Part shown: piece by piece, positions 1 to 52,302 of the stretch
Numbering within the stretch: position 1 is the first letter of the stretch
Layout of the letters: each line of letters opens with the position of its first letter
DNA from: Gemmatimonadota bacterium
Lineage (GTDB): Bacteria > Gemmatimonadota > Gemmatimonadetes > Gemmatimonadales > Gemmatimonadaceae
Length of the DNA: 52,302 nt
NCBI GenBank assembly: GCA_016218305.1
Contig: JACREJ010000021.1
Location: 1 to 52,302, forward strand
Reading direction: 5' to 3'
Position numbers and translations under genes: made by a program
The notes under the pieces: generated by a model
What the model was told of the DNA's origin: nothing
The model's database searches: none
Seen by the model: the letters and a program-made list of their open reading frames with translations, nothing else

Positions 1-648
1 GGCGATGGCGCCGCGGGCGAACTCGTACTTCGAGACGGCGGCGCGCCAGGCGTCGAGACTCTCGGTCACCTTCACGTAGACATAGGGCGTGAAGTTCGTC
101 GCGTCTTCCCAGTTGTCCGCGTACCACACGGCACGAATGCCGCGATGTGCCGGGTGCGCCAGCTGGACGCCCGGCAGCGCGGCAAGGAGCACCGCCTCCT
201 GGGCGATGGCGCTCGTGATCCAATGATCCTTGTGCAGGCTCTCCTTCCAGTGCGTGATCAGGTGCGTCGGCTTCACCTGCCGCATCACATCGGCTACGTA
301 GCGGCGCGCCGAGTCGTCGTTCGGAATTTCGCCGTCGCGGTAGGGGCCGAAGATCACTTGCGCGCCCAGGTCCTTGGCCACGGCCTCGGCCTCCCGCCGC
401 TTCTGCGCCCCGTACTCCGCGGGGCTGAGCTTCGGGTTCCCTCCCTCGCCGAGCGTGAGGTGCAGGATCACCACGCGGTCGCCGCGCTGGTGCGCGCCGA
501 GCAGCACCGCCCCGGCGGTGAGCTCCATGTCGCCGGCGTGCGCACCGATGGCAAGGATGGTGCGAGGGGGCGTGGGCGCCTGCGCGGACACCGGCACGGC
601 GGCAAGCACGAGACAACAGAACGGGACGAGCTTCAGCGACGCATGCAT
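1..648 (-). CDS. PIG-L/LmbE-like deacetylase family protein, exported, 3' end outside the window
   Basis: The reading frame opens at ATG 648 and runs off the left edge, leaving 216 visible residues. Residues 1-22 form a signal peptide (hydrophobic core, then a VSA-QA cleavage site), so the enzyme should act outside the cytoplasm. The PIG-L fold is suggested by the N-terminal segment AHAGDMEL (residues 36-43) after a beta strand, and by HKDH at 139-142, matching the family's second metal-binding motif HxDH. The family hydrolyses N-acetyl groups from amino sugars and related compounds with zinc. The first motif is unusual: the canonical form is (A/P)HPDDE, and here the first Asp is Gly, while His37 and Asp40 are kept. 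Because it is exported it is unlikely to be the cytoplasmic bacillithiol enzyme BshB, although bshC lies in this window. Substrate unknown. Confidence 0.85.
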   Translation of the reverse strand, partial: MHASLKLVPFCCLVLAAVPVSAQAPTPPRTILAIGAHAGDMELTAGAVLLGAHQRGDRVVILHLTLGEGGNPKLSPAEYGAQKRREAEAVAKDLGAQVIFGPYRDGEIPNDDSARRYVADVMRQVKPTHLITHWKESLHKDHWITSAIAQEAVLLAALPGVQLAHPAHRGIRAVWYADNWEDATNFTPYVYVKVTESLDAWRAAVSKYEFARGAIA

Positions 649-680
649 GAATCCAGACTCCCCTGGGACGCGGCCCCCAG

Positions 681-710
681 AAGTTAGCGCCAATGGCGGC
701 GCGCCGTCAC
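681..710 (-). promoter_or_regulatory. Possible promoter of the PIG-L-like gene
   Basis: On the minus strand GTGACG (710-705) and TAACTT (686-681) are separated by 18 nt. The same -10 hexamer occurs in the better promoter at 9182-9210. It sits 33 nt upstream of the ATG at 648. The 97-nt divergent gap 649-745 holds nothing else that I recognise, and no clear promoter for the plus-strand peptidase was found. Confidence 0.3.
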
Positions 711-745
711 ATGGCATAGCGTTCTCTCTTCCCTCTCCACCTCCC

Positions 746-2098
746 ATGCGCCTCAGACTTCTTCCGCTCGTTCTCCTCGCCGCCCCGCTCGCCGCCCAGC
801 AGCCCGTGGCCGACCGTTACCGCGACGTCGCAAACAAGATCATCGACGCCGCGCTCGCTGATTCCTCCGGAGCGTGGAACCGGCTCGCCGCCTTCGTGGA
901 TTACAGCGGTCCGCGACTGTCGGGGAGCGCCAATCTCGAGCGCGGCATCGACTGGATGCTCGCCGAGATGAAAAAGGACGGTTTCGTCAACGTGCGCGGC
1001 GAGCCGGTGATGGTGCCCCACTGGGTGCGCGGCCGCGAGTCCATCACCATGCGACAGCCGCGCGAGGCGGACGTGCCGATGCTGGGACTCGGCGGCTCGG
1101 TCGGGACGCCGGCGGAGGGCATCACCGCCGAAGTGCTGGTGGTGTCGAGCTTCGACGACCTGACGGCCAAGGCCGCAGCGGCCAGGGGACGGATCGTGCT
1201 CTTCGACGTTCCGTTCACGAACTACGGCGCCACCGTGCAGTACCGCGGCCGCGGGGCAAGTGCCGCCGCCAAGGTGGGCGCCGTGGCTGCGCTCGTCCGC
1301 GCCGTTGGTCCGTGGGGGCTGCGCACGCCGCACACGGGCGCGATGAACTACGACTCCACCGTGGCGCGCATTCCGGCGGCGGCCATTCCGCTGGAGGACG
1401 CCGCGATGATCCACCGCATGCAGGATCGCGGCCAGAAAGTCGTGCTGACCATCCGCATGGAGGCGCAGACCCTGCCCGACGCGCCGTCACGCAACGCGAT
1501 GGGCGAGCTGGCCGGCCGCGATCGTCCGCAGGAGATCGTCGCGATGGGCGGCCACATCGATTCGTGGGATGTCGGACTCGGCGCCATGGACGACGCCGGC
1601 GGCATCGTGGTGGCGTGGGAGGCGATGAAGCTGCTCAAGCGTCTCGGACTCACCCCCCGCCGCACGCTGCGTGTCGTCGGCTGGGTGAATGAGGAGAACG
1701 GCGGACGCGGTGGCAGCGCCTACCGTGACGCGCATCGCAACGAGCCGCATTCGCTGCTCATGGAGTCGGACGCCGGGGTCTTCGCGCCGCGCGGGTGGGG
1801 CTTCACGGGCAGTGACTCGGCGCGCGTCATCATCAAGCAGATCGGCACCCTGCTCTCGCGCATCGGCGCCGGCACCATCGGCGCGAACGGCGGCGGAGCG
1901 GACATCGGACCGCTCATGGCGACGGGCGTGCCCGGCATGGGGCTCGATGTGGAGGGCAGCACGTACTTCGTCTATCACCACACACCGGCCGACACGCCGG
2001 ACAAGCTGAGCCCCGTTGACATGCAGAAGTGCGTGGCGATGTTCGCAGTGATGGCGTACATCGTGGCCGACCTTCCGGAGATGCTGCCAAGGCCGTAA
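746..2098 (+). CDS. Secreted M28-family zinc metallopeptidase (carboxypeptidase Q-like)
   Basis: This 450-residue protein is the only plus-strand gene. The ATG at 746 is chosen because it starts directly at a signal peptide (residues 1-17, ending in PLAA-QQ), although the frame stays open further upstream. It has a protease-associated (PA-like) insert around 100-240 and an M28 catalytic domain after it. The five metal ligands of the co-catalytic zinc site are visible: His270 in GGHIDSWD, Asp282 in MDDAGG, Glu317 next to the catalytic Glu316 in NEENG, Asp342 in ESDAG, and a His in YHHTPADTPD (411-412). The HHTPADTPDK ending resembles plasma glutamate carboxypeptidase. The family removes unsubstituted amino acids from small peptides. 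It is likely periplasmic or extracellular and used in peptide scavenging. It converges on apt and shares its terminator region. Confidence 0.93.
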   Translation: MRLRLLPLVLLAAPLAAQQPVADRYRDVANKIIDAALADSSGAWNRLAAFVDYSGPRLSGSANLERGIDWMLAEMKKDGFVNVRGEPVMVPHWVRGRESITMRQPREADVPMLGLGGSVGTPAEGITAEVLVVSSFDDLTAKAAAARGRIVLFDVPFTNYGATVQYRGRGASAAAKVGAVAALVRAVGPWGLRTPHTGAMNYDSTVARIPAAAIPLEDAAMIHRMQDRGQKVVLTIRMEAQTLPDAPSRNAMGELAGRDRPQEIVAMGGHIDSWDVGLGAMDDAGGIVVAWEAMKLLKRLGLTPRRTLRVVGWVNEENGGRGGSAYRDAHRNEPHSLLMESDAGVFAPRGWGFTGSDSARVIIKQIGTLLSRIGAGTIGANGGGADIGPLMATGVPGMGLDVEGSTYFVYHHTPADTPDKLSPVDMQKCVAMFAVMAYIVADLPEMLPRP

Positions 2099-2116
2099 CT
2101 GATACCACGAAGATCG

Positions 2117-2223
2117 AAGGGCGCGACGGGGCGCGAAGAGGGGCAACGAATTGGGGGGACTGCAGATCGTACGCAGTCCCCCCAAGTTCTTCACTTCGTG
2201 CCCCTTCGCGCCCTTCGCCCTTA
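2117..2223. terminator. Bidirectional terminator made of a word-repeat palindrome
   Basis: The convergent gap between the M28 peptidase and apt is filled by a long imperfect inverted repeat. The core is a perfect 13-bp stem, TTGGGGGGACTGC (2151-2163) with GCAGTCCCCCCAA (2173-2185), around a 9-nt loop. Outside it the arms continue as reiterated words: GGGCGCGA and GGGGCGCGAAG on the left, CCCTTCGCG and CCCTTCGCCC on the right. Either strand can form the hairpin, which suits termination of both converging genes. There is no long T-run. The arms mismatch only by small insertions of one word unit. Confidence 0.7.
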
Positions 2224-2240
2224 GCGGTGGACGTTCCCGC

Positions 2241-2795
2241 TCAATACTCCACGATCGCATCCACCGACGACCCCGCCAGCAGCTGTCGCCCGTGCAGGAA
2301 GGTGAGGTCAATGAGGAAGGAGAACGCCACGACGATGCCGCCGGCGCGCTCCACGAGCCGGCGCGTCGCGGCCGCGGTGCCGCCGGTGGCGAGGACGTCA
2401 TCCACCACCAGGACGCGTGCGCCGACACCGAGCGCATCCTCGTGCATCTCGAGGGCATCGGTGCCGTACTCGAGGGCGTATTCCTCCCGCACGAGGCGGT
2501 GCGGCAGCTTGCCCGGCTTGCGCACGGGAATCATCGCCACGCGGAGCGCCTGCGCCACTGGCGCGGCAAAGATGAACCCGCGGCTCTCCACGGCGACCAC
2601 GTGCGAGATGTTCATCGCCGTCGCGCCCGCGGCCATGCTGTCCGTCACGCGGGTGAAGAGCGACGCGTCGGAGAGCAGTGGCGTGATGTCCTTGAAGATG
2701 ATGCCCGGCTTGGGAAAGTCCGGAACGTCGCGAATCACGGCGCGCACATCGCGGGCCAGCGCCTCGCGACCATCGGGCAACGGACGAGTGATCAT
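2241..2795 (-). CDS. apt: Adenine phosphoribosyltransferase
   Basis: This 184-residue cytoplasmic enzyme makes AMP from adenine and PRPP in purine salvage. The PRPP-binding motif RVLVVDDVLATGGTA is at residues 127-141, and the N-terminal FPKPGIIFKDITPLL segment (27-41) and the flexible loop near ALEYGTDALE (107-116) are typical of bacterial Apt. The ATG at 2795 overlaps the acylphosphatase stop in an ATGA junction, so it is the last gene of the operon that begins at 9099. A longer open frame upstream is only the shadow of acylphosphatase. Length is normal for the family. Confidence 0.97.
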   Translation of the reverse strand: MITRPLPDGREALARDVRAVIRDVPDFPKPGIIFKDITPLLSDASLFTRVTDSMAAGATAMNISHVVAVESRGFIFAAPVAQALRVAMIPVRKPGKLPHRLVREEYALEYGTDALEMHEDALGVGARVLVVDDVLATGGTAAATRRLVERAGGIVVAFSFLIDLTFLHGRQLLAGSSVDAIVEY

Positions 2796-3094
2796 GGCAG
2801 GATCTCGAATTCGGTATGGTCGGTGGCCGCCGTCAGCGGCCGTTCCTCTATCTCCACCGCCTGCACCACCGCCTGCGACGGTCCGCGCCGCAGGGCTGCG
2901 AGCAGCTGGTCCACCTGCGCGGGCGTTCCCTCCGCCGCGACTTCCACCGTGCCATCCTCGGCGTTCCGCACCCAGCCGCTGACCGCAAGGCCGCGCGCAG
3001 CCCGCGCCACGAACCAGCGGAACCCAACGTGCTGCACGCGCCCGCGGACGCGCACCTGCACGGCCCGGCGCTCCCCGCTCACGCCGACTCCCAT
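2792..3094 (-). CDS. acyP: Acylphosphatase
   Basis: This 100-residue protein matches the acylphosphatase fold. GRVQHVGFRWFV (residues 18-29) carries the phosphate-cradle loop and catalytic Arg, and GWVRNAEDGTVEV (about 40-52) carries the catalytic Asn. The family hydrolyses carboxyl-phosphate bonds such as acetyl phosphate. About ten residues precede the usual start of the domain, so a slightly later start is possible, but ATG 3094 is the only clear one. It overlaps the end of pcm by 16 nt and apt by 4 nt. Confidence 0.93.
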   Translation of the reverse strand: MGVGVSGERRAVQVRVRGRVQHVGFRWFVARAARGLAVSGWVRNAEDGTVEVAAEGTPAQVDQLLAALRRGPSQAVVQAVEIEERPLTAATDHTEFEILP

Positions 3095-3738
3095 CCGTGC
3101 TTGCCAACCAGTGGCACGAAGCGCACGCCGGAAAGTTCACGCCGTTCGATGCCGGTGGCGGTCCGCGTGATCTCGAACAGCCGCTGATCGTCGCGCCCGC
3201 CGATGGGGACGATGAGCCGCCCTCCGGCCGTCAGCTGGTCCACGAGGGGCTGCGGGATCTCCGGCGCGCCCGCCCCGACCAGGATGGCGTCGTACGGCCC
3301 ATACTCGGGCCACCCCAGCGTGCCGTCGCCGCACAACAGCGAGACGTTCGTCACGCCGCACTCGGTGATGGCATCGCGCGCCGTCTCGAGGAGCGGCCGG
3401 ATACGCTCGATGGAGTAGACGTGGCGGCAGAGGTGCGCGAGCAGGACGGTCTGGTACCCCGAGCCGGTGCCGATCTCGAGCACCTTCTCGCTCCCCTGCA
3501 GGCGCAGCGTCTGCAGGTACATGGCGTGCACGTACGGCTGGCTGATCGTCTGCCCATTGCCGATGGGGAGCGCCGCATCCTCGTAGGCGCGGTGGCGCAC
3601 GCCGGTCGGCACGAACTGGTGGCGCGGCGTCAGGTCGAGCGCGCGCAGCACGGCCATGTCGCTGATCCCCTTGGCGCGGAGTTCATCGATCAACCGCCGG
3701 CGGGCGCCGGTGAACTGCGGCGTTACAGGGGACGCCAC
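3079..3738 (-). CDS. pcm: Protein-L-isoaspartate O-methyltransferase
   Basis: Pcm methylates isoaspartyl residues from S-adenosylmethionine to start repair of damaged proteins. The SAM-binding motif VLEIGTGSGYQTVLL and the upstream GQTISQPYVHAMYLQ segment, which holds the family's active-site loop, are both present. I place the start at GTG 3738 (219 residues) because a GGAG lies 5 nt upstream inside surE; the adjacent GTG 3741 is the alternative. The start lies within the last codons of surE. The surE-pcm pair is a classic stationary-phase and repair pairing in many bacteria. Confidence 0.94.
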   Translation of the reverse strand: MASPVTPQFTGARRRLIDELRAKGISDMAVLRALDLTPRHQFVPTGVRHRAYEDAALPIGNGQTISQPYVHAMYLQTLRLQGSEKVLEIGTGSGYQTVLLAHLCRHVYSIERIRPLLETARDAITECGVTNVSLLCGDGTLGWPEYGPYDAILVGAGAPEIPQPLVDQLTAGGRLIVPIGGRDDQRLFEITRTATGIERRELSGVRFVPLVGKHGWESA

Positions 3739-4484
3739 CACTGCTCCGCGGAGTCGAGGACCGCCCGGTGCGTCAGGTCGAGGTGCAGCGGCGTGATGGA
3801 CACGAAGCCGTCGCTGATCGCCTGAAAGTCCGAATCCACCGCCGAGTCCTTCCAGTCCACCGATCCGCCTCCGATCCAGTAGATCGGACGCCCCCACGGG
3901 TCCTTCATGCGCGTCAGCGAGTCGGAGTAGGCGCGCCGGCCGAGCCGCGTGAGCCGAAACCCCTTGAGCTGATCGGCCGCCACGGGCGGGATGTTCACAT
4001 TGAACAGCGTGTTCTCGGGAAAGACCGGCAGTCCCGTGATGTGGCGCAGGATACGCTCCATCGTTCCGACGTGGTCGTCGAGGAGCGCGTCGGCACGCAG
4101 GACGCTGCCGGCGAACGAGAAGGCAATGGCGGGAACGCCGAGCGCGAGTCCCTCCATCGCCGCGGCCACCGTCCCCGAGTAGAGCACGTCCTCGCCCATG
4201 TTGGGGCCGTGGTTCACGCCGCTCAGCACGAAGTCGGGCCGCTCGGGGAGCAGCGCCTCGAGGGCGAGCATCACGCAGTCCGTCGGCGTGCCGTCCACCT
4301 GCCAGCGATTCTCCGCGATCTGCACCGGGCGCAGCGGATGGTGCATCGTGAGCGAGTGGCTGGTGGCGCTCTGCTCGCGGTCCGGGGCCACCACGTACAC
4401 CTCGCCGAGCGGTGTCGCCGCACGTTCGAGCGCGGCGAGCCCGCGCGCCAGGATTCCGTCGTCGTTGCTCAGCAGCAGTCGCAT
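3723..4484 (-). CDS. surE: 5'/3'-nucleotidase SurE
   Basis: This 253-residue enzyme dephosphorylates nucleoside monophosphates and is a metal-dependent survival protein. It begins MRLLLSNDDG, with the metal-binding Asp-Asp pair, and has DREQSATSHS (about 36-45) and SGVNHGPNMGEDVLYSGTV (about 87-105), all SurE hallmarks. Its ATG overlaps the stop of the MerR gene (TGATG), and pcm starts inside its 3' end, so it is translationally coupled on both sides. Confidence 0.96.
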   Translation of the reverse strand: MRLLLSNDDGILARGLAALERAATPLGEVYVVAPDREQSATSHSLTMHHPLRPVQIAENRWQVDGTPTDCVMLALEALLPERPDFVLSGVNHGPNMGEDVLYSGTVAAAMEGLALGVPAIAFSFAGSVLRADALLDDHVGTMERILRHITGLPVFPENTLFNVNIPPVAADQLKGFRLTRLGRRAYSDSLTRMKDPWGRPIYWIGGGSVDWKDSAVDSDFQAISDGFVSITPLHLDLTHRAVLDSAEQWWRPL

Positions 4485-4849
4485 CAGCGGTCCGATGGGT
4501 CGCGCAGCGACGTGAGCAGCGCCTGCAGCTCCGCCTCGAGCGCGAGAATGGTCTGGAGGTCGAGCCCGGTGCGGGCCGCGGGGCGCACGCCGCCGTTCTT
4601 GCGGTACTCGTCGAGCTTCTGCCGCGCGCCGTCTATGGTGTACTTCTCGGTGTAGAGGAGGTGCTTGACCAGCATCACCATCTCCACCTCACGCCGCGAG
4701 TAGACGCGGTTGCCCGACCGGTTCTTGACGGGGCTGAGTCCCTTGAACTGGCTCTCCCAGTAGCGGAGCACGTGCGGCTTGAGTTCCGTCAGCTCGCACA
4801 CGTCCCCGATGCTGAAGAACTCCTTGACGGGCTCGGACTGGCTCGCCAT
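4484..4849 (-). CDS. MerR-family transcriptional regulator
   Basis: This 121-residue protein has an N-terminal MerR winged helix: FFSIGDVCELTELKPHVLRY (11-30), then the WE residues and the wing segment NRVYSRREVEMVMLVKHLL. A C-terminal helical dimerisation region follows. No cysteine cluster or effector domain is visible, so it resembles the short HspR/CueR-like stand-alone MerR proteins whose ligand cannot be guessed. It is embedded between gpsA and surE with a TGATG overlap on each side. Its target could be the operon itself, but no operator was identified here. Confidence 0.88.
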   Translation of the reverse strand: MASQSEPVKEFFSIGDVCELTELKPHVLRYWESQFKGLSPVKNRSGNRVYSRREVEMVMLVKHLLYTEKYTIDGARQKLDEYRKNGGVRPAARTGLDLQTILALEAELQALLTSLRDPSDR

Positions 4850-5841
4850 CAGTCGCGCTCCCCGCGCAGCTCGCGCGACATGAGGTCGACGAGCGCCGAG
4901 CGCGCCGGCTGGTGCTCGAAGAGCACGCGGTGCACGGCGTTCACGATGGGCATCTCCACGCCGCGCGCGGCGGCGAGGTCGCGGGCACTCTCGGTCGTTA
5001 CGACGCCCTCGGCCACCGTTTCGCGCCCGGCGAGCACTTCGGGCAGGGTAGCTCCCTTCCCGATCTCGAGCCCGACCTGGCGATTGCGGCTCAGCGCGCC
5101 GGTGCACGTCAGCACGAGGTCGCCCATGCCGGCGAGGCCGGCGAACGTCTGCGGGTGCGCCCCCATCGCCGTGCCCAGACGCATCATCTCCGCGAGGCCG
5201 CGTGTGATGAGTGCCGCGCGCGTGTTGAAGCCGAGGCCGAGGCCGTCGCTCATGCCGGCGGCCACCGCCATGACGTTCTTGAGTGCGCCGCCCAGCTCCA
5301 CGCCGATGACGTCATCGCTCGAGTAGACGCGGAAGTGCGCCGCGCTGAAGACCTTTTGCACGAGCGCCGCGGCGTCTGCCCGCGCTGACGCGGCCACCAC
5401 CGCCGTCGGCTGCCTGTTGGCCACCTCCGCGGCAAAGCTCGGACCCGAGAGCGCCACCACGGCGTGGCCGCGGAGCTCCTGCTCCACCACCTCGGTCATG
5501 AGCGCAAAGGTGTGTCGCTCGATGCCCTTGGTCGCCACCACCGCCGTCGCACCCGGCGCGACCCAGGCGCGCGCATGAGAGACCACCTCGCGCAGCACGT
5601 GCGACGGCGCCGCCATCAGCACGAGTTCCGCCCCGTCGAGCGCCTCCGCCTTGTCGGTCGTGGCGCGCAGCGACGGACTGAGCGCCGCACCCGCGAGAAA
5701 CCGCGGGTTGGCCGACGAGTGCGTGATGGCGTCGGCCACATCGGGTTCGAGGCACCAGAGCGTGGTCGCGTGCCCGTTCTCGGCCAACAGGCTGGCCAGC
5801 GCCGTACCCCACGCCCCGGCGCCCAGCACCGCGCACTTCAT
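4849..5841 (-). CDS. gpsA: NAD(P)-dependent glycerol-3-phosphate dehydrogenase
   Basis: This 330-residue cytoplasmic enzyme reduces dihydroxyacetone phosphate to sn-glycerol 3-phosphate, the backbone for phospholipids. The N-terminal Rossmann motif is VLGAGAWGTALA. The catalytic region includes VELGGALKNVMAVAAGMSDG and the FNTRAALITRGLAEM segment, typical of GpsA. It follows plsY with an ATGA overlap, placing G3P synthesis next to the acyltransferase that consumes it. Confidence 0.97.
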   Translation of the reverse strand: MKCAVLGAGAWGTALASLLAENGHATTLWCLEPDVADAITHSSANPRFLAGAALSPSLRATTDKAEALDGAELVLMAAPSHVLREVVSHARAWVAPGATAVVATKGIERHTFALMTEVVEQELRGHAVVALSGPSFAAEVANRQPTAVVAASARADAAALVQKVFSAAHFRVYSSDDVIGVELGGALKNVMAVAAGMSDGLGLGFNTRAALITRGLAEMMRLGTAMGAHPQTFAGLAGMGDLVLTCTGALSRNRQVGLEIGKGATLPEVLAGRETVAEGVVTTESARDLAAARGVEMPIVNAVHRVLFEHQPARSALVDLMSRELRGERD

Positions 5842-6476
5842 GCGCCCTCCCCGGGCTTCGCGCGCCCGAAGCGATGCTCGGTCCCATTGCGCAACCGCTG
5901 GATATTCGCGCGATGCGACCAGATGACGAAGAGACCGACGAGCACCGCCACGATGGTGAGCGGCGACTGCACGCCGTAGAACCAGGCGAGGAGCACGGGG
6001 AGCACCACCGCGCCGCTCAAGGAACCGGCCGAAACGTAGCCCGAACGCCAGAGCACCACGACGAACACCCCAAGCGCGATGACGAGCGGCACCGGCGAGA
6101 GCGCCGCGAAGATCCCCGCCGCCGTCGCGACCCCCTTGCCGCCCCCCCTCCACAGCAGGAAAACGGGCTTGGCGTGCCCAACGATGGCGGCGACGCCGAA
6201 CGCGAGGGCCCACCACGTCGCTCGATCCGCGCCTAGCGTTTCGGGCGGCAGCACGAGGGCCGGCAGCAGCGCCGCCGGCAGCGCGCCCTTCAGCATGTCC
6301 ACCGCGAAGACGACGGCGGCCACCCTGGCGCCGAGCGTCCGGTAGACGTTGGTGGCGCCGAGATTGCCCGAGCCCACGGTGCGCAGGTCAATGCCCTTCA
6401 CGATCCGCCCCGCGATGTACGCGGACGGGATGGACCCCGCGGCGTACGCGATCACGAGCGCCACGCCGGCGTTCAT
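5838..6476 (-). CDS. plsY: Acyl-phosphate:glycerol-3-phosphate acyltransferase
   Basis: This 212-residue integral membrane protein transfers acyl groups from acyl-phosphate to glycerol 3-phosphate, the first step of phosphatidic acid synthesis. The family motifs are visible: AAGSIPSAYIAGR, GSGNLGATNVYR and GHAKPVFLLWRGGGKGVATA. Five or so hydrophobic segments are separated by these loops, as expected. It overlaps der and gpsA by 4 nt each. Confidence 0.97.
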   Translation of the reverse strand: MNAGVALVIAYAAGSIPSAYIAGRIVKGIDLRTVGSGNLGATNVYRTLGARVAAVVFAVDMLKGALPAALLPALVLPPETLGADRATWWALAFGVAAIVGHAKPVFLLWRGGGKGVATAAGIFAALSPVPLVIALGVFVVVLWRSGYVSAGSLSGAVVLPVLLAWFYGVQSPLTIVAVLVGLFVIWSHRANIQRLRNGTEHRFGRAKPGEGA

Positions 6477-7798
6477 TCGCGGGACCCTCCTCCGCTCTTC
6501 CGCTTGAAGGTCAGGCGCAGGGGGTTGCCCGTGAAACCCCACACTTCGCGGAAGCAGTTGTGCAGATAGCGCACGTAGTGCTCCTGCAGGAGGTCGGGGT
6601 TGTTGCCGAAGATGAGGATCGTGGGCGGCGCCGTCTCCACCTGCGTGCCGTAGTTCAGCTTGATCTCGAAGCCGGCCGCCTGCGGCGGCTGGCGGCGCCC
6701 GATGATGTCCTGCAGCGCGTCGTTCACCTGCGAGGTGCTGATGCGCTTGTGGCGCTCCGCGTTCACCTCGAGGATGAGGTCGAGCACCTTCGTGACGCGC
6801 TGGCCGGTGAGCGCCGACGTGAAGATGAACGGGACGTACTTGAGGAACGGCGCCTTCTCCCCCGCCTCCTTCTCGAACTTCGCCGACGTCTTGTCGTCCT
6901 TCTCCTTCAGGTCCCACTTGTTGACGATGACGATGAGCGCGCGCCCCTGCTCCCACGCCAGGTTTGCGATCTTGAGGTCCTGGTTGTGCAGCCCTTCCAT
7001 CGCATCGATGACGAGCAGGCAGATGTCGGAGCGGTCGATCGCCCGGCGCGTCCGCAGCGACGAGTAGAACTCGATGCCGTCGTCCATCTTCGACTGCCGC
7101 CGCAGGCCGGCGGTGTCGACGAAGATGATGTCCTGGCCGTGGTACGTGAACGGCGTGTCGATGGAGTCGCGCGTCGTCCCGGCGACATCCGAGACGACCA
7201 GCCGGTCTTCCCCGAGCAGGCGGTTGATGAACGACGATTTGCCGGTGTTCGGGCGGCCCACCACGGCCACGCGCAGCGCCTCGGCATTCTCGTCACCGGT
7301 CGCGTCCGGAATGCGAGCCACGATCGCGTCGAGCAGGTCGCCCGAGTTCTTGCCGTTCGCCGCCGACACCGGGAACGGCTCGCCCGCGGCCAGCCGGTAG
7401 AACTCGAAGTAGTCGGTCTCGCGGGGGTCATCCACCTTGTTGGCGACGACCATGAACGGCTTGCCCGACTTTCGCAGCAACTCCACGACGCGCGCGTCGC
7501 TCGGGTGCACGCCCACCTGCGCATCGGCAACCATCAGCAGCAGGTCGGCTTCCTCGATGGCCTGCTGCACCTGACGGCGGATCTCGAGGTCCATCGGGAG
7601 GCTGGAGTCCTCCCGCAGGCCACCCGTGTCCACCAGCCAGAACTTGCGCCCGTTCCATTCGGCCAGCGCAAAATGGCGGTCGCGCGTGGTCCCCGCCTCC
7701 TCGCTGACGATGGCCTTCTCGTGGCCGATGATGCGATTGAACAGCTTCGACTTGCCCACATTGGGACGGCCGACGAATGCAACAACAGGGATGTTCAC
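6473..7798 (-). CDS. der: Ribosome assembly GTPase Der (EngA)
   Basis: This 441-residue protein has two tandem G domains and a C-terminal KH-like domain. P-loops are GRPNVGKSKLFNR near the N terminus and GRPNTGKSSFINR near residue 180; switch II motifs DTGGL and DTAGL and the NKVD and NKWD base-recognition motifs are visible. It acts in 50S subunit maturation. The start is GTG 7798, overlapping the DUF512 gene in a GTGA junction. Length is normal. Confidence 0.97.
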   Translation of the reverse strand: MNIPVVAFVGRPNVGKSKLFNRIIGHEKAIVSEEAGTTRDRHFALAEWNGRKFWLVDTGGLREDSSLPMDLEIRRQVQQAIEEADLLLMVADAQVGVHPSDARVVELLRKSGKPFMVVANKVDDPRETDYFEFYRLAAGEPFPVSAANGKNSGDLLDAIVARIPDATGDENAEALRVAVVGRPNTGKSSFINRLLGEDRLVVSDVAGTTRDSIDTPFTYHGQDIIFVDTAGLRRQSKMDDGIEFYSSLRTRRAIDRSDICLLVIDAMEGLHNQDLKIANLAWEQGRALIVIVNKWDLKEKDDKTSAKFEKEAGEKAPFLKYVPFIFTSALTGQRVTKVLDLILEVNAERHKRISTSQVNDALQDIIGRRQPPQAAGFEIKLNYGTQVETAPPTILIFGNNPDLLQEHYVRYLHNCFREVWGFTGNPLRLTFKRKSGGGSRE

Positions 7799-9099
7799 GC
7801 GAAATCTCCGGCGACGGTTGCCACCGGCTGGCCTTGCAGCTCGAGCACGTCGATAAAGTCGTAGGAAGGAAAGACCGGCATGGGGAGGCGATCGCGGAGT
7901 TCCGCGAACACCACGTCGTCCAGGAAGATGCCGTCTTCGTTGATGGTCTCGGCGGGAATCAGCGCGAAATCCACGCCATCGCCGTCAGCGAGGGCGCGCT
8001 CGATATCCGCGCCGACGAGCAGCCCGGCGGTGGTGACCGTCGGGCCAAACAGCGAGTTGGAGGAGGCGCGCAGCTCGAAGGTCGCGCCGGTCGCCTGCGT
8101 GAGCTTCTCGAGCAACGCCGGCATGTGCGGTGCCATCGACGCACCCGTCACGACGGCGATGCGCTTGCCGTCCAGCCACGGCAGCCGCTCCAGCCCGGAC
8201 TCCAGGCGATGACGCAGCATGGTGAGCGATCCCACGCCGTTCTCGATCTGCGCAAAGTCGCCGTAGTGTTCGAAGGCGGGCAGGTCGCGCTCGGCGAGCA
8301 GGTACAGCTCGTCCGCGCCGTAAACCCACGGGAAGCCGCGCTCGCGCTCGGCTCGTTCCGCCCAGCGCGCCGTCACGTCCACCAGCGCCGACGCCGCGGC
8401 GCGATCCATGGAGCGCCCCGTGTACAGGTGCGAGAACTGCGTGAGCCCCACCGGCACGAGCGCCACCGAGAGACAGGCGTCGCCGTAGTCCCACAGGTCG
8501 CTCAGCGTCTGTTCGAGCACGTCGCCGTCGTTGAGCCCCGGGACCACGACCATCTGGCCGTGGAACTGGATGCCGCCCTCGACGAGCCGCCAGAGCTGTT
8601 CCTTGATGTCCGGCACGCGCGGGTTGTTCAGCAGCACCTTGCGGGCTTCCCACGGCGTCGCGTGCACCGACACGTACAAAGGCGAGAGGCGATACTCGAT
8701 GATTCGCGCCTCGTCCTTTGCCTTCATGTTCGAGAGCGTGGCGAAGTTCCCGTAGGCGAACGACAGGCGGTAGTCGTCGTCGCGGATGTACAGGTTCTTG
8801 CGCAGCCCCTTGGGGAGCCCCTCGATGAAGCAGAACTCGCAGCGGTTGGCGCAGCGCCGCACGGACGGCGGCTCGAGCTCGACGCCGAGTGGCTCACCCT
8901 CCGGGCGCTCGATCTCGTAGACGACGCTGTCGCCGTCCGGCAGGACGGCCTCCACCTCGAGCGCATCCTCGGCGGTCAGGAACTCCCAGTCGAGGAAGTC
9001 AGACAGCTCGCGCCCGTTGACGGAGACCAGCTCCGTCCCGGGAACGATGCCCAGCTCCTCGGCAATGCTCTCTGGGTGTACCCGTGCGACACGAACCAT
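7795..9099 (-). CDS. DUF512 family protein with PDZ-like and radical SAM-like regions
   Basis: This 434-residue protein has an N-terminal PDZ-like segment (about 1-60, including IAEELGIVPGTELVSVNG). Next comes a cysteine cluster CANRCEFC, a C-x3-C-x2-C arrangement expected to hold a radical SAM 4Fe-4S cluster, and then the DUF512 C-terminal domain. The family's reaction is not established, to my knowledge. It frequently neighbours der in other bacteria, and here it overlaps der by 4 nt and is the first gene of the nine-gene operon, so a role in ribosome or RNA maturation is a reasonable inference only. The promoter and a leader hairpin lie just upstream. Confidence 0.88.
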   Translation of the reverse strand: MVRVARVHPESIAEELGIVPGTELVSVNGRELSDFLDWEFLTAEDALEVEAVLPDGDSVVYEIERPEGEPLGVELEPPSVRRCANRCEFCFIEGLPKGLRKNLYIRDDDYRLSFAYGNFATLSNMKAKDEARIIEYRLSPLYVSVHATPWEARKVLLNNPRVPDIKEQLWRLVEGGIQFHGQMVVVPGLNDGDVLEQTLSDLWDYGDACLSVALVPVGLTQFSHLYTGRSMDRAAASALVDVTARWAERAERERGFPWVYGADELYLLAERDLPAFEHYGDFAQIENGVGSLTMLRHRLESGLERLPWLDGKRIAVVTGASMAPHMPALLEKLTQATGATFELRASSNSLFGPTVTTAGLLVGADIERALADGDGVDFALIPAETINEDGIFLDDVVFAELRDRLPMPVFPSYDFIDVLELQGQPVATVAGDFA

Positions 9100-9114
9100 G
9101 CGATCCTCGGAAGC

Positions 9115-9153
9115 CGACGGGGAAAGAGGGACTCCATCCCCCTTTCCCCGTCG
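9115..9153 (-). promoter_or_regulatory. Leader hairpin of the DUF512-der operon
   Basis: A perfect 12-bp stem, CGACGGGGAAAG with CTTTCCCCGTCG, around a 15-nt loop sits between the predicted transcription start (about 9174) and the ATG at 9099. A GAGGA ribosome-binding site follows the stem. It could stabilise the 5' end or regulate translation; no T-run follows, so it is not an obvious attenuator. Confidence 0.55.
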
Positions 9154-9181
9154 TGACAGCGTCCTTCAGAACGCCTAAACT

Positions 9182-9210
9182 AAGTTAGCAGGCGAGAGGC
9201 CGGAAGTCAA
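9182..9210 (-). promoter_or_regulatory. Promoter of the DUF512-der-plsY-gpsA-merR-surE-pcm-acyP-apt operon
   Basis: On the minus strand TTGACT (9210-9205) and TAACTT (9187-9182) are separated by 17 nt, a good sigma-70-type match. Predicted transcription start is near 9174, giving a leader of about 75 nt. Confidence 0.65.
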
Positions 9211-9229
9211 TCTCTGCTAATGACTTCCG
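9201..9229. promoter_or_regulatory. Inverted repeat overlapping the -35 of the der operon promoter
   Basis: CGGAAGTCA (9201-9209) and TGACTTCCG (9221-9229) form a perfect 9-bp inverted repeat with an 11-nt centre. It covers the -35 hexamer and lies 9 nt after the stop of the TPR gene. It may be an operator for this promoter or the terminator of the TPR gene; the lack of a following T-run favours the operator reading slightly. Confidence 0.45.
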
Positions 9230-9237
9230 TCGCTGGA

Positions 9238-10737
9238 TCAGCGCACTGTGTACCGCCAGGCAACCGGCGCCGCCCCGGTCGCCTGACCGCTAAAGTCTTT
9301 GGCCGCCTTGGGCTGCACGCCCTCGGCCGAGACCGTGACCGCCCCCACCACGCCGCCGCTCTTGTCCACCAGTTCGAAAACGAGCGTATAGCTGGCCTCG
9401 GCGGCCCCCAAGTTCTCCACGGAGCCGGCGATCGTCGCCTTGCCGTCGCGACCGACGCTGAACTGGTTCACCACGACGCGAGCGGGCACCTTCCCTGCCT
9501 TCTCGATGTACGCGATGGTCGAGTCCTGGGCCACCTTCTTGGCCTTCGGGTCGGTGGCCTGCCTGCCCCGCTCCTGCCAGACGGCGCCGGCCAGCTTCAG
9601 CACGTCGGGATTCATGGGGTCGATGGCCCGCAGGCGCTCCACGGCCGGCGCCATCTTCTCGGGCTGCCGCAGGGCGAAATAGACGTTGGCGAGGTTGAAC
9701 AGCGCGTCCCGGTAGTAGCCGTTCATCTCGAGGCCGGCTTCGTACAGCTTGGCGGCGTCCTCGAACTTCTTCCCGTTGGCGAGCACGACGCCCGCCTCGA
9801 AGAGCTGCAGCGCCGTGTACTTGGAGGGCGTAGCAAGCATGTCGGCATAGATGCCGGCCACCGCCACCGAGTCGCCCGCATCCTGCAGTGTGCGCGCGTA
9901 GGCCGCGCGCGCCGTCGAGGCGTTGGGGCCTTCCGGCGCGAGTTCCGCCGCCGACTTGAACAGCTCGGCCGCACGGCGAAGTCCCGCCGAGCGCGCCGCC
10001 CCCTCCAGCTTGTTCGCGTGCTCGCTCGTGAGGATGGCAAGATTGAAGCTGGCGGTCGCCCGCCCCGGGGCTGATGCCGCGTCAATTCCCATGCGCGCGA
10101 TCGCCTTTTCCCAGCTGGCAATGGCGCCGGGCAAGTCACCCTTGGCCTGCGCCGAGTTGGCGAGCACCTGATACGCCGACCCCACCAGGTTCGAACGCGG
10201 ATTGATGAGCAGCGCGTAGTTCGCGTACTCGATGGCCGGGTCGAACTGCTTGGCGTTGTAGTAGGCAATGGCCGTGTTCAGCACCTTGCTGAAGACGGCG
10301 TTGCGATAGCGCATCGTGCTGTCGGCGCAGGCGGGCCGCTCGCGCTCCACGGCACCCATCGCTTCATCGAGGGCCGTCGGGAGGAAGAACTCGCCCTCCG
10401 GGTTCTCACTGAAGCCCAAGTCGCCACGCTTGGCACGCAGCACGGGACGCGCCCCCTGATCCTGGAACCAGCGTACGAAGGCGCCGCCGAGCAGGAAGTT
10501 GCGCCCCGCCTCGTTCTTGATGCGCTCCGGATTGTCCGTCAGCACCTTGACGGCCTGCTGGAGGAGCTTGGCGCGGTCGCCGTCGTTCATCTGCTGGTCG
10601 TGCTTCTGGATGTAGAGCACGGCGCTCGTGAGCTGGAACGGCTTGCGCACTTCGATCTCGCAGGTGCCCTGCGCCGTCAGCGGCCCGGCCAGAGAGGCCG
10701 CGGCGAACGTCGCGAGGGCGGTGCGAACACCAATCAT
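9238..10737 (-). CDS. Exported tetratricopeptide-repeat protein
   Basis: The 499-residue product has a signal peptide (residues 1-22, ending PLTAQ) and a central array of TPR-like helical pairs (about 150-390, for example FDPAIEYANYALLINPRSN and EKMAPAVERLRAIDPMNP). A C-terminal beta-rich domain of about 90 residues (NQFSVGRDGKATIAGSVENL onward) resembles the FxLYD-type immunoglobulin-like fold. It should be periplasmic or outer-membrane associated and mediate protein contacts. Function unknown. It stands alone as a transcription unit. Confidence 0.82.
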   Translation of the reverse strand: MIGVRTALATFAAASLAGPLTAQGTCEIEVRKPFQLTSAVLYIQKHDQQMNDGDRAKLLQQAVKVLTDNPERIKNEAGRNFLLGGAFVRWFQDQGARPVLRAKRGDLGFSENPEGEFFLPTALDEAMGAVERERPACADSTMRYRNAVFSKVLNTAIAYYNAKQFDPAIEYANYALLINPRSNLVGSAYQVLANSAQAKGDLPGAIASWEKAIARMGIDAASAPGRATASFNLAILTSEHANKLEGAARSAGLRRAAELFKSAAELAPEGPNASTARAAYARTLQDAGDSVAVAGIYADMLATPSKYTALQLFEAGVVLANGKKFEDAAKLYEAGLEMNGYYRDALFNLANVYFALRQPEKMAPAVERLRAIDPMNPDVLKLAGAVWQERGRQATDPKAKKVAQDSTIAYIEKAGKVPARVVVNQFSVGRDGKATIAGSVENLGAAEASYTLVFELVDKSGGVVGAVTVSAEGVQPKAAKDFSGQATGAAPVAWRYTVR

Positions 10738-10764
10738 CGTGTGAGTCCTCGGTACGGGGCTGTC

Positions 10765-10781
10765 GCGTCGGCAGCCGACGC
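10765..10781. other. Small perfect hairpin between larC and the TPR gene
   Basis: GCGTCGG and CCGACGC form a 7-bp stem with a 3-nt loop in the 71-nt gap 10738-10808. It may end larC transcription or lie in the leader of the TPR gene. No convincing promoter was found in the gap. Confidence 0.4.
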
Positions 10782-10808
10782 TGGGACTCTACCGTCGTTG
10801 TACACCGC

Positions 10809-11981
10809 CTACAGGGGCAGCGTTTCCGCCGCGCGCCGCGCCCGCTCGCCCACCTCGGGGGCAGGGCGGCCAAGGGTGCGCGCCGCCGCCTGCACGTCGT
10901 CCCATTCCGGCTTCACCCGCGTCGTACCGTCAGGGAGCGTGACCTCCTTGAGGCGGATCACCTGCCCTTCCACGGTGACGGTGATCTCACGGCGCGGCAG
11001 TGCCCGCCGGCTCACGAGCAAGCGGCGCACCCCGATGGAGGAACTCTCGGTCAGCAGCAGCGTCTCCAGTCGATCGGCGTCAGCGAGCGCGCAGAGCACC
11101 TCGACGCGCACGCCGGGCCGTCCCTTCTTCATCAGCGTCTGGACCAGCGTGACGTCGAGTGCGCCCGCGGCGCGCAGGGCGTCCGCCGCGCCGGCCACGA
11201 ACTCGCCGCCGAGGTCGTCGATGTCCGCCGCCAACAGGGCGAGCGTCTCCGCCGAGGCCGCGCCCTCCGCATCGGCCAGGACGATGCGCAGCGCGTTGGC
11301 TCGCCCCGCGGGATCGCGCGAACCGGCGCCGTAACCCGTTGCGACCGGCGTATACGCGACGGGCGGCGCTCCCTTCGAGAGCACACGCACCAGCACCGCG
11401 CCGGTGGGCGTCGTCAACTCGCCGGCCCCCTCCGGGCCGGGTCGCACGGCGATACCCTCGAGCAGGCGAATCGTCGCCGGGGCCGGCACCGCCATCCGTC
11501 CATGCGCTGCGTCCACGAAACCGTCACCGAGCGTCACCGGCGTGTTGTAGACCGCATCGACGCCGAGCTTCTGAAGTCCCCACACTGCGCCAACCACGTC
11601 GAGGATGGCGTCCACCGCGCCGACCTCGTGCAGGTGCACCTTCTCGCGGGTCGTGCCGTGGATGGAGGCCTCGACGTCGGTAAGCTGCGTGAACGCCTCC
11701 ATCGCCGCACGCTTCACGACGTCCGGCGCGGACGAGCCCTCGACGATGGCGGCGATGTGCTTCAGGTGGCGGCCATGCGGCTGCGGCGGAATGTCGAAGT
11801 CCACCTTGCGGCAGGCAATCTCGCCGCGCTTCACGTCGCTGATGCGTACGCTCACGCCCTCCAGCCCCAGCGCAGCCGGCAGGGCGCGCAGCCACTCAGG
11901 ATCGAGGCCCAGGTCGAGCAGGGCGCCGAGCGTCATGTCGCCCGAGATGCCATGGGCGGGGTCGAGGATGGCAATGCGCAT
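10809..11981 (-). CDS. larC: Nickel-pincer cofactor biosynthesis protein LarC
   Basis: This 390-residue protein starts MRIAILDPAHGISGDMTLGA, matching LarC, the CTP-dependent cyclometallase that inserts nickel into the pincer nucleotide cofactor of lactate racemase and related enzymes. Histidine-rich HGRHLKH (about 69-75) and EKVHLHEVGAVDAILD (about 113-128) are conserved. In Lactobacillus the gene is split and joined by a frameshift; here it is one continuous frame. No larA, larB or larE lies in the window, so the client enzyme is encoded elsewhere or unknown. It is an isolated transcription unit between two non-coding gaps. Confidence 0.92.
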   Translation of the reverse strand: MRIAILDPAHGISGDMTLGALLDLGLDPEWLRALPAALGLEGVSVRISDVKRGEIACRKVDFDIPPQPHGRHLKHIAAIVEGSSAPDVVKRAAMEAFTQLTDVEASIHGTTREKVHLHEVGAVDAILDVVGAVWGLQKLGVDAVYNTPVTLGDGFVDAAHGRMAVPAPATIRLLEGIAVRPGPEGAGELTTPTGAVLVRVLSKGAPPVAYTPVATGYGAGSRDPAGRANALRIVLADAEGAASAETLALLAADIDDLGGEFVAGAADALRAAGALDVTLVQTLMKKGRPGVRVEVLCALADADRLETLLLTESSSIGVRRLLVSRRALPRREITVTVEGQVIRLKEVTLPDGTTRVKPEWDDVQAAARTLGRPAPEVGERARRAAETLPL

Positions 11982-12000
11982 GCGCTAATATCGGTGCGTG

Positions 12001-12178
12001 ACGATGGCGGCGGGAGGTGGATTGGGGATTGGGAGCTCGGATTTGGATTGCGATTGGGATAGCGATCTGGATGGCGATGGGGATGGGTGATCGCAATCGC
12101 CGATCCCAATCACAAACCCCCATCGCCAATCACGATCGGGAATCCCAATCCGAGCTCCCAATCCCAATTCGTCGGTTC
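12001..12178. repeat. Word-repeat palindrome filling the larC-thrC gap
   Basis: Nearly the whole 197-nt gap is an imperfect palindrome built from variants of GATTGGGA, GATTGCGAT and GGATGGCGAT on the left arm and their complements on the right. A perfect 16-nt pair sits in the outer part: ATTGGGAGCTCGGATT (12028-12043) with AATCCGAGCTCCCAAT (12147-12162). The two arms meet near 12088. It probably terminates thrC transcription. No open reading frame or promoter was recognised in it. Confidence 0.75.
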
Positions 12179-13321
12179 TCAGAACCTGTAGCTAGCCCCC
12201 GATCCCGTATTGAACACCACGACCGTCGCATTCGGGTGCAGCCGGCCGGTCTTGACGAGCTGTGCCGTCGCGGCCAGCGCGCAGCCGCCTTCGGGCGCCG
12301 CATCGATGCCGCCGCGCGACGCAAGCGTGAACGTGCCTGCCCGGATGCCATCCTCATCCACGGCCTCGGCGTCGCCGTGGCTCTCGCGCAGTGTGCGCAG
12401 CGTCCAGCGATCGCCGAACGGCCCCGGCACGCGCAGCCCGCTCGCGTGCGTCACGGGATTCTCCCACGGCGTCGCCTTGTCCTCGCCGGCGTGGAACGCG
12501 CGCACCAGCGGCGCGCACCCCGACGCCTGCGCGATGATCATCCGCGGTTTCACGGTGTCATTCGGCAGCCATCCCCACTCGATCATCTCGCCGATCGCCT
12601 TCCAGATGCCGATGGTCCCCTCGCCGCCGCCAGTCGGATAGATGATCGCGTCGGGCAGGTCCCAGCCGAGCTGCTCGGCGACCTCGTAACCCATCGTCTT
12701 CATCCCTTCCACGCGATAGGGCTCGCGCACCGTGGCGACGTTGAAGTACCCGCTCTCCTTGCAGAACTGCATCGTCGCCTTGCCCGCGTCACCGATGTGG
12801 CCGTCCACGAGCTCGAGTTCCACGCCGTACGCGCGGATGCTGGAGAGGATGGGCGGCGGCGTCGTGCGCGGCGCATAGATGCGCGCCGGGACGCCACCGG
12901 CCGCCGCGTAGGCGGCGAGCGCGATGCCCGCGTTGCCCGCCGTCGGCACCGAAAGGCCTGGCAAGCCGAGCGCCTTGGCGCGCGTCACGGCCATCATCAA
13001 GCCGCGCGCCTTAAAGCTCGCGGTGGGGTTCTGCCCCTCGTCCTTCACCCAGAGCTTCCGCACACCGATCTCGCGCGCGAGTTCCGGCAACTCCAGCAGC
13101 GGCGTCGCGCCCTCTCCCAGGCTCACCGGGGCGTCGCCGGGCAGCATGGGAAGCGCCGCCGCGTAACGCCACAGCGACCACGCGCCGCTCACGGAGGCAC
13201 GCGAAACAGCGGCATCGTAGCGGACGCTCAGCGGTTGCGCGCATTGGGGGCAGAGCGAGGCCAGCTTGTCACCCGGCGCGGAATAGCCGCAGCCGGTGCT
13301 GCAATGCAGAGTCCAGGACAT
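12179..13321 (-). CDS. thrC: Threonine synthase
   Basis: This 380-residue PLP enzyme converts O-phosphohomoserine to threonine. An N-terminal zinc-ribbon-like segment has Cys7, Cys11, Cys24 and Cys27. The PLP lysine is in PTASFKARG and the phosphate-binding loop is GGGEGTIG. The start ATG 13321 (MSWTLHCSTGCG) is chosen because it places the ribbon at the N terminus; the frame is open for 16 more codons upstream across low-complexity sequence and lacks a good ribosome-binding site. It could also be a related PLP lyase, but the ribbon and the motif set favour ThrC. No other threonine genes are nearby. Confidence 0.88.
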   Translation of the reverse strand: MSWTLHCSTGCGYSAPGDKLASLCPQCAQPLSVRYDAAVSRASVSGAWSLWRYAAALPMLPGDAPVSLGEGATPLLELPELAREIGVRKLWVKDEGQNPTASFKARGLMMAVTRAKALGLPGLSVPTAGNAGIALAAYAAAGGVPARIYAPRTTPPPILSSIRAYGVELELVDGHIGDAGKATMQFCKESGYFNVATVREPYRVEGMKTMGYEVAEQLGWDLPDAIIYPTGGGEGTIGIWKAIGEMIEWGWLPNDTVKPRMIIAQASGCAPLVRAFHAGEDKATPWENPVTHASGLRVPGPFGDRWTLRTLRESHGDAEAVDEDGIRAGTFTLASRGGIDAAPEGGCALAATAQLVKTGRLHPNATVVVFNTGSGASYRF

Positions 13322-13329
13322 GAGAAGCA

Positions 13330-13387
13330 GAAGGTAGATGGTTGAGGGTAGATGGTGGATCCGTACCACTCATCTACGCTCCCAAAA
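13330..13387. repeat. Short word-repeat element with hairpin between uvrC and thrC
   Basis: The gap contains the word GGTAGATGG twice (13333-13341 and 13347-13355, variants). The second copy starts a stem-loop: GTAGATGGTGG (13348-13358) pairs with CCAC-T-CATCTAC (13366-13377). It probably terminates uvrC. Confidence 0.55.
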
Positions 13388-15316
13388 CTACGGCGCGGCA
13401 TCGGGGTCCGCTGGCGCGGCGGGCACCGTGCTCCCATCCGGCGTCGAGTACGCCGATGCCGCGGATTCCGGCGCCGCCGCGTGCGGCCGATCCGGCGCGG
13501 AGGCCTTCAGGGCGTCGAGCAACGCCGAGGCCGACTTCGCGGAGAATCCCTTGAGCGTCGCGATCTGCTCCACCGTCGCCGCACGCACGCCGTCCACGCT
13601 GCCAAAGGCGCGCAGCAGTTCGCGGCGCTTGGTGGGCCCGACGCCGGGAATCTCGAGCAGGGCCGACGTGATGGTCCGCATGGTGCGCCGCTTGCGGTTG
13701 TATCCCACGGCGGTGCGGTGCGCCTCGTCGCGCGCCTGCTGCAGCAACCGCAGGGCCGGTGACCGGCGTGACAGGTGCAGCGCCTCGGCGCGGCCAAAGA
13801 CGAAGACCTCCTCCTCCCGCTTGGCCAGCGACACGAGCGGCAGCGCTCCGAGCGCGAGCGACTCGAGCGCCTCGTGCGCCGCTGAGAGCTGGCCCTTCCC
13901 TCCGTCGATCACGACGAGGTCCGGCAGCGGCTTCTCCTCGTCGATCCGGCGGCGGAAGTAGCGCTCCACCACCTCCCGCATCGACGCGAAGTCGTCCGGG
14001 CCGCCGGCCTCGTCCACCGACTTCACGCGCATCGTGCGATACTCGGAGCGCCGCGGCCGGCCGTTCTCGAACCAGACGACGGCGCCGACGTTGTCCTTCC
14101 CCTGCGCCGTGGAATTGTCAAAGCAGACGAGGGCGCGCGGGATCTTGGTCGTGCCGAGGGCACGCCCGAGTTCGTACACGGGGTCGCCGGCGCGCTCCTC
14201 GGTCTCGTCCTCGGCCAGCTTGAACTCCTCGAGCAGGTGCCGTGCGTTCTTCTCGGCGAGGTCGAGCAGCTCCCGCTTGAGCCCCCGCTGCGGAATCAGC
14301 AGTCGCGTCGGGCGCAGCGCCGGCTCGAGCACGTCCATGTCCTCGGGCGCAAACGGGAGCAGCACCTCCGCCGGCCGCTCGCTTGCCGCGCGATAGCTCG
14401 CCGCCAGGTACGCCGCGAGCACCGCCGCGTCGGACTCGCCTTCCGCCTGCTCGAGGAAGCGCTGGTCACGGGCGAGGAGCTTGCCGCTGCGCACCTTCAG
14501 GAGCGTCACGCAGGCATCGTCGCCGTCGCGGGCAAAGCCCACGACGTCGCGGTCGTGCCCACCGACGTCCACGATGATCGTCGGCTCCTCGAAGCGCTCC
14601 AGGTGCCGCAGGGCATCGCGCAGTTCCGCGGCGCGCTCGAAGTCGAGCGCCGCGGACGCCTCCTCCATGCGGTGCCGCACCCGCCGCATCACCTCGTCGG
14701 GCTTGCCGTCGAGGAAGGCCACGACCTCATCAATCATGCCGCGATAGTCGGCCAGTGACTGCGCGCCGATGCACGGCCCCTTGCAGCGCTTGATATGGAA
14801 GTCGAGGCAGGCGCGCTCCGGCATCTCGGCCGGCATGTTCCACCGGCAGGAGCGCACGGTGAAGACGCGCTTCACCACGTTGAGCGCGTGGCGCATCGCT
14901 CCGACGTCGGTGAACGGGCCGTAATAGCGGGCGCCGTCATCCAGCACGCGCCGGGTCACCAGCACGCGCGGGTACGGCTCCTGCACGGTGACCTTCACGT
15001 ACGGGTACGTCTTGTCGTCGCGGAGCATCACGTTGAAACGCGGGTGATGCTCCTTGATGAGGTTGTGCTCGAGGATCAGCGCGTGTTCCTCGCTCGGAAC
15101 CACGATCGTCTCGAGGTCCACCGCATGGTCCATCAGCACGCGCGTCTTCGACGTAAAGGCAACGTCCGACGCCACGTAGCTTCGCACGCGCTGTCGCAGG
15201 CGCTTGGCCTTGCCGACGTAGAGCACGGTGCCGTCCGCCGCCTTCCACAGGTACACGCCGGGCGTGTCGGGAAGGTGCGCGAGCTTCTGGCTGATGGCTT
15301 CGGGGACAGTGCGCAT
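13388..15316 (-). CDS. uvrC: Excinuclease ABC subunit C
   Basis: This 642-residue endonuclease subunit makes both cuts in nucleotide excision repair. It has the N-terminal GIY-YIG domain (GVYLWKAADGTVLYVGKAK, about 20-38), a cysteine-containing segment CLDFHIKRCKGPCIG (about 170-184), a UVR motif (ALDFERAAELRDAL), an RNase H-like domain with CFDNSTAQG, and C-terminal helix-hairpin-helix motifs (IPGVGPTKRRELL and LKGFS). The last 40 or so residues are an Ala/Pro/Ser-rich tail not needed for the fold. It follows murJ after a 28-nt gap. Confidence 0.97.
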   Translation of the reverse strand: MRTVPEAISQKLAHLPDTPGVYLWKAADGTVLYVGKAKRLRQRVRSYVASDVAFTSKTRVLMDHAVDLETIVVPSEEHALILEHNLIKEHHPRFNVMLRDDKTYPYVKVTVQEPYPRVLVTRRVLDDGARYYGPFTDVGAMRHALNVVKRVFTVRSCRWNMPAEMPERACLDFHIKRCKGPCIGAQSLADYRGMIDEVVAFLDGKPDEVMRRVRHRMEEASAALDFERAAELRDALRHLERFEEPTIIVDVGGHDRDVVGFARDGDDACVTLLKVRSGKLLARDQRFLEQAEGESDAAVLAAYLAASYRAASERPAEVLLPFAPEDMDVLEPALRPTRLLIPQRGLKRELLDLAEKNARHLLEEFKLAEDETEERAGDPVYELGRALGTTKIPRALVCFDNSTAQGKDNVGAVVWFENGRPRRSEYRTMRVKSVDEAGGPDDFASMREVVERYFRRRIDEEKPLPDLVVIDGGKGQLSAAHEALESLALGALPLVSLAKREEEVFVFGRAEALHLSRRSPALRLLQQARDEAHRTAVGYNRKRRTMRTITSALLEIPGVGPTKRRELLRAFGSVDGVRAATVEQIATLKGFSAKSASALLDALKASAPDRPHAAAPESAASAYSTPDGSTVPAAPADPDAAP

Positions 15317-15344
15317 GGGGACTCGGCCTGAATCTAGCCGACGG

Positions 15345-16952
15345 TCAGCGTCCGCCCACGAGCTGCCTCACCCGCCCCGCCATTGCGGTCGCTTCCGGTA
15401 TGCCCAGCGACGCCGTGACGCCCAGATAGGCGAGGCCGTACAGCGGGAGCGCCACGAAGCCGAGGATGAGCGGATGCTCGACGCCGAGGACGAGCTTGAC
15501 GCCCCACGCCACGAGCGCGGCGCCCAGCGCCGCCGCCCACAGCTTGATCTGATACGGTCGGTCCACGCCCACGTCGCCGATGCGGGGCACCAGGGAACGC
15601 CGCAGCAGCAGGCACTCCACCCACGCGGCAAGCCCCGACGACGCGGTCAAGCCGGCCACGCCCCAGCGCGCGTCGATGCCCAACAGGCCGGGCAGGTGCA
15701 GCGCCACCAGCCAGCCAACGGCGAGGCCCAGCGCCACGCGCAGCAGGGCGAACTTGAGCGGCGTGCGCGTATTGCGCAGGGCATACCACGTGGAGGCGTA
15801 CAATCGGCCCAGGGTGGCCGCGAGCAGCCCAACCGCGGAGCCCGCGAGCACGCCCCACATCCAGACCACGTCGTCGCGCCCGAACCGCCCCGACTGGTAG
15901 AGGGTGGCTCCCACGATGTCGCCGATGGCCAGGAAGGCCATCGACGACGGAATCACATAGAACGCGATGCGATGCAGCCCATCGGAAAGCCGGCGCCGCA
16001 CTTCCTTCGCCACGTCGTCGCTCGTTCCCGCGACACCCGACATCGCCGGCAACTCGGCGGCAGACACCGACATGCCGAAGAGCGACACGGGGAGCATCGT
16101 GATCACCTGCGCGTAGGACAGCACGGCCACGGCCCCCGCCCCGACCAGCGACGCGAGCAGGTTGTCCACGTAGGCGCTGACCTGCACCACGCCGCGTCCG
16201 ACGGCGACGGGCGCGAACTGCGTGAGCACCACGCGCACATGCGCGTTCGCGGTGCCAAGGCCGGCACGCAGGCGCCGCTCCGCGCGCAGCACCGTGGGCA
16301 GCTGCACCACAAGCTGCGCCGCGCTCCCCAGCCCCGACGCCCACGCCAGCAGCACCACGAGCCGTCCCTGCCCAGCCGAGTTGCCGAGCGACGGACCGAA
16401 CCAGAGGAGCGCGCCGATCATCACGACATTCATGGCCACCGGCGACACGTACGGCAGGAAGAAGCGCCGATGCGAATTCAGCACGCCGAGCGCCCACGCC
16501 GAGAGCACCAGCAGGCCGACGCCGGGGAACATCACCTGCACCAGGCGGATTGTGAGTTCGCGCTTCTCTCCCGAGAAGCCCGGCGCGATGAGCACGACGA
16601 GGTACGGCGTCAGCACAATGCCAACCAGCACCAGCACGGTGGTGGTCAGCGCCAGCAGCGTGCCCACGGCGCCGGCGACGCGCCCGGCCTCGGCCTCGTC
16701 GCCGTCGGCGACCAGTCGGCTGTACGTGGGAATGAACGACGCCGACAGCACGCCCTCTCCGAAAAGATTCTGCAGGACGTTGGGAATGCGGAGCGCGGCG
16801 TTGAACGCGTCACCCGCATCGCTGGTGCCGAGGAAATGGCCGAGCAGGCGGTTGCGGACGAGCCCGAAGAGGCGGCTCAGCAGGATGCCGGCGGCGACCA
16901 GGGCCGCGCCGCCGCCCGTGCGCCGTGGCGACGGCGCCGGCGACGCGTTCAC
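15345..16952 (-). CDS. murJ: Lipid II flippase MurJ
   Basis: This 535-residue polytopic membrane protein (about 14 hydrophobic helices) belongs to the MVF/MOP family that flips lipid II across the inner membrane for peptidoglycan synthesis. Conserved features are GILLSRLFGLVRNRLLGHFLG (the first helix, with its arginines) and the NVLQNLFGEGVLSASFIPTY segment. Start is GTG 16952, overlapping the bshC stop in a GTGA junction. Confidence 0.95.
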   Translation of the reverse strand: MNASPAPSPRRTGGGAALVAAGILLSRLFGLVRNRLLGHFLGTSDAGDAFNAALRIPNVLQNLFGEGVLSASFIPTYSRLVADGDEAEAGRVAGAVGTLLALTTTVLVLVGIVLTPYLVVLIAPGFSGEKRELTIRLVQVMFPGVGLLVLSAWALGVLNSHRRFFLPYVSPVAMNVVMIGALLWFGPSLGNSAGQGRLVVLLAWASGLGSAAQLVVQLPTVLRAERRLRAGLGTANAHVRVVLTQFAPVAVGRGVVQVSAYVDNLLASLVGAGAVAVLSYAQVITMLPVSLFGMSVSAAELPAMSGVAGTSDDVAKEVRRRLSDGLHRIAFYVIPSSMAFLAIGDIVGATLYQSGRFGRDDVVWMWGVLAGSAVGLLAATLGRLYASTWYALRNTRTPLKFALLRVALGLAVGWLVALHLPGLLGIDARWGVAGLTASSGLAAWVECLLLRRSLVPRIGDVGVDRPYQIKLWAAALGAALVAWGVKLVLGVEHPLILGFVALPLYGLAYLGVTASLGIPEATAMAGRVRQLVGGR

Positions 16953-18496
16953 GCGCCGCCGAGCAGCTGGGCGGCGTGCGTCGCCGCGCCCGCGCGCAGC
17001 AGGTCCATCAGTTCTTCCCCGTGCCGCGCGACGAGCGGCAGCGGATTGAGGACGCGCTCCTGTCGCTGGCCTTCCGGCATCAGCGCCGCCCGCACGCTGC
17101 CGAGGTCGCGCACCGCCGCCGTCTCCGCCTTCAGTGCCGCCGTGCGGTACCGCCGCTCCAGGCGGTCGATGCGGAACTTGAGCTGGTGCCGCGCCCCCTC
17201 GACGGTCGAGGCGTGGACCATGGCCGCCCCCTCCGCGGAATCGCGCAACGCATTGAGCCGCGCATCCACGTCGTGGCGCAGCGCCTCGAGCGTGTCACGC
17301 AGGAACGGCGGCATGGCCCGGTCGCCAACACGCCGCTCCGCCTGATGGGGTGGCTTGATGTCGTCGAACGTCATGCCGAGCCGGCCCAGCATCCGGTCGA
17401 TGACCGGCTCCACGATCGTCGCCGACCAGCGCGGCAGGACCAGCGGCACGGGCAGGCTCAGCGCCTCCGCCACCGCGCCGACCTGTGCGAAGTACGCGAC
17501 CTCGCCCGGCCCGCCGAAGTAGCCGATCGTCGGCAGAATGGCCCGCTCCACCACCGGGCGCAGCAGCACGTTTGCGGAGAGCACCAGTTGCGGCTGGACG
17601 GCCACGTCACCCGCCTGCGCGATCGGGATCCGCTCCTTGATGCCGTTGGACGAGACGCGGAAGACGAGCGACAGCTTGGGGACCCGGGCGACCTGTGCGC
17701 GGAAGCCGGCGCGCTCGATGGCGACGCTGCGCAGCGAGACCGCCTCGTCCACGACCGGCGCGCGGCGCAGCGCCTCCACCAGCGTGGGACGCGCCGCCTC
17801 GCGCACGGCGGGATGCCAGGCGTCGAGCACGGCGATCCCCATCGGCTCGAACAGCGCGCGAAGCAGCTCCACGTACGCGCTGCCCACCGTCGCGTCGGCG
17901 CGATAGGCGCGACGCGCGTGCTCCAGCAATTCGAGGTGAGGGGCGGAGCCTGCCGCCGCGCTCAGATCGTCGAACTGCGGCCGGACATCGCCCAGCGGCT
18001 GCGCCGCCATGACCTGTCCGTCGAAACCCAGCCGTTCGATGCGCAACCGGCGCACTTCGTCGTCGAAGGCCACGGCGGTCCAGCTCGCCTCGGCGAAGTC
18101 GGCGTCATCCGTGGCGGCCCAGAAGACCGGCGCGGCCGGGATGCCGGTGGCCTGCTCGATCTTGTCGGCGAGCGCCCGCGCGCTGAGCGCCTTGAGCCAC
18201 GTATAGCCCGGCCCGCCGAACAGTCCCGGCTGCTGGCCCGTGGTGATGACGACCCCGCGGCCCTGCGCGACGGCCTCGAGGCGCCGCGCGGCGGCGCCGC
18301 TCGCATTGAATGCAGGCGCTAGCGCGGCGAACCAATCGGGGTTGGCCTGCGAGCGCACGTGCTCGGCGTGCTCGCGCCACGCGGCCGCCCCCTTGGGACG
18401 CGGCGTGTACCAGCCGGACGGCGTGCGGCCCTCGACGGCAGCGCGGGCCAACGGCCCGCCGCCAATGGGCTCCGCGACGACTCGCGGGGGCGTCAA
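16949..18496 (-). CDS. bshC: Putative cysteine ligase BshC of bacillithiol synthesis
   Basis: This 515-residue protein matches BshC, which adds cysteine to GlcN-malate in the last step of bacillithiol synthesis. Characteristic stretches are TTGQQPGLFGGPGYTWLKAL (about 85-104), VFWAATDDADFAE and YFGGPGEVAYFAQVGAV, followed by a long coiled-coil region near residue 430. The start is TTG 18496, the first possible start in the frame, with a GGAGG five nt upstream. The upstream gap 18497-18673 separates it from rlmH. bshA and bshB are not in the window. Presence of a low-molecular-weight thiol system is inferred from this gene only. Confidence 0.9.
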   Translation of the reverse strand: MTPPRVVAEPIGGGPLARAAVEGRTPSGWYTPRPKGAAAWREHAEHVRSQANPDWFAALAPAFNASGAAARRLEAVAQGRGVVITTGQQPGLFGGPGYTWLKALSARALADKIEQATGIPAAPVFWAATDDADFAEASWTAVAFDDEVRRLRIERLGFDGQVMAAQPLGDVRPQFDDLSAAAGSAPHLELLEHARRAYRADATVGSAYVELLRALFEPMGIAVLDAWHPAVREAARPTLVEALRRAPVVDEAVSLRSVAIERAGFRAQVARVPKLSLVFRVSSNGIKERIPIAQAGDVAVQPQLVLSANVLLRPVVERAILPTIGYFGGPGEVAYFAQVGAVAEALSLPVPLVLPRWSATIVEPVIDRMLGRLGMTFDDIKPPHQAERRVGDRAMPPFLRDTLEALRHDVDARLNALRDSAEGAAMVHASTVEGARHQLKFRIDRLERRYRTAALKAETAAVRDLGSVRAALMPEGQRQERVLNPLPLVARHGEELMDLLRAGAATHAAQLLGGA

Positions 18497-18673
18497 CTCC
18501 GCCTCCCGTGCCCGTGACCGCGCCAGTGCCTACACCAACAGTCCATGCGCTCGCTGCCTCCAGAGGTACGTCGCTCGCGTCCAGCACGCCGAGTCATAAG
18601 CTAACCGCTGGACAGGGGACGGCGGAATGCGCCCGAGGTCACTTGTGGTGGGGATGGCGAAAGCCGCCTGCCC
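18497..18673. other. Intergenic gap with inverted and direct repeats between rlmH and bshC
   Basis: GTCCAGC (18579-18585) and GCTGGAC (18607-18613) form a 7-bp inverted repeat. TCACTTGTGGT occurs at 18639-18649 and again at 18674-18684, where it is the end of rlmH, so the last codons of rlmH are partly duplicated 35 nt downstream. No promoter of good quality was recognised. Confidence 0.5.
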
Positions 18674-19138
18674 TCACTTGTGGTAGGGCTCCCGCCGCAC
18701 GATGGTCCCCGCCCGGTAGAGCTGCTCGGCGAGCACCAGGCGCGCCAACTCGTGCGGCAGCGTCCACGGCGCAAGTTCCAGGCGCACCGCCGCGCGCGCC
18801 AGCAGCGCCGGCGACAGGCCGAACGCCCCGCCGATCACGAAAGCCACATCGCGCCCCCCTTCGCGCTGCCCCTGGAGCCAGCCGGAGAACACCGCCGAGT
18901 CCATCCGCCGGCCGCCGGGGTCGCAGCAGACGGTCACGGCGCCCGCCGGGATCTTGGCGGCCAGTCGCTCCCCTTCCCGGTCACGCACGAGGTCTGGGCT
19001 GGCCGACTTGGCCGGTTCTTCTCGCACCTCGACGCGCTCCAGCGGCCAGTAGCGCGCCGCCCGCTCCTCGTACTCGGCGATCGCAGCGGCCAGCGACGCG
19101 TTGCGCGGCTTGCCGACGGCGATGAGGAAGACCTTCAC
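18674..19138 (-). CDS. rlmH: 23S rRNA (pseudouridine-1915 N3) methyltransferase RlmH
   Basis: This 154-residue SPOUT-family enzyme methylates pseudouridine 1915 in helix 69 of 23S rRNA. The SAM-binding knot is FVIGGAFGLSPALLARA and the C-terminal LPHELARLVLAEQLYRA and PYHK ending are family signatures. Start is GTG 19138 (MKVFLIAVGK). It follows the dehydrogenase gene by 15 nt, so it probably shares the transcript. Confidence 0.96.
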   Translation of the reverse strand: MKVFLIAVGKPRNASLAAAIAEYEERAARYWPLERVEVREEPAKSASPDLVRDREGERLAAKIPAGAVTVCCDPGGRRMDSAVFSGWLQGQREGGRDVAFVIGGAFGLSPALLARAAVRLELAPWTLPHELARLVLAEQLYRAGTIVRREPYHK

Positions 19139-19153
19139 GGCCGGTGGCGGACG

Positions 19154-20458
19154 CTAGGCGTAGATGCCGCGCAGCTTGTGCACCGTCGCGACGCGACTGA
19201 TCGCCAGCATGTACGACGCCGTGCGCATGTTCACCCTGTGCAGTTTCGAGAGCTTGAGGACTTCGGCGAACGAGTTGACCATGATCTCCGTCAGGCGTTC
19301 GTTGACCAGCTGCTCGCTCCAGTAGTAGCCGCTGCGGTTCTGCACCCACTCGAAGTACGACACGGTGACGCCGCCGGCGTTGGCGAGGATGTCCGGAATC
19401 ACGAACACGCCCTTGTCGTCGAGGATGGCATCGGCGCCGGCCGACGTCGGGCCGTTGGCCCCCTCGCACACGATCTTGGCCTTGATGTTCGCGGCGTTCT
19501 TGGTCGTGATCACGTTTTCGAGCGCCGCCGGGAGCAGCACGTCGCATTCCAGCTCGAGGATCTGCTCGTTCGCGATCGGTTCGCCGCCGCCGAAGCCCTC
19601 CAGCGTCTGGTGCTCGGCCACGTGCGCAATGGCGTGCTTCACGTCGATCCCCTTCTTGTTGTACCAGCCCCCCGTGCGGTCGCTGATCGCGATGACCTTG
19701 CATCCCTCGGCCTGCAGCAGCTCAGCGGCGATGGAGCCGACGTTGCCGAAGCCCTGGACGACGACGGTCCGTCCCTTCACCGGCAGGCCGAGATGGGCCA
19801 GCGCCTCGCGCGTGGCGATCATGCACCCCCGCCCCGTCGCCTCGCGACGGCCCAGCGAGCCGCCCATCGCCACTGGCTTGCCCGTGGTGACGGCGTTGAC
19901 CGTGTGCCCGACATGCATGGAGTACGTGTCCATCAACCACGCCATGACGCGCTCGTTCGTGTTGACGTCCGGCGCAGGGACGTCGGAGTCGGGACCGAGC
20001 GTGGCGATGATGCCCGCCGTGTAGCGGCGCGTCACGCGTTCCAGTTCGCCAATGCTCATCTTCAGCGGATCGCAGATCACGCCGCCCTTGGAGCCGCCGA
20101 ACGGGATGTTCACGACGGCGCATTTCCACGTCATCCACGCCGCCAGCGCCTTCACCTCGTCGAGCGTGACGTTCTGGTCGAAGCGAATGCCGCCCTTCGC
20201 CGGGCCGCGCGACGTGTTGTAGATGCAGCGGATGCCGGTGAACACCTCGACCTCGCCGCTGTCCATCATCACCGGAATGGAGACGATGATCGTCTTCTCC
20301 GGATTGCGCAGCACCTTGTACAGGCCGGGCTCGAGGTCGAGCAGGTCCGCGGCGCGGTCGAAGCGGGCCATCATCGCCTCGAACGGGTTCTCCTCGTGGA
20401 GAAAGCGGTCTTTGTCCGGGTGGACGATCGTATTGGTAGGGAGCAGCAGATCAGCCAT
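19154..20458 (-). CDS. Glu/Leu/Phe/Val dehydrogenase family protein, probably glutamate dehydrogenase
   Basis: This 434-residue enzyme oxidatively deaminates an amino acid, most likely glutamate, with NAD(P). The substrate lysines are in [11 protein letters not shown] and PFGGSKGGV, and the cofactor motif is [15 protein letters not shown]. Length fits the hexameric class. Members of this family with similar motifs include leucine dehydrogenase (shorter, about 360 residues), so glutamate is favoured but not proven. Its ATG lies 8 nt inside the lpxK stop region, an odd coupling of nitrogen metabolism to lipid A synthesis. Confidence 0.92.
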
Positions 20459-21515
20459 GGAGGAAGCTCTCCGGGCCAGCCGACGCCGGCGTGGGTGAAG
20501 CCGCGGCAGCCGTCGTCAGGCGACCGAGCACGTCCTCGATGATCGACGTGCCGACCTCGACGACAACCGATTGTGAAAGATACCATAGCCGCGGAGCGGA
20601 CGCGGGCCACCGCGGCCCCAGCTTCACGGCATCCTTGAGCGTACAAACCACGCGATCCACCGTGGCCGCGCGGGTCACCAGTTCCTGCACGTCGTGCGCG
20701 GTATAGGCGTGATGGTCGCCGAAACTCGCGCCCTGCACCTGTGCCCCGGTCGCACGCAGCTGCGCGAGGAACGCATCCGGCGCACCGATGCCGGAGACCG
20801 CGAGCACGCGCTGCCCGCGCAGGGTCGTGGTGGATTCGCTCGCCCCGCCCGTCCAGGCACAGAGCTGTGCGGGCGCGAGGTGCACCACTACGAGCGGCAC
20901 GCCGCCCGACGCCTGCGTCAGTTGCCGCGCCACCTCGGCGGCCTGCGCGGACGACGCCGCCTTGCGCGTCACGATGACCAGGGTCGCGCGCCTCAGCGCC
21001 GTCAGCGGCTCCCGGAACGGCCCGGCGGGCAGCAGGCGCACGGGGAGCGTGCTCCAGAGGTCGGCGCTCACCACCACCACGTCGGCATCGCGCGGCATCT
21101 GCCGATGCTGGAACCCGTCGTCCAGCACCAGCGCCGTTGCGCCCTGCGTGATGGCCTGCGCCGCGGCGCGGCGCCGGTCCGCATCGGCGAAGACCGGCAC
21201 GTCCGGATTCAGGGCCGCATGCACGAGCGCCTCGTCGTCGCCGTAGCCGCGGAGCAGCAGGGCCGGCGCGCGGCCGCGTGCGCGCAGTTGCGCCGCGAAC
21301 CAGGCGGCAACCGGCGTCTTGCCCGTCCCCCCGACCGTGAGGTTCCCAATGGACACTGTCGGCACCTGCGTGCGCCCCGCCCCACCGGCACGCCGCGCGC
21401 CGTCCACGAGGACCGCCGCACCGTAGATCCACTCGAACGGTGTGAGCACCGCCCGCGCGAGGAGCGCGTCGAAGCCCTCGCCGTACCAGACGACCCGCGC
21501 CAGGGCCTCACGCAC
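20451..21515 (-). CDS. lpxK: Tetraacyldisaccharide 4'-kinase LpxK
   Basis: This 354-residue kinase phosphorylates the lipid A precursor at the 4' position on the inner membrane. The P-loop is [16 protein letters not shown], followed by LLRGYGDDE and [13 protein letters not shown], all LpxK signatures. The start is GTG 21515, chosen because a GGAGG lies 9 nt upstream and the preceding gene ends at 21508; the frame is open for 12 more codons upstream. Coupled to the acyltransferase before it and the dehydrogenase after it by 8-nt overlaps. Confidence 0.95.
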
Positions 21516-22194
21516 GGGCCATCGCCTCCGTGGCGTCCATCGCCGCCACAAACCGCTCCACCTCGCCCGCCGCGAGCAGGTCTCCGTCGAACCGCGGCGT
21601 GAATGGCTCGCCGATGGTCACGCAGACGCGCGCGAACGGCTTCGGAATGGCATACCGGTCCCAGCTGCGCAGGCGCCACGCCCGCTCCGCGTGCATCGAC
21701 ATCGGGACGATCACCGTGCCGGCGCGCTGCGCCGCGACGAAGAGCCCGGCCTGCGGCACGCGCGCCGGGCCGCGCGGCCCGTCAGGCGTGAACGCGACCG
21801 ACCGCCCCGCGCGCAGCGCCGCGACCATCGTCATGAGGCCGCGCACGCCGCCGCGCGAGCTCGACCCACGCGCCGGCGGCGCATAGCCAAGCCGTTCCAG
21901 GATACGCGCGATGATCTCGCCGTCGCCGTGTTCGCTGGCGAGCGCCATGATGCCGCGGTTCCGCTGCGTCCAGATGGGGGCGAGCATCAGGCCGTGCCAG
22001 ACCGCCACCACGACCGGGCGGCGCACCCCGTTCACGGTGGGCCAGTTCGATTCGCCGCGCAGGTCGATGCGCCACGTGCGCGCAAGCAGCTGCACCGCCA
22101 CATACCCGGCGCGCGAAGTCCAGCGCACCTTGCGCTCGCGCTTCGCCGCCTTCGCGTCGCGCGGGGCGTCAGCCGGCGCCGCACTGGCGCTCAT
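21508..22194 (-). CDS. DUF374 lysophospholipid acyltransferase-family protein
   Basis: This 228-residue protein has the DUF374 signatures WHGLMLAPIW, a HGDGEIIARILERLGY segment, RGSSSRGGVRGL and FTPDGPRGPA, the last corresponding to the LPLAT substrate-binding region. The position between lpxB and lpxK suggests it adds a late acyl chain to lipid A or a related step; the exact reaction of this family is less well defined than LpxL. It overlaps lpxB by ATGA and lpxK by 8 nt. Confidence 0.85.
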   Translation of the reverse strand: MSASAAPADAPRDAKAAKRERKVRWTSRAGYVAVQLLARTWRIDLRGESNWPTVNGVRRPVVVAVWHGLMLAPIWTQRNRGIMALASEHGDGEIIARILERLGYAPPARGSSSRGGVRGLMTMVAALRAGRSVAFTPDGPRGPARVPQAGLFVAAQRAGTVIVPMSMHAERAWRLRSWDRYAIPKPFARVCVTIGEPFTPRFDGDLLAAGEVERFVAAMDATEAMARA

Positions 22195-23312
22195 CGCGCG
22201 CCGTCCGCCGCGTGCATCGCGGCCGCCATCTCCGCCACGCGCCGCGCCGCACCGGGCGCGCCGAGGAGGCGCCGCACGTCGGCCATCCCGTCGAGCATGC
22301 GCGTGCGGGCGGGACTGGCGGCGTCGAACAGCGGATCGAGCGCGTCGGCCACCGCCTGCGTCGTAAACGCGTCCTGCACGAACTCGGGGGCCACTTCACG
22401 TCCGGCGACCACGTTGAGGAGCCCGATGTGCGGAATGTTCACGAGGCGCTTGGCAATCTCGTAGGTGATGCGGCTCGTCTTGTACACCACGGCGCACGGA
22501 CAGCCCGCCACCGCTGCCTCGAGCGTCGTCGTCCCGCTCTTGCAGAGCGCCACGTCCGCCGCGCGCAGCACGTCGAACGACTGGGCGCGCACCATTGGGA
22601 ACGGCACGCGCGACGCATCGAGCTGGATCGTCGGCGCAACGCTCACCACGACCTCGAGTCCCGGCCGCCGCCGCTGCAGCGCGCGCGCGACCGCCTCGAA
22701 CGCGTGCAGGTGGCGCTCGATCTCCTGCGCCCGGCTGCCGGGAAAGAGCGCGAGCACTTCGCGGTCCACCGGCAGTCCGAGCCGGCGCCTCGCCTCGGCG
22801 CGGTCGGGAAGCTCCTGGGCGCGGTCGAGCAGCGGGTGTCCCACGAAGGTCGTATTGATGCCCGCCTTCGCGAGCAGGGCCTCCTCGAATGGCAGGATCA
22901 CGGCGGCCATGCTGATGACTTCCGCCATCATCTTCAGCCGGCCGGGCTTCCACGCCCACACCTGCGGCGTGATGTAGTACAACACGGGGACGCCGGCGTC
23001 GTGCGCCGCGCGCGCCACGCGCAGGTTGAAGCCGGGATAGTCGATGAGGATGATCAGCCCCACGCGCCCGCTGCGCAGGTGCGCCTTCACCTCGCGGAGG
23101 AGCCGCAGGTGCGCCGGCAGGTGCTTGAGCACCTCGACGAAGCCGACGACGCCCTCGGCGCGCTCGAAGAGCTGCACGCCGGCGGCCGCCATGCGGTCCC
23201 CGCCCATGCCGACGAGGGGCACCTCCGGCCGCAAGGCGCGCAACCGCTCGGCGACGCCGGCGCCGTGCAGGTCGCCCGACGCCTCGCCGGCGATGATCAG
23301 GATCTCACGCAC
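22191..23312 (-). CDS. lpxB: Lipid-A-disaccharide synthase LpxB
   Basis: This 373-residue peripheral glycosyltransferase (GT19) joins UDP-diacylglucosamine and lipid X. It begins REILIIAGEASGDLHGAG and contains GMGGDRM, a YITPQVWAWKPGR segment and the C-terminal KSGTTTLEAAVAGCPCAVVYK donor-binding loop. Start is GTG 23312, overlapping the oxidoreductase stop by 8 nt. Confidence 0.97.
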   Translation of the reverse strand: MREILIIAGEASGDLHGAGVAERLRALRPEVPLVGMGGDRMAAAGVQLFERAEGVVGFVEVLKHLPAHLRLLREVKAHLRSGRVGLIILIDYPGFNLRVARAAHDAGVPVLYYITPQVWAWKPGRLKMMAEVISMAAVILPFEEALLAKAGINTTFVGHPLLDRAQELPDRAEARRRLGLPVDREVLALFPGSRAQEIERHLHAFEAVARALQRRRPGLEVVVSVAPTIQLDASRVPFPMVRAQSFDVLRAADVALCKSGTTTLEAAVAGCPCAVVYKTSRITYEIAKRLVNIPHIGLLNVVAGREVAPEFVQDAFTTQAVADALDPLFDAASPARTRMLDGMADVRRLLGAPGAARRVAEMAAAMHAADGAR

Positions 23313-24309
23313 CGGGGCCGCGCGCCGCGTTCATCACCGAGCGCGACCGCTCGATGTCCGTCACGATCTGCAGTGCGACGGCCAGCGCATCGCGCCCGTC
23401 GTCGCCCGTCACCGGCACCGGCGCCTCACCCCGCACCGCCGCCACGAACGACTCCAGCTCCAGCTTGAGCGCATCGCCCTCCGGCGCTTCCAGCGGAATG
23501 CGCTCCACGAAGGCCGTCACGTCGGGCTGCGCCTGCCGCGCCAGCACCGCCATGTCCACGTCCCCGCGCAGGCGGAAGAGCTCGCCGTTGCCGGCCGCGA
23601 GGTCCAGCGTCATGTAGCCGTTGCGCTGGAACAGGCGCAGCTTGCGCGACCGGTCGCGCGAGATGCGGCTGGCCGTGATGTTCGCAATGCCGCCGTTGGC
23701 GAACGCCACGCGCGCGTTGGCCATGTCGAGGCTGGGCGTGAGCACGCCGACGCCCGTCGCCGAAACCTGCGCCACCTTCGCCTTCGTCAACGTCAGCACG
23801 AGGTCGATGTCGTGAATCATCAGGTCGAGCACCACCGCCACGTCCGCGCCGCGCGGATTGAACGGCGCCAGGCGCTCGCTCTCGATGAAGAGCGGCGTCT
23901 CGACAAACGGCCACGCCGCGCGAATGGCGCGGTTGAAGCGCTCGATGTGCCCGATCTGCACCAGCGCGCCCTTCGCCTTCGCCAGCGCGAGCAGGGCGTC
24001 CGCCTCGTCCAGCGTCGTCGTGATCGGCTTCTCGATCAGCACGTGCTTGCCGCGCTCGAGCGCCGCCCTGGCCACGGCAAAGTGCGCCGGCGTGGGTACG
24101 ACAATGGAGACGGCGTCCACGTCGTCGAGCAGCGCGTCGAGCGACGTGGCAGCGGCGACGCCCAGCTCCTCGCCCACCGTGGCGGCGCGCGCCGCGTCGG
24201 TCTCGTAGAACCCGCGCACGACGGCACCGTCCAGCGTGCGCAGGTGCCGCAGGTGGTGGTAGCCCAGTGCGCCCGTCCCGATGACGCCCACCCGCAGCGG
24301 CGCGCTCAT
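23305..24309 (-). CDS. Gfo/Idh/MocA-family oxidoreductase within the lipid A operon
   Basis: This 334-residue protein has an N-terminal NAD(P)-binding Rossmann domain (VGVIGTGALGYHHLRHL, 7-23) and the Gfo/Idh catalytic motif LIEKPITTTLDEADALL (about 92-108), with HIERFN near residue 121. Its start, ATG 24309, makes an ATGA overlap with lpxA; the stop overlaps lpxB. In Acidithiobacillus and Leptospira a dehydrogenase of this family between lpxA and lpxB (GnnA) works with the aminotransferase GnnB to make UDP-GlcNAc3N for amide-linked lipid A. No GnnB gene is adjacent here, so the GnnA reading is possible, not shown. Confidence 0.88.
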   Translation of the reverse strand: MSAPLRVGVIGTGALGYHHLRHLRTLDGAVVRGFYETDAARAATVGEELGVAAATSLDALLDDVDAVSIVVPTPAHFAVARAALERGKHVLIEKPITTTLDEADALLALAKAKGALVQIGHIERFNRAIRAAWPFVETPLFIESERLAPFNPRGADVAVVLDLMIHDIDLVLTLTKAKVAQVSATGVGVLTPSLDMANARVAFANGGIANITASRISRDRSRKLRLFQRNGYMTLDLAAGNGELFRLRGDVDMAVLARQAQPDVTAFVERIPLEAPEGDALKLELESFVAAVRGEAPVPVTGDDGRDALAVALQIVTDIERSRSVMNAARGPGA

Positions 24310-25078
24310 ATCACGACGCCCCGCTGGCTGTCTTCCACGAAGTCCACGAACGCCTGCACCTCCGGGCCCATCGCAAGTTCCTTGCGGGCCAGCTCGAGCG
24401 CCTGCGCGATGTTGAGCTCGCTGCGGAAGAACATGCGATACGCCTTCTTCAGCTCGAGGATCGTCTCCGGCGAGAAGCCGTTGCGCTGGAGCCCGATGCT
24501 GTTGAGGCCGTACAGCTTGATCGGGTTCCCCACCGCCTTCACGTACGGCGGCACGTCCTTGTTCACGCGCGCCATGCCGCCAATGAAGCAGTAGCGGCCG
24601 ATCTTCCCGAACTGGTGGATCGCGCACAGCCCCGAGATGATCGCCTTGTCCTCGATCGTCACGTGCCCGGCGAGCTGCGTCCCATTGGAGATGATCACGC
24701 CGTTGCCCACATGGCAGTCGTGCGCGAGGTGCACGTACGTCATGAGGAAGCAGTCGCTGCCGACCGTCGTCCGGAACGACTGCGACGTGCCGCGGTTGAT
24801 GGTCGAGTACTCGCGGATCGTGGTGCGGTCGCCCACCTCCACCCACGTCTCCTCGCCCTTGAACTTGAGGTCCTGCGGCAGCCCGCCGAGCACGGAGCCG
24901 ACGCCGATCTTCACTTCAGTGCCCAGCCGGACGTTCTCCTCGAGGATCGCGCGCGTGCTGATCACGCACCCGTCACCCACCGTGCAGCGCGGGCCGATGA
25001 TCACGCCGGGGCCAATGGTCACATTGTCGCCAATGCGCGCATCCGCGTCGATCACGGCGGACGTATGAATTCGGTTGC

Positions 25079-25082
<4 letters not shown>
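24306..25082 (-). CDS. lpxA: UDP-N-acetylglucosamine acyltransferase LpxA
   Basis: This 258-residue left-handed beta-helix protein adds the first 3-hydroxyacyl chain to UDP-GlcNAc. Hexapeptide repeats run through the first 170 residues (for example IGDNVTIGPGVIIGPRCTVG) and the catalytic histidine lies in YVHLAHDCHVGNG (about 118-130). The C-terminal helical domain contains GLNSIGLQRNGFS. It overlaps the lpxC-fabZ stop and the oxidoreductase start by 4 nt. Confidence 0.97.
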
Positions 25083-26346
<1,264 letters not shown>

Positions 26347-26350
<4 letters not shown>

Positions 26351-27399
26351 GGCGTGTCCCGCTCCAGCAGCTGCTCGAGGCGCTTCATCATCCCGGCGAG
26401 CTTGAGCAGCGCGGCGCTCGCGCGCAGCGACTCGCGGTGCGGGCGGGCCGGATAGCCCGACCACGACTCGCCGGCAGGAACGTTGCTGATCACACCGCCC
26501 TGCGCGCCGATCTTCGCGCCGGCGCCGATGGTCAGGTGCCCGCTCACGCCCACCTGCCCCGCGAGCACCACGCCGTCCTCGAGCCGCGAGCTGCCGCTCA
26601 CGCCGCACTGCGCGACGAGCAGGCAGAGCCGCCCCACGCGCGCGTTGTGCCCGATGTGCACGAGGTTGTCGATCTTCGTCCCCGCGCCGACCACCGTGTC
26701 GTCCACGCTGCCGCGGTCGATGCACGAGTTCGCGCCGATCTCGACGTCGTCGCCGATGATCGCGCGCCCGACATGCGGGATCTTCTCGTGCACGAAGCGC
26801 CCATCCACCGTGTGCGACACGTAGCCGAAGCCGTCGCTGCCGATGGCGGCGCCGGAGTGCACGATCACCCGGTGCCCGATCTCGCTCTGCGGATACACCA
26901 CCGCATGCGCATGGAACTGACAGTCATCGCCCACCACTGCGAGCGCGCCGATCACGGCGTGCGGGCCGACCCAGGTGCGGTCGCCGATGCGCGCACCGTC
27001 CTCGATCACCGCCCCGGGGCCGATGCAGACGTCGCGCCCCAGCACCGCCCCGCGGCCCACGTGCGCCGACGGATCGATGCCCGGGGTTCGCACCACCGGA
27101 CGGTAGAAGCGGGGCACGAGCGCCAGCATCGATTCATACGGCTTGGCGACCACGATGCGCGCCCGCGGCGTGCCGGGCGTCGCCTCGAGTTCAGGGGACA
27201 CCAGCACGACGCCGGCGCGCGTGGAGGCGAGCACCGGCGCGTACTGAAGCTTCGCGAGAAAGCTGAGCTCGTCCGGCCCGGCGCGGTCAAGCGGCGCGAA
27301 CGCCGACACCCGCACCGACGGATCGCCGACAAGCCGGCCGCCCGTCGCCTCGGCGAGCTGGGCGGCGGTCAGGCTCTGGACGCTGACGTCCTGCGTCAT
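26347..27399 (-). CDS. lpxD: UDP-3-O-(3-hydroxyacyl)glucosamine N-acyltransferase LpxD
   Basis: This 350-residue enzyme adds the second acyl chain in lipid A synthesis. It has an N-terminal uridine-binding domain (about 1-100, including LAEATGGRLVGDPSVRVSAF), a left-handed beta helix of hexapeptide repeats, the catalytic His region GSDGFGYVSHTVDGRFVHEK followed by KIPHVGRAIIGDD, and a C-terminal helix. Gap to skp is 31 nt. Confidence 0.97.
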
Positions 27400-27430
27400 G
27401 CGGCGATCGGGGGTGGGGGTGCCGCTGCCG

Positions 27431-28096
27431 TCAGCTGACCGGCGGGACCTTCGGCTTCGCGGCGCCGGCCGGGGCCGACACCGGGCCCGCCGGCGCGGCG
27501 GCCGGCGGCTTCGTGGCCGCCGGAGCGGCCGGACGCGCCGCCGCCGGAGCCGCCACCTGCGGAACCGGCATGGAGCGGATCTTCACCAGCACCTTGTCCG
27601 TGATGTTGAGGTTCTTGTCGATGGCCACGATCGGGTTGCCCTGGCTCCCGACGTCGAGGATGAGGGTCAGCCCCTCCTCCTTCCGCACGTCTTCGAGCGC
27701 CACCTTGATCTGCTCGATGATGGGCTGCAGGAGCTGCGCCTGGCGCTGCTGCGCCTGGAGGTCGAGCGCCTGCGTGCGCGTCTGGTATTCCTGCTCGCGC
27801 TCGCCGATGCTCCGCTGGCGCGTCTCGCGTGCCGCCGGGCTCAGCCCCGCCTCGGCCTTCTGGTAGGCCGTGATCATCGCCTGCAGCGAGTCCTGCATGC
27901 GGGTGACCTGGTCCTGCAGCGCCTGCGCTTCCTTCTTCCACTGGGCATCGGCGTCGGTGCGCCCCGGCGCCTTGTCGAGCAGCTCGCGCGTGTCGACGTA
28001 GGCGACCTTCACGGCGGTGCCCTGCGCGGCGGCGAGCACGGGCAGGAACAGGAGAGGAACGATGGCGCCAATCAGCGCGCGAACACGAACGGGCAT
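27431..28096 (-). CDS. skp: OmpH/Skp-family periplasmic chaperone
   Basis: This 221-residue protein has a signal peptide (residues 1-24, ending VLAAAQG), then VAYVDTRELLDKAPG and a long coiled-coil pair (about 50-130, rich in Gln, Glu and Arg) typical of Skp tentacles. Its last 45 residues are an Ala/Pro-rich tail not present in E. coli Skp. It holds unfolded outer-membrane proteins on the way to BamA. It lies 15 nt downstream of bamA. Confidence 0.93.
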   Translation of the reverse strand: MPVRVRALIGAIVPLLFLPVLAAAQGTAVKVAYVDTRELLDKAPGRTDADAQWKKEAQALQDQVTRMQDSLQAMITAYQKAEAGLSPAARETRQRSIGEREQEYQTRTQALDLQAQQRQAQLLQPIIEQIKVALEDVRKEEGLTLILDVGSQGNPIVAIDKNLNITDKVLVKIRSMPVPQVAAPAAARPAAPAATKPPAAAPAGPVSAPAGAAKPKVPPVS

Positions 28097-28111
28097 TGCA
28101 GACTCCAGGTG

Positions 28112-30541
28112 TTAGAAGAACTGGCCGAGGCGGAAGTGCAGCTGGAACTTCGGATCGGGCCGCCCGAATGCATCGGTGCGGTCGAACCCGTAGGCCCAAT
28201 CGAGACCAAGCGGCCCGAGCGGCGTCACGACCGAGGCGCCGATGCCGGCGCCGCGGAACAGGCGCGACGGGTCAATCTCGCGGGGATGGGCCCACATATT
28301 CCCCGCGTCGTAAAACACGTTGATGTACAGCTGCTGGCTCACCCGCAGGCCCACTTCGGCCGTCGAGGTGAAGAAGGCGTTGCCGAAGGAATTGCGCTGC
28401 GCGTTGTACGTCCCCGTCGAGCCCGAGAAGCCGGTGGGCGTGATCGAGAACTCCGGGTAACCGCGCAGCATCTCGCCGAACTGCACGCCGCCGAGCGAGA
28501 ATGACTGGGAGTAGAAGAACGCCCCCGGGTCGCCGAAGACGGCGCCCGCCTTGGCCGTCAGCCCGACCGTGAACTTCAGCGGGTTGCTGCCCGGCTTGGC
28601 GCCGCCGATCTGCCCGAGCAGCGCGTGCGAGCGCATCTCCGTGTAGTAGCGCTGGAACGTGGACGTGCCGCCCAGCAGGCCGCCGTTGAAGTCGGCCTTG
28701 ATGGTCTGCATGCTCCCCTGCGTCGCGAACGGCATGTCCACGCGCGTGTCGCGCGTCAGCGACAGCCCCAGGTTGCTGCGGAAGCACCGCGTGCAGTCCA
28801 TGGAGTTGGTGACGGTGCCGAGCAGGCCGTCGCTGCCGAATTTCACCGCCTCCGCGCCGTACGACACGAAAATGCGCGAGAATCGCGAGTTCGGGAGCGG
28901 GAAGCCCATCTGCAGGCTGGCGCCCGTCCGGATGGACCGGCCGAGGTCGGCGATGCGGTAGCGCGCCTGCGAGTTGTACGCCGTCACCGTGCCCGACAGC
29001 CGGCTCTTGCGGATGGCCGGGTCGGTGTAGCTCAGGTTGAAGTCGTTGATGTAGCGGCCGTACTGCCACTGCATCGACCCGCGCTTGCAGTTGCCCCAGA
29101 GGTTGGGCTGCTCCAGGCCGATGAAGCCGCCGACGCCCGTGCCCTGCCCCATCGACGCGCCGAAGTTGATGTTGCCGGTGCGCTTCTCCTTCACGCGGAA
29201 GATCACGTCCACGTCGCCGGCCTCGTTGGCCTGCTTCGTGTCGGGCGGCGGAATGGGCGTCTCGAAGAAGCCCATGTTGCCGAGGCTCTGGTACGAGCGG
29301 ATGAGCCGGTCCTGGTTGAATACGTCGCCCGGAATCACGAACAGCTGCTCCCGGATGCACGCCTCGTTCGTGTAGTCGTTGCCGAGAATGTCCACGCGGT
29401 TGATGATCGCCGGCTGGTTCTCGGTGATCTCCCAGCGCAGGTTCACCCGCGGCACCGAATCGGGGCCGAGCCCCGCCGGCTCCGCCACAGGGCGGATCTG
29501 CGCGTAGATGTAGCCGTCGTTCGAGTAGAGCGTCCGCACCTTCTGCGTCGCGTCATCCCATTGCGTGCGGTCAAACAGGTTGGACGCCGCCTTCTTGCGT
29601 CGGACCAGCGCCGCCACGCGCTGCGGCAGCGTCGGGGCGCCGCTCGTGAACGGGAAGTACCGCTGCACGTCCTCGGTGGAGAAGTGCTTGTTACCGTCCA
29701 CCGCGAAGGTGCCCACGTTGTACCGGCGGCCTTCGTTCACCGTCAGCTCGATGAGCCCCTTGCCGCGCTCCCGGTCGATGAGGAGCGTGTCGCGCAGGAA
29801 CTGGAAGTCCACGAAACCCTGCTTCGCGAACAGCTCCGGGATGCGCTCGCCCAGGTCGCCGGCGTACTTGTCCTCGTCGAAGGCGCCCTTGCGCCACCAC
29901 CAGAAGCCCTCGGGGCGCGTCTTCATCGACTTGACGATCGCCTTGGTGGGCACCTCGGAGTTGCCGAGCACCTTCACGCCGGAGACGGCGAGGCGGCGCC
30001 CCTCGTCCACGCGGAAGAGAAGCTTGATCTTGTTGTCGACCGTCGTCGTCTCGGGCTTGATCTGCGCCAGGTAGAAGCCGCTCGCCTGGTACACGGAGTC
30101 GATGCGGGTGATGGCCAGCGCCACCTGCGCCGGGTCCACCGGGCGCCCAATCAGCAGGTCCACCTTGTCGCGGACCGTGCGCAGCGAGACCACCTCGGGT
30201 CCCACGACGTCCACGTCGAGGAGCACCGGGCGCTCGACCACCGTGATCAGGAGCGTCGCCTGCTGCGCGTCCGCGGATAGGACGCACGACAGGCGGACAT
30301 CGTCGAACTGTCCCCCCTCGAACACCTTGCGGATGGCGCGCTGGAGGGTCGGGTAGTTCAGCGCCTCTTTGGCGCGCAGTCCGGCATCCGACAGGATGGT
30401 CGACGTCGGGACACGCTTGTTGCCGCTGACGGCAATCGTGTCCGGCGTCTGGCACCGTCCATCATCGGGCTGTTGCGCGCCCAGCGGGGCGACACCCGCC
30501 AGGGCGACCAGCGCCAAGACGGTAAGGGTCGGTCGAAGCAT
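28112..30541 (-). CDS. bamA: Outer membrane protein assembly factor BamA
   Basis: This 809-residue Omp85 protein folds outer-membrane beta barrels. The signal peptide starts at ATG 30541 (MLRPTLTVLALVALAG, mature start near GAQQPDDG); earlier in-frame ATGs at about 30559 and 30556 are alternatives, and none has a good ribosome-binding site. Five POTRA domains occupy about 40-415, for example the segment GNKRVPTSTILSDAGL that starts POTRA1. The 16-strand barrel follows, with the VRGY-box equivalent LRGYPEFSIT near residue 700, and the C-terminal Phe (QLHFRLGQFF) is the expected beta-signal. First gene of the bamA-skp-lpx operon. Confidence 0.96.
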   Translation of the reverse strand: MLRPTLTVLALVALAGVAPLGAQQPDDGRCQTPDTIAVSGNKRVPTSTILSDAGLRAKEALNYPTLQRAIRKVFEGGQFDDVRLSCVLSADAQQATLLITVVERPVLLDVDVVGPEVVSLRTVRDKVDLLIGRPVDPAQVALAITRIDSVYQASGFYLAQIKPETTTVDNKIKLLFRVDEGRRLAVSGVKVLGNSEVPTKAIVKSMKTRPEGFWWWRKGAFDEDKYAGDLGERIPELFAKQGFVDFQFLRDTLLIDRERGKGLIELTVNEGRRYNVGTFAVDGNKHFSTEDVQRYFPFTSGAPTLPQRVAALVRRKKAASNLFDRTQWDDATQKVRTLYSNDGYIYAQIRPVAEPAGLGPDSVPRVNLRWEITENQPAIINRVDILGNDYTNEACIREQLFVIPGDVFNQDRLIRSYQSLGNMGFFETPIPPPDTKQANEAGDVDVIFRVKEKRTGNINFGASMGQGTGVGGFIGLEQPNLWGNCKRGSMQWQYGRYINDFNLSYTDPAIRKSRLSGTVTAYNSQARYRIADLGRSIRTGASLQMGFPLPNSRFSRIFVSYGAEAVKFGSDGLLGTVTNSMDCTRCFRSNLGLSLTRDTRVDMPFATQGSMQTIKADFNGGLLGGTSTFQRYYTEMRSHALLGQIGGAKPGSNPLKFTVGLTAKAGAVFGDPGAFFYSQSFSLGGVQFGEMLRGYPEFSITPTGFSGSTGTYNAQRNSFGNAFFTSTAEVGLRVSQQLYINVFYDAGNMWAHPREIDPSRLFRGAGIGASVVTPLGPLGLDWAYGFDRTDAFGRPDPKFQLHFRLGQFF

Positions 30542-30563
30542 AAGCAGGGAAATATACATAAGA

Positions 30564-30597
30564 GGCCGGGTGGATTGCAGTTGCAACCCGCCCGGCC
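30564..30597 (-). terminator. Intrinsic-type terminator after clpC
   Basis: GGCCGGGTGGATTGCA (30564-30579) and TGCAACCCGCCCGGCC (30582-30597) form a 16-bp stem with two imperfect pairs and a 2-nt loop. On the minus strand it is followed by TCTTATGTATATTT, a T-rich stretch. It separates the mcsA-mcsB-clpC unit from bamA. Confidence 0.75.
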
Positions 30598-30612
30598 CCG
30601 TCAGGTTCCTTC

Positions 30613-33120
<2,508 letters not shown>

Positions 33121-33149
33121 CGTCTCCCCGGTCGTCGCCGGCGAGGCCG

Positions 33150-34229
33150 CTACGCCTCGCCCGCCTCCACGGCCAGCACCCCGCGCACGTAGCGCGCGCG
33201 GGCGAGATTGGCCTCGATCTCCGTCAGCGGACGCCCCTCCGCCAGCGAGAGGTGCGCCGCCTGGCTGAACACCAGCAGCTTGTTCAGCGTGTATACACTC
33301 AAGCCACCAATCAGGTACATACCGACGGCCAACCGGACGCCGCTCAGCAGGTTCATGGCCTCGTCAGCGCCCAGGCTCCGGGCATACCGCAAGGTTCCGT
33401 ACGCCCGCCACAGCTTGTCCTCGATAATATAACCGGCATCCCGGCTCAGGACACGGCGCGCCTCCGACTCCCGCGAGATCACGTGCGCCACGACCCGCGC
33501 CAGGTGGTCGCAGAGTTCGTCCTCGGTGCGCCCCAGGGTGGTCTGGTTGGAAATCTGGAAGAAGTTGCCGACCACCTCGCTCCCCTCACCGTACAGCCCC
33601 CGGTAGGTCAGCCCCATCTGCTGAAGCCCGGTGAGCACCTTCCCGATCTCCTGGGTCAGCACCAGCCCCGGCAGGTGGACCAACACCGATGCGCGAAGTC
33701 CCGTTCCCACGTTGGTGGGGCACGACGTCAGGAAGCCGAATTCGTGGTGGTAGGCCAGCGGCAGTCGCTCGCCCAGCTCGCGCTCCAGCTGGGCGGCCCG
33801 TTCCCACGCCCCGGCGATATCGAAGCCGGAGCGGAAGACCTGGAGACGCAGGTGATCCTCCTCGTTCACCATCAGCGCCGCCTCATCGCCCACCAGCACC
33901 GCCGACCCGCTGCGCGCCGTCGGCGCGTCCAGCTCGGCCAGCTCCCGGCTCACCAGGTGACGTTCGTGCAGGAGGTGGCGCTCGCCGGTCGTCAGCTCGT
34001 CCACCCGCAGCAGGATGGCGCGCGACAGCAACGCCGTGTCGGCAGCCGCCTCGCGGACCTGGTGCAGGACGCGCAGCCGTTCGGCGTCCCCCGCCCGCGG
34101 ACTGAACGGAAACCCGGAGAGGTTGCGCGCCAGGCGCACGCGCGACGACAGCACGATGTCGGCATGCGGCCCCGACGCCGTGATCCACGGCATCCCGCCG
34201 TCCGGCAGGAGCGACAGGTCGAGCGTCAT
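33150..34229 (-). CDS. mcsB: Protein arginine kinase McsB
   Basis: This 359-residue protein belongs to the phosphagen-kinase superfamily. It has SSRVRLARNLSGFPF (about 27-41), NEEDHLRLQVF (about 121-131), and LTSCPTNVGTGLRASV with the active-site cysteine, all McsB/guanidino-kinase landmarks. McsB phosphorylates arginines on proteins and thereby marks them for ClpC-ClpP. The C-terminal helical region is present, so it should be full-length. It overlaps mcsA by ATGA. Confidence 0.95.
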   Translation of the reverse strand: MTLDLSLLPDGGMPWITASGPHADIVLSSRVRLARNLSGFPFSPRAGDAERLRVLHQVREAAADTALLSRAILLRVDELTTGERHLLHERHLVSRELAELDAPTARSGSAVLVGDEAALMVNEEDHLRLQVFRSGFDIAGAWERAAQLERELGERLPLAYHHEFGFLTSCPTNVGTGLRASVLVHLPGLVLTQEIGKVLTGLQQMGLTYRGLYGEGSEVVGNFFQISNQTTLGRTEDELCDHLARVVAHVISRESEARRVLSRDAGYIIEDKLWRAYGTLRYARSLGADEAMNLLSGVRLAVGMYLIGGLSVYTLNKLLVFSQAAHLSLAEGRPLTEIEANLARARYVRGVLAVEAGEA

Positions 34230-34705
34230 TCGAGCGCCCGGATCTGGTCGCGCAGCGTCGCCGCGAGCTCGAACTCCTCCGCTGCCACGGCCTGCTGAAG
34301 GCGCTCGCGCAGCTGCTCAAGCGCCGTCTCCTCGCTGCTGACCGCCGGGGCCTCGTACTCGTGGCCCCGATGCCGCGCCGCGCCGTGCACGCGCCGCAGC
34401 AGCTCGCGCAGCGCGCCCTCGAACGCCGTGTAGCACTGTGCGCATCCCAGCCGCCCCGAGGCGCGGAAATCGCGCAGCGACGTCTGGCAGTAGGCGCATC
34501 GCACCTGGTCGCCCGCCGACGGGGACGCCTGCTGCTGCACCGCGTGCAGGAAGTCGCCGAGCGGATGCTTGGGCATCGCGACGGTCGTCTCGATGCCCTT
34601 GGCCGCCGCGCACTTCTCGCACAGGTGCAGCTGCGTCACCTCCGACTCGACGATCTGCGTGAGGTGCACCACCGCGTCGCGCTCACGGCACTGGTCGCAC
34701 AACAT
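34226..34705 (-). CDS. mcsA: McsA-like zinc-binding activator of McsB
   Basis: This 159-residue protein has four CxxC pairs: CDQC at 3-6, CEKC at about 29-32, CAYC at about 70-73 and CAQC at about 88-91. A UVR-type helical segment EEFELAATLRDQIRAL forms the C terminus. McsA activates McsB and acts in metal and heat stress responses. It lies downstream of lolD with a TGATG overlap. No ctsR repressor gene accompanies it, unlike the Firmicutes operon. Confidence 0.93.
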   Translation of the reverse strand: MLCDQCRERDAVVHLTQIVESEVTQLHLCEKCAAAKGIETTVAMPKHPLGDFLHAVQQQASPSAGDQVRCAYCQTSLRDFRASGRLGCAQCYTAFEGALRELLRRVHGAARHRGHEYEAPAVSSEETALEQLRERLQQAVAAEEFELAATLRDQIRALE

Positions 34706-35403
34706 CAGACCAGCCCCTCGCCGCCGTTGGCGTGCAGGGTGCCGTCCTCGAGCAGGAGGATGCGCTGCGCGCGCGACGCCAGCGACCGGTTGTGCGTCAC
34801 GACCACCAGCCCCACCCCCATCTCGGCGGCCAGCGACGCGAACAGGTCGTGCAGCGATTCCGCGTTTACGTGGTCCAGGTTGCCCGACGGCTCGTCGGCG
34901 AGCACCCGCGGCGGCGCGGCGGCGAGCGCGCGCGCCACCGCCGTGCGCTGTTGCTCGCCCCCCGACAGCTCACCCGGCCGATGCGTCATGCGCCCCGCAA
35001 GCCCGACGCGTTCGAGCAGCATCTGTGCGCGTGCCCGCGCCTCGCGGGACGACTTGCCTCCAATGCGAAGCGGCATCATCACGTTTTCGAGCGCGGTGAA
35101 CTCCTTCAGCAGGTGGTGGAACTGGAAGACGAATCCCACCGAGCGGTTGCGCAGGGCGGCGAGCTCCACGTCGGCCACCTGGCTCACCGCCGTGCCGTCG
35201 AGCGCGACGTCACCGCCGGTGGGGCGCTCCAGCGCGCCCAGCACCTGCAGCAGCGTGCTCTTCCCCGCACCGCTGGCACCCACCACGGCCACCATTTCAC
35301 CGCGCGCCACCTGCAGGTCCACGCCGTCAAGCACGACGATCTGGCCGCCGTCACCGCCCGTGAAGACCTTCCGGACGCCGCGTGCCTCGAGGATCGGGGT
35401 CAT
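34705..35403 (-). CDS. lolD: Lipoprotein-releasing ABC transporter ATP-binding protein LolD
   Basis: This 232-residue ATPase has Walker [10 protein letters not shown], signature LSGGEQQR, Walker B RVLADEP and the H-loop [10 protein letters not shown]. It belongs to the MacB/LolD subfamily. It energises extraction of outer-membrane lipoproteins from the inner membrane. ATG 35403 overlaps the permease stop (ATGA), and a longer frame upstream is only a shadow of the permease. Confidence 0.94.
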
Positions 35404-36662
35404 TCGTCGCGGATTGCCTCGATCGGGTAGAGGCGGGACGCCTGACGCGCCGGATAGAGCGTGGCGAGGGCAGCCACGGCGAATCCGAGCAGCGCCATCA
35501 GCGCGGTGTCGCCGAGTTCGAGCCGCACCGGCAGGTGATCGATGAAGTACACCGTCGGGTCGAGCGTGATGAGCCGGTAGCGGTCCACGAGCAGCCCCAG
35601 CGCGCCGCCAAGCACCGTGCCGGCGAGCGTACCGACACAGCCGATCACCGTGCCCTGAATCAGGAAGATCCGGCGGATGGACGCCTCGGTGGCGCCCATC
35701 GCCTTGAGGATGCCGATCTCCCGCGTCTTGTCGCGCACCACCATCGTGAGCGTGCTCACGATGTTGAAGGCCGCCACGAGGATGATGAGCAGGAGGATCA
35801 CGCCCATCCCGAGCTTCTCCAGCTTGAGCGCGCGGAAGAGCGAACTGTTCTGCTCCTGCCAATCCACCGTGTGGAACGGAAACCCGAGGTCGGTGCTCAC
35901 GCGCTCCGCAACGAGGGGGGCCGCCCACCGGTCGGCCGTCGCCACCTCGAGCCCGGTCACGGCGCTGTCGAGGCCGGCGAACTCCTGCGCCACCTGCAGG
36001 TCGACGAAGACGTAGGCGTTGTCGTACTCGTACATCCCCGTCTCGAAGACGCCCGTCACCTCGAACTCCGCAACGCGCGGGATGAGCATGCCCAGCACGG
36101 CGTCCGGCTTGAGCCCCGCCGCCGTGATCATCGTGAGGCGCGTCCCCGGCTTGCCCGGATACGCCGAGAGCCGCTCCGCCAGCAGTTTCCCCACGACCGC
36201 GCCGCGTCGCTTGCCGTCGGAGCTGTTGAATGAGAAATCGCCCATGATGGCGTGACTGCGGATGCTCGTCACGTGGCGTGCCGAGGAATCCGTGGGCTCG
36301 ATGCCCGAGATGGAGACGCTCTCGGTATAGTCGCTGCGGGCCTTGGCGAGCGCCTGGGTGAGCACGAACGGCGCGACGGCGACGACGCCGTCCACCTTGG
36401 CCACCTTGGCCTGCACCGCGCGCCACCCGTTGATCTTCAGGTCGTCGCCGAAGACGAGCACGCGGAAGTCGGGGCTTCCAACGAGGATCTTCTCGCGCAG
36501 GTCGGTCTGCAGTCCGTTCATCACGCCGATGATCAGGATCAGCGCGCTCACGCCCACCACGATCCCGCCGATGGCGATGAGCGAGATGAACGACAGCCAC
36601 CGCGTGCGCCCGCGCGAGCGGAGGTAGCGCCAGGCGATTTCCAGCTCAAGTCGGTTTACCAT
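35400..36662 (-). CDS. LolC/LolE-type lipoprotein-releasing permease
   Basis: This 420-residue membrane protein has an N-terminal helix ([19 protein letters not shown]), a large periplasmic MacB-like domain (about 50-270), and three C-terminal FtsX-type helices (for example [20 protein letters not shown]). It ends with [18 protein letters not shown], the LolC/E family signature. A single permease gene is present, so it may form a homodimer (LolF-like) rather than a LolC-LolE pair. ATG 36662 has GGAGG four nt upstream. Confidence 0.92.
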
Positions 36663-36680
36663 CGCCCCTCCGCTATAAAC

Positions 36681-36753
36681 CCCTTCCCCTTCCCCTGCAC
36701 CACACCCTGCTCCCTGTTCCCTGCACCACACCCTGCACCCTTCCCCTTCCCCT
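36681..36753. repeat. Pyrimidine-rich direct repeat with A-B-B-A arrangement between lysS and the Lol genes
   Basis: CCCTTCCCCTTCCCCT occurs at 36681-36696 and 36738-36753. Between them CCCTGCACCACACCCTGC occurs at 36693-36710 and 36719-36736. All copies are in the same orientation. The last copy overlaps the stop codon of lysS at 36752-36754. The plus strand is almost purely pyrimidine plus a few A and G. Confidence 0.8.
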
Positions 36754-38266
36754 ACTCTGGCCTCATCGTCGGAAACAGAATCACATCCCGAATATGTGCC
36801 GTGCCGGTGAGGTACATGAACAGCCGGTCCATCCCCACGCCCACGCCCCCCATCGGTGGCATGCCGTACTCCATGGCGCGCAGGTAGTCCTCGTCCACGC
36901 CCGAAGCCTCCTCGTCGCCCGCCGCCTTCAGCGTGGCCTGCGCCTCGAAGCGCTGCCGCTGGTCGATGGGATCGTTGAGCTCGGAGAAGGCGTTGGCCAT
37001 CTCCTTCCCCTTGGCGAACATCTCGAACCGCTCCGTCAGTTCCGGATTCCCGCGCTTCGGCTTCGCCAGCGGCGACAGTTCCTTGGGATAGTCCACCACG
37101 AAGGTGGGCCGGTCGATCTTGCTCTCCACGTGATGCTGGAACAGTTCGTCCATCAGCTTGGGCCGCGACAGCGACGCGATGCCGTGCACGCCCGCGTGCT
37201 CGGCCGCTTTGCGGAGCTCGGCGTCGGTCAGCTTCGTCACGTCGGGGACGCGCAGCGCCTGCGACAGCGACGGCAGCCACTCCAGGCGCGGGAACGGGCC
37301 CTCCAGCACGGCCGGGTCGAACGCCGGCGCCTCGGAGGCCAGTCCCGCCGCCGTCAGCGAGTCGCGCACGGCGGTGGCCGCCGCGATCATCAGGGCCTCG
37401 ACGCGCTGCATCATCACGGTGTAATCGGCGTACGCCTCGTAGAACTCGAGCATCGTGAATTCCGGATTGTGCGTCCGGTCGGTGCCCTCGTTGCGGAAGT
37501 CGTGCCCGATCTCGTACACGCGGTCGAAGCCGCCCACCACGAGCCGCTTGAGATACAGCTCGTCGGCGATGCGCAGGTACAGCGGCATGTCAAGCGCGTT
37601 GTGGTGCGTCACGAACGGCTTCGCCGCGGCGCCACCATACAGCGGCTGCAGCACCGGCGTCTCCACCTCGAGGTAGCCGAGGCCGTCCATGAAGGCGCGC
37701 ACCGCGCTCGTCATGCGCGACCGCGCCGCGAAGAGCGCGCGCACCTCGGGATGCACGGCGAGGTCGGCATACCGCTGGCGCGACCGCTGCTCGCCGTCGG
37801 CAAACGCCGAATGCCGCACCACCGCGCCGTCCACCACTTCTTCCTTGCCGAACGGGAGCGGGCGCAGCGACTTCGCCAGCAGCTCGACGTGCTCCACGTG
37901 CACCGTCACCTCGCCGGTGCGCGTGCGGAAGAGCGGACCGCGCACGCCGATGATGTCGCCGAGGTCGAGCAGTTCGCACAGCGCCCACAGCGCCTCGCCC
38001 ACCACGTCCTTCTTGAAGTAGAGCTGCACGCGCCCCGAGGGATCGCCCAGGTGCGCGAAGGTCGACTTGCCGTGGGCGCGCCACGCGACGACGCGTCCGG
38101 CCAGCTGCACCACCGGCCCCTCGGCCGCCTCACCCAGCAGCGCCGGGCAGGCCGCCGCCAGGTGCTGGCGGTCAAAGCCGTAGCCGAACGGCGCCACGTT
38201 CAGCGCCTGCAGCGCGGCCAGCTTCTCGCGCCGCGCCTGCAGCACGTAGTTCAGTTCGTCGCTCAT
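36752..38266 (-). CDS. lysS: Lysyl-tRNA synthetase (class II)
   Basis: This 504-residue enzyme has the N-terminal OB-fold anticodon-binding domain (about 50-150) and the class II catalytic core. Motif 2 is [20 protein letters not shown] and motif 3 is [14 protein letters not shown] near the C terminus. It charges tRNA-Lys. It overlaps prfB by ATGA. Length and architecture are normal. Confidence 0.97.
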
Positions 38267-39379
38267 CGATCCGCTCCCGCGTTGCCCGCCACCTTGAGGT
38301 AGGCCTCGATGAACGGGTCGATGGCGCCGTCCATCACCTTCTGCACGTCCGTGATCTTCAGTTCGGTGCGATGGTCGTTGACCATCGTGTACGGCTGGAA
38401 GACGTAGCTGCGGATCTGGCTGCCGAACGTGACGTCCGCCTTGTTCGCGTCGAGCTTGGCCTTCACCGCCGCCTGCTTGTCGAGCTCCATCTGGTACAGC
38501 TTGTTCTTGAGCTGCTTCATCGCCTGCGCCTTGTTCTTCCCCTGGCTGCGCTCCTGCTGGCACGCCACCACGATGCCCGACGGGATGTGCGTCAGCCGCA
38601 CCGCCGAGCTCGTCTTGTTCACGTGCTGGCCGCCGGCGCCGCTCGCGCGGAAGACGTCCATCTTGATGTCCTCTTCGCGCACTTCGATGTTGATCTCCGT
38701 GTCCACCACCGGATAGACGAAGATCGACGCGAAGCTCGTGTGCCGCCGCGCCTGCGAGTCGAACGGCGAGATGCGCACGAGCCGGTGCACCCCCGCCTCG
38801 GGGCGCAGGAAGCCGTAGGCGTAGCTCCCCTTGATCTCGAGCACGGCACCCTTGATGCCCGCTTCCTCGCCCTCGCTCAGGTCGAGGATCTCCACTGCGT
38901 AGCCGCGGCGCTCGGCCCAGCGCGTGTACATGCGCATGAGCATCTGCGCCCAATCCTGCGCCTCGGTGCCGCCGGCACCGGCGCTGATCTCGACCTGCGC
39001 GTCGCGGAAGTCGTCGCGCCCCTGCAGCAGCGACCGCAGCTTGAACGCCTCGACTTCCTCGACGAGCGCCGCCGTCTCGCGATCCACCTCGGCGATCATC
39101 TCCGCGTCCGGCTCGCTGGCGAGCATCTCGTCGAGCTCGAGCGCCGACTGCACGCGCCCCCACAGCTTGTCGAACGGGTCCACCCACGCCTTCAGCAGCT
39201 TCATGTCCTGCACCGCGGCCTGGGCGCGCTCGGGCGCGTCCCAGAACCCCGGGGCAGTCATCTCCGTCTCGAGTGCCGCGAGCCGAGCCCGCTTGCCCTC
39301 GAGGTCAAAGGAACCTCCGCAGCTCGGTGAGTCGTGACTCATCCAGACGCAGGGTCCTGCTGCGATCGCTTTCTGCCAT
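38263..39379 (-). CDS. prfB: Peptide chain release factor 2, expressed by programmed +1 frameshift
   Basis: RF2 terminates translation at UGA and UAA. The body starts at DLEGKRARL and contains the SPF tripeptide (VRISPFDSQARRHTS) and the GGQ loop (SGAGGQHVNKTSS). The first 24 codons from ATG 39379 (MAESDRSRTLRLDESRLTEL, then RRFL) end at an in-frame TGA at 39305-39307. The frame then shifts +1 to GAC at 39304-39306 and continues for 347 residues, 371 in total, the usual RF2 length. A continuous ORF that starts further upstream in the shifted frame is probably an artefact. lysS follows with an ATGA overlap. Confidence 0.95.
39304..39318 (-). promoter_or_regulatory. Programmed +1 frameshift site of prfB
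   Basis: The minus strand reads GGAGG-TTC-CTT-TGA-C. GGAGG (39314-39318) acts as an internal Shine-Dalgarno-like stimulator three nt before the slippery CTT (39308-39310) and the TGA stop, the same geometry as the classic E. coli prfB site. Scarcity of RF2 should slow termination at TGA and promote the shift, giving autoregulation. Confidence 0.92.
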
Positions 39380-39445
39380 GCTGTGGGGGAGCGTAGTGAG
39401 GGAGTGACCAGAGGGTGCCGATCTGTGAAAGCTAATCGGCTAGCA

Positions 39446-39558
39446 GACAAACAACAGAGAGACCACAGAGAGAAAACAGAGAGACAACAGAGTCCCCACC
39501 CTCGGGAGTACTGTTGTCTCTCTGTTGTTTCTCTGTTGTCTCTCTGTTGTCTCTCTTA
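39446..39558. repeat. Large word-repeat palindrome between the zinc-ribbon gene and prfB
   Basis: Left arm 39446-39492 reiterates ACAACAGAGAG and near variants. Right arm 39511-39558 reiterates CTCTCTGTTGT. The arms are nearly perfect complements over about 45 nt and flank an 18-nt loop. The right end includes the TAA stop of the zinc-ribbon gene (39556-39558). It should act as a terminator. The rest of the gap (39380-39445) shows nothing clear, and no promoter for prfB was identified. Confidence 0.85.
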
Positions 39559-40806
39559 GAAGATTTTCTTGCCACCCGCCAAGATGTCGTTCAGTGCTTC
39601 CTGGAAGTGGTTCGTGCTCTCGGCGAACTCCTTGCCGATCTGGTCGCAGAACTCCTCGTAGCTCTTCTTGATCTCCTCGCGGAAAATCTCCTTGAGCGTC
39701 CCGTTGGCCAGTCCCTCCTCACGCTTCTGGGGCAGGTAGGCCACCATGTCCGACACCAGCGCCCGCGCGAGGCGCTTGGCCTTCTGGTTCGGATCGTTGT
39801 TGAGGAACGGGTTGATGACGCGCCGCGTCCCGCTCGGCGTGCCGGCTGGCACCCCTGCGGCGGGTGTCGCGGGCGCGGGCACCGTCGCGATGGGCTGCGT
39901 CTTCCCCGGATCCAGCGCGGGCGCAGCCGGTGCAGCGGGAGCCGCCGCGGACGAGGCGGGCGCGGGCGGCGTCGCCATCGGCGGCATCATCCGCGGCTGC
40001 GTCGTGCGGGGCGTCGGCGGCAGTCCAGCGGGCGGCATTCCCGCCGGCGGCACCGGCGGCGATGGCATCATCGGCGAGGCCGCCCCGGGGCGCGTCGGCG
40101 CTCCGGGGGGCATCGGTGGCATGAAGCCGGGGCGTCCGGGTGCGGCCGACGGCGGCGGCGCCGGCGGTGGCGCGGCCGGAGGCGTCCCCATCAGGGGCGT
40201 GACCATTGTGGGTCGGAGCCCCGGCGCGCCCGCACTGCCCGCAGGCGGCACGGGGGGCGTCGGACGGCTCCATGCGGGCGCGGCCGGCGCGGGCGCCACA
40301 CGCGGCACGGGCGCGGCGGGAGACGGCGCGACGGGCCCAGGGGCCGGCATCGCCGACAGGATCGGCGTCGGGGCGGCAGAACGCGTGGGCGTGAACGGGC
40401 CCGGTGCCCCCGGACGCGGCGGCGGCGGCGTGGCGCCGCCCGGCATCGGTGGCGGCAGCGGCGGCATGGTGGGACGCGGAATCGCCGTCACCGGCGGTGG
40501 CGCGGGTGCCTCAAACGCGGGCCCCGGAGCCGGGGCGGGTGTTGCGGACTCAGGCGTGAACGAGGGGCGTGCCGCGGGACCGGACACCCGGGGCGCCGCG
40601 GGCGGCTCCGGCACCGGCGCCATCGGCCGAACGGCGGTGGGCGGCATCGCGGTGCGCGCCGTGTCGGGCGCCGCCGCGGTCGCCGCCGGCGGCGCAATGG
40701 TGATCACGCCCCCGCACACCGAACATCGCGCGCGCACTCCGACCGTCGGCACCTTGGACGGGTCCACGCGGAAGACTGAGCGGCATTCAGGACACGAGAC
40801 GTTCAC
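39556..40806 (-). CDS. MJ0042-type zinc-ribbon protein with long Pro/Ala-rich linker
   Basis: This 416-residue protein starts at GTG 40806 with an N-terminal MJ0042-type zinc ribbon (CPEC at 5-8 and CSVCG at about 28-32). Roughly residues 40-325 are a low-complexity linker of Pro, Ala and Gly with few charges, and the C terminus (about 326-416) is a conserved helical domain (PNQKAKRLARALVSDM and EEIKKSYEEFCDQIGKEF). The whole should be cytoplasmic. Function unknown; similar zinc-ribbon proteins occur in other didermic bacteria. It overlaps the GGDEF gene by GTGA, suggesting a shared signalling role. Confidence 0.85.
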   Translation of the reverse strand: MNVSCPECRSVFRVDPSKVPTVGVRARCSVCGGVITIAPPAATAAAPDTARTAMPPTAVRPMAPVPEPPAAPRVSGPAARPSFTPESATPAPAPGPAFEAPAPPPVTAIPRPTMPPLPPPMPGGATPPPPRPGAPGPFTPTRSAAPTPILSAMPAPGPVAPSPAAPVPRVAPAPAAPAWSRPTPPVPPAGSAGAPGLRPTMVTPLMGTPPAAPPPAPPPSAAPGRPGFMPPMPPGAPTRPGAASPMMPSPPVPPAGMPPAGLPPTPRTTQPRMMPPMATPPAPASSAAAPAAPAAPALDPGKTQPIATVPAPATPAAGVPAGTPSGTRRVINPFLNNDPNQKAKRLARALVSDMVAYLPQKREEGLANGTLKEIFREEIKKSYEEFCDQIGKEFAESTNHFQEALNDILAGGKKIF

Positions 40807-41801
40807 TTCTCCTCCAACACGCTCGCCGCATTGTGCACCGAGGCACGCGGCTCGTCATCATCCGTGGCGACGTCGCCACGACGGTCGATCGTGAACACGG
40901 AGCCCGGCAGGCTCTTGGCATAGCTCTTCATTTCGGTGGCCAGCTCGCTCACCTGCGACGGGTGCGTGAAGTGGCGCCGCTCGTTCGTCACGACCCCGAT
41001 GGACACCGTCATCAACGGCACCTTGTGCAGCTGGCCGCGCCGGTCCTTTCCAAAGTAATAGCCGGCGCGCCGGTCCTGCTCGGAGTACTGGTACGGCACG
41101 ATCGCGTCGAAGACGGAGACGATCTCGCTGCAGACCTCCTGCACCGCCTCCACCGGGATGACGAACAGGAAGTCGTCGCCGCCGATGTGCCCCACGAAGC
41201 CGCGCTCCGCCACCGTTCCCTTCACGACATCGTGCAGGATCTTCGACAGGATGCGGATCACGCGATCGCCGTCGTAGTAGCTGTACCGGTCGTTGTATTC
41301 CTTGAAGTGGTCGAGGTCGGCGTAGCAGGCCGCGAAGAGATGCTCCCCCTCGAGGCGCCGGGCAATCTCCGTCTCGATCTCGATGCCGCCGGGAAGGCGC
41401 GTGCTCGGATGCACGTACGTGTCGCGATCCGAGCGGCGCAGCAGCGCCGCGACGCGCAGCGACACCTCCGCGACGTCCGTTCCCTCGCGAATCACCTCGT
41501 CGGCCAGCACGTCGAAGGCGGCGGCGAACGACGTGGCGTCGTTGCGCACGAGCACCAGCGCGGGCACGATGCCCGTGAACGAATCGGCCTTGAGCCGCTG
41601 GCATCCCTTGAGCCCCGCCACGGGGTGGGTGCGCGCATCGATGATCGCAAGACGCGGCCGCGACCGCAGCGCGGCCGACATCAACTCGTCGGCCGTCGCC
41701 ACCGTCGCCGTCGGCAGACGATGCTGCTCAAGCCACGCACGGATGGACTCCGGCACGGCCTGCCCGTCTGGCGCAAAGACAACCGCCGTCGTGTGCGACA
41801 C
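40803..41801 (-). CDS. Receiver-like/GGDEF domain protein, probable diguanylate cyclase
   Basis: This 332-residue protein has an N-terminal receiver-like domain (RPRLAIIDARTHP with a conserved Asp, about 47-60) and a C-terminal GGDEF domain. The signature is GGDDF rather than GGDEF or GGEEF, preceded by FVGHI; the metal-binding ADLDHFKEYND is intact. No RxxD inhibitory site is seen at the expected place. It is likely cytosolic and could make c-di-GMP or act as a degenerate sensor. The start GTG 41801 has GGAG four nt upstream, and a promoter lies at 41833-41861. Confidence 0.87.
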   Translation of the reverse strand: MSHTTAVVFAPDGQAVPESIRAWLEQHRLPTATVATADELMSAALRSRPRLAIIDARTHPVAGLKGCQRLKADSFTGIVPALVLVRNDATSFAAAFDVLADEVIREGTDVAEVSLRVAALLRRSDRDTYVHPSTRLPGGIEIETEIARRLEGEHLFAACYADLDHFKEYNDRYSYYDGDRVIRILSKILHDVVKGTVAERGFVGHIGGDDFLFVIPVEAVQEVCSEIVSVFDAIVPYQYSEQDRRAGYYFGKDRRGQLHKVPLMTVSIGVVTNERRHFTHPSQVSELATEMKSYAKSLPGSVFTIDRRGDVATDDDEPRASVHNAASVLEEK

Positions 41802-41832
41802 GCGCTCCGCTCAACTCCTCTCGGGAAATCGT

Positions 41833-41861
41833 AACGTACCCGCTGGTGCTGGGTGTGTCAA
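41833..41861 (-). promoter_or_regulatory. Promoter of the GGDEF and zinc-ribbon genes
   Basis: On the minus strand TTGACA (41861-41856, a perfect -35) and TACGTT (41838-41833) are separated by 17 nt. The start codon is at 41801. The remaining gap to 41919 shows no other feature. Confidence 0.6.
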
Positions 41862-41919
41862 ACACAAGCGAGAACACGACTTGCACAAGCCCTCACAATT
41901 GCGTCAACTCCGTGTCCGC

Positions 41920-42816
41920 TCAGGGGATCGGCAGCGACCCGCGCACGGCGAATCCGCGACCACTCCCCCCCTCCAGCCCCTCGACGCGCAGCGTGATCAC
42001 CGCGTCCACCGCCGCCAGCAGGTGGTTGGCCAGCGCAATGCCCAGCGCGGCGCGCGCTTCGCGCCCCGACATGTTACTCCGGCGGATGGTCCGGATATAC
42101 AGGTCCTGCTCGAGTTGCGCGTTCCGCCACGACCACCGGTACTCGGGGCGCACGGCGCGGTCGAGGTAGAAGTTCATGGCCCGGCGAAACTCGGCGCTCC
42201 CTGCGGGCGGCGCCGCGTTGGGATCCACCCAAAATGTCGTGCGCGCCTGCAGCCAGATGAACCCGTTGAAGGTGCTCTCGTCCAGATCCGGATCCACCTC
42301 GCCCCCCGGGAGCCGGTCGAAGACCCCGCTCTCCAGGTACTTCTCCATGTTCTCGTAGTACTCCCATGTCCCCACCCGATGCGCCGGCCCCCACAACGAT
42401 CGCGCGACATCACGCGCCAGCGCCCGGTATCGGTTCCGCTGCCGCCGTGACTCGGTGCGCTGGTTGGCGAACTCGAGCATCGACCACGCTTCGAGGGCCA
42501 GGTAGGCGACGAACCGATCCTGCGCCAGCAGCGCCTGCCCTGCCCCGGGGAGTATCAGCGACGCCACCGGCGCCCACCGCCGCCGTTCCGCGTCGCCCAA
42601 CGGTGCGCCGCCGCGGCGCGGTGCGCCCGCACCCAGCCATTCGCTCGCACCCGCACGTGTCCCGTCGGGCAGCGGCGCAGGTCGCTCGGTCTCCGCGTGC
42701 AGGAGCACGCGCACCGCGCCCGCCCGCGCCAGCGACTCCCGCTGCGCGCGCGCCGGCAACGCGCACGCCGCCAGCGCGGCGAGCAGCATCCCCGATCGCA
42801 GCGCGGCGAACCGCAT
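41920..42816 (-). CDS. Exported protein of unknown function
   Basis: The 298-residue product begins at ATG 42816, which overlaps the porV stop (TGATG) and has GGAG five nt upstream; GTG codons at 42819 and 42822 are alternatives. A signal peptide covers about residues 1-25 (MLLAALAACALPARA). A single hydrophobic patch, ASLILPGAGQALLAQDRFVA, resembles the start of DUF5683-type membrane proteins, and the rest is charged and aromatic-rich. The link to the PorV-like gene suggests a cell-envelope role. I do not recognise the family with confidence. Confidence 0.8.
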   Translation of the reverse strand: MRFAALRSGMLLAALAACALPARAQRESLARAGAVRVLLHAETERPAPLPDGTRAGASEWLGAGAPRRGGAPLGDAERRRWAPVASLILPGAGQALLAQDRFVAYLALEAWSMLEFANQRTESRRQRNRYRALARDVARSLWGPAHRVGTWEYYENMEKYLESGVFDRLPGGEVDPDLDESTFNGFIWLQARTTFWVDPNAAPPAGSAEFRRAMNFYLDRAVRPEYRWSWRNAQLEQDLYIRTIRRSNMSGREARAALGIALANHLLAAVDAVITLRVEGLEGGSGRGFAVRGSLPIP

Positions 42817-43823
42817 CACCACTCCACCCGCAGCGTCAGGAAGGTCGGCGGCTGGCCCGCATCGGACGAGAACCCGCCGAAGACCCGCGCAAAATCGATG
42901 CGCAGCGCCCCGCGCACGAATCCGAGGCCGATGGCGGGGCCCGTGGCCTCGCCCGTCCCCGATGCGTAGCCGGCGCGCAGGAAAAGCTGCTTTTGCAGCC
43001 CGAGTTCCGCGCCAAGGCGCACCGCGGGATCATCCAGCGACGTGCGGTTCACGAGCTCCGCCGACCAATGCAGCTCCGCGCCGGGGAGCGCCTTCGCCAC
43101 GGCGGGCACGCGCGCGCCCACGCCCACTTGCACGCGCGTCGGCAGCGGGTCGGATTGCGCCTCGTCATTGACCTGCAGCTTGAGCCCCAGGTGGCGCAGC
43201 GTCAGCCCCGCCGCCAGGCTGTCGGCGCGCACCGACTGGTATTGCACGCCGGCGTCAAGTCCGCTCGTGGACGCATTAAAGGTCGCCACCGACCCGCACG
43301 GCCCGGTGCAGTCCAGGCGCGACTGCGCCCGCTTGTAGGTCACGCCGGCGCGGAACGCGGTGCCCAGCGTCGCGGCGTAGGTCGCCGCCAGCACCACCGA
43401 GCGCGGCAGCAGTTCGCCCACCGTGCCGTCCACGTCGGTGAGTTCCTGCGCGCCGTAGTCGTAGAGCTGCGCGCCGAAGCCCAGCACCCCCGCCTTGCCC
43501 GCCGGATAGACCAGCGCGAGCACCGTGCCGTTGGCGACGACGGTGCGCGAGTAGTGCAGGGCCGCCTCGCGGCGCGTGGCGCGCGCGATCCCGGCCGGGT
43601 TCCCCCACAGCGATTCGGTGCCCCACTCCGCCGTCGCCGTCGCCTGCCCGCTCCCCACCGTGCGGGCGCCCACGGGCACGAGCAGGAACAGCGCGCCCTC
43701 GGTGGAGAGCCCACCCTGCGCATGCAACGGCCCCGCGGCGGCCAGCATGGCCAGCACCGCGCCCACGGCCACGTGCCGCGCGGCGCTCAGCGCGCCGCGC
43801 CGGCTAGAGCGGCGACGCCTCAT
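42816..43823 (-). CDS. PorV/PorQ-like outer-membrane beta-barrel protein
   Basis: This 335-residue protein has a signal peptide (about 1-36, basic N terminus then [17 protein letters not shown]). The mature region starts with [19 protein letters not shown], then [17 protein letters not shown], a motif shared with the PorV/UPF0164 family. Alternating hydrophobic strands and a C-terminal aromatic residue (FLTLRVEW) support a barrel. PorV-type proteins are type IX secretion shuttles in Bacteroidota; no other T9SS gene is in the window, so that role is not implied. It overlaps the Trm112-type gene. Confidence 0.85.
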
Positions 43824-43971
43824 CGACGAGCATCACGGGAATGTCGTCGCGCACCGGATAGCGCAGCTTGCACGCCGGGCAGTCCAGCGCCTGCTCCGCT
43901 TCGCGGTGCGTCAATGCCCCCTTGCACTTGGGGCAGACCAGGATCGCCAGGAGTTGTGGTGAAATCGTCAT
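43804..43971 (-). CDS. Trm112-family small zinc-ribbon protein
   Basis: This 55-residue frame begins at ATG 43971, overlapping the era stop in an ATGA junction, and ends at TAG 43804. It has two CxxC pairs, CPKC at 13-16 and CPAC at 31-34, followed by [11 protein letters not shown], the pattern of the UPF0434/Trm112 family (E. coli YcaR). These proteins act as small activators or partners of methyltransferases and glycosyltransferases. Its 3' end overlaps the start of the PorV-like gene by 20 nt. It is easily missed because of its size. Confidence 0.92.
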
Positions 43972-44849
43972 TTCTTGTCGTCGGGTGGCAGCGTGTATCC
44001 GAGTCGCGCGAGCGCCGCCGGATTCCGCCGCCAGTTGGGAAGCACCTTCACGTGCAGGTCGAGGTACACCGCGCCGCCCACGAGCGTTTCAATCCGCTTG
44101 CGAGCCGACGTGCCAATGGTCTTGATGCGCTGCCCGCCGCTGCCGATCAGGATGCGCTTCTGGCTGTCGCGCTCGACATGCAGGACCGCACGAATGTACA
44201 CCGGCGTGGTCGTCTCCCGGAACTCCTCGATCTCGCAGGCCACGGCGTGCGGCACTTCCTCGTCGAGCTGCTCGAGCGCCGCCTCGCGCACCGCTTCGCG
44301 CGCGAAGAAGCGCAGGTGCTGCGTCGACAGGTCGTCCGCCGGGTACAGGAACGGGCTCTCCGGCAGGTGCGCCGCGATCTTTTCCAGCAGGCGCGGCACG
44401 CCGTCACCCGTGCGCGCCGAGATGATCACGGCGTCGGGGTGCGCCGCCACCAGCGCACGGCGCGCCGACGCCTTCATCAGGTCGCTCTTGTTGAGGACCA
44501 GCAGCACCGGCGCCTTGGGCGACGCATCGAGCCCCGCCACCTCGGCGAGCGGCGCCACCGCGTCGGTCATCGCGTCCAGCAGGTGCACGATCACGTCGGC
44601 CTCACGCAGCGCGGCGAGCGCGGCGCCGCGCATCGCGCGATGCAGGTGATGCTTCGGCTCGAGCAGGCCCGGCGTGTCGAGGATCACCATCTGCACGTCG
44701 CCTTCCGTGCGCAGGCCCACGATGCGGTCGCGCGTGGACTGCGCCTTCGGGCTCGTGATCGCCAGGTACTGGCCGACCAGCCGGTTGAGCAGCGTGCTCT
44801 TGCCGGCATTCGGCTTTCCTGCGACGGTGACGATTCCGGCTCGGGTCAT
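43968..44849 (-). CDS. era: Ribosome assembly GTPase Era
   Basis: This 293-residue protein has a G domain (P-loop [13 protein letters not shown], switch [13 protein letters not shown], base motif NKSDL) and a C-terminal KH domain with [20 protein letters not shown]. Era binds the 3' end of 16S rRNA during 30S assembly. It is the first gene of its unit; no clear promoter is visible in the 127-nt gap upstream. Confidence 0.97.
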
Positions 44850-44921
44850 CTCTGATGGACGATTGGAGAGGGCTCTCGGGAACGACGGTCGTGCGCCTCA
44901 CGCCCCTCCCTGAAACGTAGC

Positions 44922-44950
44922 GGGCGGCGCGACCTCTCGTCGCGCCGCCC
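44922..44950 (-). terminator. Terminator of the large lipoprotein gene
   Basis: GGGCGGCGCGAC (44922-44933) and GTCGCGCCGCCC (44939-44950) form a perfect 12-bp stem with a 5-nt loop, 27 nt after the stop codon. On the minus strand TACGTTTC follows. The rest of the gap 44850-44976 shows nothing clear. Confidence 0.8.
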
Positions 44951-44976
44951 ACCTGCCCTGTCCGGCCTCGCTGCCG

Positions 44977-47580
44977 CTACCGCTGGTCGTGCGGCACCAC
45001 CACGGCGCAGGACGTCGTGGCCGCGTTGCCCACACCATCGAGGGCCCGGTACGTCAGCGTGTAGATGCGGTCGCGCAGCGTGCCGTTGCGCTCGGCGCGG
45101 AACTGTCCCGCTACGTCCGCCGTGCCGATCGTCCAGCCGACCATGTCCGCGCTCGTCGAGCCGTCGCCCACGCTGTTCAGCGGCTCATTGCTCGTCACCG
45201 ACACCAGCTGCCACCCCGTGACGCCGCTCGCGTCGGTACCGTTCAGCGTCACCTTGATGTCCCACAGCTTGTGATTCACGGGCCACAGCATGGCCGGTGT
45301 CGCCTTGCACGAGAGCGTCGGCGGCGTCGTGTCTCCCACATGGGTGAACTGCGCGCCGACGGTCGCCGCACCCGTGAGAGGCACCGTGCACGCACCGGTG
45401 CCGGTGCAGGCGCCGGTCCAGCCCGAGAAGACCGACCCGGCCGCCGCCGTCGCCGTCAGCGTCACGGCGGTTCCAATCGGGAAGCTCGCGGTGCACGTCG
45501 TGCCGCAGTTGATGCCCGCCGGCGACGAGGTGATGGTCCCCATTCCGGTGCCCGCGCTCGCGACCGCCAGCGGGACGAGTTGCCTGTTGAACTGCGCGCT
45601 CACCGTGAGTGCGCTGTTCACCGTGACAGTACAGGTGAGCCCGGAGCATCCCGGCACGCTCCATCCCGCAAAAGCGGAGCTGCCATCCGCAACGGCCGTA
45701 AACGTCACCGACGTCCCTGGCGCGAAGGCCAGGCAATTGGCGCCGCACGGCGTGCCGGCGGGACTGCTCGTGATGGTGCCGCCGCCGGTGCCGGCGCTGA
45801 CGATCGAGACCGGCCACGCCACACGGGCGAAGTTCGCCACCACGCTGCGCGAGGGCTGCAGCATGCGCACCGCGCAGGTTCCCATCCCCGCGCATTCGCC
45901 GCCCCACCCACTGAAAGCGAAGTACGGATCCGGTGTCGCCGTCAGCACCACCTGGCTTCCCGTCGCAAACAGCGCCTGGCACGTCGCCCCGCAGTCGATG
46001 CCGGCCGGGGTGGACGTAATCCGCCCCCCCGGCGACGGGATGGCAATGGTCAGCGCCGTCGGCGGCGGCGGCGGCGCCTGGGCCGCGATCCACCCCGACC
46101 CCACGTTGTACTCGAGCAGGGGCACGCCGCCGTCGCAGCAGTTCTCGAAGCCCACCACCGTGATGGTGTGCGTGCCTGCCGCCAGCGGCGTGGTGGCGAA
46201 GAGGAACGGTCCGCCCGCTCCTCCGCCCCAGTTGGTGGCGATCTCCGCCCCGTCCAGCAGCATCGCACCGCCCGCCGACATGTCACCGCTGAAGCGGAAC
46301 TGCACCGTCATCGCGCCCGGCGCGTGCATCACCGTCACGTAGCGCGACGCGAGGCTCCCGTTGGCGCTCGGCTCCGACGCGGCGAACAGCGCGGCGTTCC
46401 GGACGAAGGACGTCACCGGCACCGGTGCATTGGTGTAACCGACGCGGTCGGCCGGCAGCGTGTTGAAGTACGCGTTCGCGCCGACACCCGTCTGCGTGAA
46501 GGTCCCGCCGCTCCAGAAGCGCGTTTCGATGCTCATGGCCTGCACCGAGGGCAACGCGGCAAAGTTCGCCCCTACCTGCCGGCTTCCGTACATCGAGACG
46601 ATGCACGCCCCGTTGCCGGAGCAGGCGCCCGTCCACTCGACGAAGATCGAATTCGCCCCCGCCGTGGCCGAGAGCGTCACCGGGCTGGCAAGCGCGAACA
46701 GCGCGCTGCACGCCGAGGGACAGTCAAGTCCGCTGGGGCTCGAGACAACGCGGCCGGCACCGGAACCGGGCTGCGTCACGGTCAGCACCTGTCGGGGCTG
46801 CACGGACGAGACGAGCGGCTGGAAGCCGTTCCCGACGTCAACGCGCGCCGCAGCGCCGCCGTCGTTGGAATTCTCGAAGCCAATCACCTCAATGACATGG
46901 CGACCGGGCGTCATGGAGACCGTGGCCGCGAGCGTGCTCGGGAGCAGCACGTACTCCGGCACGCACGGCGCCTTCTGATAGGACTTGCAGCCCGCATAGC
47001 TGTTGGTATCGACCTGGAAGGACCCATTCCACCAGAGGTCGTTCCACCCCTGCGCGACCGGCGTGCCATCCACGTACATCGCGCCGCCCTTGAAGTCGAC
47101 GGCGAACTGCACGAGCATCTCGCTCTGCGTGAGTGCGTTCACCACCACGCGGTAGCGCGTGGCCAGGTTCGTCGATGCTCCCGCGGGATTTCGAATGCCC
47201 GTCCACACCGTGTCGCTCCAGCTCCAGTTCTCCGTCACGAGGAAGACGGTCGGCGCCAGATCCGGCATCAGGTACGGCGCGTTCGTGTAGCCCGGACGCG
47301 TGGCGTCCAGTCCATTGAAGACGCTCGGTGCCGTCGCTGCGTTCGGCAGCGGGCCACTTGCGTCCCAGTAGCGCGTTTCGAGGGTGATGGAATCGACGGC
47401 GTAGGAGCCGGAGAGCGCCCGCGACGTGGACGAGGCGCGCACCGCTGATTCCACGGGCGCGGTAGTGGCCTCCGAAACCGCGACCATGTCCGCGCAGGAC
47501 GAGAGCAACGACACGAGGACGAGGGCGCTCACGCCAAGAACGGCGTGCCGGGCAACACCTGACAGTCTAAAACTGGACAT
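44977..47580 (-). CDS. Large secreted lipoprotein with four InlB-type repeats
   Basis: This 867-residue product begins at ATG 47580 (a TTG at 47589 is possible) with a lipoprotein signal peptide and lipobox LSSC (Cys29). The order is: a beta domain of about 190 residues, one cysteine-paired repeat, a second beta domain related to the first, three more repeats, and a C-terminal beta domain. Each repeat is about 70 residues and carries a SSPAG(I/L)xC signature, a second Cys, and a GW or EW followed by a further Cys pair. Both beta domains contain GFEN near their ends (GFENSNDGG and GFENCCDGG). These repeats resemble divergent InlB B-repeats of surface adhesins. It has its own promoter and terminator. 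Confidence 0.85.
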   Translation of the reverse strand: MSSFRLSGVARHAVLGVSALVLVSLLSSCADMVAVSEATTAPVESAVRASSTSRALSGSYAVDSITLETRYWDASGPLPNAATAPSVFNGLDATRPGYTNAPYLMPDLAPTVFLVTENWSWSDTVWTGIRNPAGASTNLATRYRVVVNALTQSEMLVQFAVDFKGGAMYVDGTPVAQGWNDLWWNGSFQVDTNSYAGCKSYQKAPCVPEYVLLPSTLAATVSMTPGRHVIEVIGFENSNDGGAAARVDVGNGFQPLVSSVQPRQVLTVTQPGSGAGRVVSSPSGLDCPSACSALFALASPVTLSATAGANSIFVEWTGACSGNGACIVSMYGSRQVGANFAALPSVQAMSIETRFWSGGTFTQTGVGANAYFNTLPADRVGYTNAPVPVTSFVRNAALFAASEPSANGSLASRYVTVMHAPGAMTVQFRFSGDMSAGGAMLLDGAEIATNWGGGAGGPFLFATTPLAAGTHTITVVGFENCCDGGVPLLEYNVGSGWIAAQAPPPPPTALTIAIPSPGGRITSTPAGIDCGATCQALFATGSQVVLTATPDPYFAFSGWGGECAGMGTCAVRMLQPSRSVVANFARVAWPVSIVSAGTGGGTITSSPAGTPCGANCLAFAPGTSVTFTAVADGSSAFAGWSVPGCSGLTCTVTVNSALTVSAQFNRQLVPLAVASAGTGMGTITSSPAGINCGTTCTASFPIGTAVTLTATAAAGSVFSGWTGACTGTGACTVPLTGAATVGAQFTHVGDTTPPTLSCKATPAMLWPVNHKLWDIKVTLNGTDASGVTGWQLVSVTSNEPLNSVGDGSTSADMVGWTIGTADVAGQFRAERNGTLRDRIYTLTYRALDGVGNAATTSCAVVVPHDQR

Positions 47581-47653
47581 TCCCGACAAGCACGGCTCCT
47601 GTTCATAGCGCGGTCAGCCACGGTGGACGTACCGTCCACTTGTGCACGTCTAT

Positions 47654-47683
47654 AGTATACCAGAGTGTCGCCTATTACGTCAA
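47654..47683 (-). promoter_or_regulatory. Strong promoter of the large lipoprotein gene
   Basis: On the minus strand TTGACG (47683-47678) and TATACT (47659-47654) are separated by 18 nt. Transcription should start near 47647, giving a leader of about 65 nt. The A/T-rich -10 region stands out in this high-GC window. Confidence 0.75.
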
Positions 47684-47782
47684 CTACACAGTTTCGTGAC
47701 AGTGAATGGCGGGCGTGGCGGGGCTCGAGCGCAAGCCAGCGCGCGGCGCTCTGGCAGTGGAACCCCGACGCAGCGTCCCTTT

Positions 47783-47811
47783 GGGCCCCGGGGGGGGCTC
47801 CTGGGCCCCGG
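47783..47811. repeat. G/C-run hairpin between the lipoprotein promoter and the 5S terminator
   Basis: GGGCCCCGG occurs twice (47783-47791 and 47803-47811), around a run of eight G. The segment can fold in several ways and may add to rRNA operon termination. The remainder of the gap, 47684-47782, holds nothing I recognise. Confidence 0.45.
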
Positions 47812-47820
47812 AAACGCACG

Positions 47821-47854
47821 AACCCCCCAGCCGATCGAAATCGACTGGGGGGTT
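47821..47854 (-). terminator. Terminator of the rRNA operon
   Basis: AACCCCCCAG (47821-47830) and CTGGGGGGTT (47845-47854) form a perfect 10-bp stem, continued by CCGAT/TCGA-type pairs inward. It lies just past the end of 5S. No long T-run follows. Confidence 0.8.
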
Positions 47855-47862
47855 CAATGAGG

Positions 47863-47981
47863 TGCCGGCGATGGCCTACTCTCCCGCGCCCTCTCGGGCG
47901 GAGTACCATCGGCGCTGTCAGGCTTAACGACCGTGTTCGGAATGGGAACGGGTGTGGCCCTGACGCTCTGATCGCCAGCGA
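47863..47981 (-). rRNA. rrf: 5S ribosomal RNA
   Basis: The minus strand carries the 5S core CCGTTCCCATTCCGAACACG and the closing helix of CGCTGGCGAT with ATCGCCGGC. Length is about 119 nt; both ends are estimates from the closing helix. It follows 23S by 110 nt. Confidence 0.93.
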
Positions 47982-47987
47982 ATTAGA

Positions 47988-48015
47988 GACAATGGAAGGG
48001 GGTAGTGTTCGTGGT
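47988..48015 (-). repeat. Downstream arm of the 23S precursor processing stem
   Basis: This 28-nt segment is complementary to 51145-51171 upstream of 23S apart from one extra G/C pair. In the transcript the two arms pair and bring the ends of the 23S precursor together, as in RNase III processing stems. Inside it TGCTTTGC (48051-48058) matches GCAAAGCA at 51056-51063 as a second short stem. Confidence 0.85.
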
Positions 48016-48091
48016 GTGTGGTCTCGCTGCTTTCGCGTTGTTGTCGCTAATGCTTTGCGAAGATAGTCCTTCTTGCGAAGGATATTGGGAG

Positions 48092-51045
<2,954 letters not shown>

Positions 51046-51082
51046 TAACTGTCAAGCAAAGCACGCGCGATCTACAACGAGT

Positions 51083-51110
51083 AAAAAAACTGATTCGCTC
51101 CCGAAGGAGC
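51083..51110 (-). other. Small hairpin followed by a T-run in the 16S-23S spacer
   Basis: GCTCC-TTCG-GGAGC (minus strand, 51097-51110) is a 5-bp stem with a UUCG tetraloop, followed after 7 nt by seven T (51083-51089). It resembles a weak intrinsic terminator or pause site inside the operon. The stem is short and the T-run is displaced, so this is uncertain. Confidence 0.35.
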
Positions 51111-51144
51111 TGCTTCAGCGATTCACTACAGTGAGATTCACATT

Positions 51145-51171
51145 ACCACGAACACTACCCCTTCCATTGTC
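51145..51171 (-). repeat. Upstream arm of the 23S precursor processing stem
   Basis: Complement of the arm at 47988-48015. It lies about 100 nt before the 5' end of 23S, in the spacer. Confidence 0.85.
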
Positions 51172-51179
51172 AAACAGCA
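51167..51179 (-). promoter_or_regulatory. boxA-like antitermination element
   Basis: The minus strand reads TGCTGTTTGACAA just before the 23S processing stem. rRNA boxA elements (E. coli TGCTCTTTAACAA) occupy the same place and recruit NusB and S10 to prevent premature termination. The match is partial. The rest of the 276-nt spacer (51046-51321) contains other hairpins, for example around 51189-51213, but no tRNA gene. Confidence 0.5.
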
Positions 51180-51321
51180 GGTTCTGCGCAGCCCCCCGAG
51201 GGGTGCTGCCGGAACAGCTATGAAGAATCGAGGATGAGATCAGGGTGATGCGAGGCGGCGACTTCCAGGAAGAGCTTTCGTGCCGAAGGTCCGAAGACCC
51301 GCGGCCTACTCGCTGCTCCGT

Positions 51322-52302
<981 letters not shown>

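Follow-up and report, generated by a model that had tools for sequence, protein, structure and literature searches.

The thrC-larC palindrome of a Gemmatimonas-like bacterium as a two-armed member of a dispersed family of gene-edge word arrays

The gap between the threonine synthase gene thrC and larC in a Gemmatimonas-like bacterium contains a long palindrome, which raises the question of whether its two arms are kept complementary to each other or owe their match to something outside of the locus. The window, that is, the whole stretch of DNA that was analyzed, spans 52,302 nt and belongs to a genome of 2.0 Mb that is 92% complete (G000). Both genes lie on the - strand and leave a gap of 197 nt (11982-12178). 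The palindrome is imperfect and takes up 151 nt of it (12020-12170), with 38 nt on the larC side and 8 nt on the thrC side remaining outside; the initial annotation, whose neighbor names larC and thrC agree with the profile matches (Table 1), had described it as 178 nt long and as filling the whole gap. The best stem across the palindrome pairs 57 of 75 columns. Its outer part is a 30-nt inverted repeat with 90% complementarity (12020-12049/12141-12170), and the pairs inside are weaker, as had been noted. A perfect outer pair is present as well; judged from the sequence, its longest run, GGGATTGGGAGCTCGGATT, measures 19 nt (12025-12043/12147-12165) and not the 16 nt first given. Single-strand folding of 11980-12200 yields z values of -5.31 as DNA and -5.01 as RNA, equaled by none of 200 shuffles, so the palindrome exceeds chance. 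Each arm consists of a series of GAT-words, 6-7 nt long, with the gene-side head GATTGGGAGCTCGGATT, and the left arm runs in a hexamer phase of five GATNNN units at 12040-12084. An Rfam scan of the window returned rRNAs only and no family over the palindrome. An intrinsic terminator, defined as a GC hairpin followed by a T-run, was found at 0 sites in 11700-12500, and no sigma-70-like promoter was found near the palindrome.

Table 1. Coordinates, strands, and supporting matches of the features in the window
Feature	Position	Strand	Basis
larC, downstream neighbor	10809..11981	-	NCBIfam LarC1/LarC2, Pfam Ni_insertion
Left arm, G-word array (GAT-words of 6-7 nt), from larC side inward	12020..12091	+	
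Left-arm box GATTGGGAGCTCGGAT	12027..12042	+	1 of 50 G000 matches to the loose box pattern
Turn separating the arms	12092..12095	.	
Right arm, G-word array on the - strand (C-words on +), from thrC stop inward	12096..12170	-	
Right-arm box	12148..12163	-	Match to the loose box pattern
thrC (threonine synthase), upstream neighbor	12179..13369	-	NCBIfam PRK08197 above cut-off
Two-armed array, vocabulary ACAACAGAGAG (11 nt)	gap 39262..39555	.	Stem scan, orthologous gaps
Palindrome of third vocabulary CGAAGGGCGCGAAG (CGAAGG-words), convergent genes	gap 2099..2240	.	

The palindrome belongs, as a two-armed element, to a vertically inherited family of word arrays that is dispersed over the genome, lies at gene edges, and always points inward. 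The family occupies 34 places in about 0.49 Mb of G000, a nonrandom sample that was drawn from contigs with earlier hits showing sufficient length (the G006 stretches C1-C10 are random). Each array begins with the outer box GATTGGGAGCTCGGATT and continues inward with degenerate GAT-words. Thirty-three places can be printed as gaps, one of which lies inside a predicted gene; genes were called by a small codon-usage script and not by a standard gene finder, and starts can be wrong, as was one by a likely selD. The core 13-mer GGGAGCTCGGATT occurs in 42 copies in G000, the reversed pattern in none. It can be differentiated between two-armed, one-armed, and hybrid layouts, the last having a GAT arm opposite an arm of another vocabulary, for example ACAACAGAGAG (C102 at ~1.4 kb, C20 at ~9.3 kb). 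A compact central hairpin is not a defining part, being found in 8/33 array gaps and 13/73 other gaps; canonical hairpin-plus-T-run sites instead adjoin some arrays, as judged by eye. Averaged over 33 arms of G000, the information content of successive 10-nt blocks starts at 1.54 and 1.91 bits in the box region, which is partly by construction because arms were selected by a loose box pattern, and falls inward through 1.23, 0.97, 0.68, and 0.45 to 0.40 bits. The outer-to-inner decay that had been read as a record of repeated unit gain on both arms of the palindrome is therefore real, but it is a property of the genome-wide family and not a private history of this element. Gain within single arms is visible as tandem 12-13-mers (C114 at ~12.4 kb, C87 at ~2.75 kb, C28 at ~20.4 kb), whereas paired gain finds no support, as the arms are uncoupled (see below). 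The inner words go with the box in aligned arms and do not behave as an independent insertion.

The box end lies at the nearer gene edge, with the edge on the arm's 5′ side whatever the direction of the ORF, in 74 of 78 arms, and an outward-pointing order of arms was seen in 0/34 gaps. Within 120 nt of an edge, GAT arms are found at 42 stops and 37 starts. In the four species that have more than two arms, median distances are 8-14 nt past stops and 19-28 nt ahead of starts. Some GAT arms genuinely lie between divergent genes (M50 peptidase/ribosomal S20; ABC transporter/UvrA). Arms of a second vocabulary, ACAACAG, favor stops over starts (23 versus 7, p 0.005). Stems of at least 20 are present in 10/30 convergent, 26/193 co-directional, and 5/51 divergent gaps (divergent versus convergent, p 0.016).

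The strong predicted fold of the thrC-larC gap, the higher share of stems in convergent gaps, and the retention of the hairpin at this gap in five species despite different words would all suit an RNA hairpin that is maintained locally, either as a bidirectional terminator or as a stabilizer of mRNA 3′ ends, with arms that compensate each other. Such arms should be better partners for each other than for strangers. In the 18 two-armed GAT elements of G000, which leave out five one-armed or hybrid elements of the 23 initially picked, arms paired with their own counterpart at 31.4 and with arms of other gaps at 31.8 (permutation p 0.64), and the result is the same for all 23 (26.6 versus 26.8, p 0.56), so coupled arms were rejected. 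The inner parts alone (18.2 versus 18.0, p 0.40) and eight ACAACAG elements (41.1 versus 40.3, p 0.26) behave alike, and in the element of the window the own right arm ranks 11th of 18. Arm-specific covariation, the mark of a compensated hairpin or terminator, was not found among the 18 elements. Pairing in a transcript would additionally favor G-U over A-C mismatches, but their numbers do not differ significantly in 54 co-directional elements (146 versus 125, p 0.22), nor in convergent (43 versus 38) or divergent gaps (31 versus 19). Selection on RNA pairing was rejected on this ground. One-armed arrays, moreover, persist across species. The lack of preference for the own arm counts strongly, and a locally maintained RNA hairpin is improbable. 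When five species are compared at the thrC-larC gap, by contrast, own arms pair better than arms taken across species (29.6 versus 20.5, the best of 120 arrangements), with the own arm as top partner in 3/5 rows only. As own arms fit no better than those of other gaps but better than those of other species, complementarity is a property of the vocabulary of the genome and not of the locus. The palindrome is self-complementary because both arms are written in one genome-wide dialect in opposite directions, and not through local upkeep of pairing.

The family evolves in concert: the layout persists at a locus while the words shift across the genome. All six GAT gaps of G000 that could be compared with an orthologous gap of G001 have GAT arms in G001 too and share their layout (three two-armed, two one-armed, and one hybrid whose partner vocabulary is also shared), with layouts across species assigned by eye. 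At the L104 locus both arms are present in 7/9 readable species and the start-side arm alone in two, and the gap before the likely selD has a single arm in all seven species that have the gene, least clearly in G003. The ACAACAG gaps keep their words in 3/4 comparisons. GAT arms occupy the thrC-larC gap in only 5/10 species, which weakens the case for vertical inheritance. In a test of 28 arms at five loci with G000 excluded, arms of the same species at other loci scored 22.9, arms of the same locus in other species 20.3, and arms sharing neither 18.5 (p 0.0002). Paralogues are thus closer than orthologues, as in concertedly evolving repeats. This test omitted cases in which GAT arms could not be recognized or the orthologue was missing: the thrC gap of G002, G003, G007, G008, and G010, L161 of G003, G005, G007, and G010 (with no hit in G009), L169 upstream in G003, and others that lacked the gene or were too short. 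Trimming was crude for some of the arms. A smaller comparison of paralogues and orthologues with six arms of G000 and G001 is clear solely on the G000 side, where the picking of arms by their box biases it, and this weakens the evidence for concert.

The words themselves differ between species. The 13-mer core of G000 has 0 occurrences in each of 10 congeners, and the free dinucleotide of the loose box is GC in 42/50 sites of G000, AT in 21/22 of G007 and 11/12 of G001, and TT in 11/13 of G005; the remaining congeners have 0-4 sites each. A simple version of the check proposed in the initial annotation, that outer pairs should be the more conserved ones across genomes, therefore fails, as the box itself is rewritten. 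The inner 50 nt had no role in the selection of arms, and they too group by species, with a within-minus-between difference of 5.36 (p 0.0005) and with G001 and G007 barely distinct (p 0.04). G006 is the nearest relative of G000, with a LarC that is 94% identical, and does not have its dialect; the two are paired in the thrC tree (100/99), in which most other congeners are unresolved. A family-wide search with the pattern gave matches in 30/118 genomes, and those outside of the genus (23/110, with 1-3 sites per genome) are near chance.

Copies that are dispersed, intergenic, and species-specific and that have inverted ends recall a nonautonomous mobile element of the MITE or REP/REPIN kind, which would have terminal inverted repeats and would have entered short gaps in one burst per species. 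The six G000-G001 gaps with the same layout and different words would then require repeated insertion at the same places, and the length of the arms and their inner words vary freely. A link to a Y1 transposase was rejected: PF01797 has 0 matches in the 92% complete G000 and is present in 2/11 congeners, G006 and G010, and the four genomes with most of the boxes, G000, G001, G005, and G007, gave no match to Y1_Tnp. Mobility of this kind is accordingly a very improbable origin. The arrays share their dispersed, extragenic, inverted, and species-specific character with REP, BIME, and REPIN sequences (PMC3116915, PMC2817692, PMC12306157), and differ in the missing Y1 transposase of G000, the long arms built as word arrays, and the occupation of orthologous places by different words. 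Short scattered arrays would not be expected to change in concert in the absence of the usual REP transposase, which raises the question of what holds dozens of unlinked sites alike.

GAT-words are one vocabulary among several. When G000, G006, and G001 were scanned for long stems, the further vocabularies ACAACAGAGAG, CACGGAGG, CGCGAAGG, GGAGGAGTGG, and GGTAGA were found, all with purine-rich words to the left and pyrimidine-rich ones to the right. Gaps as a whole show the same bias: in 9/9 classes of species by orientation, the left half has the higher GC skew, significantly so in 6/8 tested. In G000, G prevails in left halves and C in right halves whether gaps are convergent, co-directional, or divergent, partly also in gaps without long stems. 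The words of the ACAACAGAGAG array of the window recur at the orthologous gap of G006, where the array is longer (stem 72), and of G001, and are absent in G008. The CGAAGG palindrome of the window is missing from the orthologous gap (0-68 nt) in G001, G005, G008, G009, and G010 and is possibly a recent gain. At some loci the vocabulary is swapped: G003 has GGTAGAC-type words at L161 and CGAGCGCA-type words at L169, G001 has AGACGGAAG in place of CGAAGG at L096:11794, and the thrC-larC gap of G012, a member of another genus, holds a palindrome of GGGACCA-type words (L014).

Searches of an open-access collection of literature gave no account of repeats of this kind from Gemmatimonadota. The closest resemblance is to the GGGNATC heptamer repeats that Rehm et al. 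2015 describe in many gaps of Xanthomonas and Nostoc (PMC4692102). Their function is given there as unknown; they form convergent, inward pairs (70 in Xcc, 75 in Xac), have the nearer ORF on their 5′ side whatever its direction, and lie on the sense strand near stops and on the antisense strand near starts. The single or paired type is usually kept between species, the repeats are scarcer between divergent ORFs, and quadruplexes are put forward and shown in vitro. The arrays share with them the G-rich gap words, the edge on the 5′ side with inward pairs at the frequencies given above, and the conservation of the single or paired type, here in 6/6 G000-G001 gaps by eye. With regard to divergent gaps, stems are found in 5/51 of them versus 10/30 convergent gaps, but also in 26/193 co-directional ones, and GAT arms are about as common at starts as at stops. 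Unlike the heptamers, the words are degenerate, measure 6-7 and about 13 nt, are headed by a nonrepetitive box, come in congener-specific dialects, and belong to several unrelated vocabularies per genome.

GGGATT words and the shared placement and polarity also invite the reading of the arrays as G-quadruplex repeats of the Xanthomonas/Nostoc type. Of the 80 arms, 60 have a two-G motif, and 12 have a three-G motif if loops as long as 12 are allowed. With loops up to 7, the three-G motif is found in 2/80 arms, 2/33 gaps of G000, and 0/5 thrC-larC elements, and the dialects of G001/G007 and of G005 have lost the G-tracts with no change of layout. Quadruplex identity was rejected because the four-G-tract motif (loops ≤7) is present in only 2/80 arms, so that 78/80 depart from the repeats described by Rehm et al. 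in this respect; of all explanations, this one has the slightest chance of being right. The arrays are a variant of the gene-edge repeats of PMC4692102, but do not belong to them by the quadruplex criterion. The rule of placement and polarity, seen before in two distant groups, is now seen in a third without the quadruplex motif, which makes quadruplexes unlikely as the common reason for it.

For the replacement of words under a kept hairpin, the nearest precedent was described by Kaasalainen et al. 2015 (PMC4476775) in P6b of the tRNA-Leu intron of Nostoc, where heptanucleotide stems gain and lose units on one or both sides. These hairpins, too, are built of words, and one class of word gives way to another under an unchanged structure. 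They occupy one intron locus, in contrast to a dispersed gene-edge family. The BoxC/TM-ECO repeats of E. coli, described by Holder et al. 2015 (PMC4666352) as intrastrand triplex repeats and linked by the authors to instability, are similarly purine-rich, intergenic, partly arranged in inverted pairs, and without known function. They have a single 37-nt consensus with a triplex design, and instability there stands against kept layouts here.

The explanation that best accounts for the whole, a gene-edge array family with a dialect that changes in concert, is given a probability of roughly 0.6. As a predicted function, a strand-symmetric boundary of transcription is tentatively proposed, which taken by itself is less likely than not. 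Inward polarity is fixed whatever the direction of the genes, which suggests a boundary that would act on RNA polymerase from both sides. On its way out of a gene, any RNA, whether sense or antisense, would meet G-rich words first, and RNA about to enter a gene would pass through C-rich words; RNA polymerase might be slowed or released at the arrays by sequence and not by perfect pairing. The prevalence of stems of at least 20 in convergent gaps and the preference of ACAACAG arms for stops support this role. It is weakened by GAT arms that are about as frequent at starts as at stops and also occur in divergent gaps, by the absence of a T-run terminator at thrC-larC, with hairpin-plus-T-run sites adjoining some arrays instead, and by compact hairpins that are no commoner in array gaps. 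For the genome-wide drift of the words, two causes are proposed: a common trans-acting partner that reads the sites, or inter-arm copying, may keep them alike and let the dialect drift, and the data fit either.

Copying might also suffice without any function. Arrays born by slippage could be homogenized by template switching or short-tract conversion, with polarity stemming from the copying itself or from tolerance near genes. The tandem 12-13-mers inside single arms, the like behavior of several vocabularies, and the replacement of vocabularies at some loci speak for this possibility, as do exact runs shared by arms of the same genome beyond the expectation from column frequencies (9.40 versus 7.03 in G000, 8.75 versus 7.51 in G007, and 8.55 versus 7.82 in G001). 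The excess of shared runs leans to copying, although it may also stem from register and tandem repeats. Local template switching, however, predicts the best match for the own arm, which is not observed, and an exceptionless polarity (34 gaps) together with layouts kept in 6/6 cases suggests constraint. An origin without function is somewhat unlikely, although less so than any of the rival explanations above.

A boundary role could be extended further, into the speculation that the edges of bacterial genes bear a strand-symmetric punctuation code with genome-wide words that drift as a dialect. Its reader would probably be a trans-acting partner that makes no difference between starts and stops and drifts along with the words; the RNA polymerase/Rho machinery or a DNA-binding protein could have this part. 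If this were true, the palindromes, the Xanthomonas quadruplex repeats, and the Nostoc heptamers would be dialects of one kind of boundary. The real puzzle is the shared, shifting vocabulary, of which the palindrome looks like a by-product. With loci, dialects, and layouts listed, these proposals can be tested by comparison of close species and by simple reporters.

Two array loci have further features. In G000 (L212, C114 at ~12.4 kb) and its orthologues L213-L218, the gene past the one-armed array has an in-frame TGA (…RCAG-TGA-ASKMGP…) in 7/7 species; we take this gene to be selD and the TGA to be probably a selenocysteine codon. The C-words at L212-L218 stop ~10 nt or less from the ATG, which leaves no room for a usual ribosome-binding site. 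At L164 (2278-2748, C87 of G000), a gene for a 23S rRNA-intervening-sequence protein (Pfam PF05635) lies between two GAT-array gaps.

Follow-up and report, generated by a model that had tools for sequence, protein, structure and literature searches.

Tandem-word palindromes and arrays behind stop codons in a genus of Gemmatimonadaceae

Short tandem words dispersed between genes are typified by the STRR (short tandemly repeated repetitive) heptamers of cyanobacteria, which the intergenic arrays in the genome of the uncultured Gemmatimonadota bacterium considered here (G000) resemble in this regard. The closest precedent for these Gemmatimonadaceae arrays is furnished by the dispersed, intergenic repeats GGGAATC of Xanthomonas and GGGGA(C/T)T of Nostoc (Rehm et al., 2015; PMC4692102): they lie on the sense strand within 50 bp behind stop codons, occur as inverted pairs and have a mode of four units, a number which those authors tied to quadruplex formation while leaving the function open. 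The G000 arrays share with them a dispersed intergenic tandem word, the preference for four units, the post-stop sense placement, the inverted pairs and a variable unit number at conserved junctions. However, Xanthomonas and Nostoc each have one G-rich 7-mer per species, whereas G000 has an 11-mer devoid of G-tracts along with several other words; moreover, only in G000 do we see a GC hairpin core and the replacement of words at orthologous junctions with the matching of the arms kept.

Other systems are more distant. The TAACTGA heptamer repeats of Beggiatoaceae, cyanobacteria and Bacteroidetes (MacGregor, 2015; PMC4679880) likewise consist of a single word in many small tandem arrays between genes, but they are direct, almost never inverted, and in a Beggiatoaceae genome mostly situated just before start codons. 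Bidirectional intrinsic terminators are comparable in being post-stop stem-loops between convergent genes with a purine-rich 5' and a pyrimidine-rich 3' side, and a survey of inverted repeats found peaks 50-80 bp past bacterial stop codons that were attributed to terminators (PMC13155455); the tandem-word stems of G000 are, however, far longer, their U-tract is weak or absent and they include single-arm forms. Similarly, REP/BIME elements are extragenic palindromes that follow stop codons, also within operons, but the G000 elements differ from them in lacking the REP consensus, in having tandem-word arms and in the absence of a RAYT transposase from the genome. In the literature searched for Gemmatimonadota repeats and for the word itself, we found no description of these arrays.

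The element that we began with lies in the window, i.e. the whole stretch of 52,302 nucleotides that was analysed, which is contig C81 of the 2.0-Mb, 92% complete G000 assembly. It comprises two 46-nt arms (39445-39490 and 39511-39556) that are 89% complementary, are separated by 20 nt and constitute the longest inverted repeat detected within these 52 kb. Tandem Repeats Finder resolves 3.8 copies of ACAACAGAGAG, an 11-nt unit without any GG, at 39451-39492 and 4.2 copies of CTGTTGTCTCT at 39511-39556. A preliminary description had spoken of a near-perfect 45-bp palindrome of tandem words: the palindrome is real, but its pairing falls short of near-perfect, the left or A-type arm (+ strand; about four partly degenerate units) being more degenerate than the right, with ACCACAG and AAAACAG variants. 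The core between the arms (39491-39510), earlier seen as an 18-nt unrelated loop, is indeed a loop; it spans about 20 nt and is not wholly unrelated, because a 4-bp GC inner stem forms inside it in the predicted fold, although the core at this site folds no better than shuffles. As anticipated, the predicted RNA fold of the site is strong: the - strand RNA reaches -77.4 kcal/mol as against -38.3 +/- 4.0 for dinucleotide shuffles (z -9.9). An Rfam scan of the window recovered rRNAs only. As a circular word, ACAACAGAGAG (39451-39556) is identical when reversed; hence, control patterns made by reversal hit it too. All three sense frames of the array are free of stop codons and spell the cyclic 11-residue peptide RDNRETTERQQ, which is the same in each since the unit length of 11 is not a multiple of 3; nothing favours its translation, and the earlier view that the array is not decayed coding sequence was upheld.

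As had been claimed, the palindrome begins at the stop codon of a zinc-ribbon (PF13717) protein gene with a conserved C-terminal domain (39556-40806, - strand): the right arm abuts this codon (TTA at 39556-39558, UAA on the - strand) and reads, in the sense of the mRNA, UAA-GAGAGACAACAGAGAGACAACAGAGAAACAACAGAGAGACAACAG, with four units immediately after the stop. The order on the - strand is thus the UAA, four AGAGA(G/A)ACAAC units, the short core, the complementary arm, the motif TTAGCTTTC (39427-39435, adjoining the left arm on its outer side and presumably part of the promoter of the next gene) and prfB, which encodes peptide chain release factor 2 (38263-39379, - strand). With these features in direct succession, the palindrome fills the space between the zinc-ribbon stop codon and the presumed prfB promoter. 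This is a codirectional junction, yet both arms are present. The prfB gene has the +1 frameshift site CTTTGAC at 39304-39310, and its start at 39379 leaves 24 codons ahead of the in-frame UGA; the segment 39304-39379 (- strand) has the form of a classical +1 programmed frameshift, with GGAGG ahead of CUU UGA C. The CTTTGAC motif also occurs behind the zinc-ribbon gene in nearly all related loci. Most congeners have TTAGCTTTC at this junction whether or not they carry an array; in two of the three array-free ones it lies only 39-52 nt downstream of the stop.

The window palindrome is one of dozens of such elements in the G000 genome, and its word is confined to one genus of Gemmatimonadaceae, which includes Gemmatimonas sp. 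PR.004 among its named members. Searches with the two-unit word gave about 200 matches in the 2.0-Mb assembly (up to 3 mismatches, overlapping windows); with no more than 2 mismatches allowed, it abounds in seven of the 11 genomes of the genus, has a single match in two, is absent from two and was recovered in none of 49 genomes from other genera. Copy numbers are lower bounds and some arms may be truncated by assembly, since certain contigs end inside arrays, as seen at the end of G000:C19 and the start of G006:C100.

To characterize the placement of the arrays, we sampled from G000 20 stretches picked for the word and 20 not picked for it, plus the window, calling genes with a custom codon-usage caller that is adequate for stop positions and crude for starts. 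In the window and the word-chosen stretches, wherever both arms occur, the order is A-type and then T-type, and the arms run in the mRNA sense, mostly 4-7 nt after stop codons. The word stands behind the stops of 34 genes, of which 21 lie at convergent junctions and 13 at codirectional ones, against two antisense-only cases. Exactly four units are found in 35 of the 44 G000 arms; in the related genome G006 the mode is again four but the distribution is broad. At convergent junctions an arm of the same word follows each gene, and it is because both genes carry an arm that a palindrome results. Codirectional gaps shorter than about 120 nt in G000 have single arms, behind which lies either an ordinary hairpin or the next gene itself, while larger gaps often have both. 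Thus, the palindrome is genuine but is not the unit of the class, which is the sense-oriented post-stop array, conserved single arms included. A DNA uptake sequence, of the kind that forms inverted-pair terminators in Neisseria and Haemophilus, was rejected, there being no excess of single copies (two single occurrences at up to one mismatch as opposed to 30 clustered sites within some 393 kb). One exception to the post-stop rule is a two-armed array between genes called as divergent (L013, 10335-10505). Separately, pyrimidine-rich CTCCCATCTCCCATC arms occur directly before starts (L083 upstream of 185, L065 upstream of 151); they are the antisense counterpart of the post-stop word, and the like has been reported for Xanthomonas.

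At least seven additional words follow the same grammar in G000. Within the window, an element with the word CGAAGGGCGCGAAGGGG (2104-2228; arms 2104-2138 and 2194-2228) lies at a convergent junction, another with GGATTGGGATT (12020-12170; arms 12020-12049 and 12141-12170) lies behind the stop codon at 12179 (-), and a G-rich array of GGGGAAGGGGAAGGGTGCAGGGTGTGGTGCAGGG (36680-36751, - strand) directly follows the stop of the gene at 36752-38266 (-). The G006 orthologue of this last array has a related but different word. Besides ACAACAGAGAG, the post-stop words of the genome include GGGAGAT, GGTAGAC, GATTGGG, CGAAGGGCGCGAAGG, GGAGTGGAG/GTGCAGGGG, GTGCAGGGTGTGG and CACGGAGG. Of the 231 stops with a gap of 50 nt or more, 89 are followed by an assigned word family, compared with 18 in the antisense reading. 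Tandem arrays occur at 37% of the convergent and 18% of the codirectional stop edges of G000, versus 5-6% of start edges and close to none in shuffles; even in the stretches not picked for the word they mark 17% of stop edges versus 0-2% in shuffled and 0% in coding sequence. Of 55 stop-edge arrays, 53 have a purine-rich outward strand, and a single word family serves both sides of 18 of the 19 convergent junctions at which both could be assigned. The median RNA z-score of the 140 nt after stops is -10 with arrays (n=33) and -1.9 without (n=17).

We then compared orthologous junctions. In eight of ten orthologous cases, G000 and G006 have the array behind the same stop codon, and the unit number varies among relatives as proposed: the window site has 4/4 units and its G006 counterpart about 8/12. 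At other sites the word is replaced, with family 5 giving way to the window word, the window word to GCGCACGA and family 7 to family 6. At five convergent junctions traced across the genus the words of congeners differ and the arms still match; for instance, one such junction has ACAACAGAGAG in two species and GACGGGA, GATGGCC, GATGGCA, GATGTGG and GGCCGA in five others. In 68 of 71 comparisons at the five convergent sites, and in 13 of 21 at prfB, the left arm is a closer match to the right arm of its own species than to that of a different one; as only species with arm scores above the cut-off enter, which biases the comparison toward within-species matches, these counts speak of matched change and not of its rate. 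The preliminary description had looked to close relatives for a loss of complementarity across a retained gap: at the prfB junction the arms remain complementary in every arm-bearing congener, with a different word in G003, while G004, G008 and G009 have the gap but no array. More distant Gemmatimonadaceae have still other words there, or none. Arrays are hence dispensable site by site, given that some congeners are without them at the same junctions. GC hairpin cores are present at most sites, persist through changes of the word and occur at some array-free orthologues. Single sense arrays, which form no hairpin, are likewise conserved between G000 and G006, also inside operons.

Taken together, sequence comparisons define the array as stop-adjacent, purine-rich in sense, usually of four units and sharing its word with that of a facing convergent gene; it flanks a short core, often a GC hairpin, and across congeners its word changes while complementarity and position are kept. 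In the predicted structures the arms are able to form a long RNA hairpin. We give an even chance to the proposal that the palindrome is a tandem-word extension of an mRNA 3'-end hairpin that insulates neighbouring genes and/or protects the 3' end. Upon transcription, the arms would fold into a long hairpin, which might stop or insulate transcription between the neighbours, in both directions at convergent junctions, and/or shield the end of the mRNA; arm length could rise and fall through slippage, with the arms kept matched by selection for pairing and/or hairpin-mediated template switching. Pairing, position and core favour this, whereas the functional steps are ones that we infer. The predicted folds share with intrinsic terminators a stable stem-loop with a GC-rich core at a putative transcript end. 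U-tracts of the classical kind are weak: a permissive scan gave two terminator-like matches at the window site versus 0.4 +/- 0.6 in shuffles, the tail is pyrimidine-rich with no long T run, and the tract is missing altogether from other words (CCCATCT). Hairpin formation is not the whole story, because the conserved single sense arrays form none: within an operon or before an ordinary terminator such an array might act as an unstructured, C-poor spacer after the terminating ribosome. Something additional, perhaps such a spacer or a Rho-related valve, is suggested by the weakness of the U-tract together with the conservation of single arms.

A different, rather unlikely account is that the arrays are selfish or mutational repeats, functionless sequences that propagate by copying or template switching and pile up behind stop codons, where insertions are tolerated, with the arms matched by hairpin-mediated correction. 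It gains from words that are common to dozens of loci and yet limited to the genus, from the variable unit number and from a near-empty site at one G004 junction, where just 12 nt separate the two stops. Moreover, at two convergent sites (L020/L149 and L010/L150) G000 and G006 have the core in opposite orientations, which suggests recombination between arms. What such spread does not predict is the sense orientation, the purine polarity common to unrelated words, the four-unit mode and the direct contact with stop codons. Known vehicles are also wanting: RAYT-type (Y1_Tnp) transposases have matches in two of the 11 genus genomes and are absent from nine, and the RVT_1 reverse transcriptase is absent from ten, G000 lacking both; dispersal in G000 by a REP/RAYT system or a reverse transcriptase was accordingly rejected.

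Another possibility, which we judge unlikely, is that the arrays are one-way valves for Rho: the purine-rich, C-poor sense strand would block Rho loading behind the ribosome, and the rut-like antisense strand would terminate transcription entering from the 3' end. The antisense strands CUCUCUGUUGU and CCCAUCU are C-rich and G-poor. Among post-stop arrays the sense strand has more G than C in 43 of 50 cases, as compared with 34 of 74 post-stop regions that have no array; the sense orientation is nearly universal, and a valve would also explain the single arms, which are conserved in operons. Yet wherever both arms exist the hairpin would tie up the C-rich RNA, the antisense of the window word has only a mild excess of C over G, and the words GCGCACGA and TCTAGAGTC of relatives are not C-poor. 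We consider it improbable that the elements act on the DNA level, as cruciforms, protein roadblocks or binding arrays: the DNA strand at the window site folds with z -10.7 and the 11-nt period is near one helical turn, but other words have periods of 7-10 nt, single arms cannot extrude, and orientation relative to the mRNA is better explained on the RNA level. G-quadruplex elements, as proposed for Xanthomonas GGGAATC, can be dismissed for the window word despite the same grammar there (four units, sense strand near stops, inverted pairs; PMC4692102) and the G-tracts of the G000 words GGGAGAT and GATTGGG, as ACAACAGAGAG has no GG and still displays the four-unit mode and placement.

Since ACAACAGAGAG cannot form quadruplexes, the placement and the number four need a reason other than the quadruplex. 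We tentatively suggest, as a possibility that falls somewhat short of even, that in bacteria of this lineage the 3' ends of genes are marked by sequence-independent tandem-word modules in which the stop-adjacent position, sense, about four units and pairing are selected while the word is free; this would account for the roughly eight words per genome and the different words at orthologous stops, and would make the published four-unit G-rich repeats one case of a wider, non-quadruplex phenomenon.

These arrays separate the post-stop repeat grammar from the quadruplex idea under which it was first described. The genus offers a natural experiment on 3'-end function, in which eleven related species differ in the word, if any, that follows the same stops, and the arms change in concert across species. 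If the arrays are selfish, then reaching dozens of stops in sense orientation would need a copying mechanism that is not a known one; if they insulate or protect transcripts, they would constitute an unannotated layer of gene-end control.
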